Source of the DNA: an uncultured Christensenella sp.
GTDB lineage: Bacteria > Bacillota > Clostridia > Christensenellales > Pumilibacteraceae
Direction of reading: 5' to 3'
DNA length: 52,323 nucleotides
NCBI GenBank assembly: GCA_949948895.1
Contig: CATLHE010000013.1
Coordinates: 1 to 52,323, forward strand
The notes beneath the pieces are model-generated. The model was not told the DNA's origin, made no database searches, and saw nothing but the letters and a program-made list of their open reading frames with translations. Shown here piece by piece: positions 1-52,323 of the stretch. Positions within the stretch are counted from its first letter, which is position 1; every line of letters begins with the position of its first letter. The position numbers were made by a program, and so were the translations under genes.

Positions 1-559
1 TTTTAAGGGTGGCAAGTAATAACCACGCATGCTGCCAGGCTTCCAATGCGCATTTTATGCGCTGCTTGTATTATTAGGGCTATGCCCGAAACTGAAATAC
101 CCCACGTTCCACGTGGGGATATTTATTGTGCTTTGCGTTTACCGTCGAGTCGGCTAGTGTTTGGCTTTGAGTTAGCAATAGCGAACTTTTGTTGTAAAAA
201 GGCGGTAACGCTTGAAATTCGCACCGATATATGTTAAAATTATTCGGTACTCGATGCCAAAATAATAGGAGAGATATCCCGTGTGCTTGCGGTATAAACA
301 GCGCTTTGCGGTTTGAAAACGTAAGTTCACAATCATGGGATGATGAGACGGCAAGCGTGCGAATAAATATCATTCGTTTGTTTTTCGTCGGGCTTGAAAA
401 CGCGATACGACCGATTTTATTGAGATTGGTTTTGACCGAGAAAGCGGTTTATATCGCGTGAGGATGTCGGCACGGGTAATAAGAAGTCGTAAATTGCAAA
501 AGCGCGTCGCTTTATGCGTAGGGTTTTTGCAGGCGGTATAATTATAAGGAGTACATAAT
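1..559. other. No gene recognised; upstream region of the hydrogenase operon
   Basis: Only short open frames without family resemblance are present, and none has a convincing ribosome binding site. A small inverted repeat lies at about 101-121 (CCCCACGT, three-base loop, ACGTGGGG) and could be the hairpin of a terminator for a gene left of the window, although no strong T run follows. The last part holds the ribosome binding site of hydC, AAGGAG at 546-551, eight bases before the ATG. No promoter with both elements was found, so the hydrogenase operon promoter is not assigned. Confidence 0.5.
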
Positions 560-1027
560 ATGACCGAAGAAAAGGACAAAGAGTTTGGCGAGGTTTTGGA
601 AAGTCTCAAAGACGTTCCCGGACCCGTCATGATGGCTATGCAAAAGGCGCAGGATATTTACGGGTATTTGCCCATGGAGGTACAGCTTCGTATCGCCGAA
701 TATTTCAACGTGCCTCTTGCCACGGTTTACGGTATTGCGACGTTCTATTCGCAGTTCAGGCTCGAACAGCCCGGTCAGATCAAGATCGCGGTCTGCTTGG
801 GTACGGCGTGCTACGTAAAGGGCAGCGGCGGCGTTATAGACAAGTTCGGACGCATGCTTAACGTCGAGCCCGGTCATACCACGCCCGACGGCAGATTCAC
901 TTTGGAAGCGACGCGTTGCATAGGCTGCTGCGGTCTTGCGCCCGTTCTTACCGTCAACGGCGAAGTTTACGGTAAAGTGACGGAAGACAGCGTGGACGAG
1001 ATACTCGCCAAGTACAACAACGCATAA
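560..1027 (+). CDS. hydC: Bifurcating [FeFe] hydrogenase, NuoE-like [2Fe-2S] subunit
   Basis: The 155-residue protein is a thioredoxin-fold [2Fe-2S] subunit of the NuoE/HydC/HndA family, cytoplasmic. The four cluster ligands are visible as C79-x4-C84 and C120-x3-C124. In this family it forms a complex with the NuoF-like HydB and the catalytic HydA and passes electrons between NAD(P)H, ferredoxin and protons. The length is typical. The ATG at 560 is supported by AAGGAG eight bases upstream. It is the first gene of hydC-hydB-hydA; the gap to hydB is 146 bases. A Complex I NuoE is unlikely because the next two genes are hydrogenase subunits and no other nuo genes follow. HndA is an alternative name. 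Confidence 0.93.
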   Translation: MTEEKDKEFGEVLESLKDVPGPVMMAMQKAQDIYGYLPMEVQLRIAEYFNVPLATVYGIATFYSQFRLEQPGQIKIAVCLGTACYVKGSGGVIDKFGRMLNVEPGHTTPDGRFTLEATRCIGCCGLAPVLTVNGEVYGKVTEDSVDEILAKYNNA

Positions 1028-1173
1028 GTTTGAAACGCGATAAGCGCGCCGCTTTCCGTATAAGCGGCAAAGCGTCGCGGACGATAAGCTATCCATGCTT
1101 ATCTGTGCCGACGGCGTCGGCGCGCGAGCTTGCTTTCAAACCCACTTTGTGACAAGGAGACAAGGATACATTT

Positions 1174-3042
1174 ATGAAAACTTTAAGTGAACTTCAACAG
1201 ATCCGCGACCGCGAGCGTAACGGGATAGAGGAGCGCAGGGAAGGCGCGTCCGTTACCGAAGGCGCGCCCAGAGCGCACGTCTTGGTCTGCGGCGGTACGG
1301 GCTGTACTTCCGGTAACAGCGAGACCATTTATGCCAATTTCAAAAATAAGCTCAAAGAGCGCAACATAACCGACGTCAACGTTATTATGACGGGTTGCTT
1401 CGGGCTATGCTCCAAAGGACCTATCGTGGTCGTTTATCCCGACGGCGCGTTCTATACGCACGTCAAGCCCGACGACGTGGAAGAGATAGTAGCCGAGCAC
1501 CTCGTAGGCGGCAAGCCCGTAGAGCGGCTTCTGCACGCCGAAAAGGACAGCGACGGACAAATGAAGTCCATAAACGATACCGATTTCTATCGCAGTCAGC
1601 ACCGTATCGTTTTGCGTAACTGCGGCGTTATCGATCCCGAAAACATAGACGAGTATCTCGCCAAAGACGGATACAAGGCGTACGAAAAAGCCGTATCGTC
1701 CATGACTCAGCAACAGGTCATAGACGAGCTCAAAAAGAGCGGGCTCAGAGGCCGCGGCGGCGCGGGCTTCCCGACGGGCATGAAGTGGCAGTTTACGCAC
1801 GACGCGCCCGGAGCGGATAAGTACGTGGCGTGCAACGCCGACGAGGGCGACCCCGGCGCGTTCATGGACAGATCGCTTCTCGAGGGCGATCCTCACGCCG
1901 TTATCGAGGCTATGATGATAGCAGGTTATGCGGTCGGCGCGGAGCACGGCGTTATTTACGTGCGTGCGGAGTACCCGATAGCCGTACACCGTTTGGAAGT
2001 GGCTATGAAGCAGGCTCGCGAGTACGGCATACTCGGCGACAATGCTATGGGGCTCGGACACAAGTTCGATCTCGAGCTTCGTCTCGGCGCGGGCGCGTTC
2101 GTCTGCGGAGAGGAGACGGCGCTTCTCAATTCTTCGGAAGGCAAGCGCGGCGAGCCGCGTCAGCGTCCGCCGTTCCCCGCGGTCAAGGGCTTGTTCGGCA
2201 AGCCGACGCTTATAAACAACGTAGAGACCTACGGCAATATCACTCAGATCATACTCAACGGCGCGGAATGGTTCGCCAGCCTCGGCACCGAAAAGAGCAA
2301 GGGCACCAAAGTGTTTGCGCTCGGCGGCAAGCTCGAAAACGTCGGTCTTGTAGAAATACCCATGGGCACGACGCTCAGGACGATAGTGGAAGACATAGGC
2401 GGCGGTTGCCCCAACGGTAAAAAGTTCAAAGCCGCGCAAACGGGCGGACCGTCGGGCGGTTGCATACCCGCGTCGCTTATCGACACGCCCATCGATTACG
2501 ACAGCCTCATGGCTATCGGCTCGATGATGGGCAGCGGCGGTCTTATAGTCATGGACGAGGATAACTGCATGGTCGATATCGCCAAGTTCTTCCTCGAGTT
2601 TACGGTAGACGAGTCGTGCGGAAAATGCACGCCTTGCCGCATAGGCAATAAGCGCCTTCTCGAAATGCTCGACAAGGTGACAAAGGGCGAGGCGACGCTC
2701 GAAGACCTCGACAAGATGGAAGAGCTTTGCTATTACATAAAAGAGAACTCGTTGTGCGGGCTCGGTCAGACTGCGCCCAACCCCGTTCTTTCCACGCTCA
2801 GATATTTCCGCGACGAGTACGAAGCGCACTGCAACGGCAAGTGCCCCGCGGGCGTATGTAAAGCGCTTGTCAGCTATAAAGTCGATCCCGAAAAATGTAT
2901 CGGCTGCACGATCTGCGCGCGTAACTGCCCGGTTGGAGCTATCAGCGGCGCGGTCAAACAGACGCACGAGATCGATCCCAAAAAGTGTATCAAGTGCGGC
3001 GTTTGCGCATCCAAGTGTCCTAAGGGCGCGATTAGCAAGTAA
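1174..3042 (+). CDS. hydB: Bifurcating [FeFe] hydrogenase, NuoF-like NADH/FMN subunit
   Basis: This 622-residue flavoprotein should hold the FMN and NAD(P)(H) site of a trimeric HydABC/Hnd hydrogenase, the likely place of electron bifurcation. Domains in order: an N-terminal thioredoxin-like [2Fe-2S] domain with C39-x4-C44 and C75-x3-C79; the 51-kDa Complex I fold with the glycine-rich FMN loop GLRGRGGAGFPTG and the NADH segment ACNADEGDPGAF; SLBB; a NADH_4Fe-4S domain with ESCGKCTPC near 490 and a further Cys near 528; and two C-terminal [4Fe-4S] ferredoxin motifs at about 570-622. This layout is typical for HydB/HndC and longer than a plain NuoF. The ATG at 1174 follows two purine-rich stretches (AAGGAG and AAGG). 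Confidence 0.95.
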   Translation: MKTLSELQQIRDRERNGIEERREGASVTEGAPRAHVLVCGGTGCTSGNSETIYANFKNKLKERNITDVNVIMTGCFGLCSKGPIVVVYPDGAFYTHVKPDDVEEIVAEHLVGGKPVERLLHAEKDSDGQMKSINDTDFYRSQHRIVLRNCGVIDPENIDEYLAKDGYKAYEKAVSSMTQQQVIDELKKSGLRGRGGAGFPTGMKWQFTHDAPGADKYVACNADEGDPGAFMDRSLLEGDPHAVIEAMMIAGYAVGAEHGVIYVRAEYPIAVHRLEVAMKQAREYGILGDNAMGLGHKFDLELRLGAGAFVCGEETALLNSSEGKRGEPRQRPPFPAVKGLFGKPTLINNVETYGNITQIILNGAEWFASLGTEKSKGTKVFALGGKLENVGLVEIPMGTTLRTIVEDIGGGCPNGKKFKAAQTGGPSGGCIPASLIDTPIDYDSLMAIGSMMGSGGLIVMDEDNCMVDIAKFFLEFTVDESCGKCTPCRIGNKRLLEMLDKVTKGEATLEDLDKMEELCYYIKENSLCGLGQTAPNPVLSTLRYFRDEYEAHCNGKCPAGVCKALVSYKVDPEKCIGCTICARNCPVGAISGAVKQTHEIDPKKCIKCGVCASKCPKGAISK

Positions 3043-3215
3043 CGCCGCATGCATCTCGCGATAGTTCGTCAGCCGTCGCTTCGCCCTCGGTCGTTTGCCC
3101 GAAGCAAACTCCCGTCGGTCGGCGCTCGGATTTCCTGCTCTCGCGAGCGCCTGCGCCGTTACTACTATACATTTGATCGGCACATAATAATAAATAGGAG
3201 AAATCATTTGGTATT
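3043..3215 (+). repeat. Repeat fragment between hydB and hydA
   Basis: This 173-base gap inside the hydrogenase operon contains ATAGTTCGTCAGCCGTCGC at about 3061-3079. The same 19 bases recur at about 11175-11193, downstream of pyrC, where they head a cluster of intergenic repeats. The remainder is G+C-rich and partly self-complementary. Near the end, AGGAG at 3196-3200 is the only good ribosome binding site for hydA and lies 15 bases before its ATG. No coding frame is supported here. Confidence 0.6.
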
Positions 3216-4967
3216 ATGAAAAACATAAATCTTACTGTAAACGGCGTTCCCGTAACCGTTCCCGAGGGCACGCGTATACTCGACGCCGCTATAAAAGCGG
3301 GGTTCAAAGTTCCTACGCTCTGCTATATGAAAGATCTTTGCAACGAATCGAGCTGCCGCGTTTGCGTGGTCGAGATCAAGGGCAATCGTAAGCTCATGAC
3401 GGCGTGCTCGACGGTCGTTTCCGAGGGGATGGAGGTATTGACTAACACGCCCAAGGTGAGAGCGGCGCGTAAGATAACGTTGGAGCTTTTGCTCAGCAAT
3501 CATCATAAAGAATGTCTCAGTTGCGTCAGGAGCGGGAACTGCGAGCTTCAGGCGCTTGCTACCGAGTATGGCTGCGACGCGGAAAAGTACGGCGGCGCGA
3601 TGAATTCGTACGACGTAGACGACGCGACGGAGTTTTTGGTTCGCGATAATAATAAGTGCATACTTTGCCGCAGGTGCGTTGCGGCATGCAATAATGTTCA
3701 GACGGTAGGCGTTATCGATGCGAGCAATCGCGGGTTTGCGACCAAGATCGCAAGTCCGTTCGGGCGCAGTCTCGGAGACGTGCCGTGCGTGGCTTGCGGA
3801 CAGTGTATCAATGTTTGCCCGACGGGCGCGCTCAAAGAAAAGGACAGCGTTTCGGAAGTCGAGAAGCTTTTGGCGGACCCCGAAAAGACTGTTATTGTCG
3901 GTACCGCGCCCAGTGTTCGCGCGGCGCTCGGCGAGGAGTTCGGATATCCCGTCGGTACGGATACGGAAGGCAAAATGGTTGCGGCGCTCAAAGCGATCGG
4001 CTTTGACAGAGTATTCGACGTCGATATGGCGGCGGACATGACGATCATGGAAGAGGGCACGGAGTTCCTTGCGAGGCTCAACGATAAGAATGCGGTGCTG
4101 CCCATGATAACCTCGTGCAGTGCGGGCTGGATCAGGTTTATCGAGTTCAATTTCCCCGAGCTTTTGCCTAATCTGTCGTCGTGCAAATCGCCTCAGCAGA
4201 TGTTCGGCGCTATCATGAAAACGTACTATGCCAAAAAGACGGGTATCGATCCCAAGAATCTCGCGGTCGTTACGGTCATGCCGTGCATTGCCAAAAAGTT
4301 CGAGGTCACGCGCCCCGACGAGTGCGCGGCGGGCGAAGGCATACCCGACGTGGACGCGTCCATTACGACGCGTGAGCTCGCTAGAATGATCAAGAATTAC
4401 GGTATCGATTTCAAAGCGCTCGATTCCAAAACGCAGTTCGACGATCCTATCGGTAAGGGCAGTTCTGCGGGGCTTATATTCGGCGCGACGGGCGGCGTTA
4501 TGGAAGCCGCGCTCCGTACGGTTGCGGAAGTCGCGACGGGCAAGACGCTCGACAATATCGATTTTAAAGCCGTGCGCGGCACTAAGGGCATAAAGGAAGC
4601 GACTATAGTTCTCGGTGGCAAAACGCTTAATATCTGCGTGGCGAGCGGGCTCGGCAATGCGCGAAAGATAATGGACGAGGTCAAAGCGGGAAAGAGCAAG
4701 TATCACTTTATCGAGATAATGGCTTGCCCCGGCGGGTGTGTGAACGGCGGCGGTCAGCCGATAGTCAGTTCGTCCGACCGCAATGTCATCGACGTCGCCA
4801 AAAAGCGCGCGGGCGTGCTTTACAAAAAGGACAAGAAAGATGTGCTCAGGAAGTCGCACGTGAACCCCGTGGTCAAGACGCTGTACGACGAGTACTTCGG
4901 TCAGCCTGGCAGCGACACGGCGCACCACGTTCTCCATACGAGCTACGTCAAACGTAAAAAATACTGA
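3216..4967 (+). CDS. hydA: [FeFe] hydrogenase catalytic subunit (trimeric, group A3 type)
   Basis: The 583-residue catalytic subunit should reduce protons or oxidise H2 at the H-cluster, in the cytoplasm, with HydB and HydC. In order: plant-type [2Fe-2S] domain (C36, C47, C50, C64); His-Cys3 [4Fe-4S] motif (H96 or H97, C100, C103, C109); two [4Fe-4S] ferredoxin motifs (C148/151/154/158 and C191/194/197/201); then the H domain. The H-cluster motifs are TSCSAGW (299-305), MPCIAKKFE (C357) and EIMACPGGC (C504, C508). The first differs from the textbook TSCCPGW in having Ser302 and Ala303. A strong terminator follows. No maturase genes hydE, hydF or hydG are in the window. Confidence 0.96.
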   Translation: MKNINLTVNGVPVTVPEGTRILDAAIKAGFKVPTLCYMKDLCNESSCRVCVVEIKGNRKLMTACSTVVSEGMEVLTNTPKVRAARKITLELLLSNHHKECLSCVRSGNCELQALATEYGCDAEKYGGAMNSYDVDDATEFLVRDNNKCILCRRCVAACNNVQTVGVIDASNRGFATKIASPFGRSLGDVPCVACGQCINVCPTGALKEKDSVSEVEKLLADPEKTVIVGTAPSVRAALGEEFGYPVGTDTEGKMVAALKAIGFDRVFDVDMAADMTIMEEGTEFLARLNDKNAVLPMITSCSAGWIRFIEFNFPELLPNLSSCKSPQQMFGAIMKTYYAKKTGIDPKNLAVVTVMPCIAKKFEVTRPDECAAGEGIPDVDASITTRELARMIKNYGIDFKALDSKTQFDDPIGKGSSAGLIFGATGGVMEAALRTVAEVATGKTLDNIDFKAVRGTKGIKEATIVLGGKTLNICVASGLGNARKIMDEVKAGKSKYHFIEIMACPGGCVNGGGQPIVSSSDRNVIDVAKKRAGVLYKKDKKDVLRKSHVNPVVKTLYDEYFGQPGSDTAHHVLHTSYVKRKKY

Positions 4968-4974
4968 TAATGTT

Positions 4975-5005
4975 AAAAGCCGTACGCAATCGCGTGCGGC
5001 TTTTT
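4975..5005 (+). terminator. Terminator after hydA
   Basis: A 13-bp stem with one G-T pair (AAAAGCCGTACGC pairing with GCGTGCGGCTTTT) has a four-base loop AATC and ends in a run of T. It starts eight bases after the hydA stop and closes the hydrogenase operon. Confidence 0.9.
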
Positions 5006-5006
5006 C

Positions 5007-5825
5007 CAAGCCTTACGCTTGAGCGACTGTCGTGTATTGGCTTTGGTAATTGTTTTACGCGTCACCCGAATAAGTTCATCACATATAGTCATGTATTCGT
5101 AGGGAGCGCAGACCACTGCGCTCCGCCAAGCACAGCTTGGATTTTTGTCGTGTGCAAACCAAATGTTTGACGATTGTCGTGTGTCGGCTTTTTTGTTTAT
5201 TTTAAGTGACGCCCGAAAAATAGCGGAGTATATTGACCGTTGTCCGTAGGGAGCGCAGACCCCTGCGCTCCGCCAAGCACAATTTCAAACATTTGGTTTG
5301 CGGCGTGCCGAGTCGTCACGCCCTACGAAAGTTTTACAAGCGTTACCGTTTTTATTCGGGTGTTACTCATTTTATCGATATAATGTTTATACACGACATT
5401 CGTCCAACATTTGGTTGGTGCGGGCTAACGCCCTAGATCCTTCGGCGTTGCCTCAGGATGACAAGTGTCAATAGTGGGATATTTTGCTCATTATCCGTCG
5501 TTGTTTTATGGCTTGCACCCAGTTCTTGTCATTCTGAACGCAGTGAAGAATCTAGGCGAACCGCCGCATGCGAGGCACGTAAAACAAACGGCAACCAATA
5601 ACATGTGCCGCACTTATTCGGGTGCAATGCACAATTACCCACAACGCCCACACACGACAGTCGCTAAGCCTTTGGCTTGCGGGTTTGCGCCCTAGATCCT
5701 TCGGCTTCGCCTCAGGATGACAGGTATCAATAGCCGGATATGCTGTTTTGATATTTGTCGGGTGAAACGCAAAACAACCAATCAAGTAAACACACGACAG
5801 ACGTCCAACATTTGGTTGGAAAACA
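5007..5825. repeat. Intergenic cluster A of hairpin repeat modules
   Basis: No gene is supported in these 800 bases; they are a chain of palindromic modules shared with other gaps of the window. Module M1 (TAGGG then a hairpin): 5103-5124 and 5250-5271 with stem GGAGCGCAG/CTGCGCTCC, and 5302-5322 with stem GGCGTG/CACGCC. Module M2 (CATYC hairpin): 5437-5459, 5531-5551 and 5696-5718. Module M3 (CAAGC or CAAAC hairpin): 5126-5140, 5286-5300, 5404-5418, 5669-5681 and 5805-5819. Linkers are TCGTGTG/CACACGA and CACCCGAATAA. A degraded M3 copy at 5007-5025 touches the hydA terminator. Confidence 0.85.
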
Positions 5826-5826
5826 G

Positions 5827-5855
5827 TTGATTTAATAAGCGGTTTATGGTAAAAT
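5827..5855 (+). promoter_or_regulatory. Promoter of yggS-sepF-lspA-rluD-pyr operon
   Basis: TTGATT at 5827-5832, a 17-base spacer and TAAAAT at 5850-5855, with TG one base before the -10 (extended -10). The yggS start lies 19 bases further on with GGAG at 5863-5866. It begins right where repeat cluster A ends. Confidence 0.7.
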
Positions 5856-5874
5856 ATTAAACGGAGACATTTGC

Positions 5875-6558
5875 ATGGTTTCGGACGAGTTACAACGCAA
5901 TCTCGAAGCGGCGCTTAAGCGTATCGATCGTGCGGCGCGCGGCAGGCGCGTCAGCGTTGTCGCCGCAACGAAAACAGTGTCTTCGGAAGTGATAAACGCA
6001 GCAGTTGACCTGGGCATAACCGACGTCGGAGAGAACCGCGTTCAGGAGTACTTGGAAAAACGCGACGCCGTAAAAGCCGTAAAATGGCATTTTATAGGCA
6101 CGTTACAGCGGAACAAGGTCAAGTACCTAGTCGGCGACGTCGCGCTCATTCAGTCGGTATCGGGTGTCGAGCTCGCGCAAGAGATCGACAGGCTCGCGGC
6201 AAAGCGCGGCGTTATACAGTCGGTGCTTGCGGAAGTCAACGCCGCCGACGAACCGAGTAAGACGGGCGCCAAAACCGACGAGATCGACGCGTTGATCGAG
6301 TGCATAAGGGGCTTGCCCAACCTCAGGCTGAAAGGCTTGATGGCTATCCCGCCTATCGCGGCGGGGGACGAAGTGTACAAAAGACTCCGCGGCATTTACG
6401 AGACCTATGCGGGCGGCGAGTTCGATACGCTGTCGGTGGGAATGTCGGGTGACTACGAGCGCGCGATAGAATACGGCAGTAATATGGTGCGGCTCGGCAC
6501 GGCGCTCTTCGGCGCGAGAAACTTACTTAAAGGAGGAACGCTTTATGACAAACGATGA
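5875..6558 (+). CDS. yggS: YggS/PLPBP family pyridoxal-phosphate homeostasis protein
   Basis: The 227-residue protein belongs to the YggS/PROSC family: a single alanine-racemase-type TIM barrel that binds PLP but has no known catalysis and acts in vitamin B6 and amino-acid homeostasis in the cytoplasm. The PLP lysine is K33 in the motif VVAATKT; the family sequence GENRVQEYLEK and the C-terminal LSVGMSGDYERAI...GSNMVRLG pattern are present. In Gram-positives it commonly sits next to sepF in the division cluster, as here; its last 14 bases overlap sepF. It is first in a transcription unit that continues to pyrC. The ATG at 5875 has GGAGA eight to nine bases upstream. Confidence 0.95.
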   Translation: MVSDELQRNLEAALKRIDRAARGRRVSVVAATKTVSSEVINAAVDLGITDVGENRVQEYLEKRDAVKAVKWHFIGTLQRNKVKYLVGDVALIQSVSGVELAQEIDRLAAKRGVIQSVLAEVNAADEPSKTGAKTDEIDALIECIRGLPNLRLKGLMAIPPIAAGDEVYKRLRGIYETYAGGEFDTLSVGMSGDYERAIEYGSNMVRLGTALFGARNLLKGGTLYDKR

Positions 6559-7117
6559 ATTCGAATCGTTCTTGTGGCGTGGCAGTAATTATCAAGGCGG
6601 CGCGCCCGAGGTGTACGAGGATACGCACGACGAGTACGGCAGATATATCGGCGGGCAAAAGAACAAAAGCGTTTTCGGTACGCCTCCTTCGTATACCGCG
6701 CCTTCGTATCCGCCCGCGCAGTACGGCACGGCGCCCAAGCCCGACGCAACGGCAAAGACCGAGCGGCATCTCGGCAATCCGCCGCAGTTCCAATACTACG
6801 ACGTGCCCGCGCAAGAAAAGCACAAGCCGTCGCCTTTGCCCAAGATAGAACAGTTCATTTCGCCGCGCCTGTATCAAAACATCGTTTTGTACGCGCCGAG
6901 AAACGCGGTAGACGTGGAGCGACTCATTGACTATATGCGTAGACGCGAGCCTGCGATAGTCGATCTCGACCCGATCGCGGACACGGAGGACGCGCAGCGC
7001 GTGCTCGACTTTACTTCCGGCGCGGTGTATGCGCTAAACGGCAGGATAATAGAGATCAAATCCAATATGTTTTTGGTCGTTCCCGAGGGTATAGACGTAG
7101 CCAAACCCGAGGCGTAA
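6545..7117 (+). CDS. sepF: Cell division protein SepF
   Basis: SepF binds the C-terminus of FtsZ and anchors and bundles Z-ring filaments at the membrane. The C-terminal half (about 100-180) is the SepF domain, with ISPRLYQNIVLYAPRN, then DVERLIDYMRRREPAIVDLD, and the end of the fold at GAVYALNGRI and FLVVPEGIDV. The N-terminal part is a proline, tyrosine and glycine-rich linker of about 95 residues, longer than in Bacillus. The gene overlaps yggS by 14 bases and starts after an excellent GGAGG (6533-6537). yggS-sepF pairing is a classic arrangement, which supports the call. Confidence 0.93.
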   Translation: MTNDEFESFLWRGSNYQGGAPEVYEDTHDEYGRYIGGQKNKSVFGTPPSYTAPSYPPAQYGTAPKPDATAKTERHLGNPPQFQYYDVPAQEKHKPSPLPKIEQFISPRLYQNIVLYAPRNAVDVERLIDYMRRREPAIVDLDPIADTEDAQRVLDFTSGAVYALNGRIIEIKSNMFLVVPEGIDVAKPEA

Positions 7118-7170
7118 GCACGGATAAAACTTCAAAAGAGCTATAAGGACGGTATAAGGAAACAACAAAG

Positions 7171-8085
7171 ATGCAGGGCGACGACAAGACGTTCAGATCC
7201 AAGCTTAAAGGCGCATGGCAGTTTATCAAAAAGATAGCCGCGCGCGTTTGGGCATATTTGAAAGTCGCGAAAATGGAATATATCGTTATGATCTCGCTTT
7301 TTGCACTCGACCTTATAACAAAAGCGGTCGTCAACGCATGCGTCGGTTATGACGAAACGGTCGTTCTTATTCCCAAGTTCTTAAACATACACAACTATCA
7401 CAACTACGACGCGGCGTTCGGTTCGGCGTTTATAACCAACGCTTTGGGGCCGGTGGGATCGCGAATTTTGTTCTGCGTGTTTGCCGTCGCCGCCTCGGTA
7501 GTGTTTATAATCATATTGATAAAGCAAAAGGGCAAGCACAAGCTGTTCCGCCTCGCGCTTGCAATGCTCACTGCGGGCGCAATGGGAAACTGCATAGACC
7601 GATGGGCGCTCGGGTTTGTACGCGACTTTATCGAGTTCGAGTATTTCGGGCTGACTATAAACGGCAGTAAAACGTTTTATATTTTTAATATAGCCGATGC
7701 CGAGCTGGTCATAGCCGTCGTTCTTGTCGTTATTTATTTCATATTCGTTTATAAAGACAAGAGCGACGAGGCTAAAACGTTAAAGGCTAGCGATACGGCG
7801 GAGCTTTCTGAATCGGGCGCGGTAAACGGCGATGCGCCTGGCGGCGAGCTTCCCGAAAATGCGGAGGACGGCGTCGATACCGATGCGGAGCAGGCATTGC
7901 CGAGCGGCGGCGAGGAGCACGAGGCGCTTACGAAAGAGGAACTTGCCGAACTCTATTCGGCGGACGGTTCGCCGACCGAACTGTCCGAGGAATCGGAAAG
8001 CCCCGATACGGGCGAGGCGGAAAACTCAACTGAAAATACCGAAACGGAAACGGACAACGGACGCGTGGCGGGAGGTGCAAAGTGA
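7171..8085 (+). CDS. lspA: Lipoprotein signal peptidase (signal peptidase II) with acidic tail
   Basis: LspA is the membrane aspartyl protease that cleaves prolipoproteins before the lipidated Cys. Four hydrophobic segments lie between residues 37 and 195. The conserved GNCIDR (139-144), D152 in VRDF and D176 in FNIAD give the catalytic Asp pair. The usual NxGAAFG motif reads NYDAAFG. At 304 residues it is almost twice the usual length: it has an N-terminal extension of about 35 residues and a C-terminal tail of about 110 residues rich in Glu, Asp, Ser and Gly that should be disordered. The stop overlaps the rluD start by four bases. Two lipoproteins in the window (23747 and 33810) are possible clients. 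Confidence 0.92.
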   Translation: MQGDDKTFRSKLKGAWQFIKKIAARVWAYLKVAKMEYIVMISLFALDLITKAVVNACVGYDETVVLIPKFLNIHNYHNYDAAFGSAFITNALGPVGSRILFCVFAVAASVVFIIILIKQKGKHKLFRLALAMLTAGAMGNCIDRWALGFVRDFIEFEYFGLTINGSKTFYIFNIADAELVIAVVLVVIYFIFVYKDKSDEAKTLKASDTAELSESGAVNGDAPGGELPENAEDGVDTDAEQALPSGGEEHEALTKEELAELYSADGSPTELSEESESPDTGEAENSTENTETETDNGRVAGGAK

Positions 8086-8987
8086 CGACTGTTATTTGCA
8101 CCGAGGACGGCGTCAGGTTGGACGTTTTTTTATCCGACGAAACCGAGCTTACTCGGTCGCATATAAAAAAGCTCATCGATACGGGCAACGTGCTCGTCGG
8201 CGGCGTTGCGGCCGTCAAGGCGGGACAAACTGTCAAGACGGGCGACGAGGTAGCGTTTATCGACGAGGTAGAGAGCGACGAGATCATCGCCGAGGATATT
8301 CCGCTCGACGTCGTGTACGAGGACGGGGATATCGCGGTCATAAACAAACAGCGCGGACTGGTCGTTCACCCGGGCGCGGGCAATAGGAGCGGCACGCTCG
8401 TAAACGCGCTTATGTATAGATACGGCGGAGCGCTTTCGACGGGGTTCGGCGCGGTGCGCGCGGGGATCGTGCATAGGCTTGACAAAGACACGACGGGGCT
8501 TATCATCGTCGCGAGAAACGATACGGCGCACGCGCGGCTTGCCGAGCAGTTCAAGGACCGAACGGTGAAAAAGCTATACCGCGCGGTGCTTGACGGAAAC
8601 CTCAAAAGCGATAGCGGGATCATCGAGAACAATATCGGTCGGGACAGGCGCGACCGATTGAAAATGGCGGTATGTTCGGATGGGCGGCATGCGGTGACTA
8701 AGTATCGGGTATTGGAAAGATACAAAAACAACTGTTACGCCGAGTTCGAGCTTTTAACGGGGCGCACACATCAGATACGCGTGCATGCGGCGTCGCTGTC
8801 TCACCCCGTTTCATGCGATCCGCTGTACGGCGGGAGCACGAGATTCAAGGCGAAAGGACAGCTTTTACATTCGCGCCACGTGGAGTTTGTGCATCCGATC
8901 AGCGGCAAGGCAATGAGTTTTACGGCGCAGGAACCCGAGGATTTTACAGCCGTGCTTACATTTTTGCGAGAAAAGGAGAGCGTATGA
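8082..8987 (+). CDS. rluD: RluD/RluA-family 23S rRNA pseudouridine synthase
   Basis: This 301-residue protein isomerises uridine to pseudouridine in rRNA. An N-terminal S4 RNA-binding domain (about 10-65, VRLDVFLSDE...TRSHIKKLI) is followed by the RluA catalytic domain with HRLDKDTTGL, where D134 is the catalytic aspartate, and the downstream RTHQIRVHAA motif. The exact target cannot be read from sequence: RluD-like enzymes modify positions around helix 69, and Gram-positive paralogues differ. It is coupled to lspA (four-base overlap) and to pyrB (ATGA overlap), so it is co-transcribed with the pyrimidine genes. lspA-rluD pairing is common in Bacillota. Confidence 0.92.
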   Translation: MTTVICTEDGVRLDVFLSDETELTRSHIKKLIDTGNVLVGGVAAVKAGQTVKTGDEVAFIDEVESDEIIAEDIPLDVVYEDGDIAVINKQRGLVVHPGAGNRSGTLVNALMYRYGGALSTGFGAVRAGIVHRLDKDTTGLIIVARNDTAHARLAEQFKDRTVKKLYRAVLDGNLKSDSGIIENNIGRDRRDRLKMAVCSDGRHAVTKYRVLERYKNNCYAEFELLTGRTHQIRVHAASLSHPVSCDPLYGGSTRFKAKGQLLHSRHVEFVHPISGKAMSFTAQEPEDFTAVLTFLREKESV

Positions 8988-9898
8988 AGAGAAAGGACAT
9001 TCTGGCTATCAAGGACTTGTCCAAAGCCGAGCTAAACGAGATACTGACTGAAGCCGAATATATGCGCGAGCATATCGACCGTCGCGAGCGATTGACCGCG
9101 CTTACGGGCAGGAACGTAGCGACGCTGTTTTACGAGAACTCGACGCGAACGCGCAATTCGTTCGAGCTTGCCGCAAAGCGGCTGGGCGCGGCTACGACGA
9201 GCATATCCGTCGCAACTTCGTCCGTGCAGAAAGGCGAGTCGCTTATAGACACGGGCAAGACGCTCGACGCGCTCGGAACTGACGTTATCATCATACGCCA
9301 CTCGATAGCCGGCGCGCCTAGGCTTTTGGCGGAAAACGTGAGCGCATCCGTTATAAACGCGGGCGACGGGCTTGACGAGCATCCGTCTCAGGCGCTTTTG
9401 GACGTTTTGACGGCGAAACGGCATTTCGGCGCGCTCGACGGGCTCAAGGTCGTTATAGTCGGGGATATCAGACATTCGAGAGTAGCGAGGAGCGACGTTC
9501 TGGCGTTTACCAAGCTCGGCGCGAGCGTAACGCTTTGCGCGCCGTATACGCTCTTGCCTGCGGCAATAGAGCGAATGGGAGCAAAGGTCGAGCCCGATCT
9601 CGATAAGGCGATAACCGACGCGGATATAGTCATGCCGCTGCGCGTGCAGAAAGAGCGCATGACGCAGGCGTATTTTTCCACGGTGTCCGAATACAACGAG
9701 TATTACGGCATTACCGAAAAACGACTGGAGCGCACGGCGTCGGATTCCATAGTCATGCATCCCGCGCCAATTAATCGCGGTGCGGAGATAGACGGCGAAG
9801 TCGCCGACGGGCTCAAAAGCGTTATCGAAGAACAGGTCACAAACGGGGTAGCCGTGCGCATGGCTATGCTTAAACTTTTAACGGAGAGTAGAGCGTAA
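8984..9898 (+). CDS. pyrB: Aspartate carbamoyltransferase catalytic chain
   Basis: PyrB joins carbamoyl phosphate and aspartate, the first committed step of pyrimidine synthesis. The 304-residue protein shows the carbamoyl-phosphate loop FYENSTRTRNSFE (about 49-61), the HPSQALLDVLT motif and PLRVQKER near the C-terminal half. The ATG at 8984 overlaps the rluD stop as ATGA and begins MKRKDILAIKDL, as expected; an upstream in-frame ATG at 8813 lies inside rluD and is rejected. GGAG stands seven bases before the start. No pyrI regulatory chain gene is present, so the enzyme is probably the simple trimer usual in Gram-positives. Confidence 0.96.
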   Translation: MKRKDILAIKDLSKAELNEILTEAEYMREHIDRRERLTALTGRNVATLFYENSTRTRNSFELAAKRLGAATTSISVATSSVQKGESLIDTGKTLDALGTDVIIIRHSIAGAPRLLAENVSASVINAGDGLDEHPSQALLDVLTAKRHFGALDGLKVVIVGDIRHSRVARSDVLAFTKLGASVTLCAPYTLLPAAIERMGAKVEPDLDKAITDADIVMPLRVQKERMTQAYFSTVSEYNEYYGITEKRLERTASDSIVMHPAPINRGAEIDGEVADGLKSVIEEQVTNGVAVRMAMLKLLTESRA

Positions 9899-11160
9899 TG
9901 ATACTATTGAAAAACGCCACGGCGGTCAATGCCGACGGCATGACGGAAACGGATATACTCGTAAACAACGGAGTGATTGAGCGCTTGGAAAAGAATATCG
10001 ACGCGCCCGAAGCTGAGGTAGTCGATTGCGAAGGCAAGCTCGTGTTTCCGGGGTTTATAGATATGCACTGTCATTTGCGCGATCCCGGTCAAACGCACAA
10101 GGAAGACATTGCTACGGGCGCGCGCGCTGCGCTACGCGGCGGGTATACCGCGGTATGCTGTATGCCCAATACCGTGCCGCCCGTCGATAATCCCGCGATT
10201 GTTACGTACATTTGCGATAAGGCAAGAGCGGCTGACGCCGCCGCGGTGTACCCGATAGGCGCTATCACGCGCGGTCAGGCGGGCAAGGAACTGTGCGAGT
10301 TCGGTAAAATGAAAGCGGCGGGCGCGATAGCCGTGTCCGACGACGGCAAGCCCGTCGAGAAAGGCGCGGTCATGCTCAACGCGCTCAAGTACGCCAAGAC
10401 GTTCGGTATACCGCTCATATCGCACAGCGAGGACAAGACGATAAGCGCCGACGGCGTGGTCAATGAGGGTGAGAATGCGACGGTCGCGGGGCTCAAAGCC
10501 ATACCCAAGGCGGCGGAGAGCGCGGCGGTGGCGCGCGACGTGCTTTTAGCCGAGGAAGCGGACGCGCGCATACACATAGCGCACGTGTCCACGGCGCGCT
10601 CGGTAGAGATCATACGCGGTGCGAAAGCTATAGGCGTCAAGGTCACTTGCGAGACCTGCCCGCACTATTTCGCGGCGACTGACGACGAGATATTATCGTA
10701 CAATACAAACGCCAAGATCAATCCGCCGCTCAGAGACGAGAGCGACGTTGCGGCGGTAATAGCGGGCATAGCGGACGGCACTATCGACGTTATCGCGACT
10801 GATCACGCGCCGCACGCGCGCGACGAAAAGAACGTCGAGTTCGATTATGCACCGTTCGGTTCGGTCGGGTTGGAAACGGCGTTCGCCGTTGCGTATACGC
10901 ATTTAGTGCTCACCGATACGATCAAGCTTACCGATCTTTGTCGGCTTATGAGCACGCGCCCCGCGGAGATATTAGGGCTGGACGGCGGGATAATCGCGGT
11001 CGGCGCGCGCGCCGATCTTGCGGTCATCGATCCCGACGACGAATACACGGTAGACGCCAACTCGTTTGCGTCCAAGAGCAAGAATTGCGTTTTCGACGGG
11101 TGGCGGCTTAAAGGACGGGTGGTAAGGGTGTTCGTCGGCGGCGAAGAAAAATCCTTTTGA
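9898..11160 (+). CDS. pyrC: Dihydroorotase (class I)
   Basis: PyrC cyclises carbamoyl aspartate to dihydroorotate in the cytoplasm. The 420-residue length and the sequence fit the class I amidohydrolase type. The metal-binding HCHLRDPG (H57, H59) is present, followed by TGARAALRGGYTAVCCMPNT, and the catalytic TDHAPH lies near 300. The start ATG shares one base with the pyrB stop (TAATG). Immediately downstream is repeat cluster B and then pyrF, so the pathway genes are split by about 490 non-coding bases. Confidence 0.96.
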   Translation: MILLKNATAVNADGMTETDILVNNGVIERLEKNIDAPEAEVVDCEGKLVFPGFIDMHCHLRDPGQTHKEDIATGARAALRGGYTAVCCMPNTVPPVDNPAIVTYICDKARAADAAAVYPIGAITRGQAGKELCEFGKMKAAGAIAVSDDGKPVEKGAVMLNALKYAKTFGIPLISHSEDKTISADGVVNEGENATVAGLKAIPKAAESAAVARDVLLAEEADARIHIAHVSTARSVEIIRGAKAIGVKVTCETCPHYFAATDDEILSYNTNAKINPPLRDESDVAAVIAGIADGTIDVIATDHAPHARDEKNVEFDYAPFGSVGLETAFAVAYTHLVLTDTIKLTDLCRLMSTRPAEILGLDGGIIAVGARADLAVIDPDDEYTVDANSFASKSKNCVFDGWRLKGRVVRVFVGGEEKSF

Positions 11161-11651
11161 AGGCTTATCCACTCCGCAATAGTTCGTCAGCCGTCGCGCC
11201 GCCAAGCACAGCTTGGATTCCTGTCGTGTGTGTACGTTAGCGAATTGTTTTGCGTTACACCCGAATAATAGCGGAGCATATTGACTGTTGTCCGTATGGC
11301 GCGACGACCTCGGTGCTCCGCCAAGCATAGCTTGGATATCTGTCGTGTATGTGCTTTGGTTGTTGGTATTACGTTCCACCCGAACAAGATCGTTACATAT
11401 TTTCTTTTGTCATCCTGAGGCGAAGCCGAAGGATCTAGGCGAACCGCCGCAAAGCGTAAAAGTTAAACCTACTGCAATCTTTCTGTAGGGCGCGACGACC
11501 TCGGCGCGCCGCCAGCCAAATGTTTGACGAATGTCGTGTGTTTGCGTTGGTTGATGGTCGAGGTTCCACACGAATAAGAATAATCGCGCGCACGTTTGTA
11601 AGTACGGCTATACTGTTTAAAAAATTCAAAAAATATCATCATGGAGTAATA
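11161..11651. repeat. Intergenic cluster B of hairpin repeat modules
   Basis: This gap between pyrC and pyrF has no supported gene. It begins with the 19-base sequence also found between hydB and hydA (about 11175-11193). M3 hairpins with stem CCAAGC/GCTTGG are at about 11202-11216 and 11322-11336. M1 copies are at 11299-11318 (imperfect stem) and 11489-11510 (perfect GGCGCG/CGCGCC with inner CGA/TCG). An M2 hairpin is at 11412-11434, in the orientation opposite to the copies at 5437 and 17303. TCGTGTG...CACACGA or CACCCGA linkers occur at about 11226-11264 and 11535-11573. The pyrF ribosome binding site GGAG is at 11643-11646. Confidence 0.85.
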
Positions 11652-12533
11652 ATGAAAAATATAACCGATAAGCTCATAGAAAAGATTGACGCCATAGGCA
11701 ATCCCACCGTTGCGGGGCTCGACACCCGTATAGAGTTTTTGCCCGAGCGGCTGAGAAAGCTCGCCACAGACGGCGAGAGCGCGGCGCAAGCCATTACCGA
11801 GTATAACTGCATACTTATAGACGCGCTCAAAGGTTTGGTGCCTGCGGTCAAGATACAGTCCGCGTATTACGAGATGTACGCGCATTACGGCATAAAAGCC
11901 ATGTACACGACTGCGGCGTATGCCATGAGCAACGGGCTTATCGTTATGGCGGATGTCAAGCGTAACGACATAGGCTCTACTGCGGAAGCGTACGCGGCGG
12001 CGTACCTCGGCAAGACCGGTTACGATTATATCACCGTCAACCCGTATCTCGGTAGCGACGGTATCAAGCCGTTTACCGACGCGTGCGCGTCAAACGGCAA
12101 AGGCATATTCGTGCTTGCGAGAAATTCCAATCCGTCGGCGGCGGAGCTTCAAGACCTCGACGTAGGCGGAGAAAAACTGTATATGCGCGTCGGGCGGCTC
12201 ATAGCCGAATGGGGCAACACGCTCATTGGCGAGCACGGTTACAGCGCAGTCGGCGCGGTAGTCGGCGCGACGCATCCCGACGAGGCGCGACGGTTGAGAG
12301 AGCTTTTGCCGACTGTGTTTTTCCTCGTGCCCGGGTACGGTGCGCAGGGCGGCAAGGGCAGGGACGCGGCGGCGGCGTTCGATGCGCGCGGCGGCGGCGC
12401 GATAGTAAACAATTCGCGCGGAATAATCGCGGCGCACTTATCCGAACGTTATAAGGGCATGACGCCTGCGGCGGCGGCAGCGGCGGCGGCTACCGATATG
12501 CGAGAGGATCTGGCGGCGGCGCTTAAACGCTGA
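11652..12533 (+). CDS. pyrF: Orotidine 5'-phosphate decarboxylase
   Basis: PyrF decarboxylates OMP to UMP, the last step of the pathway. The 293-residue protein is the longer subfamily (type 2) found in many Clostridia and Actinobacteria. It shows the catalytic DVKRNDIGSTAEAYA at about 98-112, then YLGSDGIKPF, and a C-terminal phosphate-binding segment around FLVPGYGAQGGKG and NNSRGI. The ATG at 11652 has GGAG five bases before it and begins MKNITDKLIEKI; the frame is open further upstream but that part lies in repeat sequence. The C-terminus has a run of about ten alanines. pyrK follows after 40 bases. Confidence 0.95.
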   Translation: MKNITDKLIEKIDAIGNPTVAGLDTRIEFLPERLRKLATDGESAAQAITEYNCILIDALKGLVPAVKIQSAYYEMYAHYGIKAMYTTAAYAMSNGLIVMADVKRNDIGSTAEAYAAAYLGKTGYDYITVNPYLGSDGIKPFTDACASNGKGIFVLARNSNPSAAELQDLDVGGEKLYMRVGRLIAEWGNTLIGEHGYSAVGAVVGATHPDEARRLRELLPTVFFLVPGYGAQGGKGRDAAAAFDARGGGAIVNNSRGIIAAHLSERYKGMTPAAAAAAAATDMREDLAAALKR

Positions 12534-12573
12534 CGGTACGGGAGTTAATACTATAAACGGGACAGAGAAAAAC

Positions 12574-13329
12574 ATGAAAGCTGAAAAATGCGATCTTACG
12601 CTTAAATCGATAGAAAAGTTCGGCAACGTGTACCGCGTTGTATGCGAGTCGAAGAAAAAGTTGCCGCATATGGCGGCGGGGCAGTTCGCGCACATAAAAG
12701 TTCCCAACCGCGAGCTCAGAAGACCCATTTGCATTTATGACAATACCGATACGACGGTATCGTTTATAATAGCGAGCGTCGGCGCGGGCACCGAGGCGTT
12801 TACCGCGCAAAAACCGGGCGCGGAGTTCGACGCGTTGCTTCCGCTCGGCAACGGGTTTCCCATACTGCCCGACGTAACCAACGTCGCGCTGTTGGGCGGC
12901 GGCACGGGCTGCGCGCCGCTACTTAAAATAGCCAAGGACAATCCGTCGCTCAACTGCACCGCGCTATTGGGCTTTCCCAACGCCGCGGCGCGCGAGGTGT
13001 ATAAAGACGATTTCGATAAGGTGTGCGATCGCGTGTGCTATTGCACCGATGACGGAAGCTTCGGGTATCACGGTTATCCGACCGAGCTGCTTACCGAGAT
13101 CGCGCCCGACGTGCTTTACGTATGCGGCGCGCCGGGAATGATGAAGACCGCGCAAAAGTTCTGCGCCGATCGCGGTACGGTCGGGTTTGCGAGTACCGAA
13201 CAGCGCATGGGTTGCGGCGTGGGCGCTTGCCTCGTATGCTCTGTGCGTATCAATCGTGACGGCAAAGAAAAGCTTTTGAGAGCGTGCGCCGACGGACCCG
13301 TATTCGCCTTGGAGGAGCTTGTACTATGA
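12574..13329 (+). CDS. pyrK: Dihydroorotate dehydrogenase B, electron-transfer subunit
   Basis: PyrK carries FAD and a [2Fe-2S] cluster and passes electrons from PyrD to NAD+, making a soluble class 1B enzyme. The 251-residue protein shows RRPICIYDN (flavin contact) near 50, a glycine-rich nucleotide-binding segment LLGGGTGCAPLLKIA near 108-122, and the C-terminal cluster motif MGCGVGACLVC with a fourth Cys in LLRACADGP. Its stop overlaps the pyrD start as ATGA, which suggests translational coupling of the two subunits. NAD linkage fits an anaerobe without a quinone-dependent PyrD. Confidence 0.95.
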   Translation: MKAEKCDLTLKSIEKFGNVYRVVCESKKKLPHMAAGQFAHIKVPNRELRRPICIYDNTDTTVSFIIASVGAGTEAFTAQKPGAEFDALLPLGNGFPILPDVTNVALLGGGTGCAPLLKIAKDNPSLNCTALLGFPNAAAREVYKDDFDKVCDRVCYCTDDGSFGYHGYPTELLTEIAPDVLYVCGAPGMMKTAQKFCADRGTVGFASTEQRMGCGVGACLVCSVRINRDGKEKLLRACADGPVFALEELVL

Positions 13330-14240
13330 GCGTTGATATGAGAACGACGGTGGCGGGCGTCGAGTTTAAAAACCCCGTTATCGCGGCGTCGGGGACTTTC
13401 GGGTTTGGCAGAGAATACAATAATTTTTACGACGTGGGCAAACTCGGCGGTATCAGTTCAAAAGGTCTGACTTTAAAGCCGAGGCTGGGCAATCCGCCCG
13501 TCAGGATAGCGGAAACGCCGTCGGGCATGCTCAACAGCGTGGGCTTGCAAAACCCCGGGGTCGAGGCGTTTATAGAGACGGAACTGCCGTTTATGAAGTC
13601 GCTCGGAACGGTCGTTATAGCCAACGTCGCGGGCGCGACTGAGTCCGATTACGTCAGTATAGTCGATATTCTGAGCAAGACCGACGTGGACATGATAGAG
13701 CTTAACATTTCCTGTCCAAACGTCAAAAACGGCGGAATGGCGTTCGGCGTGAGTCCGGATAGCGTGGAGAGCATTACCCGCGCGGTGCGTAAGGCGTGCA
13801 AAAAACCGCTTATTGTCAAGCTCACGCCCAATGTGTCGTGTATAGCGGATAATGCGCGCGCGGCGGAACGCGGCGGCGCGGACGCGATTAGTCTTATCAA
13901 TACCGTGGCGGGAATGGCGGTCGATTACAAAACGCGTAAGCCCGTGCTTGCCGTGGGCGGCGGCGGACTGAGCGGAGCGTGCGTCAAGCCCATTGCGCTA
14001 CGCATGGTGCACGAATGTTTTAAAACGGTCGGTACTCCCATAATGGGGCTGGGCGGCATAATGACGGGCGAGGACGCGGCGGAATTTATGCTCTGCGGCG
14101 CGTCGGCAGTGCAGGTAGGAACAGCCAATATTTTAGACCCGTTTGCGTCATTACGAATAGTAAATGAGTTGACAAACCTTGCCGAAAGTGATAATATAGC
14201 AAAGATAACGTCGATCATCGGAGGACTTATCGTTGAATAA
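13326..14240 (+). CDS. pyrD: Dihydroorotate dehydrogenase B, catalytic subunit
   Basis: PyrD oxidises dihydroorotate to orotate with FMN. The 304-residue protein is class 1B: the catalytic cysteine lies in ELNISCPNVKNGG (about 118-130), and GLGGIMTGEDAAEF near the C-terminus is the FMN phosphate site. The ATG at 13326 overlaps the pyrK stop; an in-frame ATG at 13284 lies within pyrK and is not used. It overlaps pyrE by eight bases. Together pyrF-pyrK-pyrD-pyrE form one transcription unit. Confidence 0.96.
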   Translation: MSVDMRTTVAGVEFKNPVIAASGTFGFGREYNNFYDVGKLGGISSKGLTLKPRLGNPPVRIAETPSGMLNSVGLQNPGVEAFIETELPFMKSLGTVVIANVAGATESDYVSIVDILSKTDVDMIELNISCPNVKNGGMAFGVSPDSVESITRAVRKACKKPLIVKLTPNVSCIADNARAAERGGADAISLINTVAGMAVDYKTRKPVLAVGGGGLSGACVKPIALRMVHECFKTVGTPIMGLGGIMTGEDAAEFMLCGASAVQVGTANILDPFASLRIVNELTNLAESDNIAKITSIIGGLIVE

Positions 14241-14805
14241 GGTCATGGAACTGTTTGAAAAGTCGGGCGCCGTGTTGCACGGGCATTTTGTGCTTACGTC
14301 GGGATTGCATTCCGATACGTACATGCAATGCGCCAAGCTTTTCGAATTCGGCGACGTGTCGCAAGAACTTTGCGCCATGGCGGCGGAAAAAGTCAAAAAG
14401 TACGGCGCGGACGCGGTGGTTTCACCCGCTACGGGCGCTATCATATTCGGCTACGAACTCGGTAAACAACTCGGTATTCCCAATATGTTCGCAGAGCGCG
14501 AGAAGGACGGCAATTTTGCGCTTCGCCGCGGCTTTGAGCTTAAAGCGGGAAGTAAGGTAGTAGTTGCCGAAAACGTCGTTACTACTGGCGGTTCCGTCAA
14601 AGAAGTCATCGAGCTTCTGAACAAGCTCGGCGTTACGGTAGCGGCGGTCGTGGAAGTAGTGGACAGGAGCGGCGGCAAAGTCGACTTCGGCGTACCCAAC
14701 GAGAGCTTGCTCCAAATAGACGTCAAAACGTACGAGCCCGACGCTTGTCCCATGTGTAAGGCAGGGACGCCCGCAGTCAAGCCGGGATCGAAGGGACTCA
14801 AATAA
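14233..14805 (+). CDS. pyrE: Orotate phosphoribosyltransferase
   Basis: PyrE makes OMP from orotate and PRPP. The 190-residue protein has the type I phosphoribosyltransferase fold with the PRPP loop VVAENVVTTGGSVKEVIELL near 110-129; the usual acidic pair E-D reads E-N here. The C-terminus carries C-P-M-C. A TTG start at 14233 is chosen because GGAGG (14220-14224) lies eight bases before it; the next ATG at 14245 would be 20 bases away. The start overlaps the pyrD end by eight bases. It is the last pyr gene; no pyrR, carA or carB is in the window. Confidence 0.94.
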   Translation: MNKVMELFEKSGAVLHGHFVLTSGLHSDTYMQCAKLFEFGDVSQELCAMAAEKVKKYGADAVVSPATGAIIFGYELGKQLGIPNMFAEREKDGNFALRRGFELKAGSKVVVAENVVTTGGSVKEVIELLNKLGVTVAAVVEVVDRSGGKVDFGVPNESLLQIDVKTYEPDACPMCKAGTPAVKPGSKGLK

Positions 14806-14851
14806 CCAAGTTTCAAAAGATTGAATATAAAATAATTCGGAGGTAATAATT

Positions 14852-15181
14852 ATGGCAACAAAAAATACCAAGCGCACGACCACTACGCGCCATACTTACA
14901 CGTATTCGAATGCCGTCCCGAACTGGATGATACAGCTCAGTTTTTGGCTCGTAGTCTTTATCGGCGCGGCTATGGCGATAGTCGGCATTCTGCACGTAGT
15001 CGGAATAACGGCTTTGGACACCGCTGCTAACTGGATCAAGAGCGTATGTATGGCGATCGCGCTTATCATTCCCGTAATACTGTCTTACAGGATAGCGCGC
15101 CATAAAGGAACCGTTTGGTTTGTGCTTTGGGTCGTATTTGTCGTATTGATCGTAGTCGGCATCATACTCGCCGCGATTTAA
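14852..15181 (+). CDS. Small membrane protein of unknown function (three helices)
   Basis: Not recognised. The 109-residue protein begins with a Lys/Thr/Arg-rich stretch of about 25 residues and then has three clear hydrophobic segments (about 31-53, 64-79 and 87-108) separated by short loops; the last runs to the end. GGAGG stands about six bases before the ATG. It follows pyrE by 46 bases and precedes a second small membrane protein by 20 bases, so the two are probably co-expressed. The pair resembles the small two- and three-helix hypothetical proteins common in Clostridia; no function is proposed. Confidence 0.8.
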   Translation: MATKNTKRTTTTRHTYTYSNAVPNWMIQLSFWLVVFIGAAMAIVGILHVVGITALDTAANWIKSVCMAIALIIPVILSYRIARHKGTVWFVLWVVFVVLIVVGIILAAI

Positions 15182-15201
15182 TAAAAGATTGGGATTCGAT
15201 T

Positions 15202-15522
15202 ATGCCTCGCAATAAGAAAAAGAAAAACATATTCGTTCGGTATTTTACGCCGTTTGGACTCAGACAGGTTTGCGACTTTATCATGCTCGCGGGCTTCGTC
15301 TTGCTTATCGTCGGGCTTTGCACCAACGATAACGTCTTGCTGGCGGGTTTTATATGCTACGCCGTGGGCGCTTTGGTTTCGGTCGTTAGATGCGTGATCA
15401 CGCTTATCAAGATAGAAAACCGCCGCGACCCCGCGTTCAAGTCGGCTATAATAAACGTATCGATCATGGGAGTGCTTTTCTTGCTTGCGCTTTTCGGTCT
15501 CATCTGGACGATAGTAAGCTGA
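15202..15522 (+). CDS. Small membrane protein of unknown function
   Basis: Not recognised. The 106-residue protein opens with a very basic segment (MPRNKKKKN), followed by hydrophobic segments at about 23-40, 45-62 and 80-104. The basic start suggests the N-terminus stays in the cytoplasm. The ATG at 15202 is preferred over an upstream in-frame ATG (15115) that lies within the previous gene. A strong terminator begins about ten bases after the stop. It forms a likely two-gene unit with the membrane protein at 14852. Confidence 0.78.
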   Translation: MPRNKKKKNIFVRYFTPFGLRQVCDFIMLAGFVLLIVGLCTNDNVLLAGFICYAVGALVSVVRCVITLIKIENRRDPAFKSAIINVSIMGVLFLLALFGLIWTIVS

Positions 15523-15532
15523 TAGATAGAAA

Positions 15533-15562
15533 GCGCCGCGCGATAACCCGCGCGGCTTTTTT
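15533..15562 (+). terminator. Terminator after the two small membrane proteins
   Basis: An eight-bp G+C stem (GCCGCGCG at 15535-15542 with CGCGCGGC at 15549-15556), six-base loop and six T. It ends the pyr or membrane-protein transcription unit. Confidence 0.92.
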
Positions 15563-15602
15563 CTTGGCGAAGTGAAGCGTTTATAATGTTGTCTCACGAT
15601 AA

Positions 15603-16331
15603 ATGCAGTCGAGTATTTGGATAGTTATGGTTAAAAAATACAAAAAGGAAAGCGAAGTCTCGTACGCGCTCGGCGCGACGGTGACGATGGAACTACTTAA
15701 TAAGCGTGCCGAACTTGCGCGCGCGGTCTATGTTTCGCCGAGGTCGGATATCGCCGCGGTCAACGCGCGCGCGGCGGAGCTGGGCGTGCCCGTAGTCGTG
15801 GGCGATAAAGCGTTTAATATTCTCGCGGACAAGGATAACTGTTTTGTGATAGGCGAGTTCGACAAGTTTACATACGAAATAGCTTCGGGCAATAACCATA
15901 TCGTGCTAGTCAACCCGTCCAACAGCGGCAATCTCGGCACTATCATGCGCGCGGTGGCGGCGTTCGATTGTTGTGATCTTGCGATAATAACGCCGTCGTC
16001 CGATCCGTTCGATCCAAAGACAGTGCGTGCGAGCATGGGCGCGGTGTTCGATATTCGGTTCGAGATGTTTGATGGGTTCGACGCTTATATGAATAAGTAC
16101 GGTCGAAACAGAGAGATAGTGCCGTTCATGCTAAACGGTACGCCATTGGCGCAAAAGACATTTAGCGGCGATAAAAAGTACGCGCTCGTGTTCGGCAACG
16201 AAGCGACGGGGCTTCCCGACGAGTTTATTCGCTACGGCGGAGTGAGGATAGAACAGTCCGATAAAGTGGACAGTCTCAATCTTTCGGTCGCCGCTTCGAT
16301 AGCGCTTTATAAACTGAAAACTTCATGCTGA
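15603..16331 (+). CDS. TrmH/SpoU-family RNA 2'-O-methyltransferase
   Basis: A SAM-dependent RNA ribose methyltransferase of the SPOUT class. The three family motifs are clear in the C-terminal half: NPSNSGNLGTIMRAVAAF, LVFGNEATGLPDE and SLNLSVAASIALYKL, which form the trefoil knot. The N-terminal 80 residues look like a substrate-binding domain. The substrate cannot be told from sequence. Two in-frame starts exist, 15603 and 15627 (MVKKYKKE); neither has a strong ribosome binding site. It overlaps the HAD gene by seven bases. Confidence 0.88.
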   Translation: MQSSIWIVMVKKYKKESEVSYALGATVTMELLNKRAELARAVYVSPRSDIAAVNARAAELGVPVVVGDKAFNILADKDNCFVIGEFDKFTYEIASGNNHIVLVNPSNSGNLGTIMRAVAAFDCCDLAIITPSSDPFDPKTVRASMGAVFDIRFEMFDGFDAYMNKYGRNREIVPFMLNGTPLAQKTFSGDKKYALVFGNEATGLPDEFIRYGGVRIEQSDKVDSLNLSVAASIALYKLKTSC

Positions 16332-17155
16332 AAAAAACAGGAAACGGAATAAAAACGCTGTACGCCACCGATCTCGACGGCACGCTTTTGCGTTCCGACG
16401 CGACGGTGTCGGAGTATACGCGCCGCATAATTAAAGAACTTGCGAGCCGCGGCGTACTGTTTACATATGCCACGGCAAGAAGCGCCGAGACCGCCGCAAT
16501 AGTGACAGCGGGGGTGATAGTTACCGCGCCGCCCGTGCTGTATAACGGCGCGATGACAGGCGGCGAGCATAGCGGATTACAGAACGTTAAACATTTAGGC
16601 GAGAGCGGGAAACGCATGATAGAAGAGCTTATCGGATCGGGGATATATCCGATAGTGTATTCGGTTATAAACGGTATGGAAAAGTTCTCTTTTTTGCCCG
16701 ACAAACTCACTGCGGGCGGTAAAGATTTTATGCAAACGCGGCTTCACTGCGTGCGTTATAACCCCGTACATAATGTGCAAGATATTTTTAACGGCGACGT
16801 GTTTTATATATTATGTATAGACGCCGCCGATAAACTTTTGCCGTTTTATGCACGATATAAAGAAGAGTACAACTGTGTCTATGATAAGCATTATTACACG
16901 GGCTCGCAATGGCTGGAAATAATGTCACCCAAAGCAAATAAAGCCGTCGCGCTCACGGAACTGAAAAATGCGCTCGGCGCGGAACGGCTTGTGGTGTTCG
17001 GGGACGGGAAAAACGATATCGGCATGTTTAGTATAGCCGACGAGCGTTATGCCGTAGAAAACGCCAACGCCGAGCTTAAAGCGATAGCGACGGGTGTCAT
17101 CGGTTCAAACGACGCCGACGGCGTGGCGAAGTGGCTTGAAGAAAACGCGCTGTGA
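16325..17155 (+). CDS. Cof-type HAD-superfamily phosphatase
   Basis: The 276-residue protein is a cap-C2B HAD hydrolase of the Cof/YbjI type, which dephosphorylates small sugar phosphates or cofactors. Motif I is ATDLDGTLL with D16 (nucleophile) and D18; the motif III lysine is probably in PKANKAVALTEL; motif IV is VFGDGKNDIGMF. The middle (about 85-190) is the cap. It overlaps the methyltransferase by seven bases. No terminator is seen; the next 890 bases are repeat cluster C. Substrate unknown. Confidence 0.9.
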   Translation: MLKKTGNGIKTLYATDLDGTLLRSDATVSEYTRRIIKELASRGVLFTYATARSAETAAIVTAGVIVTAPPVLYNGAMTGGEHSGLQNVKHLGESGKRMIEELIGSGIYPIVYSVINGMEKFSFLPDKLTAGGKDFMQTRLHCVRYNPVHNVQDIFNGDVFYILCIDAADKLLPFYARYKEEYNCVYDKHYYTGSQWLEIMSPKANKAVALTELKNALGAERLVVFGDGKNDIGMFSIADERYAVENANAELKAIATGVIGSNDADGVAKWLEENAL

Positions 17156-17224
17156 GCGATAAGTATATTATGCCGTTTATTTTGTGTGATTTAAATAGAG
17201 CGTTAACGTTGTTTGTTTTTTTCA

Positions 17225-18046
17225 GGCATAACATATAACAAATCGATAAAGTAAACACACCACATAAATTCAAGCTGTGCTTGGTGCGGGCTTACGCCCT
17301 AGATCCTTCGGCTTCGCCTCAGGATGACAGAGGAAAAGGCGTTGGATATATTGTATCAACCGTTGCGGTTTGTTTACCGTCACCCAATCGTAGGGAGCGC
17401 AGACCCCTGCGCTCCGCAAACCAAATGTTTGACGGATGTCGTGTGTTTGCATGGGTGGTTTGTTTGTTGTTGCGCCCGAATAATTCCGTTTCAAAATACA
17501 ACGGCGTGCCGAGTCGTCACGCCTACGATTGGGTAACAATATTATTCGGGTGTGTCGTTCTTATTCCGACAGCGCCGATAAGCGACAGAAGTCAAGCCTT
17601 TGGCTTGTCATTCCGAGCTTGCGAGGAATCTAGGCGAACCGCCGCATGGTTGTTACGCATAACAAGCGATATATCGCACGCTATTATTCGGGTGTGCCGT
17701 AATTTTATCGTTCATGCCCACACACGACAGACGCCAAGCGTAAGGCTTGCGGGCTTACGCCCTAGATCCTTCGGCTTCGCCTCAGGATGACAGGTAAAAT
17801 TACGTGGTATATTCTTTATCAACAGTCGCAGTTTGTTTATCATATGCCACACGAAAAACGGACGATATGTTCCATTATTTTTCGGGTGTAACATAAAATA
17901 AATCGATCAAGTCAACACACGACATAAATCGAAGCTGTGCTTGGCAGCGTGCCGAGTCGTCACGCCCTACGGACATAAATCAATATGTACCGTTATTATT
18001 CGAGTGTGTCGCCAATTTTTTTCGATAACGCCAACACACGACAAAT
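17225..18046. repeat. Intergenic cluster C of hairpin repeat modules
   Basis: No gene is supported between the HAD gene and the rqcH 3' end. M2 copies: 17303-17325 and 17766-17788 (ATCCT/AGGAT stem) and 17610-17629 (ATTCC/GGAAT stem). M1 copies: 17394-17415 (GGAGCGCAG/CTGCGCTCC), 17503-17523 (GGCGTG/CACGCC) and a degraded one at about 17946-17967. M3 hairpins occur near 17593-17607 and 17735-17748. Linkers TCGTGTG/CACACGA with partner CACCCGA/TCGGGTG recur at about 17439-17480, 17689-17728 and 17999-18042. The hairpins before M2 read GGGCTTACGCCC (about 17288-17299 and 17750-17761). Confidence 0.85.
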
Positions 18047-19723
18047 TCAATCTGTGATTGTGGGGGAGACTATAATCGTTTTGTATTCTTTATACTCGGC
18101 TTTACCGCCGCCGCGAAGATAAACGTGCTTGATGTGCGTATAATCGACGGCTACCTTATCCGCGCCGCGCGCTTGCGAATAGAACGCGGCGAGCTGCGCC
18201 GCGCGCAAAACCTGCGCGTCGGTGGGCGAGGCGGTCTTTAAAACGGCATGACTGCCGTGCGCATCCTTTACGTGGAACCACATGTCCGTCTTAGCCGCGC
18301 CGCGCGTTATCCTGTCGTTTTGCGCATTGTTTTTCCCGACCGTAAGCACCGCGCCGTCAATATTGAACACGAGCGGCTCGGACGGCGGATCCTTGCGCTT
18401 TATACGTCTGTTCTGCGGTTTGATCAGCCCGAGACCGACAAGCTCCTCGCGCACCTCGTCAAGCTCGCGTTTCTCGGTGCATAGTAATAGCTCCGTCGAG
18501 ATCCCGTCGAGCTTATCGAGAGCGGCTATTGCCGCGTCCTTGGCGGCGACGGCATACACGACCGCCTTTTTCTTTTTGTTGTATGCTTTGAAATGCGCGG
18601 CGGCGTTTTGCGACGGCGATTTGGACGTATCGAGCCCGATAGTCACGGGCTTGTTATCGTCGTACCAATTCTCCACAGTGACCGACGTGTCGCCGCGGTT
18701 TATGCGGTAAATATTAGACGTTATGAGCTCCCCGAGCTGTCTGTCCGTGTCGGCGTTTTCGCCTTCGGTTATCTTGGCTTCCGCTTCGGCAAGCCGTTTC
18801 TTGTTCTTGGCGATAGCGGTCTTGACTGCGGCGCGCAGCGGCTTGGAGTATGCCGCAAGCTCCGCCGAATCGAACAGCGCGGAATAGTATGCGTCCATAG
18901 CCGCATTGAGCGTGTCGTACCGCGTCACGCGTTCGCCGTCGCAGGTCGCGTACTGCTCGGTAAAATAATCGAGCGGCTTGCCGTCGCCGTCAAACGTGAC
19001 GACGGGCGACAGCGGTGCGGCGTACAGCTTTTCCGCTTCCGTTAAGAACCTTTCGACGACGGTTTTATCATTGGGCGCGTCCTGCGCATTCATTCTGAAA
19101 AACAGCTCGGCAACCGACGTTTGCGACAGCCCCAATACGACCTTATCGACTGCGGCTTGCGCTTTAAGCCCCGTAAACGCGGCTACGGCGGACAAAAACG
19201 CGTCGCGGTCGAATATGCCTATCCTTCCGGTAGCGGTGGGCGGCGAGTACTTCAATCCGACTAGAACGGCGCGCTTGCCCGGCGCTTCGGCAGTAATGCG
19301 GCGCAAGCAATTGCCTATTATCCCGTTTTCGGTAAACACGATATTGGCGCATTTTCCGGTGAGCTCGGTTATGAGTGTGTACGAAACTGGTCGCAAAAGC
19401 TCGTCGCGCGCGGCGAGCTCGAAGCTGACTACTCGCTCGCATTTATCCTTGTCGATCTTGGTTATTATCGCGCCCGATAAGCGTTTTCTAAAAAACATGA
19501 GCGTGCCCGACGCGGCGTCAGGATTGGCATATTTGCGTTCTGTTATATGCACGCGCGGCAGCGACGGATTGCACGACAAAAGCAAGCGACGGTTGCCGCT
19601 TTTTGTATGAACGAGCAGTATGAGCGTGTCGCGGTCGGGCATGTTCACTTTGTCTATCTTGCCGCCCGTCAAGAATTCGAGTTCCTCGGCGGCGCGGTAT
19701 ATTGTAAGCGCGTCCTTGGGCAT
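18047..19723 (-). CDS. rqcH: RqcH (NEMF/NFACT family) ribosome quality-control protein
   Basis: The 558-residue protein is the bacterial NEMF homologue, once called fibronectin-binding protein. RqcH binds stalled 50S subunits carrying peptidyl-tRNA and recruits alanyl-tRNA to add C-terminal Ala tails that mark the peptide for proteases such as ClpXP. NFACT-N covers about 1-210, a coiled-coil-rich middle about 270-420, and NFACT-R the end, with MWFHVKDAHGSHAVLK and VDYTHIKHVYLRGGGK. The Asp-Arg pair used for tRNA binding in Bacillus appears as E96-R97. The promoter places the mRNA start on the ATG (see regulatory entry). It is divergent from tig-clpP-clpX, which fits its job. Confidence 0.93.
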   Translation of the reverse strand: MPKDALTIYRAAEELEFLTGGKIDKVNMPDRDTLILLVHTKSGNRRLLLSCNPSLPRVHITERKYANPDAASGTLMFFRKRLSGAIITKIDKDKCERVVSFELAARDELLRPVSYTLITELTGKCANIVFTENGIIGNCLRRITAEAPGKRAVLVGLKYSPPTATGRIGIFDRDAFLSAVAAFTGLKAQAAVDKVVLGLSQTSVAELFFRMNAQDAPNDKTVVERFLTEAEKLYAAPLSPVVTFDGDGKPLDYFTEQYATCDGERVTRYDTLNAAMDAYYSALFDSAELAAYSKPLRAAVKTAIAKNKKRLAEAEAKITEGENADTDRQLGELITSNIYRINRGDTSVTVENWYDDNKPVTIGLDTSKSPSQNAAAHFKAYNKKKKAVVYAVAAKDAAIAALDKLDGISTELLLCTEKRELDEVREELVGLGLIKPQNRRIKRKDPPSEPLVFNIDGAVLTVGKNNAQNDRITRGAAKTDMWFHVKDAHGSHAVLKTASPTDAQVLRAAQLAAFYSQARGADKVAVDYTHIKHVYLRGGGKAEYKEYKTIIVSPTITD

Positions 19724-19729
19724 AAAGAT

Positions 19730-19758
19730 ATTATACAGTGTTATAAATAAATTGTAAA
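19730..19758 (-). promoter_or_regulatory. rqcH promoter giving an apparently leaderless mRNA
   Basis: Read on the minus strand: TTTACA (19758-19753), a 17-base spacer, then TATAAT (19735-19730). Six bases separate the -10 from the ATG at 19723, the usual distance to the first transcribed base. There is no Shine-Dalgarno sequence between them. Confidence 0.75.
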
Positions 19759-19800
19759 CTTATTGGCGCGTCTTTTTGTTGCAAAGAGAGTATAAAAAGA

Positions 19801-19829
19801 TTGACAATGTTTTGCCTTAGTGCTAAAAT
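19801..19829 (+). promoter_or_regulatory. Promoter of tig-clpP-clpX
   Basis: TTGACA at 19801-19806, a 17-base spacer and TAAAAT at 19824-19829 with TG one base before it. The leader of about 25 bases then carries GGAGG (19850-19854) for tig. It is divergent from the rqcH promoter, the two -35 elements being about 42 bases apart. Confidence 0.8.
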
Positions 19830-19859
19830 AATACGGTTAATATCAGTTTGGAGGATCCA

Positions 19860-21308
19860 ATGAAATCTACTTTCGAGAAAAAAGAAACCGAAGCGGTTTT
19901 TAAGATCGCGCTCAACAACGAAGAGTGGGAAAAAGAACTCAACGTAGCATACGAACGCAATAAAAAACGTTATAAAGTGCCCGGCTTCCGTCCGGGGCAT
20001 GCGCCGAGACGCTTTATCGAGCGGCATTACGGCGCGGGCGTATTTTTCGACGCCGCCGTCGATAATTGCATCAACAACGCGTATATCGAAAAATTGGCGG
20101 AGCACCCCGAGCTCGAAACGTTCGGTTCGCCCGACGTCTCGTTCGACAAGCCCGAGGAAGGCGACGCTTTCGCGTTTACCATGACCGTTACGCTTTATCC
20201 CGAAGTAAAACTCGGCGCGTACAAAGGTATTAAACTGCCCAAGATTGAGTATAATGTAAGCGACGCCGATTTGACCGCGCGTATCGACGCCGATCTTCAT
20301 CACGCGTCGAGGCTCGTCAAAGTCGAGCGCGAAGCGAAAGACGGCGACGTCACGGTCATCGACTACGTAGGAACGGTGGACGGCGTGGAGTTCGAGGGCG
20401 GTAAAGCCGAGGGCTACGAACTCAAGCTCGGCAGCAACACGTTCATACCCGGATTCGAAGCGGGTCTTGTCGGCGTTAAGGAAGGCGAAGATCGCGATGT
20501 AAAAGTCAAGTTCCCCGACGAGTACCATGCCGAAGAACTCAAAGGCAAGGATGCGGTGTTCCACGTGACCGTTAAGGAAGTCAAGGCGGAAGAAGTCCCC
20601 GAGCTCAACGACGAGTTCGTTAAGGACCACACCAAGTACGAGACGGTGGACGAATACAAAGCGGGGCTCAAAGCCGATCTCGAAAAAGCCGCGGCAGAGC
20701 GTCAGCGCAGCGAGCGTATCGACGCCGCGATGAAAGAGATCTGCGACGCTTCCGAGTGCAACGTTCCCGATAAGATAACCCGCGCCGAGGTGGACAGAAT
20801 GTACCGCGAAATGGAGCACAACCTTTCGCATTACGGCATAAGCGCCGAGGACTACCTCAAGTACAACAATTCGTCGCCTGCGCAGTTCAGAGCGGAGCGC
20901 AAGGACGCGGCGGCGCGCAACGTTAAAATGCGTCAGATCATGCGCGCTATAATCGACGCGGAAAAGATAGAAGTTTCCGATGCCGAGATAAGCGCGAAGC
21001 TTGCCGACGAGAACGTTCGTCATTCGCTCGAGCACGAAGCGCATGCGCACGGCGGCAGTGTTGAAGAGTTTGCAAAGAGCGATATACTCACCGAAAAGTT
21101 CTTTGACTTTATCGTCGCCAACAACGAGTACACGCTCGACGTAAAACCCGAAGAAGAAAAAGCGGCGGACAAACCCGCAGAGAAAAAGACGACAGCCAAA
21201 AAGACGACTGCGGCTAAGACTTCTACCGCACAAAAAACTGCGGCTAAGCCCGCGGCGGCGAAGAAACCCGCGACAAAAAAGACGTCGACAGAAAAAGACG
21301 CCGAATAA
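19860..21308 (+). CDS. tig: Trigger factor (ribosome-associated chaperone)
   Basis: Trigger factor binds the ribosome exit site and shields nascent chains; it also has peptidyl-prolyl isomerase activity. The 482-residue protein shows the ribosome-binding signature PGFRPGHAPRRFIE (about 40-53), an FKBP domain at about 155-240 (GDVTVIDYVGTVDG, FIPGFEAGLVGVKEGE) and the helical C-terminal chaperone domain up to about 430. Beyond it lies a 50-residue tail of Lys, Ala, Thr and Pro repeats, not part of the usual fold. The ATG at 19860 is five bases after GGAGG; a TTG at 19848 is rejected because it overlaps that site. It is followed by clpP and clpX, the standard order. Confidence 0.96.
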   Translation: MKSTFEKKETEAVFKIALNNEEWEKELNVAYERNKKRYKVPGFRPGHAPRRFIERHYGAGVFFDAAVDNCINNAYIEKLAEHPELETFGSPDVSFDKPEEGDAFAFTMTVTLYPEVKLGAYKGIKLPKIEYNVSDADLTARIDADLHHASRLVKVEREAKDGDVTVIDYVGTVDGVEFEGGKAEGYELKLGSNTFIPGFEAGLVGVKEGEDRDVKVKFPDEYHAEELKGKDAVFHVTVKEVKAEEVPELNDEFVKDHTKYETVDEYKAGLKADLEKAAAERQRSERIDAAMKEICDASECNVPDKITRAEVDRMYREMEHNLSHYGISAEDYLKYNNSSPAQFRAERKDAAARNVKMRQIMRAIIDAEKIEVSDAEISAKLADENVRHSLEHEAHAHGGSVEEFAKSDILTEKFFDFIVANNEYTLDVKPEEEKAADKPAEKKTTAKKTTAAKTSTAQKTAAKPAAAKKPATKKTSTEKDAE

Positions 21309-21332
21309 TTCAGAAAGTAAGAGGAATACGGT

Positions 21333-21941
21333 ATGAAAAGATTGGATATTATTAGAAACGAGCTCGTGCCCATGGTCGTCGAGCAGACGAACCGCGGCGA
21401 GCGTTCGTACGACATATTTTCGCGGTTGTTGGAAGACCGCGTCGTGTTCCTTACCGGCGAGGTCACGGACGTTACCGCCGATCTCGTAGTGGCGCAGCTC
21501 ATGTATCTCGAAAGCAAGGGCGACGACAAAGACATCTCGCTGTATATCAACAGCCCCGGCGGTTCTGTAACCGCGGGCATGGCTATCTACGACACTATGA
21601 ACTATATCAAGTGCGACGTGGAGACCATTTGCGTAGGTATGGCGGCGAGCATGGGCGCGTTCCTTTTGTCGAGCGGCGCCAAGGGCAAGCGTTTCGCGCT
21701 TCCCAACAGCGAGATAATGATACACCAGCCTTCGGGCGGCGCTCAGGGGCAGGCGAGCGATATCGCGATAACCGCGGAGCACATACTCAAAGTCAAAAAA
21801 CGCATGAATATGATACTCGCCAAAAACTGCAATCAGCCTTTGGAGCGTATCGAACGCGACGTTGATCGCGATCACTATATGTTTGCCGAAGAAGCTAAAG
21901 CGTACGGCATAATCGACGGAATAGTCGAAAAGCGCGCTTAA
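21333..21941 (+). CDS. clpP: ATP-dependent Clp protease proteolytic subunit
   Basis: ClpP forms the double-heptamer proteolytic chamber. The 202-residue protein carries the catalytic triad S106 (GMAASMGAF), H131 (IMIHQPSGG) and D180 (VDRDHYM), as well as [19 protein letters not shown], which forms the oxyanion region. Length is normal and it may have a short propeptide. It lies 24 bases after tig and 28 before clpX, so the three are one operon. With ClpX it degrades tagged proteins, including those that RqcH would mark. Confidence 0.97.
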
Positions 21942-21969
21942 AGTACGGCAAAGGAGAGCTTTCTCATAA

Positions 21970-23259
21970 ATGGCAAAAAAGTCGGATATGTTTGAAGAAC
22001 CGCGTTGCTCGTTTTGCGGTAAGACCGAGGACAAGGTAGAGCATCTTATTGCCGCGCCGGTCGGCGGGGTGTATATCTGCAATGACTGCGTCGATATTTG
22101 CCGCGGTCAGCTCACCAAGCAGGACGAGGTCTCGCACGACGAAGTCGCGCTCATGCCGCCCGAACAGCTCAAAGCGGAACTCGATAAGTATATTATCGGT
22201 CAGGACGAGGCTAAGCGCGTGCTTTCCGTCGCGGTCTACAATCATTATAAACGCGTCAATTACAATCTCAGAAACGCGCCCAAGGACGCGCGCGGAAGAG
22301 ACGACGAGCGCACCGTAGCCGAGCGCAATGCGGCGAGCGACGTTGAACTCAATAAAAGCAATATCTTGATGTTCGGTCCGTCGGGTTGCGGCAAAACCCT
22401 GCTCGCGCAGACCCTGTCCAAAATCCTCAAAGTCCCGTTCGCTATGGTGGACGCGACCACGCTTACGGAAGCGGGGTACGTCGGCGAGGACGTGGAGAAC
22501 ATTCTTTTGCGTCTTATAAAGAACGCCGATTACGATATAGCCGCGGCGGAGCGCGGAATAATTTATATCGACGAGGTCGATAAGATAGCGAGAAAGAGCG
22601 AAAACGTCTCGATAACGCGCGACGTTTCGGGCGAGGGCGTTCAGCAATCCCTGCTCAAGATAATAGAGAGCACGGTGTCCAATATCCCGCCCAACGGCGG
22701 ACGCAAGCACCCTCAACAGGAGTTTGTGCACATGGACACGACCAACGTGCTGTTCATATTGGGCGGCGCGTTCGTGGGGCTCGACAAGATAGTTTCAGAC
22801 CGTCTCGGAAAGACAAGGATAGGCTTCGGCAGCGAGATCCACAGCGACAAATCGACTGACGAGGTACTGCCAAAAGTCCAACCGCAGGATCTTATCAAGT
22901 TCGGTCTCATACCCGAGCTAGTAGGGCGTGTGCCCGTGACTGTGTCGCTCAAAGACCTCAAATCGGAAGATTTGGTACGCGTATTGACCGAGCCGAAAAA
23001 CGCGATAGTCAAGCAGTACGTCAAGCTTTTGGATCTCGACGGCGTTCAGCTCGAATTCGACAGTAGCGCGCTCTCCGCAATAGCGGACAAAGCTATAGCG
23101 CTTCATACCGGCGCGCGCGGGCTCAGGACGATAGTAGAGAACGCCATGCTCGATATCATGTACGAAGTCCCGTCCGATAAATCTATCAAAAAGATAATCA
23201 TAAACGCCGATACCATAACCGACGGCAAACCGCCCAAGGTAGTAAAGGACGCGGCGTGA
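21970..23259 (+). CDS. clpX: ClpX, ATP-dependent unfoldase of ClpXP
   Basis: ClpX unfolds substrates and feeds them to ClpP. The 429-residue protein begins with the zinc-binding domain (C13, C16, C37, C40), then has the AAA+ module with Walker A GPSGCGKT (136-143), Walker [10 protein letters not shown] (about 197-205) and sensor 2 region [12 protein letters not shown] near 378. The ClpP-docking loop reads RIGFG, matching the IGF consensus. GGAG precedes the start by about 13 bases. A bidirectional terminator separates it from the converging XRE gene. Confidence 0.97.
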
Positions 23260-23275
23260 TTTGTACATGAATATA

Positions 23276-23303
23276 AAACGGAGTCGAGTGATCGACTCCG
23301 TTT
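23276..23303. terminator. Bidirectional terminator between clpX and the XRE gene
   Basis: A perfect 12-bp stem (AAACGGAGTCGA with TCGACTCCGTTT) and loop GTGA, with A and T ends that serve both strands. It lies between convergent genes. Confidence 0.92.
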
Positions 23304-23310
23304 GCATTTG

Positions 23311-23613
23311 TCATTTTCTGTTTAACAGTGTAAGTAAGGCTTGTTTTTCGTCGGGCGACAGCTCGCGTACTTTGCGTAGCAATTCATCGTCGAGACCAGA
23401 CGGCTCCGATTCTTCCGTAAAAAAATCCGCCAAAGTCATTCCCAATCCGAAGCAAATATAGTCCATGTATTCGACTGTGGGGCATTTTTCTCCGTTCTCT
23501 ACCTGATAAATGTAAGTGGGAGAAACGCCTGCCTTCGATGCAAGCTTGTTTTTTGTCATCCCGCTTTTTTCGCGAAAGTACGTTATTCGTTCCCCAACAT
23601 TTCGCGCATCCAT
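23311..23613 (-). CDS. XRE-family transcriptional regulator
   Basis: The 100-residue protein has an N-terminal Cro/CI helix-turn-helix (about 7-61: GERITYFREKSGMTKNKLAS, then AGVSPTYIYQVENG) and a short acidic helical C-terminus (residues 72-98) that may dimerise. Such small XRE proteins usually bind palindromes near their own promoter. The intergenic region to its right contains a perfect dyad (23630-23651) and a second palindrome (23674-23685) beside the promoter of the divergent lipoprotein gene, so it is the best candidate regulator of that gene and of itself. Ligand unknown. Confidence 0.88.
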   Translation of the reverse strand: MDARNVGERITYFREKSGMTKNKLASKAGVSPTYIYQVENGEKCPTVEYMDYICFGLGMTLADFFTEESEPSGLDDELLRKVRELSPDEKQALLTLLNRK

Positions 23614-23629
23614 TTCAGCACCCCGTAGT

Positions 23630-23651
23630 GTAAACTATGGTTATAGTTTAC
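23630..23651. promoter_or_regulatory. Candidate operator dyad next to the XRE gene
   Basis: GTAAACTAT, four bases GGTT, ATAGTTTAC: a perfect nine-base inverted repeat, 17 bases upstream of the XRE start. A second palindrome, ACACTATAGTGT, lies at 23674-23685 and ends at the -35 of the lipoprotein promoter; related half-sites (AAACTAT, GTAAAC) follow at about 23696-23720. Position suggests XRE binding; this is inferred. Confidence 0.65.
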
Positions 23652-23684
23652 ATTATTTAATTTTAAATTATCCACACTATAGTG

Positions 23685-23713
23685 TTGCATTTGTTAAACT
23701 ATTGTGCTATAAT
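23685..23713 (+). promoter_or_regulatory. Promoter of the lipoprotein gene at 23747
   Basis: TTGCAT at 23685-23690, 17-base spacer, TATAAT at 23708-23713, with TG one base before the -10. AAGGAG at 23735-23740 is the ribosome binding site. Confidence 0.8.
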
Positions 23714-23746
23714 ATGTAAACCAAAGTAAAAGCTAAGGAGTATCAA

Positions 23747-24544
23747 ATGAAAAAAAGAAATTTGAAAAAAGCGGGTTTATTTGCGGCGTGCTTGGCTCTT
23801 GCGGCGACGGCGGCGGTCGGTTTGACGGCGTGCGGAAATAACGACGGTCCCGCGCAAAATAACAATCCTCCCGTCAATTTGAATGAGAAGTATTCCGTCG
23901 CGCTTAAGAATGTGGGCGAGAGACTGATCGAAAACATGACAAACACGCCTGCGACGCTCAAGTTGGATGCGTCCGAAGATGCGCCCGTTTATTTCGCTTG
24001 GTCGGCTACGCTTGTATACTATATCGGATTGTTGTATGAAGATTCTCGGTTCAATGCGACGGAATATCCTGTTTTTATGGAAGGTTCTTTCGATTATCTT
24101 ACCGAAACCGACAGCGTCGATTATACAGAGTATATGAACAAAACGTTGTTAGCGTCGTTTGACGTTGAGAATAACGGCATTTCGGTATTCTTCGGGCAGA
24201 AATACGTACTCGGCTCTGAAAATGAGGATTACTTGTATTTCGATATAGGCTATGATTTCGATTCCGAGCAGTTGAAATCTTTTGCATACAGTACAAAAAT
24301 CGAGGACGGCGTGAGCACGATTCATTTCGACGGAGAAAATTATTGGAAGATAGAGCGCAACGATGGTGAGTATTCGAATTATTTGAATACGTTTAATGCG
24401 CAGTTTGCAAGATTCACAGCGTTGCGCGATACAAAAACGGTGACTGTAGCCGAAGACGGCGTTAACAAATATGCGACGGCGGCAATGCGCTGTTTCGAGT
24501 TGATGGGTTCTCCCGTAAAAATCGTTCCGCATAAAGGCGAGTGA
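23747..24544 (+). CDS. Predicted lipoprotein of unknown function
   Basis: The 265-residue protein has a lipoprotein signal peptide: basic start MKKRNLKK, hydrophobic stretch, then lipobox LTAC with C29 as the lipidation site, followed by an Asn/Pro linker (NNDGPAQNNNPPVN). The mature part is acidic, rich in Tyr, Phe and Asp, and has no family motif that I recognise; it looks like a beta-rich extracellular domain. LspA at 7171 would process it. It is transcribed from a good promoter flanked by palindromes and divergent from the XRE regulator. A terminator follows. Confidence 0.82.
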   Translation: MKKRNLKKAGLFAACLALAATAAVGLTACGNNDGPAQNNNPPVNLNEKYSVALKNVGERLIENMTNTPATLKLDASEDAPVYFAWSATLVYYIGLLYEDSRFNATEYPVFMEGSFDYLTETDSVDYTEYMNKTLLASFDVENNGISVFFGQKYVLGSENEDYLYFDIGYDFDSEQLKSFAYSTKIEDGVSTIHFDGENYWKIERNDGEYSNYLNTFNAQFARFTALRDTKTVTVAEDGVNKYATAAMRCFELMGSPVKIVPHKGE

Positions 24545-24571
24545 GAAGCGAAGTATCTAATATAGTAAATG

Positions 24572-24604
24572 TAATGCCGCTTAACAGATTGAAAAGCGGT
24601 ATTA
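24572..24604 (+). terminator. Terminator after the lipoprotein gene
   Basis: Stem CCGCTT (24577-24582) with AAGCGG (24594-24599), extended by TAAT/ATTA pairing and followed by a T-rich stretch. Confidence 0.7.
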
Positions 24605-25040
24605 TTTTTATTGTACCTTTTTATTTGTACTCAAGACATATTCGATTTTTGGGGTAGGTATAAAAAGCGAGGTAAAATGAATATCGGGAATGCCGCGGAG
24701 TCGCGGCTATATTTAAACGGAGCGCAAGGGTGTGCGCTCCCTACGTACTTATATCAACATTAACGATATTTGTTGGGTGTTGCCTCAAATAAATCACATG
24801 CGTACATACACGAGAATACGCCAAGCGTAAGGCTTGCGCACTCGATTCTCGGGGTGAGTGCACAAAAAAAGAGGAGCTAATAAGCCACCGGGAATGCCGC
24901 GGAGCCGCGGCGACCTTTGCGCTACGCGCAAGCGGTTAGCGAACTGTGCGCTAAAATCTTTGCGGGTAAAAGAGGGTATCACTGTGAAAAGCGTAGCGTG
25001 TGATTGCATGTTTCTATTGCGCACTCGATTTCGTCGATAA
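24605..25040. repeat. Intergenic cluster D of repeat modules
   Basis: No gene is supported. Two near-identical 22-base units (GGGAATGCCGCGGAG followed by TCGCGGC or CCGCGGC) lie at 24686-24707 and 24890-24911; each forms a GCCGCG/CGCGGC hairpin. An M1 copy with stem GGAGCGCA/TGCGCTCC on the minus strand is at about 24719-24742, and an M3 hairpin (CAAGC/GCTTG) at about 24823-24837. The stretch 24907-24955 (TTTGCGCTA, AAGCGGTTAGCGAAC) recurs in diverged form at about 29976-30013. Confidence 0.75.
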
Positions 25041-25069
25041 TGAAAAATCCCCTACCTGAGTAGGGGATT
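25041..25069 (-). terminator. Terminator of tRNA-Glu
   Basis: Minus-strand hairpin with an 11-bp stem (AAATCCCCTAC with GTAGGGGATTT), loop TCAG, and a T run at its lower-coordinate end. It starts directly at the tRNA CCA end, with the last base shared. Confidence 0.9.
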
Positions 25070-25144
25070 TGGCACCACCACCGGGAATCGAACCCGGGTC
25101 TTCGGCGTGAGAGGCCAACGTCCTAACCGCTAGACTATAGTGGC
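25070..25144 (-). tRNA. tRNA-Glu (anticodon CTC)
   Basis: A 75-base cloverleaf reads on the minus strand. Acceptor arm GCCACTA pairs with TGGTGGT (two G-T pairs, including the first pair), D arm contains AGTCTAGCGGTTAGGAC, the anticodon stem is TTGGC/GCCGA with loop CTCTCAC, giving CTC for glutamate GAG codons, and the T arm is CCCGG GTTCGAT TCCCGG-like. CCA is encoded. A terminator follows at once, so it is a single-gene unit. Confidence 0.95.
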
Positions 25145-25281
25145 ATTTACTAGACAAGTATATCATAATAAATGCAATAATGCAAACGTTTTTACGGGAT
25201 ATTTGCTTTTTTGTTGCCAAAGAAATATGTCAGTCGATTCGGAACATGCGGGCCGACATTTTACCGCCGAGCCTGTTTAGT

Positions 25282-26043
25282 CTATTCGGATTCGGTTTCG
25301 TCAAAGTCGGCGCCGATGTCGGACTCGTTTATATTGGGATTGACGTAACGGTCTTTCTTACTCTTATTCAAATATACGATCGCTTTTTGCGGACAACGGT
25401 GATAGCAACCCAAGCAAGCGACGCATTTATCGTCAAACTCGATCTTTCCGTCGATCAAGGCTATATTGTTTGCGGGGCAGAGCGATACGCATTTTCCGCA
25501 ACGAACGCATTTATCTGTAACGGAAAAACGCTTACCTATCAAATGCCAATTCGATTTGTTCTTTAAGTACGTTTCATCGTGCGTCTTGCGTTTTTTAGGC
25601 AACGAGTGCTTGCCGCTCTCGACGTCCGTCAATACTTTGTTTATGCGTTTATATGATTTTTTGAGCACGCCTTTAAGATAGAACTTCGGCACGGTGAATG
25701 TAACCGTGAAGTTCTCGGGCATTTTCAGTATGAATACGCTTTTGATATTCAGTCCGAGCTCTGCGGCGTATTTGTAACAAAAGTAATCGGCGCCGCCCGC
25801 CATGCCGCCGTAATTGAGTATAACTACAAGTTCTTTCGTCTTGTCGAGTTTAGGCATCAGTTCGTAAACATGTTTAGGCAAGCCAAACGAGTAGACGGGC
25901 GATACAATGTAAAGTTTATCGAATTCTTCGCCGCTCCCGTCGTATTTGGGGATATACCGCATCTGTCCACCGATGCGCTTTTTAAGTTCCTGTGCTATGT
26001 AGAGACTGTTGCCCGTCGAGCTGAAATAAAAAATTCCGTTCAT
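25282..26043 (-). CDS. EFR1-family flavodoxin-ferredoxin protein
   Basis: The 253-residue protein joins a flavodoxin-like N-terminal domain (FMN loop FYFSSTGNS at 5-13, residues to about 150) to two C-terminal [4Fe-4S] motifs, CVRCGKCVSLCP near 181 and CVACLGCYHRCP near 209. Such EFR1 (flavodoxin/ferredoxin fusion) proteins are common in Clostridia and serve as electron carriers or reductases of unknown partner. GGGAG stands before the ATG. The PNPOx-like gene ends 15 bases upstream in the same direction, so the two probably form an operon. Confidence 0.9.
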   Translation of the reverse strand: MNGIFYFSSTGNSLYIAQELKKRIGGQMRYIPKYDGSGEEFDKLYIVSPVYSFGLPKHVYELMPKLDKTKELVVILNYGGMAGGADYFCYKYAAELGLNIKSVFILKMPENFTVTFTVPKFYLKGVLKKSYKRINKVLTDVESGKHSLPKKRKTHDETYLKNKSNWHLIGKRFSVTDKCVRCGKCVSLCPANNIALIDGKIEFDDKCVACLGCYHRCPQKAIVYLNKSKKDRYVNPNINESDIGADFDETESE

Positions 26044-26058
26044 GCTGTGCTCCCGATG

Positions 26059-26472
26059 TTAAAATTCTATAGTTTCGGTTTTGAAGTCGCAGTAGTATTC
26101 CGCGGTTGCGCATTTGAATTTTAAAACGCAATAATCCGGATCTGTCACGCCTTGTTTATAAAACAGTTTGTCGCCGAACCGCCAGATTTTATTTTTGGTT
26201 TCTTGATCGGTACAAACTTCCATACCGCCCGTGATTGACACGCCTTGGTATTTGAATTTTCCGCGCTTATAAAAGTACACACACGCCCTCTTATCTGCGG
26301 CATATTGTCTTACCTTATTCGACGAAGTGTTTGTTGTAAAGTAGATCTCGTCGTTTTCGACAAGTCGCGGAGCCAGCATGGCGCGTATAACGGGATAGCC
26401 TTTGTCGTCGATCGACGCGATAAACGCTGTTTTTTGTTCGGAGATAAAATCGAAAAGTTGCGCTTTGTCCAT
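26059..26472 (-). CDS. Pyridoxamine 5'-phosphate oxidase-like flavin protein
   Basis: The 137-residue protein has the split-barrel FMN-binding fold of the PNPOx-like family: AFIASIDDKGYPVIRAML near 15-32, then IYFTTNTSSNKVRQY and a C-terminal strand pattern. It is short, so a true PdxH is unlikely; related proteins are general stress or nitroimidazole-reductase (NimA)-like flavoproteins. It lies directly upstream of the EFR1 gene, which could supply electrons; that link is an inference from position. Confidence 0.85.
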   Translation of the reverse strand: MDKAQLFDFISEQKTAFIASIDDKGYPVIRAMLAPRLVENDEIYFTTNTSSNKVRQYAADKRACVYFYKRGKFKYQGVSITGGMEVCTDQETKNKIWRFGDKLFYKQGVTDPDYCVLKFKCATAEYYCDFKTETIEF

Positions 26473-26614
26473 AATGTCCGCCTTGTTTTTTTGTATTATA
26501 TCACATATGTGAGCCTATGACAAGATATTTATATAAAAAGCGTACATGCGCCGTCCCATACTTCCAAAGTGTGAGCGGGCGAGCGCAGAAAATTCCGCAC
26601 CGCATGCAATATTT

Positions 26615-27139
26615 TTATCGTTCGATCGAATCGAGCCACTCTTCGGTCTTTTCTCTCGAGGCGGAAATAAAGTAGTCGACTCCCGAATTTTTCAAGGTTA
26701 CCGTCATGGCAGGCTTTACTTCTTTATCAAACGAGCGTATCCATTTTTCGAATTCGGCGTCTACGTATTCGACGCAACCCTCCGTAATATCGGGACGGGT
26801 CGTGCCGCGATATTTTTCGGCGCGTTCATAAACGCTTTTAATACATAGATCGCGCGGATAGTCGAGGAATATGCAAAAGTCGGCATACTTGAGTCTTAGA
26901 TCGAACGTGCGCACAAAATTGCCTTCGATGATCCACGACGGTTTTTTCAGTTCCGCGGTCAACAACGCGTCGAAGTCGCTTTCATCACGGGTCTTCCATT
27001 CGGGCAGCCACCACAGCTTGTCTAGGTGAACTATGGGCAAAGAAAGCTTTTGCCCGAGCATCCGCGCGAGAGTGCTTTTGCCTGCGCCGCCGCAACCGAC
27101 GATTAATAACCTGCGATACGGAAAATTGCTATTATTCAT
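26615..27139 (-). CDS. P-loop kinase, adenylate-kinase/topology-modulation type
   Basis: The 174-residue protein begins with RRLLIVGCGGAGKSTLARMLG, a Walker A loop (GCGGAGKS), and continues with LPIVHLDKLWWLPEW, typical of the small AAA/shikimate-kinase-like family often named DNA topology modulation protein FlaR; the true substrate is unknown. R-rich lid motifs (YERAEKYRGTTRPD) are present. The start at 27139 is preferred because GGGAG lies six bases upstream; a further in-frame ATG at 27187 has no ribosome binding site. Confidence 0.85.
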   Translation of the reverse strand: MNNSNFPYRRLLIVGCGGAGKSTLARMLGQKLSLPIVHLDKLWWLPEWKTRDESDFDALLTAELKKPSWIIEGNFVRTFDLRLKYADFCIFLDYPRDLCIKSVYERAEKYRGTTRPDITEGCVEYVDAEFEKWIRSFDKEVKPAMTVTLKNSGVDYFISASREKTEEWLDSIER

Positions 27140-27206
27140 TTTTTTCTCCCAATCTTTTAAGTGCGTTTCGATTTTTATAAAAGTCATCCGACAGACTATC
27201 GATCAG

Positions 27207-27641
27207 TCAATTCGCGTTTTTACAGCTTATCAAGATATGACACGGCGCAAATATCGATGCGAATACAATGAGCGGGATATTAGATAGCATTATTCCGCCG
27301 AACAAGAACATGCAGGACGGAAGTATCGAAAGCGTCAAAGCTTTTCCCAAATGCGTTTCTTGCCAAAAGACGATCCAACAAACTATATAAGCGACGCATA
27401 GCGCTGCGTTTATTATAATGTAGGCGAGAAGCGCGCCGTCAAACCAAAACCCGAAATAGGTATAAGGAATATTTATAATCATCAATACCATGCAACCGTA
27501 TCTGCCGGCTTGCTCGAAGACCTCGGCAAACCTGTTTTTATAGGAGTTGTTAAATTCACCTCTGCTCTTGATAGCAAAGATTACGTTAGGAATCATTATG
27601 ATGACTATTATAATAAGTCCGATATAGTTAAACCAGCCCAT
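27207..27641 (-). CDS. Four-helix integral membrane protein, unknown function
   Basis: Not recognised beyond being a membrane protein. The 144-residue chain has hydrophobic segments at about 4-24, 46-66, 71-92 and 104-134, with a charged loop (KSRGEFNNSYKNRFAEVFEQ) after the first. It begins GWFNYIGLIIIVIIMIPNV, a pattern seen in small clostridial membrane proteins. GAGGCG precedes the ATG. It runs in the same direction as the kinase gene, 68 bases apart. Confidence 0.78.
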   Translation of the reverse strand: MGWFNYIGLIIIVIIMIPNVIFAIKSRGEFNNSYKNRFAEVFEQAGRYGCMVLMIINIPYTYFGFWFDGALLAYIIINAALCVAYIVCWIVFWQETHLGKALTLSILPSCMFLFGGIMLSNIPLIVFASIFAPCHILISCKNAN

Positions 27642-27818
27642 AAACGCCTCGTTATTTAATTGTATAAAGTATGCGCGAATACCGACAAAGCGCTATTCGC
27701 AACATATACATTCTACCACACAGCCCGATCGTTCACAAGTATATATCTTAAAGTCGCAAATGAACAGAGCGGGGCGGAACTGCGTAATATTTTAAAACGG
27801 CGTTTGGGTCGAGATCTA

Positions 27819-28382
27819 CTATTCGCACAACAATAAAATGTACGTCAATTCCTTTGCGGTTTCGTCGCGCTTTATGTAAGTGCGGGTGCCGTTGCCGTCA
27901 TATAGGGTCATGCCGAGTTTTTTCATAACTTTTTCGGATGCGGCATTGCGAGAATCGCATTGCGCTACGATTTTCCGCAAGTGCAAATTTTCCTTTGCAA
28001 ACTCAATAACGGCAAACGCAGCTTCCGTAATGTACCCGTTGTTATGATAGGCTTTATCCAATATCCAGCCTATTTCCGCATTCGCGCCCGTTTCGTCGAT
28101 GTATAAACCAATGCCGCCGATTTGAACGTTATCGAGAATAACGGCAAACTCATAAAAACTCGGGTTCGCTTTTTTCCATTCCGCTTCAGCGTTTGTTAAA
28201 AATTCTCGCGTTTCTTCCAATGTTTCATTTGGAAGGCGGATCATGTATTTTGTGTTTTCGCTATCGCTTGAATATTTGTGAACGGTAGCCAAATCATTGA
28301 GCGAAAGCGGACGCAACGCTAATCTTTGTGTCTTTATATTCATTTTTTCATGACGATTAGGTCGATCGGTATCATAATGCAT
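27819..28382 (-). CDS. GNAT acetyltransferase of the RimJ/RimL type
   Basis: The protein shows the GNAT pattern of RimJ/RimL/SpeG-like enzymes: TQRLALRPLSLNDLATVHKY at the start, EIGWILDKAYHNNGYITEA with the acetyl-CoA loop around residue 100, and HLRKIVAQCDSRNAASEKVM followed by LGM near 150. These enzymes move acetyl from acetyl-CoA to an amine; the substrate is unknown. Two starts are possible, 28382 (187 residues) and 28343 (174, beginning MNIKTQRL). The second fits the family better, but neither has a good ribosome binding site. Confidence 0.86.
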   Translation of the reverse strand: MHYDTDRPNRHEKMNIKTQRLALRPLSLNDLATVHKYSSDSENTKYMIRLPNETLEETREFLTNAEAEWKKANPSFYEFAVILDNVQIGGIGLYIDETGANAEIGWILDKAYHNNGYITEAAFAVIEFAKENLHLRKIVAQCDSRNAASEKVMKKLGMTLYDGNGTRTYIKRDETAKELTYILLLCE

Positions 28383-28416
28383 ATTAAAAATATATCCCGA
28401 TGTAATGCAATTTATT

Positions 28417-28956
28417 TTATAAAGCCGCGACTATCTTTTTATGCGCCTTTAATTTTTTCAGCGCCCATTCGTAGTGCGCCACCGTAACCGAAATGAAATA
28501 CTGTCCCAGCGTACTGCCGCCCACCCATGAATAAACGTTTTTTGTAAATAACTGTTCCGTATCGTATTTTTGTATCAAAGCCATTATATCGTTATGCGAT
28601 TGCGACAGCAACTCCTTTGCCTTGTCGAGAGGAACTTCCTGCGCTCTTTCAAAGAACAGAATATTCATTTCGCCGTAATTAGCCCAGGAATACCCGTCCA
28701 TTAAAAACTGTCGAGGTCTGCCGTTTTCGTTTTCATATACCCAATGCAACATTAACTGTTGCCACTCGTACAAGTGCATTAAAACGTCTCGCAAATTTTT
28801 ATCCCGTTTCCAATGCGTCTCGCTTTTGTTAAGGCTCGAAAAGTCGAATTGTGTGTTAAGTTCTTTATCCGATAGGGAAGAAATAAAGCCGATCAGATCG
28901 TTATAGCCCTTTGTGCTTTCCGATATCAAATCTTCTTTTGTTCTCGGTCTTGCCAT
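28417..28956 (-). CDS. ClbS/DfsB-family four-helix protein
   Basis: The 179-residue protein matches the ClbS/DfsB group of the DinB/YfiT-like four-helix bundles: MARPRTKEDLISESTKGYN at the start, WKRDKNLRDVLMHLYEWQQL near 50-70 and a His in VAHYEWALKKLK near the end. ClbS itself protects against colibactin by opening its cyclopropane ring, but most homologues are uncharacterised and no colibactin-like cluster is here. GGAG lies before the ATG. It shares direction with the neighbouring small genes, a mixed set of accessory enzymes. Confidence 0.87.
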   Translation of the reverse strand: MARPRTKEDLISESTKGYNDLIGFISSLSDKELNTQFDFSSLNKSETHWKRDKNLRDVLMHLYEWQQLMLHWVYENENGRPRQFLMDGYSWANYGEMNILFFERAQEVPLDKAKELLSQSHNDIMALIQKYDTEQLFTKNVYSWVGGSTLGQYFISVTVAHYEWALKKLKAHKKIVAAL

Positions 28957-29103
28957 TTTATTTACTCCTAAATACTCGTATTAGCCGTAACGCGGTTGCT
29001 GTGCCGTGCGCTCACATAGCATACACATTATACTATAGATCGCCGTAAATTGCAACTCTCAATATTTATTTACTAAATCGTATCGGGGAAGATGTCGCTT
29101 ATC

Positions 29104-29149
29104 TCCACCAAAACGAAACGGGGCGCTTAAGCGTCCCGTCGTTTTGGTG
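29104..29149. repeat. Long imperfect palindrome
   Basis: CCACCAAAACG (29104-29114) pairs with CGTTTTGGTGG (29139-29149); inside, ACGGG and CGCTTAAGCG continue the stem with two unpaired bases and one G-T pair. The result is a hairpin of about 20 bp with almost no loop. No T run follows on either strand. It lies between the FMN-reductase gene and the ClbS-like gene. Confidence 0.7.
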
Positions 29150-29231
29150 GACAATAGTGTAATAAATTCGAACCTTTTATCGTCGGGGATAATTTCGTGT
29201 TTGCCGATATGACCGCTTGGTAATTTGCAAT

Positions 29232-29792
29232 TTAGTTTAGGCTATTGCCGAAATTATAAATCTCGTCGATAACGTCATTATGCCTGTTTAACAAATCGTC
29301 AAGCGTGTTTGTTTGACAAACAGATATACGCTTAATGGTTTGGATACCCAAGTGTCCGTAATAGTGATCGATAGCGTTTAGTATAATCTCGTTTTCCGTT
29401 TCTCTTATCCCTGCGCGTACCGCGATCGCTATGCCCTTTACGGGCTTGTTTGCTACAAGCGCTCTGTTCGGGTTGGTATCGCCGTATGGCGTGTTGCGGT
29501 CAATAAATGTTTTGAGCTGTGCAGGTATATCCGCCCAATATGAGGGTGCGGCAATCGCCACATAGTCGGAGCTTAAAATATCGGAGACGATTTTGATTAC
29601 ATCGTCGTTTTGAAAACACTTGCCGTTCACATAGCATTTTTTGCAACCTGTGCAATAATTGATATTACAATCACTTATGCAATACTTTACCGTTTGTATA
29701 CCTGCCGCTTTCATGCCACTTATAAGCGTGTCTATCAAATATGCGCAACTGCCGTTATTCCTTGCGCTTCCGACAATGCAAGTCGCTTTCAT
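29232..29792 (-). CDS. Flavodoxin-fold NADPH-dependent FMN reductase family protein
   Basis: The 186-residue protein has the iron-sulfur flavoprotein/FMN-reductase pattern: CIVGSARNNGSCAYLIDTLI at the start (flavin phosphate loop), INYCTGCKKCYVNGKCFQND with a Cys cluster at about 48-60, and AIAAPSYWADIPAQLKTFIDR near 78-98. The Cys-rich loop is typical of the family and may bind a metal cluster or simply be structural. It could reduce flavin or quinone-like substrates. GGAG is nine bases before the ATG. Confidence 0.88.
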   Translation of the reverse strand: MKATCIVGSARNNGSCAYLIDTLISGMKAAGIQTVKYCISDCNINYCTGCKKCYVNGKCFQNDDVIKIVSDILSSDYVAIAAPSYWADIPAQLKTFIDRNTPYGDTNPNRALVANKPVKGIAIAVRAGIRETENEIILNAIDHYYGHLGIQTIKRISVCQTNTLDDLLNRHNDVIDEIYNFGNSLN

Positions 29793-29954
29793 AAATCTTG
29801 CTCCAAATTACTGTTTTTTGCGTGGTTAAACATATTCATTTTACCATGAAAAGGCGAGAAAATCAACAGCTAAAAGCTATATATAACAATAATTTGACTG
29901 TGGGGCGTGTGCTTGTATTAAACAAATAAAAGAATTATATGAACAAATAAGCGG

Positions 29955-30015
29955 GTTGCCGAGAATTCGCGGCGAGCTTTGCGCTAAAAGTGCAAGCGCT
30001 TAGCGAACATGCGCC
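29955..30015. repeat. Diverged copy of a cluster D repeat
   Basis: GCCGAGAATTCGCGGCGAGC, then TTTGCGCTAAAAGTGCAAGCGCTTAGCGAAC in pieces, parallels 24893-24955 with several changes. No gene is seen in the surrounding 240 bases. Confidence 0.55.
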
Positions 30016-30032
30016 CGAAAAGCGTGAATTGA

Positions 30033-30377
30033 CTAATGATTATTCTTCGCGGTATTTACAGAAGCTACCAAAAGTCTGCGGATATTACCGCATTTATCGA
30101 TAAGCGCTTTTGCAATATTGTCATCGATAAGGTTTGTTTTAACAAACAGTTCGAGCCAATACTCAGTTTCATAACATTCTTTAAGTGCCATTTGCAGTTT
30201 GGCGATAAAATCGGCTTTTCCGTGTGCATAGTTAGCTTCGCGGATATTTGCGCCAATAGAAGTACCGCTTCTTAAAAGCTGGTCGCATAGCGAATGGGGC
30301 ACTTTAACGCTTTTGCAAAGGTTGACTATATCTATCGCAAAATCCATAGATAAATCAATTAGTTTGTTCTCTTTCAT
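30033..30377 (-). CDS. Four-helix bundle protein (S23/IVP-like)
   Basis: The 114-residue all-helical protein matches the four-helix family first noticed as open frames within 23S rRNA insertions (S23) and related to the Avd accessory protein of diversity-generating retroelements. Typical features are the LRSGTSIGANIREA motif near 45-58 and FIAKLQMALKECYETEYWL near 71-89. No reverse transcriptase or variable repeat is nearby, so a retroelement is not supported. A TATAAT lies about 19 bases before the ATG and there is no clear ribosome binding site. Function unknown. Confidence 0.85.
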   Translation of the reverse strand: MKENKLIDLSMDFAIDIVNLCKSVKVPHSLCDQLLRSGTSIGANIREANYAHGKADFIAKLQMALKECYETEYWLELFVKTNLIDDNIAKALIDKCGNIRRLLVASVNTAKNNH

Positions 30378-30430
30378 AGAAATAGTATATCATATTATAC
30401 CAATAAAGTAAATACATAATTTAATGGAAT

Positions 30431-30585
30431 AACCTTGCGGTTATGAAATATTTTGCTGTCGCAAAAATGAAATAGCGCGAAGCGCAATGAAATAAAATTC
30501 GACCATAATATGCGAAGCATATTTCATACGCGATAGCGTATTTCATGGCGAAGCTATTTCATTCGACCGTAGGTCGAATCTCATT
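30431..30585. repeat. Array of seven or eight very small hairpins joined by ATGAAAT/ATTTCAT
   Basis: Successive mini-palindromes are AACC-ttgc-GGTT, TTTTGC-tgtc-GCAAAA, GCGC-gaa-GCGC, a half-unit ATTCGACC, ATATGC-gaa-GCATAT, TACGC-gata-GCGTA, GC-gaa-GC and ATTCGACC-gta-GGTCGAAT. On the left they are joined by ATGAAAT, on the right by its reverse complement ATTTCAT, so the joining motif changes direction around 30510. It ends against the terminator of tRNA-Ala. Confidence 0.85.
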
Positions 30586-30618
30586 GAAAAAGCCTTCGCG
30601 GATAGCGAAGGCTTTTTC
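30586..30618 (-). terminator. Terminator of tRNA-Ala
   Basis: Perfect 13-bp stem AAAAAGCCTTCGC with GCGAAGGCTTTTT and a five-base loop, with T run in the minus-strand direction. Directly follows the tRNA. Confidence 0.92.
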
Positions 30619-30694
30619 TGGTGGAGATAAGCGGGTTCGAACCGCTGACCTCTTGAATGCCATTCAAGCGCTCTACCAACTGAGCTATACCCCC
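30619..30694 (-). tRNA. tRNA-Ala (anticodon GGC)
   Basis: A 76-base cloverleaf on the minus strand: acceptor GGGGGTA with TATCTCC (two G-T pairs), D arm GCTCAGTTGGTAGAGC, anticodon stem CTTGA/TCAAG with loop ATGGCAT (anticodon GGC, alanine GCC/GCU codons), T arm with GTTCGAA, encoded CCA. Single-gene unit with its own terminator. Confidence 0.95.
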
Positions 30695-30771
30695 AAGGCT
30701 TAAATATTTTATCACGGTGCAAAATGTTTGTCAACTGTTTAAACGGATATTTAGGCGGAGTAAACGTTTAT

Positions 30772-30800
30772 TTGACAATATTGTTCGGACGGTATATACT
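30772..30800 (+). promoter_or_regulatory. Promoter of the RlmD-type methyltransferase
   Basis: TTGACA at 30772-30777, 17-base spacer, TATACT at 30795-30800. The ATG at 30813 is 12 bases after the -10, leaving an expected leader of only about six bases and no Shine-Dalgarno. Confidence 0.7.
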
Positions 30801-30812
30801 TATTTTGAATTT

Positions 30813-32156
30813 ATGAACGTGAAAGACATTATAGAGATAGAAATAGCGGACAGCGGTATGAACGGCGAGGGCGTGGCTCGGCACGACGGCAAAGTCGTGT
30901 TTATTCCGTACACGCTGCGCGGCGAGCTTGTCCGCGCCGTTATCGAAAGCGTTAAAAAGAATTATGCGACGGCAAGCGTCATCAAGGTATTAAAGCCATC
31001 GCCGCACCGCATCGATCCGACCTGCAAGCACTACTTTAAGTGCGGCGGTTGCGATATGGGGCACGTAGACGCCGCTTACAGGCGCGAAGCGCTTGCTTCG
31101 GAGCTTATAAGCAATCTCAAAAAGATAGCGGGATTGGACGTCGTTCCGAGCGCTTTTATCGCAGGTTCGGAATTCGCGCGCAATAAAATATCCATGCCGT
31201 TCGGATTGTCACGGGGCGCAGTCGTGCTCGGCATGTACAAGCAGGGCACGCACGAGATCGAGCCCGTATCGTGTCATTTTGCGGACGATACCGAGCGCGG
31301 TATTGCAAAGTCGATTTTGGACTATGCTAATACTAATAAACTTTCGGTCTACGACGAGCGCGCGGGGAAGGGGCTTTTGCGTCATCTCGTTATGCGCCGC
31401 ATATCGGGCGGGCGCGTGTCGGTCGTGCTCGTGACAAACGGCAAGCCGAATAAAGAAACAGTGCGTGCTCTTGCCGCGCTTATGCCCAAGTGTGCCGACT
31501 TTTTCATAAGCGTAAACAATAAAAAGAACAACGTCATCATGGGCGACGACGCCGAGCTCGTTGCGGGTAACGCTTACCTCGAAGTCACTGCGTCGGGCAT
31601 AAAAGCGGAGCTGTCGCCGCTGTCGTTTTTTCAGGTAAACGACGAGGTGCGCGATAAACTCTACGCCGCGATCTATGAACAAATAGCGTCGCCTACGCTC
31701 GTCGATCTTTACAGCGGTATAGGCATCACTAGCAACCTTGCGGCAAAAAAGTGCGACAAGGTCATAGCCGTCGAGTGCGTGCCGCAAGCGGTTCGCGACG
31801 CGGACAGAACGGCGGAGCTCAACTGCAATTCGGATAAAATAATCAATATGTGCGGCGAAGCCGAAAAGATTATACCTACGCTGATAGTGGAGGGCGAGAA
31901 GGACGTATTGGTCGATCCGCCGCGAAAAGGCTGCGACGGTGCGGTCATGACGGCGATTGCCGAACTTGCGCCCAAGCGATTGATTTACGTATCGTGCAAT
32001 CATGCGACTATGTGCCGCGATATTAAAAGATTTATCGACGAGAGCGCGGCGCGCGGCAACTTATACGAAGTGTCCGATTGCCGATTGTTCGATATGTTCC
32101 CGCAAACGCACCACGTCGAAACGCTTTTTTGTCTTGAACGGAAGCAACCGAAATAA
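30813..32156 (+). CDS. rlmD: RlmD-type 23S rRNA (uracil-C5) methyltransferase
   Basis: A SAM-dependent m5U methyltransferase acting on 23S rRNA (Gram-positive homologues RlmCD modify U747 and U1939). The 447-residue protein has an N-terminal TRAM domain (about 3-60), [4Fe-4S]-type cysteines in CKHYFKCGGCDMGH near 71-84, the SAM motif LVDLYSGIGITSN near 300, LVDPPRKGC near 365 and the catalytic Cys in IYVSCNHAT near 393. The ATG at 30813 begins the TRAM domain; the frame is open from 30717 but that part overlaps the promoter. The gene has no visible ribosome binding site. Confidence 0.92.
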   Translation: MNVKDIIEIEIADSGMNGEGVARHDGKVVFIPYTLRGELVRAVIESVKKNYATASVIKVLKPSPHRIDPTCKHYFKCGGCDMGHVDAAYRREALASELISNLKKIAGLDVVPSAFIAGSEFARNKISMPFGLSRGAVVLGMYKQGTHEIEPVSCHFADDTERGIAKSILDYANTNKLSVYDERAGKGLLRHLVMRRISGGRVSVVLVTNGKPNKETVRALAALMPKCADFFISVNNKKNNVIMGDDAELVAGNAYLEVTASGIKAELSPLSFFQVNDEVRDKLYAAIYEQIASPTLVDLYSGIGITSNLAAKKCDKVIAVECVPQAVRDADRTAELNCNSDKIINMCGEAEKIIPTLIVEGEKDVLVDPPRKGCDGAVMTAIAELAPKRLIYVSCNHATMCRDIKRFIDESAARGNLYEVSDCRLFDMFPQTHHVETLFCLERKQPK

Positions 32157-32223
32157 CGGATTTAAAGCAAGACAGGGCGGATAAAAAGTCAATGGTACGG
32201 AAGTCGGCGGGAATCTATAATGA

Positions 32224-33099
32224 TCAAACTTTCGATCTTAATCTATTCAAAAAGAGTTCGGCGGGTTTGCTGAAAATTTGATAGCGTTTCCACGCAAAAG
32301 CAAGCGAAGTTTCGAGCTTAGGTTTTAGCGGTCGGAAGGTAAGTTCGCTGTCTCCTGTAGTATTTATTATCTTATCGAGTCCGACCGCATAGCCCAATCC
32401 CGATTTTACGAGCAGGGAAGCGTTGTATAAAAGATTATATGTCGCGACTACATTAAGGTTTTGTAAGTCCTTTTTATACCATTCCGAAATCTCGTTTTTT
32501 TGTGTTGATTGTTTAGATACGATAAGCGGTACATTGTACAGATCTTCGGGAACAACATACTCCTTTTCGGCGAGCGGGCTGTCCTTACGCATAAGTACAC
32601 CCCAAACGTCCGTTTGCGGCAAGAGCATATAATCGAATTTAGATAAATCGGTAGGCTTGACCAAAATGCCGAAGTCAATAAGTCCTTTGTCGAGCATATC
32701 GGAAACGGTTGCGCTGTTGCCGCTGAAAAAATCGAATTTAATATTCGGATGATCATTTTGCAAATCTTTTGCGGCTTTGGCGATAATCTCAACCGCATAA
32801 GATTCTCCGCTGCCGATATATACCGTTCCGCCGACGTTTTCTTCTGACGAAACTAATTCGTGTTCGGTCTTTTCATACAACGACAATATTTCTTCCGCAC
32901 GTTTACGAAGCAGTACCCCTGTTTCGGTGAGCGTTATTTTTTTGCCGCCGCGAATAAACAAAGGCTTACCTATTTCTCTTTCCAGGTTTTGCATTTGGCG
33001 GGATAAACTCGGCTGAGCAATGAATAAAAATTCAGCCGCCTTGCTTATGCTCTCTTCTCTCGCTATCGCGAGAAAATACTTTAATTCTCTTAATTCCAT
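32224..33099 (-). CDS. LysR-family transcriptional regulator
   Basis: The 291-residue protein has the LysR N-terminal winged helix (about 1-60, MELRELKYFLAIAREESISKAAEFL and LSRQMQNLEREIG) and the periplasmic-binding-like effector domain (about 90-290). It is divergent from the acetyltransferase, flavodoxin-lipoprotein and CMD-cupin genes, the standard arrangement for a LysR regulator and its target. The intergenic region has a dyad ATAG-N4-CTAT at 33159-33170 upstream of a consensus promoter, a possible binding site. Effector unknown. Confidence 0.93.
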   Translation of the reverse strand: MELRELKYFLAIAREESISKAAEFLFIAQPSLSRQMQNLEREIGKPLFIRGGKKITLTETGVLLRKRAEEILSLYEKTEHELVSSEENVGGTVYIGSGESYAVEIIAKAAKDLQNDHPNIKFDFFSGNSATVSDMLDKGLIDFGILVKPTDLSKFDYMLLPQTDVWGVLMRKDSPLAEKEYVVPEDLYNVPLIVSKQSTQKNEISEWYKKDLQNLNVVATYNLLYNASLLVKSGLGYAVGLDKIINTTGDSELTFRPLKPKLETSLAFAWKRYQIFSKPAELFLNRLRSKV

Positions 33100-33183
33100 G
33101 TGCGCACCTCATAAACGATTTTTAAGTATTATATCAAATCAAAGTATAGATGTAAAGCATAGATGGCTATACAATATAGGTAT

Positions 33184-33212
33184 TTGACATATATGTATTG
33201 CCGACTTATAAT
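33184..33212 (+). promoter_or_regulatory. Promoter of the acetyltransferase operon, LysR target
   Basis: A full consensus: TTGACA at 33184-33189, 17-base spacer, TATAAT at 33207-33212. The ATAG-N4-CTAT dyad (33159-33170) lies 13 bases before the -35. A promoter this strong need not have an activator, so repression or modulation by LysR is possible. Confidence 0.8.
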
Positions 33213-33233
33213 CGGAGTGTAGGTAAAAGATAT

Positions 33234-33800
33234 ATGACGGAAAACGAATTGACAAAATTAATGAGCAGCGGAAATGTCGTTGTAGGCGGCTCAAACGAAC
33301 ATATTTGCATGCACGTGGTTTCCGAACAGGCGAGAGAGATCACTATGCGGCTTAATAACACGTTTCATACGGCGGAAGAAATACGCGAACTTTTTTCCGA
33401 ACTTACAGGCAAAAAGGTCGATGACGCGTTTGGACTGTTTCCGCCTTTCTATTCCGACTACGGGAAAAACATAACGGTAGGCAAAAATGTGTTTATCAAT
33501 TCCGGTTGCTGTTTTCAGGATCAAGGCGGTATAGAGATAGGCAACGGTGTTTTGATCGGGCAACAGGTCGTAATAGCGACGCTCAATCACGGTTTTGAGC
33601 CAAAACAAAGGCATGATCTATTGCCCCGAAAAGTTACGATAGGCGATAATGTTTGGATAGGCGCGCACGCCACAATACTCCCGGGCGTAACGATAGGCGA
33701 TAACGCAATAATCGGCGCGGGAGCGGTGGTAACTAAAGACGTTCCGAGTAACGTCGTCGTTGCGGGCGTTCCCGCAAAAATCATAAAACAAATACAATAG
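33234..33800 (+). CDS. Maltose/galactoside O-acetyltransferase-like (hexapeptide repeat)
   Basis: The 188-residue protein is a left-handed beta-helix acetyltransferase of the Maa/LacA type: [18 protein letters not shown] near 80-98, the catalytic His in ATLNHGF near 116, and hexapeptide repeats such as [19 protein letters not shown] to [24 protein letters not shown] at the end. It transfers acetyl from acetyl-CoA to a sugar or similar acceptor. The first 50 residues (Maa-type helical domain) are shortened and altered. The ATG at 33234 is chosen over an upstream TTG at 33198 that lies in the promoter. First gene of the LysR-linked operon. Confidence 0.88.
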
Positions 33801-33809
33801 GAGTTATTT

Positions 33810-35030
33810 ATGAAAAAGAAAAACTTATTCACTGTGTTGCTCATGTTTATCGTTTGCATGGCGATGTTGCTTGTCGGCTGCAATAATGACCCGACGGGCG
33901 GCGATAACGACAACAACGGAAACGACGATACGCATACCTATTACACCGTTACTTTCGACAGCAATGGCGGAAGCGCAATCGAAAGTCAACGCATTTTGGA
34001 AGGCAATACTGCTCGTCGTCCTAATGTGCCCGTATATGGAGGCTATGACTTTACGGGGTGGTATAAAGACGATGCGGCAACTAATGATCTATGGAATTTC
34101 GATACCGACAGAGTAAACTCAGATCTGACTCTTTACGCGGGGTGGGAATTAACATCGGACGGGAGCGAAAAACCCGATATCCCAGACGATGGGCAAAAAA
34201 ACGTATTGGTAGCATATTTTTCCGCGACGGGCAACACCGAGCCGCTTGCGCGTTTTGCGGCGGAAGTTACGGGCGGTACGCTCTATGAGATAGTGCCGAA
34301 GATTCCTTACACGGCGGCGGATCTGGATTATACCGATAATTCAAGCCGAGCAAATCGGGAGCAAAGTAACCCCGATAGCCGTCCCGAAATATCCGGAAGG
34401 CTAGATAATATCGAACGGTACGATATAGTGTTTATCGGTTATCCCATTTGGCACGGGCAAGCGCCTAAAATCATTTACACGTTCCTGGAAAGCTACGATT
34501 TTGACGGAAAAACAATAGTTCCGTTCTGTACTTCGGCGTCGAGCGGTTTGGGTTCGAGCGCAAGCAATTTGCACGCTTTTGCGTCCGATGCCGATTGGAA
34601 AGACGGTAGAAGATTTGCAATAGGCACAAATAAATCGACTATCGCTAGTTGGGTCGACGGATTAAATTTGAATATACAAAAGGAGCAGGAAATGAAAATA
34701 TCTATCAAGAGTGGCAATTTGGAAATCATTTATCTATTAAACGACAGTAAGGCGGCGAAAGAGCTATATGAGCAACTGCCTTTGATAGTTGCGGTAGAGC
34801 CATTTAGCAATAACGAAATCATTTTCTATCCCGAAAAGCTCGATACGTCGGACGCGCCTTTTGCAAAGGGCGGAGCGGGCTCGCTTGCATATTATGCGCC
34901 GTGGGGAGACGTGGTTTTATTCTATGGCTCGTTTAATGAAAGCAGCAGTTTGTTTGAGCTCGGCAAAATCGTATCGGGTGTGGAAAATATCAAAAATTTA
35001 AGCGGCACGGTAACTATAACCGCTTGCTAA
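33810..35030 (+). CDS. Lipoprotein with InlB repeat, flavodoxin and cyclophilin-like domains
   Basis: The 406-residue protein starts with a lipoprotein signal (lipobox LVGC, C24). Next is one InlB B-repeat (about 46-115: VTFDSNGG, then GYDFTGWYKD and LTLYAGW), a surface-protein module. Then comes a flavodoxin-like domain (about 130-280) with FMN loop FSATGNTEPLA and WHGQAPKIIYTFLE, and finally a cyclophilin-like domain (about 293-404, MKISIKSGNLEIIYLLNDS onward with APWGDVVLFYG). Flavodoxin plus cyclophilin-like fusions are seen in clostridial proteins, but an outer-surface lipid anchor on a flavin domain is notable. AGGAG lies six bases before the ATG. Confidence 0.88.
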   Translation: MKKKNLFTVLLMFIVCMAMLLVGCNNDPTGGDNDNNGNDDTHTYYTVTFDSNGGSAIESQRILEGNTARRPNVPVYGGYDFTGWYKDDAATNDLWNFDTDRVNSDLTLYAGWELTSDGSEKPDIPDDGQKNVLVAYFSATGNTEPLARFAAEVTGGTLYEIVPKIPYTAADLDYTDNSSRANREQSNPDSRPEISGRLDNIERYDIVFIGYPIWHGQAPKIIYTFLESYDFDGKTIVPFCTSASSGLGSSASNLHAFASDADWKDGRRFAIGTNKSTIASWVDGLNLNIQKEQEMKISIKSGNLEIIYLLNDSKAAKELYEQLPLIVAVEPFSNNEIIFYPEKLDTSDAPFAKGGAGSLAYYAPWGDVVLFYGSFNESSSLFELGKIVSGVENIKNLSGTVTITAC

Positions 35031-35042
35031 AAGGAGTTGGAA

Positions 35043-35804
35043 ATGAAGATCAAACAAACGGCAGGTAGAAAAGCGTTGGGCGAGTTCGCGCCTAAATTCG
35101 CCGCACTCAACGACGACGTGCTGTTCGGCAAAGTGTGGTCGGACGACGAGCTGTCGCTTAAAACGCGTTCCATTGTAACGGTGGTGGCGCTCACGGCGCA
35201 GGGAATGACGGACAGCTCGCTCAAATATCATTTGGAAACGGCAAAGAAAAACGGCGTGACAAAAAGCGAGATCGCAGAGATCCTGACGCACGCCGCCTTT
35301 TATATGGGCTGGTCAAAGGCTTGGGCGGCGTTCTATATGGCAAAAGAAGTTTGGGCGGAAGAGAGCGTGGCAGACGGTGCGAAAGTCGAACACGCAAATA
35401 AAATGGTATTCCCGATAGGCGAACCGAATACGGGATATGCGAAATACTTTATCGGCAACAGTTATCTCTATCCCGTGTCGAAAGAGCAAGTCGGAATATT
35501 CAACGTAACGTTCGAGCCGAAGTGCCGCAACAATTGGCATATTCATAAGGCGACCAAGGGCGGCGGGCAAATACTCGTATGCCTTGCGGGACGCGGCTAC
35601 TATCAGGAATGGGGTAAGCCTGTGCAAGAGTTGCAGGCGGGCGACGTAGTGAATATTCCCGCAAACGTCAAGCATTGGCACGGCGCCGCACCGGACAGCT
35701 GGTTTAGTCATCTCGCAATAGAAGTACCCGCAGAAAACGGCGGAACGGAATGGCTCGAAGCGGTGACCGACGAGGAGTATAGGCTTGTAAGTAGTTTTAA
35801 ATAA
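35043..35804 (+). CDS. Carboxymuconolactone decarboxylase-like and cupin fusion protein
   Basis: The 253-residue protein joins a CMD/AhpD-like helical domain (about 10-105, LSLKTRSIVTVVALTAQGM and HLETAKKNGVTKSEIAEILTH) to a cupin (about 140-240) with the metal-site pattern HIH near 167 and a final His in VKHWHGAA near 218. The CMD part lacks the AhpD CxxC pair, so it is not a peroxidase of that type. Such fusions occur next to LysR regulators and flavodoxins in many bacteria; the substrate is not established. AAGGAG lies six bases before the ATG. Confidence 0.88.
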   Translation: MKIKQTAGRKALGEFAPKFAALNDDVLFGKVWSDDELSLKTRSIVTVVALTAQGMTDSSLKYHLETAKKNGVTKSEIAEILTHAAFYMGWSKAWAAFYMAKEVWAEESVADGAKVEHANKMVFPIGEPNTGYAKYFIGNSYLYPVSKEQVGIFNVTFEPKCRNNWHIHKATKGGGQILVCLAGRGYYQEWGKPVQELQAGDVVNIPANVKHWHGAAPDSWFSHLAIEVPAENGGTEWLEAVTDEEYRLVSSFK

Positions 35805-35816
35805 TTAAGTAAAGTA

Positions 35817-35846
35817 AAAAGCCGACTGCGAAAAACAGTCGGTTTT
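35817..35846 (+). terminator. Terminator of the LysR-linked operon
   Basis: Stem CCGACTG (35822-35828) with CAGTCGG (35836-35842), loop CGAAAAA, T run after and A run before. It separates this operon from the CRISPR-Cas promoter region. Confidence 0.9.
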
Positions 35847-35856
35847 AAGCGTGTTA

Positions 35857-35880
35857 AGGTGTGCAAAATTTTGTACACCT
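35857..35880. promoter_or_regulatory. Candidate operator palindrome of the CRISPR-Cas operon
   Basis: Left arm AGGTGTGCAAAA (35857-35868) and right arm TTTTGTACACCT (35869-35880) are complementary at 11 of 12 positions with no spacer. It lies five bases upstream of the -35 of the WYL gene promoter and clearly outside the preceding terminator. WYL proteins such as CapW and BrxR bind inverted repeats at their own promoters, so autoregulation is the first hypothesis. Confidence 0.7.
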
Positions 35881-35885
35881 GTATC

Positions 35886-35914
35886 TTTACAAATACATAA
35901 TAGTGTGATATAAT
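35886..35914 (+). promoter_or_regulatory. Promoter of the WYL-cas operon, apparently leaderless
   Basis: TTTACA at 35886-35891, 17-base spacer, TATAAT at 35909-35914 with TG one base before it. Six bases separate the -10 from the ATG of the WYL gene at 35921, so transcription should begin on or next to the start codon. It is the only good promoter found before the eight cas genes. Confidence 0.78.
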
Positions 35915-35920
35915 CTCGGC

Positions 35921-36904
35921 ATGACAGACAAAAGATTGTTGCCGATAAAGATATGGGAGATACTGTATAGGGAAACCGATGAGAATCATCCTATGGGGAC
36001 GGAGACGCTGCGGGCTAAGCTTTTCGAGTGCGGTTTCGACTGCGATCGTCGCGCTGTTTACGACAGTATCGACTTGTTAAACAAGAACGGTTACGAGATA
36101 AAAAAGAATAGAAAAAGATCGTACGAGTATTTTGTGGTCGATCGTCCTTTTGACGACGCCGAGCTTCAAATACTGATGGACGCAGTGCAGGCGGCAAGCT
36201 TTATCACGGCGAAAAAGACAAAAGAGTTTATTGCCAAGATAGCCGATCTAGCGGGCAAAATGCGCGCCGAGCTCATGCAAAAAAGCAAGGTCGAGTTTAA
36301 TACGCCCAAGAGCGACAACGAGCATATCTATTATTCCGTCGATAGGATAGGTACGGCGATAGAGCAAAAAAAGCAGATTTCGTTTTTGTACTTCGATTAC
36401 GATATCGATCGCTCGCGGGTTTACAGAAAAGAAAAAATGCGTTACGTCGTGAATCCGCTCGCCACGGTATTTTCAAACGATAATTACTATCTCATGTGCT
36501 ATGACGACAAGCATGACGATATCGGTCACTACCGCATAGACCGTATGGACGAGGTGGAGATATCGGATGCGCCCGTTACCGAAACGGATAGACGGTTCAA
36601 TTTGGCAAAGCACAAAAAACAGCTTTTCAATATGTTTAACGGGAGCGACGCGCGCGTCACGTTTATTGCAGATAAAACGCTCATAGACCATATATTCGAC
36701 AAGTTCGGAAAAGATATAGATATTGCAAGAATGGAGGACGGCTCGGTTCGATTTACCGCCGACGTGAAAGAAAGCGAGGCGTTCTTCGGTTGGTGTTGTT
36801 CTTTTGGAAAAAAACTTAAAGTCATTGCGCCTAAAAGCACGGTGCGCGCGCTTAAAAGCTATGCGGAAGAAATAGCGGCACAATATGACCGAGGCGAGCA
36901 ATGA
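35921..36904 (+). CDS. WYL-domain transcriptional regulator of the CRISPR-Cas locus
   Basis: The 327-residue protein has an N-terminal winged helix (about 5-70: KIWEILYRETDENHPMGTETL, DRRAVYDSIDLLNKNGY), a WYL domain (about 135-225; VNPLATVFSNDNYYLMCY, HYRIDRMDEVEI) and a C-terminal WCX-like part. WYL regulators often control phage-defence operons, mostly as repressors. Here it is the first gene of the cas operon and overlaps cas3 by four bases (ATGA). It has no Shine-Dalgarno because its mRNA appears to start at the ATG. WYL domains are thought to sense nucleic acid or a nucleotide ligand; the signal here is unknown. Confidence 0.9.
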   Translation: MTDKRLLPIKIWEILYRETDENHPMGTETLRAKLFECGFDCDRRAVYDSIDLLNKNGYEIKKNRKRSYEYFVVDRPFDDAELQILMDAVQAASFITAKKTKEFIAKIADLAGKMRAELMQKSKVEFNTPKSDNEHIYYSVDRIGTAIEQKKQISFLYFDYDIDRSRVYRKEKMRYVVNPLATVFSNDNYYLMCYDDKHDDIGHYRIDRMDEVEISDAPVTETDRRFNLAKHKKQLFNMFNGSDARVTFIADKTLIDHIFDKFGKDIDIARMEDGSVRFTADVKESEAFFGWCCSFGKKLKVIAPKSTVRALKSYAEEIAAQYDRGEQ

Positions 36905-39114
36905 GCGAAAGGAAATTTTATGCGCATACGGCGGAAAACGGAGAGTGGGAACCTCTCGAGGAACATCTTTTGTCGACCGCGAAAACGGCGCGCTCTCTTG
37001 CGCTTTTGCCTTTTGCCGATATGGCTTTCGACGCGGGGCTTTGGCACGACGTCGGTAAAGCGTCGCATGAGTTTCAGTCGTATCTGTGCGGCAAGAGCGG
37101 GCGTGTCGAGCATGCCGTTTGCGGCGCGCAGCAGATAAACAGGCGCAAGCATTTATGTAAAGATATGTGGGCGGCGACTGCGCTCATGTACGTTATATCC
37201 GGTCATCATGCGGGCTTGCCCGATTACGGCACGCGCACCGATAACGAGGACATGCCGACGCTTACAGCCAAGCTCAAGCGCATGTGTCCCGACTGCGGCG
37301 AGTATGCCGACGGGCTGATCGATCTAACAAAAACATGCTCGGCGTATACCGAGTTTTTGCAGGACGGACTTACGGCGGACGGTGAGTCCGTATCCCGTTT
37401 GCGCGAGAAATTCGTGTTTTCGGTCAGATATTTATTCAGTCTTTTGACCGACGCGGACTTTTTGGAGACGGAGGCGTTTTGCTTGGGCAGGCGCGCCGAA
37501 TCGAAATGCGATTTTGCCGCCGCAGAGGAAAAGCTTGTGAAAAAGCTCGCGGAGTTTAAAGCCGATACCCAAGTAAAAAAGGCGCGCTCTGATCTTCAAT
37601 CGTCCGCGCTCGCGGCAGTCGATGCGTCGTCCGAGATATTTTCGTTGGACATGCCTACGGGTAGCGGTAAAACACTGACGGGCTTGCGGCTCGCTCTTAG
37701 ACTGTTGCGCGAACGCGGGCTGAAGCGGATAATATACATAATACCGTATACGAGCATACTCGATCAAACGTATGAGGTTTTCAAAGAATTTTTTGCTGAC
37801 GACGAGATACTAGTTTGCCACAGTAATTTCGATTTTGATGAGTACGCGAACGGCGTAAACAAGTCGGAAACAGACTACGGCGAAAGGTCGGCAGTCGATA
37901 AAATGAAAAAGTCCGCCGAAAATTTCGACGCGCCCATAGTTCTTACTACAAACGTTAGGTTCTTCGAATCCATATACTCAAACCGCAGCAGCAGGCTTAG
38001 AAAACTCCACAATTTGACGGAAAGCGTATTGGTGTTTGACGAGATACATACGCTGCCAATAAAGTATTTTCAGCCGTGCTTTTCCGCTATAGAGCAGCTC
38101 ACCGAAAACTACAAAAGTACTGCGATATTCATGACTGCGACCATGCCCGATTTTGCGGACTTGTGCGAGCGGTACGTAAGGCGGCGAATGGGCATAACGC
38201 TGCTAATAAAGGATAAACGCGGTTTTTCGGCGTTTCATAACTGCGGCTTCGAGTATTTGGGCGAGTGCGACGACGAGCGGATAGCGATTCTTGCCGCGCA
38301 AAATAAGAGCGCGCTTATCATAGTCAACAGCCGTAAGAAAGCGGTCGAATTGTATAACGCGGCGGTCGGTAATAAAGTGCATCTTTCAACTTCGATGACG
38401 CCAAATGACAGAGCGGCGGCTTTTAAAAAGATACGCGCCGCGCTCGATAACGGAGAGCAGATAACGGTCGTATCTACTTCGCTCATAGAAGCGGGCGTCG
38501 ATCTCGATTTCGATACTGTCTATCGCGAGCTTGCGGGGCTTGACAACATATTGCAGTCTGCGGGCAGGTGCAATCGTGAAGGCAAAAAAAGCAATTGCAC
38601 GACTTATATATTCGAATGCGACGGAGCTGGCAGCTCGGAGCTCGAAGCCAAAATGAGCATTACGCGCAGGCTCATAGACAAGTACGGCGCGGGCGGGCTG
38701 AGAGCGGACGAGTGTATAAAGGAGTACTACGACGAGATTTATAAGTTTTCGATATCGCACGGCGGAGTAAAAAATTACATGACCGATGCGAAGGACTTTA
38801 TAGGTGACAAGCCGTATAAATACAATTTCGCGACGTATGCGGATAAGTTCAAGCTGATAGAGGACGCGTCGTACGGCGTAATAATTCCCGACGCGGATAT
38901 AAAAGAAGAGCTTGAAAAGCTCAGTCGCGTCGGTCATGCCGACAGGCGCAAGCTGAGAAAGTTTACCGCGTCCGCAACGTACTCGACGGCGAAAGACCTT
39001 ATGGAGTGCGGGGCGTTGGAGCGTTTGGGCGAATACCTGATACTGCGCATGCCCGAATATTACAGCGAGGACGTCGGTCTGACAGCCGACGCGTTCGAAC
39101 TGAAAATCATTTGA
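36901..39114 (+). CDS. cas3: Cas3 helicase-nuclease, type I-C
   Basis: Cas3 nicks and degrades target DNA after Cascade binding. The 737-residue protein has an N-terminal HD nuclease with H49-D50 in AGLWHDVGKAS, H71, HH at 102-103 and D184, and a superfamily 2 helicase with Walker A PTGSGKT (252-258), VFDEIHTLP near 378, ATMPDF, and motif VI QSAGRCNREG near 552. All the catalytic residues expected are visible, so the enzyme looks active. It overlaps the WYL gene by four bases. The next gene, cas5c, starts 17 bases after its stop. Confidence 0.96.
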   Translation: MSERKFYAHTAENGEWEPLEEHLLSTAKTARSLALLPFADMAFDAGLWHDVGKASHEFQSYLCGKSGRVEHAVCGAQQINRRKHLCKDMWAATALMYVISGHHAGLPDYGTRTDNEDMPTLTAKLKRMCPDCGEYADGLIDLTKTCSAYTEFLQDGLTADGESVSRLREKFVFSVRYLFSLLTDADFLETEAFCLGRRAESKCDFAAAEEKLVKKLAEFKADTQVKKARSDLQSSALAAVDASSEIFSLDMPTGSGKTLTGLRLALRLLRERGLKRIIYIIPYTSILDQTYEVFKEFFADDEILVCHSNFDFDEYANGVNKSETDYGERSAVDKMKKSAENFDAPIVLTTNVRFFESIYSNRSSRLRKLHNLTESVLVFDEIHTLPIKYFQPCFSAIEQLTENYKSTAIFMTATMPDFADLCERYVRRRMGITLLIKDKRGFSAFHNCGFEYLGECDDERIAILAAQNKSALIIVNSRKKAVELYNAAVGNKVHLSTSMTPNDRAAAFKKIRAALDNGEQITVVSTSLIEAGVDLDFDTVYRELAGLDNILQSAGRCNREGKKSNCTTYIFECDGAGSSELEAKMSITRRLIDKYGAGGLRADECIKEYYDEIYKFSISHGGVKNYMTDAKDFIGDKPYKYNFATYADKFKLIEDASYGVIIPDADIKEELEKLSRVGHADRRKLRKFTASATYSTAKDLMECGALERLGEYLILRMPEYYSEDVGLTADAFELKII

Positions 39115-39131
39115 TAAAAGGAGGATCGACT

Positions 39132-39842
39132 ATGTTCAGAATAATCGTCGAAGCGGACTACGCTTTATTCACAAGACCCGAGATGAAGACGGAGCGCGTG
39201 AGCTACGACGTGCCTACGCCGTCGGCAATGGAGGGTATGCTCAAAAGCATATTTTGGAAGCCCGCTATACGCTATGTGATAGACCGTATCGTCGTGTTTA
39301 ATCCCATTCGGTTTTACACCTTAAAGCGTAACGAAGTGAGCGACAAGATACTCAAGGGCAACGTGAATAAAGAGATGCGCGGCGACGGCAGCGCGGCGCT
39401 GTACGCTTCGGCGTGCAGGTCTCAGCGTTCGTCCACTATTTTGCGCGACGTAAAGTACGGCATTGAATTCCACTTCGAGATGACGGGTATAAGGAGCGAC
39501 GAGCCCGGGGAAACGGACGGCAAGTACGCGCAAATCATCGAGCGTCGGCTGAAAAACGGACAGTGCAAGGTTTGGCCGTGCATGGGGTGTCGCGAGTTTG
39601 CCGTCAAAAAATTCTATCCCGTAGACGAGTTTGATCTATCGAGTGTGGACGAGTCATTAAAGGGCGAGCGCGATCTCGGGTACATGCTGTACGGTCTCGA
39701 ATACAAGGACGATATCGAAAAATTAAAAACCGATTGGAACGCCAAATATTTCAGCGATAAAGCGGACGCGGTATTTTATCGTCCTCGCATGACGGACGGC
39801 GTGATCGAGGTTCAAAAGTACAGGAGGGAATGTAAATGCTGA
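39132..39842 (+). CDS. cas5: Cas5c (Cas5d), crRNA-processing endonuclease
   Basis: In type I-C there is no Cas6; Cas5c cuts the repeat RNA and stays on the 5' handle. The 236-residue protein starts MFRIIVEADYALFTRPEMK and has the family segments SYDVPTPSAMEGMLKSIFWK and QRSSTILRDVKYGIEFHFEM, plus CREFAVKKFYPVDE near 155-170. The ATG at 39132 is seven bases after GGAGG (39120-39124); an in-frame ATG at 39006 lies in cas3. It overlaps cas8c by seven bases. Confidence 0.94.
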   Translation: MFRIIVEADYALFTRPEMKTERVSYDVPTPSAMEGMLKSIFWKPAIRYVIDRIVVFNPIRFYTLKRNEVSDKILKGNVNKEMRGDGSAALYASACRSQRSSTILRDVKYGIEFHFEMTGIRSDEPGETDGKYAQIIERRLKNGQCKVWPCMGCREFAVKKFYPVDEFDLSSVDESLKGERDLGYMLYGLEYKDDIEKLKTDWNAKYFSDKADAVFYRPRMTDGVIEVQKYRRECKC

Positions 39843-41593
39843 TAAAAGCGTTAAGCGATTATTACGACAAACTGCCTGAAGAAGAGAAACAACTGACAAG
39901 GACCTATATAAACGTTTCTTATGCCATCGATCTTTCGGCAGACGGCGATATAGCGCGTATTCGTTCGGTAAAAGAATCTTGCGAGCTCACCGATAAAAAG
40001 GGTAATACGAAAATCGTATACAGACCGCAAAGACTTATGTTTACCAAAAGAGGCGGCACTACATTCATTTGCGCATATATAGTCGATCATAGACCGAGTT
40101 ACATATTCGGCGTCGAAAATGAGAAAGGCGAGCTTAAAATAACGCCCAAATCGACAGCTTCGCATAAAAGCTTCGTCGATACCAATGCGCAGTTTTTCGA
40201 AAAGCTCACAAGTCCTATTTGTCGCGCTTTTTATGCGTTCGTCAAAAAATGGACGCCCGATATACAGTCTGTGATAAGCGTATTGAAAGATATAGATGCG
40301 GACGACTTATATAAATCGGGTATTGCATTCTGTCTGGACGGTCATCCCAACGACTATTTAAACGTTTGCGAGGAGGTCCTCGGCGCTTTCGACGGAATGC
40401 AAACAAGCGACGGGCAGGCGATTACCGCGCAGTGTTCCGTTTCGGGCGAGCTCGACGCAATAGCCGTTTTACATGATTCGGTCAAAGGTATTCTCGGCGC
40501 ACAGCCGAGCGGCTGTAAGCTGGTGTGCGTGAACAATACCGCCGAGGAGTCGTACGGACATACGCAGGGCGGCGTGGGCAAGGTGTCTAAAACGGTTATG
40601 GAGCGTTATACCAAAGCGCTCAACTACCTTGCCAACGAGGATAAGTACAGATCGAGAATAGGCGATATGACCGTATTGCACTGGGCAAGCACCGCGGACG
40701 ATCAAACGAATAATATAGTCAACTTGCTCGCGTTTTTCGACGAGTCGGATAAGGCGGATGCGGGGGAGATAGACGATATGCTTTCGTCCGTTTTCGAGCA
40801 GATCCGCCGCGGTGAAAAGCCCGACTTTTCGGCTTTCGGTTTAGACGACTGCGCCGATTATTACGTTGTCGGTCTGTTGCCCAATTCGTCGAGGCTCGCA
40901 GTCAAGTTTTGCTATCGCAATACGCTGGGCGAAGTCATGAAAAACGTGTTGCGTTATCACGGCGAATTCGCGCACTCAAAACTCAATAAGGCGCCGTCGT
41001 ACGCGCGGCTTGGAAAAGAGCTCGTTTCGCCGAAAGCAAAGGATCAAAAGCTCCCGCCAGATTTTACGGGGAGTATGTTCGACGCGATGTTCACGGGCGT
41101 AATGTATCCGAGATCGCTTCTCGAGAGGACGGTAAAGCGCGTCAAGACCGACCGCGCAATAAGCGATATAAAGGTCGGTATGATAAAGGCGTATTTAAAC
41201 AGAAAAAACAAATCGGAGGTAATAAAGATGTCGTTAGACAAAGACAACAAAAGCTCGGCGTATCTTTCGGGCAGGTTGTTTGCCGTGCTCGAAGCGTTGC
41301 AAAAGGACGCTGCGGGCGGTAAGCTCAACAGGACGATAAAGGACGCATACTTTGCATCCGCATGTTCTACTCCCGCGCGTGTGTTTCCTACGCTCGTCAA
41401 ACTGGCGCAGAGCCATCTCAAAAAGACCGACCGCGCGCCGCGCTACGAAAAAATGATAGGCGAGATAGTGACTAAGCTCGACAACTCGTTCCCCAAGACT
41501 TTGCCGCTCGAAAAGCAAGGCGAGTTTATAGTGGGGTACTACCAACAGCAAAACGATGAAATTTATGCCAAGAAAGGCAAGGAGGAAGAATAA
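39836..41593 (+). CDS. cas8c: Cas8c (Csd1), large subunit of type I-C Cascade
   Basis: Cas8c recognises the PAM and starts DNA unwinding. The 585-residue protein matches Csd1: it begins MLIKALSDYYDKLPEEEK, contains DVNTQFF-like and TAQCSVSGELDAIAVLHD segments, and HWASTADDQTNNI near 282-294. The ATG overlaps the cas5c end by seven bases. Inside the gene, GGAGG and an in-frame ATG at 41228 mark a second start, for cas11c (separate entry). The cas7c start follows the stop after one base. Confidence 0.94.
   Translation: MLIKALSDYYDKLPEEEKQLTRTYINVSYAIDLSADGDIARIRSVKESCELTDKKGNTKIVYRPQRLMFTKRGGTTFICAYIVDHRPSYIFGVENEKGELKITPKSTASHKSFVDTNAQFFEKLTSPICRAFYAFVKKWTPDIQSVISVLKDIDADDLYKSGIAFCLDGHPNDYLNVCEEVLGAFDGMQTSDGQAITAQCSVSGELDAIAVLHDSVKGILGAQPSGCKLVCVNNTAEESYGHTQGGVGKVSKTVMERYTKALNYLANEDKYRSRIGDMTVLHWASTADDQTNNIVNLLAFFDESDKADAGEIDDMLSSVFEQIRRGEKPDFSAFGLDDCADYYVVGLLPNSSRLAVKFCYRNTLGEVMKNVLRYHGEFAHSKLNKAPSYARLGKELVSPKAKDQKLPPDFTGSMFDAMFTGVMYPRSLLERTVKRVKTDRAISDIKVGMIKAYLNRKNKSEVIKMSLDKDNKSSAYLSGRLFAVLEALQKDAAGGKLNRTIKDAYFASACSTPARVFPTLVKLAQSHLKKTDRAPRYEKMIGEIVTKLDNSFPKTLPLEKQGEFIVGYYQQQNDEIYAKKGKEEE
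41228..41593 (+). CDS. cas11c: Cas11c small subunit from an internal start in cas8c
   Basis: Within cas8c, GGAGG at 41215-41219 is followed eight bases later by ATG at 41228, in frame (codon 465). Translation from here gives a 121-residue, helix-rich, basic protein (MSLDKDNKSSAYLSGRLFAV, ending QNDEIYAKKGKEEE). In characterised type I-C systems the small subunit Cas11 is made in just this way from the 3' end of cas8c and is needed for the full Cascade complex. The strong ribosome binding site, normal length and position support it. Confidence 0.88.
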   Translation: MSLDKDNKSSAYLSGRLFAVLEALQKDAAGGKLNRTIKDAYFASACSTPARVFPTLVKLAQSHLKKTDRAPRYEKMIGEIVTKLDNSFPKTLPLEKQGEFIVGYYQQQNDEIYAKKGKEEE

Positions 41594-41594
41594 T

Positions 41595-42479
41595 ATGGCA
41601 GCTAAATACGAAAACGCGATAAAGAACCGTTACGAGTTCGTAATGCTTTTCGACGTGGAAAACGGCAATCCCAACGGCGACCCCGATGCGGGCAATATGC
41701 CGAGGACGGACGTGGAGACGGGGTTTGGTATAATAACCGACGTTTGCTTAAAACGCAAGATCCGCAACTTTGTCGAGCTTTTAAAGGGCGACGAGGACGG
41801 GTATAAGATCCTGATAAAAAACGACAAACCGCTCAATGCCAAGTTCGCCGACGCCTATAAGGAGAAAGGTTTAAAGAAGGATTCAAAGAATAAGGACGAT
41901 AAGTCGGTGCTTTCCGCCCGCGAATATATGTGCGAGCAATACTACGACGTGCGTACTTTCGGCGCGGTCATGAATACGGGCGACGATCCGTGCGGTATAG
42001 TTCGCGGTCCCGTGCAGTTGAATTTTGCGCGCAGTATCGACAATGTCAACGTGCAAGAGATATCGGTAACAAGGCAAGCGGTGACTACGGAAAAGGATTA
42101 CGGCGAGAATAAGCGCAATACGTTCGGCACGAAGTTCATAGTGCCGTATGCGCTCTATCGCGCGGAAGGATATGTGTCGGCGCTCCTTGCTATGAACGAC
42201 ACCGGGTTCTCTGAAGCCGATCTCGATCTTTTGTGGCAGGCTATAATAAACATGTTCGAGCACGACCATGCCGCGGCGCGAGGCAAGATGACAATGCGCG
42301 CGCTGTACGTGTTCAAGCATGAGTCTGCGCTCGGCAACGCGCCCGCTCACAAGCTGTTCGACGCAGTGACCGTAACGCGTAAAGACGGCGTAGAGTACCC
42401 GCGGAGTTTTTCGGATTATACCGTCGCGGTCGATCAAGATTCCATACCGCAAAGCGTAAAGTTCGAGTCCAAACTGTAA
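41595..42479 (+). CDS. cas7: Cas7c (Csd2), backbone subunit of type I-C Cascade
   Basis: Several Cas7 copies form the crRNA-binding backbone. The 294-residue protein has the Csd2 opening YEFVMLFDVENGNPNGDPD and then GNMPRTDVETGFGIITDVCLKRKIRNF, AREYMCEQYYDVRTFGAVM, and GPVQLNFARSIDNV near 140. GGAGG is ten bases before the ATG at 41595; the in-frame ATG at 41556 lies in cas8c. The stop shares one base with the cas4 start (TAATG). Confidence 0.95.
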   Translation: MAAKYENAIKNRYEFVMLFDVENGNPNGDPDAGNMPRTDVETGFGIITDVCLKRKIRNFVELLKGDEDGYKILIKNDKPLNAKFADAYKEKGLKKDSKNKDDKSVLSAREYMCEQYYDVRTFGAVMNTGDDPCGIVRGPVQLNFARSIDNVNVQEISVTRQAVTTEKDYGENKRNTFGTKFIVPYALYRAEGYVSALLAMNDTGFSEADLDLLWQAIINMFEHDHAAARGKMTMRALYVFKHESALGNAPAHKLFDAVTVTRKDGVEYPRSFSDYTVAVDQDSIPQSVKFESKL

Positions 42480-43132
42480 TGCCGTCGATACGCGATCTTC
42501 AGCACTACCTGTACTGTCCGCGGCGGTTCGCGCTTATCAATATCGAGCGCGAGTGGCGTGAAAACTTTTTCGTCGTTCGCGCCGAACTCGCGCATGAGCG
42601 CGTTCACTCGGGCGAGCATGCGTTCAGCGGTAAAGCCAAAGTCGTTTACAGCAATGTTTCCGTATACAACGACGCGTACGATCTTCACGGAGTTTTGGAC
42701 TGCGTCGAGTTTATCAAAACGGCTAAAGACGACGGCGGGAGCTTTATACCGTTTCTCGGCGATAACTGTGAAGTGCGGATAGTGGAATACAAGCCGACGG
42801 CGGGCAAACGGGGAATAAGAGACGAGGACGCTTTGCAGCTGTACGCGCAAAAGCTGTGCGCCGACAGCGTTTGGAAGTGCGATGCGCGGTGCTATCTGTA
42901 TTATGCCGATACGCGTCGGCGCGAGCGTGTCCCGTTTGAGGAAGAAGAAACGCGTTTAAAATTCGAGGCGTTGTTTCGAGCGACGACCGACGGCATAAAA
43001 GCGGTGATCGAGAGCGGGAAAATCCCGACGGCGGTCAAGTCCGCAAAGTGCAGCGGTTGCTCGTTCTATGACGTTTGTGCGCCCAATGTGGGAGCTGTAC
43101 GGTTCTACGACGTTTTGAAAGGTGCGACATGA
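42479..43132 (+). CDS. cas4: Cas4, RecB-like nuclease for spacer adaptation
   Basis: Cas4 trims pre-spacers and selects those with a correct PAM, working with Cas1 and Cas2. The 217-residue protein has the RecB fold residues (GVLDCVEF; VRIVEYKPTAGKRG, with the catalytic E-x-K) and the [4Fe-4S] cysteines C13 in YCPRRF and three in KCSGCSFYDVC near 195-204. It overlaps cas7c by one base and cas1 by four (ATGA). Confidence 0.95.
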   Translation: MPSIRDLQHYLYCPRRFALINIEREWRENFFVVRAELAHERVHSGEHAFSGKAKVVYSNVSVYNDAYDLHGVLDCVEFIKTAKDDGGSFIPFLGDNCEVRIVEYKPTAGKRGIRDEDALQLYAQKLCADSVWKCDARCYLYYADTRRRERVPFEEEETRLKFEALFRATTDGIKAVIESGKIPTAVKSAKCSGCSFYDVCAPNVGAVRFYDVLKGAT

Positions 43133-44157
43133 GAAAACTTTTAAACACACTGTACGTTACCGACGAAAAGGTGTATTTGTCGCTCGACGGAGAAAACGTC
43201 GTATGCCTCAAAGACAACAAGTCGGTGTTTCGGATACCGTTCGCCAATATCGAAAGCATTTGCTGTTTCGGGTATTTGGGCTGTTCGCCCGCGCTTATGG
43301 GCAAGTGCGCCGATAACGGTGTCGCGTTCAATTTCATGACGCCGTACGGTAAGTTTCTCGCTCGCGTAACGGGTAAGATCAAGGGGAACGTGTATCTTCG
43401 CAAACAGCAGATAGAGCTGTCCGAAAACGAGGAAAGATCGCTCGTGTTCGTGCGCAACCTGATAGCGGCAAAACTGCATAACACTCAGTTCGTTATCAAG
43501 CGGACGCTTCGCGATCATCCCGAAGTCGATGACGACGGCGCGCTCGAAAAATGCGTCGACAAGCTTAAAAGAGCGATAGACGACGTATATGTCGAACGAG
43601 ATATGGATGTACTACGCGGAATAGAAGGGAACTGCGCCAAATCGTACTTTCATATTTTCGACAGGCTTATATTGTCGCAAAAAGATGCGTTCAAATTTTT
43701 CGAGCGCAATAAAAAACCGCCGCTCGATAAGGTAAACGCCGTACTGTCGTTTTTGTATACGATCTATACTTACGAATACGCGTCGGCGTTGGAGTGCGTA
43801 GGGCTCGATCCGTACATAGGCATGTTTCATACATTGCGTCCCGGGCGTTGCTCTTTGGCATGCGACCTAGTCGAAGAGGGACGGTGCAGCGTCGAACGCG
43901 CCGTTCTGACTATGATCAATCTTAAAATGTTGAGCGAAAACGATTTCGACGTTCAGCCGTCGGGGGCTGTGTACTTAAACGATAACGGCAGAAAAACGGT
44001 GCTTTCAGATTGGCAGGAGAGAAAGCGTAAGGATATCTATCATCCCGTATTAAAGGAAAAAATCAAGTTTGGGCTTTTGCCGTATGTACAAGCCAATCTT
44101 TTGGCAAAGTATGTGCGCGGAGAAGTTTCGGAATATCCGCCGTTCATTATGAGGTGA
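43129..44157 (+). CDS. cas1: Cas1c integrase
   Basis: Cas1 is the integrase that inserts new spacers at the leader end. The 342-residue protein shows the catalytic E166 (GIEGNCAKSYF), H234 (GMFHTLRPGR) and E249 (LACDLVEEG), so it should be active. The start MRKLLNTLYVTDEKVYLSLD is typical of type I-C; an in-frame ATG at 43075 lies in cas4. The ATG overlaps the cas4 stop, and cas2 begins right after it. Confidence 0.96.
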   Translation: MRKLLNTLYVTDEKVYLSLDGENVVCLKDNKSVFRIPFANIESICCFGYLGCSPALMGKCADNGVAFNFMTPYGKFLARVTGKIKGNVYLRKQQIELSENEERSLVFVRNLIAAKLHNTQFVIKRTLRDHPEVDDDGALEKCVDKLKRAIDDVYVERDMDVLRGIEGNCAKSYFHIFDRLILSQKDAFKFFERNKKPPLDKVNAVLSFLYTIYTYEYASALECVGLDPYIGMFHTLRPGRCSLACDLVEEGRCSVERAVLTMINLKMLSENDFDVQPSGAVYLNDNGRKTVLSDWQERKRKDIYHPVLKEKIKFGLLPYVQANLLAKYVRGEVSEYPPFIMR

Positions 44158-44159
44158 GT

Positions 44160-44450
44160 ATGCTGGTTTTGATATCTTATGATGTGGAGACCGCGACGAA
44201 AGAGGGAAAGAGCCGACTTCGGCGCGTGGCAAAGGCGTGCGTGAATTACGCTCAGCGCGTCCAAAACTCGGTGTTTGAGGCGGATCTCGACTACTCGCAA
44301 TTTTTGCGATTAAAGGACAGACTTTTGCATTTGATAGACGATGAAAAGGACAGTTTGCGCTTTTACTATCTGGGAAACGATTGGGCTAGGAAAGTGGAGC
44401 ACTTCGGAGCAAGGCAAACGTACGATCCCGAAGGCGTGCTCATTGTCTGA
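44160..44450 (+). CDS. cas2: Cas2, adaptation subunit
   Basis: Cas2 bridges two Cas1 dimers during spacer integration. The 96-residue protein begins MLVLISYDVE with D8 at the conserved place and has the type I-C segment LRRVAKACVNYAQRVQNSVFE. The ATG at 44160 is used because GAGG (44151-44154) is five bases upstream; a GTG at 44154 would add two residues. It is the last cas gene; a long hairpin follows and then the leader. Confidence 0.94.
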   Translation: MLVLISYDVETATKEGKSRLRRVAKACVNYAQRVQNSVFEADLDYSQFLRLKDRLLHLIDDEKDSLRFYYLGNDWARKVEHFGARQTYDPEGVLIV

Positions 44451-44595
44451 CTGCGAACCGTCGGCGATACTGTTTTGCCGATCGGTTCGCGGCAATAAAT
44501 TACATTTTTAGACGATTTTACGGCAAGATTTTCTTGCCGAAATCGAAATATGTCCGCTTCTTGTGGGTGCATCCAATCTCTACGCAAAATATAGA
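44451..44595 (+). promoter_or_regulatory. CRISPR leader with two inverted repeats
   Basis: Directly after cas2, GCGAACCGTCGGC pairs with GCCGATCGGTTCGC (about 44453-44493) with one bulged base, a likely end of the cas mRNA. A second perfect hairpin, CGGCAAGA-TTT-TCTTGCCG at 44521-44539, is extended by CGATTT and AAATCG. The following 56 bases up to the first repeat are A+T-rich. Position between cas2 and the least mutated repeats marks this as the leader side. Confidence 0.75.
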
Positions 44596-47500
44596 GTGGC
44601 GCCCCGCGAGGGGCGTGTGAGTTGAAATGAGCAGTTCTGCCCGGCGGGTAGTTTGGTCGAGTTCAGTGGCGCCCCGCGAGGGGCGTGTGAGTTGAAATCA
44701 TAGACTTGATTTTTTTGATTTCGTCGCTGTATGTGGCGCCCCGCGAGGGGCGTGTGAGTTGAAATAACGAGCTTGCAAAGCGCGAGAGGACGGGGAAAAG
44801 AGTGGCGCCCCGCGAGGGGCGTGTGAGTTGAAATGCCGATTACAAGACCGGCACGGCGGTGGACAAGGGTGGCGCCCCGCGAGGGGCGTGTGAGTTGAAA
44901 TGATATGCTCGCGCATTTTTGTGTTGAAATTGTTGTGGCGCCCCGCGAGGGGCGTGTGAGTTGAAATTGGAATTCCCGGCGATTTCGTGCCCGTTGTTGT
45001 CGTGGCGCCCCGCGAGGGGCGTGTGAGTTGAAATTCTTAAAGCGTCGGTTTAAGTTGACCGATACGGGGTGGCGCCCCGCGAGGGGCGTGTGAGTTGAAA
45101 TACCTCGGGAACCTCGTCATCCCAGCGTCCTTGATTGTGGCGCCCCGCGAGGGGCGTGTGAGTTGAAATATTACTTCATAGACGACCGAACGCAAGCGAC
45201 GGTGTGTGGCGCCCCGCGAGGGGCGTGTGAGTTGAAATGATCTACAAAGTTTACATACAAGTCGCCGTTTTCTTGTGGCGCCCCGCGAGGGGCGTGTGAG
45301 TTGAAATGGTTGGTTGGGCGTACATATTAACCGTATATCGGAGTGGCGCCCCGCGAGGGGCGTGTGAGTTGAAATTTTCGTTGAACTACAAGGAAAGCGA
45401 AAAAGGAAAGTGGCGCCCCGCGAGGGGCGTGTGAGTTGAAATTTTGTAAATTGTATCGGTGTTTCCGATTATCAAGTGGCGCCCCGCGAGGGGCGTGTGA
45501 GTTGAAATTTTGAGGGGGTTTACGGGGGAAACTTCCCCCGTGTGGCGCCCCGCGAGGGGCGTGTGAGTTGAAATTATTTTATGGAGGTGCAAACATGACG
45601 GACACAGGTGGCGCCCCGCGAGGGGCGTGTGAGTTGAAATTATATCGTACATGTCGCGGGCAAAGGTTACCAATTGTGGCGCCCCGCGAGGGGCGTGTGA
45701 GTTGAAATTAACATGAGGCAACGGCTGTCCTTTTCGATTGTTGTGGCGCCCCGCGAGGGGCGTGTGAGTTGAAATTTGTATGGAACGGAAAAACAATATC
45801 GCCGCGAATGTGGCGCCCCGCGAGGGGCGTGTGAGTTGAAATAAATTTTACGAGTACAACATTTCGACGCGTTACGACGGTGGCGCCCCGCGAGGGGCGT
45901 GTGAGTTGAAATTCGCCTTGACCCGTTAAAATCACACCGACAAATAGTGGCGCCCCGCGAGGGGCGTGTGAGTTGAAATCTTAAATTTTGCCGTATTTGT
46001 CGGCGTATTCTTTGTGGCGCCCCGCGAGGGGCGTGTGAGTTGAAATAACACGAAGGTAGTCACCGGACTCGTAAGATTTTGTGGCGCCCCGCGAGGGGCG
46101 TGTGAGTTGAAATTACATTTCATAAATTTCATAATATGTACTCCTTGTGGCGCCCCGCGAGGGGCGTGTGAGTTGAAATTATATAGGGTTTTCTTTACTT
46201 CTGGGTCTGTTAAAGTGGCGCCCCGCGAGGGGCGTGTGAGTTGAAATTATAAACTTCCTTTATAGTATCAACTGTCATATCAGTGGCGCCCCGCGAGGGG
46301 CGTGTGAGTTGAAATGACAAAAAAATACTGCTAATTTACAATAGGTTTGTGTGGCGCCCCGCGAGGGGCGTGTGAGTTGAAATATTAAACGAAAGCTGTT
46401 CGTAACCGGTGCCGTTAGTGGCGCCCCGCGAGGGGCGTGTGAGTTGAAATTCGGTCGGGTTGCTTATGTTGCCACCCCCGCCGCCTGTGGCGCCCCGCGA
46501 GGGGCGTGTGAGTTGAAATGACAAAATAACAGTGCTAATTTACAATAGGTTTGTGTGGCGCCCCGCGAGGGGCGTGTGAGTTGAAATCCTATCGACGGGC
46601 ACACGCTGACCTTCGGCTTCTGGTGGCGCCCCGCGAGGGGCGTGTGAGTTGAAATGACGAACCCGCCACCATGCAGAGCGTGAAGAAGAGTGGCGCCCCG
46701 CGAGGGGCGTGTGAGTTGAAATGCCGAGTGCATCGAGTACGGATCCCCGCGCATATCGTGGCGCCCCGCGAGGGGCGTGTGAGTTGAAATGACGATGTTC
46801 CCGAAGCACCTGATGCACCTGTTAGTGGCGCCCCGCGAGGGGCGTGTGAGTTGAAATGAAGCGATGATCACAAAACAAAAGCCCCGCCGAGCGGGTGGCG
46901 CCCCGCGAGGGGCGTGTGAGTTGAAATGACGATAATCGCGACCGCATCCACCAGCTGAATGAGTGGCGCCCCGCGAGGGGCGTGTGAGTTGAAATGGGGA
47001 GTTATCAAAGACAATGCGACCGTATACAACGGTGGCGCCCCGCGAGGGGCGTGTGAGTTGAAATTCGAACTGCTTGCAAGTATGAACGCAACGGACGGTG
47101 GCGCCCCGCGAGGGGCGTGTGAGTTGAAATGCCGAAATACTATGTAATGCAAAAAAAACACTCGTGGCGCCCCGCGAGGGGCGTGTGAGTTGAAATTATC
47201 GTGGCTCGACTGCTGCGTGCCGCTTATTATCGTGGCGCCCCGCGAGGGGCGTGTGAGTTGAAATGATAACATCGACGACCCGCGAGTTACGTTAAACCCG
47301 TGGCGCCCCGCGAGGGGCGTGTGAGTTGAAATGCCGAAATACTATGTAATGCAAAAAAAACACTCAGTGGCGCCCCGCGAGGGGCGTGTGAGTTGAAATA
47401 ATATCGTTGCAAGGTTCGTGTAGATGCATCGATGTGGCGCCCCGCGAGGGGCGTGTGAGTTGAAATTGCTGATTTCGTCAACACTCTTTTTGAAGTTTAC

Positions 47501-50500
47501 GGTGGCGCCCCGCGAGGGGCGTGTGAGTTGAAATCTGGAAGCTGTTTGCGATGTAGAAGAGCATGATGTGGCGCCCCGCGAGGGGCGTGTGAGTTGAAAT
47601 TACAAAGACGGCGGATGTCGCCAAAGTGTTCCATGTGGCGCCCCGCGAGGGGCGTGTGAGTTGAAATGCCACTTGCGCCGCGTCCCCGCCGTTTGTATTT
47701 CGGTGGCGCCCCGCGAGGGGCGTGTGAGTTGAAATTCGGTTGGTGCAAGCGTAATAATGATATTTAACGCGTGGCGCCCCGCGAGGGGCGTGTGAGTTGA
47801 AATTTATGGTGTAATACTCAACGACGGTTGTTTCGACGGTGGCGCCCCGCGAGGGGCGTGTGAGTTGAAATTGTCTTTTTAACAACCAACAATGCGGAGG
47901 TTAAAGTGGCGCCCCGCGAGGGGCGTGTGAGTTGAAATGCCCCAACTTTGAAAAACACACACCTAAATTTTGACTGTGGCGCCCCGCGAGGGGCGTGTGA
48001 GTTGAAATAAAGTTATCGTCCATGTCCCACTCGAAAACGATTGTGGCGCCCCGCGAGGGGCGTGTGAGTTGAAATCGAGATTTTGCATATCGTTGCAGCC
48101 CGCCACTTGTGGCGCCCCGCGAGGGGCGTGTGAGTTGAAATCGTAGTTACGCCAAACATACCTATACGAATTATTGTGGCGCCCCGCGAGGGGCGTGTGA
48201 GTTGAAATCAAGTGCTGTATATCATAATGTTCAAGAACCTAAGTGGCGCCCCGCGAGGGGCGTGTGAGTTGAAATTTTGTTTCTATCGCAAAACTTTGAG
48301 CCGTTGAATGTGGCGCCCCGCGAGGGGCGTGTGAGTTGAAATTGCGGGTACAAGCTCGATTATCGGTAGGTTCGATGTGGCGCCCCGCGAGGGGCGTGTG
48401 AGTTGAAATCGCGAGCTTAAAAACAAATTCAATTATCGGCAATGTGGCGCCCCGCGAGGGGCGTGTGAGTTGAAATTACCGATACCGAGCGACTTCGAGC
48501 GCATAACCGAGTGGCGCCCCGCGAGGGGCGTGTGAGTTGAAATGAGGAGTTGCGTCCACGTTACCGTCTTGTTTTTCCAGTGGCGCCCCGCGAGGGGCGT
48601 GTGAGTTGAAATTATGTCGATGAAGAGCTTTTTAGCCGAAGAGTGGCGCCCCGCGAGGGGCGTGTGAGTTGAAATGACGCTATAAACGGCATAATAGCTA
48701 ACGGCAAATGTGGCGCCCCGCGAGGGGCGTGTGAGTTGAAATTCCGCACTCATGGACGTGATACCCATGCCGTCAAGTGGCGCCCCGCGAGGGGCGTGTG
48801 AGTTGAAATGCGGTAAGCGCCATGGCCTGCGGTGCGACATCCTGTGGCGCCCCGCGAGGGGCGTGTGAGTTGAAATGCCGAGAAGTTTAAAGCACCGTCG
48901 GCGCTTATCGTGTGGCGCCCCGCGAGGGGCGTGTGAGTTGAAATGAAATGGAGCGCATAAACGGACGGTTCAAAACGGGTGGCGCCCCGCGAGGGGCGTG
49001 TGAGTTGAAATGGTATTATGCGATGAATGCGGTGCAGAATGCACACGTGGCGCCCCGCGAGGGGCGTGTGAGTTGAAATCCTGGTGAAGGTGAATTCGGT
49101 CGTAACTGGCTTGGAGTGGCGCCCCGCGAGGGGCGTGTGAGTTGAAATCTGTTACTGCTTCCGGTATTTCGGCTGCAGCTCGTGTGGCGCCCCGCGAGGG
49201 GCGTGTGAGTTGAAATTTAACTGAGCATAAAGCTGACGAGCTGATTCCAGTGGCGCCCCGCGAGGGGCGTGTGAGTTGAAATCCGAAGAAGAATGAGTAG
49301 TAACATCACGCAAAAAGTGGCGCCCCGCGAGGGGCGTGTGAGTTGAAATGCCCGTCGTAATATCCGTAGACGGCGAAGAGATCGGTGGCGCCCCGCGAGG
49401 GGCGTGTGAGTTGAAATGCTAACGTAAACAACTACGTCGACGGTATCATATCGTGGCGCCCCGCGAGGGGCGTGTGAGTTGAAATCCATAATTGCCCGAC
49501 TTTGGGAATCCAGCTCATAGGTGGCGCCCCGCGAGGGGCGTGTGAGTTGAAATTTCGTAGGGAGTGAGAAGAACAATATCGCAAGGATGTGGCGCCCCGC
49601 GAGGGGCGTGTGAGTTGAAATGTTAATGCCGAGAGCGTACCGTGGCGCGATCTGGTGGCGCCCCGCGAGGGGCGTGTGAGTTGAAATTGCAAGGCGATTG
49701 GAAAACGGAGTTAAGGAAAGGTGGCGCCCCGCGAGGGGCGTGTGAGTTGAAATGCGTATTCGCGCCGAAAATATAGGCGTATACGTTGTGGCGCCCCGCG
49801 AGGGGCGTGTGAGTTGAAATTGGATATGAACACATCGGATATAGAGGGATTACGGTGGCGCCCCGCGAGGGGCGTGTGAGTTGAAATCCCAAATGGACAG
49901 TCGCATCTGTCATAGACCGTGCGTGGCGCCCCGCGAGGGGCGTGTGAGTTGAAATGTCAACACTTTGGATTCTTCCGAGGGGTCTATCGTGTGGCGCCCC
50001 GCGAGGGGCGTGTGAGTTGAAATATCGCAAGGTATCGCATACAAACCCGTCTTTGCGCGTGGCGCCCCGCGAGGGGCGTGTGAGTTGAAATCCACGAGGA
50101 GATAAAGTAGCAACAGCAGGATCCAGTGGCGCCCCGCGAGGGGCGTGTGAGTTGAAATGTTATTTCTATAAGGTTTTCGATCGCGAAGGCGTGTGGCGCC
50201 CCGCGAGGGGCGTGTGAGTTGAAATCTATGTACCTATCGCCTATGTAATCGCCCTGCGGTGTGGCGCCCCGCGAGGGGCGTGTGAGTTGAAATGCGGCTT
50301 ATGAATATGTTATACATCATTTGAGAGAGGTGGCGCCCCGCGAGGGGCGTGTGAGTTGAAATCGGTCTTACTGCCGTCGTAAAACATTTCTTTGTCGTGG
50401 CGCCCCGCGAGGGGCGTGTGAGTTGAAATGACTTGAGCAGCGTCACCGCCGCTGAAAAACGCGGTGGCGCCCCGCGAGGGGCGTGTGAGTTGAAATGTAC

Positions 50501-52323
50501 AAGTACGACGATATTGCAAAGACCGTCGAGGTGGCGCCCCGCGAGGGGCGTGTGAGTTGAAATGGTATGGCGAAAGCCGCCGGGCGCGGACTGTTCGGTG
50601 GCGCCCCGCGAGGGGCGTGTGAGTTGAAATGAAATCTGTTGTTACATGACTGTAAAAGTTAGCCGGTGGCGCCCCGCGAGGGGCGTGTGAGTTGAAATGC
50701 CATAGTCTACCCCACTAATGATGGTCGATTAGAGTGGCGCCCCGCGAGGGGCGTGTGAGTTGAAATCATTATAACCGAACACATTTTTATTAACGCCGCG
50801 TGGCGCCCCGCGAGGGGCGTGTGAGTTGAAATGCCTACACGGGGCAAACGCCCCGTGTAATTGTTAGGGTGGCGCCCCGCGAGGGGCGTGTGAGTTGAAA
50901 TCGGGGTTTAGGATCATGATTGAGTAGCAATGCGCGGTGGCGCCCCGCGAGGGGCGTGTGAGTTGAAATGCCCGTGATCGTCGAAGTGATAACAAACAGT
51001 CCGTGTGGCGCCCCGCGAGGGGCGTGTGAGTTGAAATCGCTATTGGAAGCCGCTTCAACCGTTATGATTATTGTGGCGCCCCGCGAGGGGCGTGTGAGTT
51101 GAAATCAAACAATACAACTTAAAATGCCACGATATTATTAGTGGCGCCCCGCGAGGGGCGTGTGAGTTGAAATCAAACAATACAACTTAAAATGCCACGA
51201 TATTATTAGTGGCGCCCCGCGAGGGGCGTGTGAGTTGAAATACAAAATAAAAGATTTATACGCGTTACATTTGATGTGGCGCCCCGCGAGGGGCGTGTGA
51301 GTTGAAATATCAATCCGTTCGGTGACGACGAGATATTTCAAGAGTGGCGCCCCGCGAGGGGCGTGTGAGTTGAAATGCGAACTTCGAGCGAAACGGCTTG
51401 TCGGTGTTCATGTGGCGTCCCACGTGGGGCGCGTGAGTTGAAATAAGTGGGCTAAGTCCGACGACCCTACGACGTGGTGTGGCGCCCACATGGGGCGCGT
51501 GAGTTGAAATGTCGAGGTAAGCACATTACCCTGAATGATACAAGTGGCGCCCCACGTGGGGCGTGTGAGTTGAAATTTTGCGAATTTTCGGCAGATACGG
51601 GACGCATTATGTGGCGCCCCACGTGGGGCGTGTGAGTTGAAATATCTGGGCATAAACGGTAAAGGCTCGGGCTGGGCGTGTGAGTTGAAATTTTGTCCGA
51701 GGCATTTGATGTTGCCGAGGATTGGCGTGTGAGTTGAAATGTCTTGCGCGTAATCGGCGTCGTATTCGATAGGGTAGTGGCGCCCCGCAAGGGGCGTGTG
51801 AGTTGAAATTGAACCTGTCGATGATTTCCTGTCCGTCCAGCGGGGTGGCACCCCGCAAGGGGCGTGTGAGTTGAAATTCGGTAATCCGAACGCCTTGATC
51901 GGTACGGGATTGTGGCGCCCCGCGAGGGGCGTGTGAGTTGAAACGCGAAGAGGAGCGTCAGCTACTTTCTGCCACAAAGTGGCGCCCCGCGAGGGGCGTG
52001 TGAGTTGAAATTTTAATTTTTCGTTCGATGACCTCTCTTGGCAAGAGTGGCGCCCCGCAAGGGGCGTGTGAGTTGAAATATGCAAGACTTCGCCGCACTC
52101 TGAGCAGTGCGAACGTGGCGCCCCGCAAGGGGCGTGTGAGTTGAAATGTCGTGTTTGTCGTCGTTACCCCGTTTTACGACAAAGTGGCGCCCCGCGAGGG
52201 GCGTGTGAGTTGAAATGAACCATCGGCAGGTAAAGGCGACATATTAGATTGCTGTGGCGCCCCGCGAGGGGCGTGTGAGTTGAAATGTGCCGTCGGTATA
52301 TATCTTACATTCGGGGATTAGTG
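44596..52323 (+). CRISPR. Type I-C CRISPR array, about 115 repeats, runs off the window
   Basis: The 33-base repeat begins GTGGCG, has a stem CGCCCC/GGGGCG around GCGA, and ends GAGTTGAAAT, the tail usual for type I-C crRNA handles, so transcription is on the plus strand from the leader at 44451-44595. I count 115 repeat starts by eye, two of them truncated; spacers are mostly 33-37 bases. The last repeat in the window is 52254-52286 and its spacer continues past the end, so the true size is larger. Repeats are nearly uniform up to 51376 and vary after that. One spacer is present twice at a distance, one pair is nearly identical, and one is tandemly duplicated. Confidence 0.98.
51412..51740 (+). 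repeat. Variant and truncated CRISPR repeats in the older part of the array
   Basis: Repeats at 51412, 51479, 51544 and 51611 have CACGTG or CACATG in place of the central GCGAGG region; the one at 51479 is a base short and the first two also read GCGTGAG instead of GTGTGAG. Two more, at about 51674-51691 and 51724-51740, keep only the 3' half. Beyond, 51777, 51845, 52047 and 52115 have GCAAGG, while 51912, 51979, 52184 and 52254 again have GCGAGG. Confidence 0.9.

Follow-up and report, generated by a model that had tools for sequence, protein, structure and literature searches.

A TGTC-tagged hairpin repeat with a constant tandem G-A core in the intergenic mosaics of a Christensenella genome, a candidate REP-like mobile DNA element

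A 52,323-nucleotide stretch of DNA from an uncultured Christensenella sp., analysed here as a whole and called the window (contig 13 of a 1.86-Mb genome in 24 contigs, 94.5% complete), raises the question of what maintains a short repeated hairpin whose stems change while two GA dinucleotides stay opposite each other, and whether it is read as RNA or as DNA. A sequence-only reading had described seven copies of one design, in which an outer and an inner stem are separated by GA on both sides. All seven were recovered at the positions it gave, GA faces GA in 7/7, and the outer arms are those it had listed, ATCCT/AGGAT in five copies, ATTCT/AGAAT in one and ATTCC/GGAAT in one; the range it had put on them, 5437-5718, spans just three of the seven.

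We call the hairpin unit P1. It consists of TGTC, a 5-nt arm, GA, 2-3 nt, a loop, 2-3 nt, GA, a second 5-nt arm and CTA, so that the stem is made of 5 bp, GA/GA and 2-3 bp with short loops. On the minus strand the window copies lie at 5434-5462 (core 5437-5459; GGC/GCC inner stem, GTC tag, CTA tail), 5693-5721 (core 5696-5718), 17300-17328 (core 17303-17325) and 17763-17791 (core 17766-17788), all with ATCCT arms. Those on the plus strand are at 5528-5554 (core 5531-5551; ATTCT arms, AC/GT inner stem), 11409-11437 (core 11412-11434; ATCCT arms, at the pyrC-pyrF junction) and 17607-17632 (core 17610-17629; ATTCC arms, GC/GC inner stem). Rfam at the gathering threshold gave no family over the window's repeats. 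Elsewhere in the window Rfam matches a Gut-1 RNA at 30516-30586 (minus strand; score 51.6, gathering score 50) which is adjoined by a tRNA at 30622-30694, and a long CRISPR array with the repeat GTGGCGCCCCGCGAGGGGCGTGTGAGTTGAAAT occupies 44592-52323 downstream of a cas3 gene at 36901-39114; the 38-nt frame of this repeat was counted 115 times in the stretch searched, with a spacing of 66-70.

Across the 1.86-Mb genome the pattern GTCATYCYGAN{3,14}GARGRATCTA has 106 matches (47 forward, 59 reverse), and its reversed control has none. The stretches fetched from this genome hold 142 listed copies, with TGTC as the tag in 135 and CGTC in one, although the tag was absent from the scan pattern; the tails are CTA in 104, CCA in 18 and CTT in 14. 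For the pairing tests one tagless copy was removed, leaving 141, with one presumed chance match retained. The stem starts with A-T, T-A in 141/141, the AT being demanded by the search patterns.

The distribution of P1 among genomes is patchy. The 19 other genomes of the genus carry 0-14 copies each, only four of 17 genomes from other genera of the family have any (36, 21, 20 and 2 copies), and a phylum sample gave a match in 13 of 398 genomes, our own counted. An exact match to the 30-mer of the main type was also met on one contig each in Cyanobacteria (UBA9971), Gastranaerophilales and Omnitrophota. Genome-wide, G116 has eight forward and no reverse copies and G155 has 31 forward and 29 reverse; at the loci L167, L170 and L171 of these two genomes, similarly flanked copies stand about 330-540 bp apart, all on the plus strand there. 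In G017 (L156-L158) relatives of P1 are tagged ATCATT and end in CAA or CCA, and in some of them the inner arm is long, ATTTCGACCG...CGGAGAAAT; the family is therefore broader than the counting pattern. A literature search by sequence returned no related paper on P1.

The window copies lie in three repeat islands. Island A (4968-5874) reaches from a gene ending at 4967 (plus strand) to a YggS-family gene (5875, plus), island B (11161-11651) from dihydroorotase (pyrC) to orotidine-5'-phosphate decarboxylase (pyrF), and island C (17156-18046) from a HAD-family gene (plus) to an EfbA/RqcH-like gene (minus). Besides P1 they contain a skeleton S of 44-47 bp, running from the TGTCGTGT box to CACCCGAATAA. 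The pyrC-pyrF junction, 491 bp of repeats in our genome, was fetched from 17 of the 19 same-genus relatives, and neither P1 nor S is present in any of the 17. Among the matches listed, pyrF follows pyrC in 16 of them, the aligned stretches being separated by 16-69 bases where our genome has 501; in G009 a different gene follows pyrC. Nor was P1 found in the island A stretches of 14 relatives or in the island C stretches of three, while G002 is the only relative among those fetched with S-like matches, two of them, in its island A stretch. The islands look lineage-specific.

Given these data we lean towards the reading that P1 is a REP-like, TGTC-tagged, non-autonomous DNA element that spreads by means of a trans-acting recombinase reading the folded single strand. 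It would move between genes, either alone or within composite units that have an inverted P1 copy at each end, the two differing in their arms.

The arrangement of neighbouring copies bears on this last point. Sixty pairs of P1 lie less than 200 bp apart, 22 head to head, 23 tail to tail and 15 head to tail (tags outside in 22, inside in 23, in the same direction in 15). Among the 45 inverted pairs the outer arms are unlike in 43 and one partner has ATCCT arms in all 45; same-arm pairs number two where 16.8 are expected, and none of 20000 draws was as low, these draws ignoring shared descent. Many inverted pairs share their spacers (mostly near 66, 95 or 142 bp) and so their descent. Direct pairs have the same arms in 8 of 15. 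By eye, among the matches listed, close inverted pairs are unlike in 7/7 in G034 but share their outer arms in 12/12 in G025, which makes the unlike-arm rule lineage-specific: it holds in our genome, not generally. A more specific proposal, that the pairs are the unlike ends (ATCCT plus ATTCY) of a non-autonomous single-stranded DNA element, with a recombinase reading the tandem G-A loop and with arms kept different so that each end pairs within itself and not with the other, can only be put forward tentatively and is on the unlikely side.

The islands are mosaics in which P1 is accompanied by three further palindromes. The first, P2, is a small hairpin directly after the P1 tail (GGCG-AAC-CGCC, GGGC-GTAA-GCCC or GGC-GTA-GCC), in the window at 5422-5433 (minus strand, GGGC/GCCC) and 5555-5565 (plus, GGCG AAC CGCC), both abutting a P1 tail. 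The idea that P2 is a constant component of the element was rejected, because a stem of at least 4 follows the tail in only 3 of 18 copies from same-genus relatives and in 11 of 44 outside the genus, all from two of 14 genomes; these second hairpins occur in G155 and G116 only, as GCCC/GGGC and once as GCTC/GAGC. P3 is a hairpin that precedes the TGTCGTGT box and whose stems are matched but of many kinds (CCAAGC/GCTTGG, CAAGCC/GGCTTG, CCAAC/GTTGG and others), a stem of at least 5 being present in 163/185 sites and in 6.7% of base shuffles; in the window it adjoins the box at 5404-5418 (minus, CCAAC/GTTGG). The skeleton S has 100 exact matches in our genome and 0-3 in each of 19 relatives, with any at all in eight, and lies in the window at 5028-5073 and 11222-11268 (plus) and at 5352-5398, 5614-5659 and 17684-17729 (minus). 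A lone S stands after the same gene end (read as rubrerythrin-like) in G007 (L161), G016 (L163) and G013 (L164); these may be old single copies of the module amplified in our genome. The fourth palindrome, P4, is GGCGTG...CACGCC and variants.

Sitting among other palindromes, P1 may owe its spread to them instead of being mobile itself. In this case it would be a passive or recombination-prone module like the dRS3 of Neisseria, and the islands would grow by recombination and shuffling with no dedicated enzyme. Such an explanation accords with the slot after CGGNNCATAT, which holds P1 in 6 of 17 sites and P4, by eye, in seven or eight of the remaining eleven, as well as with the many combinations in which the flank types of P1 occur. 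It also has a parallel in dRS3, which the text of PMC3733652, as far as it was available, places in the CGTC-1 family, the CGTC-1 elements of Neisseria being interleaved with other repeats. However, it leaves unexplained how new sites, among them the pyrC-pyrF junction, were first reached, and likewise the solitary P1 copies in other genomes which, by eye, have no evident shared flanks. We judge it unlikely.

If P1 acted in RNA, its hairpins, transcribed at the ends of genes, could shield the mRNA, serve as a protein-binding site or terminate transcription, with the tandem G-A as an RNA motif. Gene calls by codon scoring were obtained for 37 of 56 islands (19 without a call), and 29 of the 37 lie between co-directional genes, 6 between convergent and 2 between divergent ones, so that most are downstream of a gene; this tally covers the island gaps only. 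None of 119 copies lies inside a scored open reading frame. A tally by longest open reading frame (21 co-directional, 19 divergent, 10 convergent and 10 without a frame; 20 copies on the same strand, 21 on the opposite) was dropped since antisense frames misled it, as with 3204-5009 on the minus strand over 3216-4967 on the plus strand. The location downstream of genes speaks for an RNA role, and so do the bases flanking the GA, which suit tandem sheared G-A pairs, and the ATCCT type, which beats its shuffles when folded as RNA (z -2.53). Yet in co-directional gaps P1 has the strand of the genes in 30 cases and the opposite one in 29, a random split that counts against a role which would favour one strand; the other two types fold as RNA no better than shuffles (z 0.26 and 0.02), and the islands are missing from the matching junctions of the fetched relatives. 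Taken together these three results do not support an RNA role, which we hold to be quite improbable.

Folding of the GA strand as DNA gave -4.5 kcal/mol for the ATCCT type, -1.2 for ATTCT/AC and -1.8 for the third (z -1.82, 0.27 and -0.15), and for ATTCT/AC the best predicted DNA fold differs from the P1 hairpin. Two of the three types tested thus have no advantage over shuffles in either DNA or RNA folding, and single P1 hairpins are predicted to be weak. Random orientation, together with islands that look lineage-specific, speaks for a DNA element that spreads rather than for a function in RNA, and P1 is better read as an element acting at the level of DNA.

Whether the arms are held to pairing was assessed by pair counts against shuffles and by slid partners. 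Outer arms are fully Watson-Crick in 130 of the 141 own-genome copies, whereas shuffling the arms gave 48.0 on average and at most 68 (2000 shuffles). The main classes are ATCCT/AGGAT with 56 copies, ATTCT/AGAAT with 48 and ATTCC/GGAAT with 26. Reduced to distinct haplotypes, 31 of 42 are complementary (shuffled mean 13.6, maximum 24; 5000), and 75 of 83 distinct sequences among the matches listed from the own-genome, family and phylum scans are fully Watson-Crick (shuffled mean 26.8, maximum 41; 5000), so the claim that arms keep pairing across classes is borne out. With outer pairs 1, 2 and 4 predetermined by the search patterns, what is tested is the pairing at outer pairs 3 and 5 and at the first inner pair, which is standard in 80/83 of the distinct sequences among the matches listed (shuffles 73.3, maximum 78; 5000).

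Covariation was scored on a selection of 56 sequences, 27 of the 83 listed being left out: 98.2% of the cells pair, the covariation score is 0.350 against 0.195 when shuffled, none of 500 shuffles being as high, and 39 cells are altered on both sides against 13.3. When partners were slid by 1-3 columns the paired cells in this selection fell to 11-54%. Within the selection, three pairs with changes on both sides and six further pair types were counted, which is not above shuffles (408/500 as high). Most copies belong to three inherited arm classes, so that the copy number greatly exceeds the number of independent compensatory events; the tests show kept pairing, not a tally of independent events.

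As the GA had been part of the search, a core-blind anchor was also used, AT...AT with 12-24 nt between, TC or TT before and C[CT][AT]GG[CG] after. It returned GA/GA in 119 of 123 sites; the other four comprise three register slips of GA/GA copies and one coding-like site. The constancy of GA/GA hence survives a search that does not ask for GA. A narrower core-blind pattern gave 44 sites, all with GA/GA, and a tag-anchored variant 128 of 155, the other 27 being two register slips and 25 sites which look unrelated. The inner neighbours of GA were left free by the search patterns, and in the 83 distinct sequences listed the left GA is followed by a purine in 83 and the right GA is preceded by a pyrimidine in 82. 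Tandem sheared G-A pairs prefer such flanking bases, and the sequences would fit this geometry.

Template-switch correction that perfects quasi-palindromes, without selection, would yield the perfect arms of 130/141 copies with few intermediates, but it would also erase GA/GA, which stays in 122/123 core-blind sites with the three slips included, and this persistence makes such a mutational origin of the matched arms very improbable. The persistence of the mismatch speaks for recognition, and folding of the single strand is probably relevant at some step. Of the selection on a folded RNA or single-stranded DNA that the sequence-only reading had proposed, the kept pairing and the invariant GA/GA stand, while an RNA role is not supported by orientation, by the absence from relatives or by the folding of two of the three types.

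A REP-associated transposase elsewhere in the genome had been suggested as a check, and it was searched with Pfam PF01797, with NCBIfam NF047646 and with one RAYT protein of the family as query. None of the 20 genus genomes has a match to NF047646. PF01797 matches four of them, G000 (our own), G010, G015 and G017, at full length in G010 and G015. In our genome the single Y1 match is a decayed remnant of 46 residues with a stop, which we take to be IS200-like. The genes in G010, G015 and G017 have no P1 in their fetched flanks, and these genomes hold 1, 1 and 1 copies of P1. The RAYT protein query gave nothing convincing in the genus, its weak matches (E 0.05 to 0.33) being taken as chance. As the genome is 94.5% complete, the gene of the enzyme may be missing from the assembly.

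In the wider set NF047646 matches 17 of 61 genomes at E <= 0.001, only G034 above the curated cut-off; 'RAYT-like' is a loose label here, some NF047646 matches also being good PF01797 matches. At the 20 loci fetched of 32 such matches in the family, the 1.5 kb on either side of the RAYT-like gene are free of P1 as far as the contigs reach. Larger stretches have P1 in 4 of 16: the nearest copy among the fetched relatives is 1.7 kb from the gene (G035, L077), G025 has copies at 2.3 and about 6 kb (L071, L072), and in G034 the stretch L075 bears P1 without the RAYT-like gene. Each of the three genomes from other genera that are rich in P1 possesses RAYT-like genes. As 10 of the 17 family genomes outside the genus possess them too, this co-occurrence is no evidence of a link. 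In G025 and G035 (L072, L078) RAYT-like genes are adjoined, by eye, by short GC-rich palindromes of the CCGCCCG type, unlike P1.

For the element favoured above we infer the following course. The GA strand would fold, while single-stranded in DNA, into the short hairpin, and the recognition signature would be the 2x2 GA/GA internal loop together with the 5' TGTC tag and the 3' CTA tail. The reader would be a trans-acting recombinase, most likely of the HUH/Y1 type, that is not encoded beside the repeats. The arms could then drift in matched pairs because only their fold is read, and the mismatch would stay fixed because it is read directly. Counting against this course are the lack of a transposase beside the repeats in the RAYT and Y1 searches, the mosaic setting of P1 and the weakness of the single hairpins.

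Three known systems invite comparison. E. coli TnpA-REP requires unpaired bases in the REP stem plus the 5' tag and cuts at a CT beside the REP, and for group 2 REPs the unpaired stem bulge is needed, according to the portions of Corneloup and colleagues (PMC8266576) on which we draw. P1 resembles the GTAG REPs that go with RAYT/TnpA-REP (REPtrons, REPINs) in having a tag plus hairpin, unpaired stem bases and inverted pairs. It differs in its tag, TGTC and not GTAG, in the lack of a RAYT-model match in the genus, and in that the RAYT-like genes fetched from the family are not flanked by P1. In our reading P1 may work like the REP of TnpA-REP but is no GTAG REP. With the intergenic mosaics of Neisseria it shares CGTC-type palindromes amid other repeats, as far as PMC3733652 describes them. 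Our impression is that the other modules here look different from those of the dRS3 mosaics. A GA/GA core is not known from dRS3.

The third system is that of the CGTC-tagged REPs, which are characterised, in the text available of Di Nocera, De Gregorio and Rocco (2013; PMC3733652), by a CGTC or TGTC tag, a stem of 8-9 bp starting with AT, a loop of 4-5 nt and a 3-nt tail that is mostly CCA; they are described there as intergenic and without an associated transposase gene, their dimers often join unlike units (CGTC-2 and -3) with HH predominant and TT rare, and what moves the CGTC/TGTC type was left open in 2013. P1 agrees in its TGTC/CGTC tag, intergenic location and dimers of unlike units, and in having no transposase beside it (RAYT models in 20 genus genomes; 20 family loci, 1.5 kb). 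It has a 3-nt tail of another consensus, and the AT with which its stem starts was demanded by the search. Its stem is broken by the invariant GA/GA and reaches 8-9 bp only if GA/GA is counted as paired, its tail is mostly CTA, not CCA, TT pairs (23) are as frequent as HH pairs (22), and it forms mosaics with P2, P3, P4 and S, which the text available on the CGTC REPs does not mention. More than 100 copies, empty sites in relatives, a structural bait signature and the unlike-arm rule make the mobility of CGTC/TGTC REPs testable, and if the two-ended single-stranded element reading is true it would supply the missing class of mobiliser for REPs of this type. We call P1 closest to the CGTC/TGTC-tagged REPs, its new features being the fixed tandem G-A core and the amplification in one lineage within intergenic mosaics.
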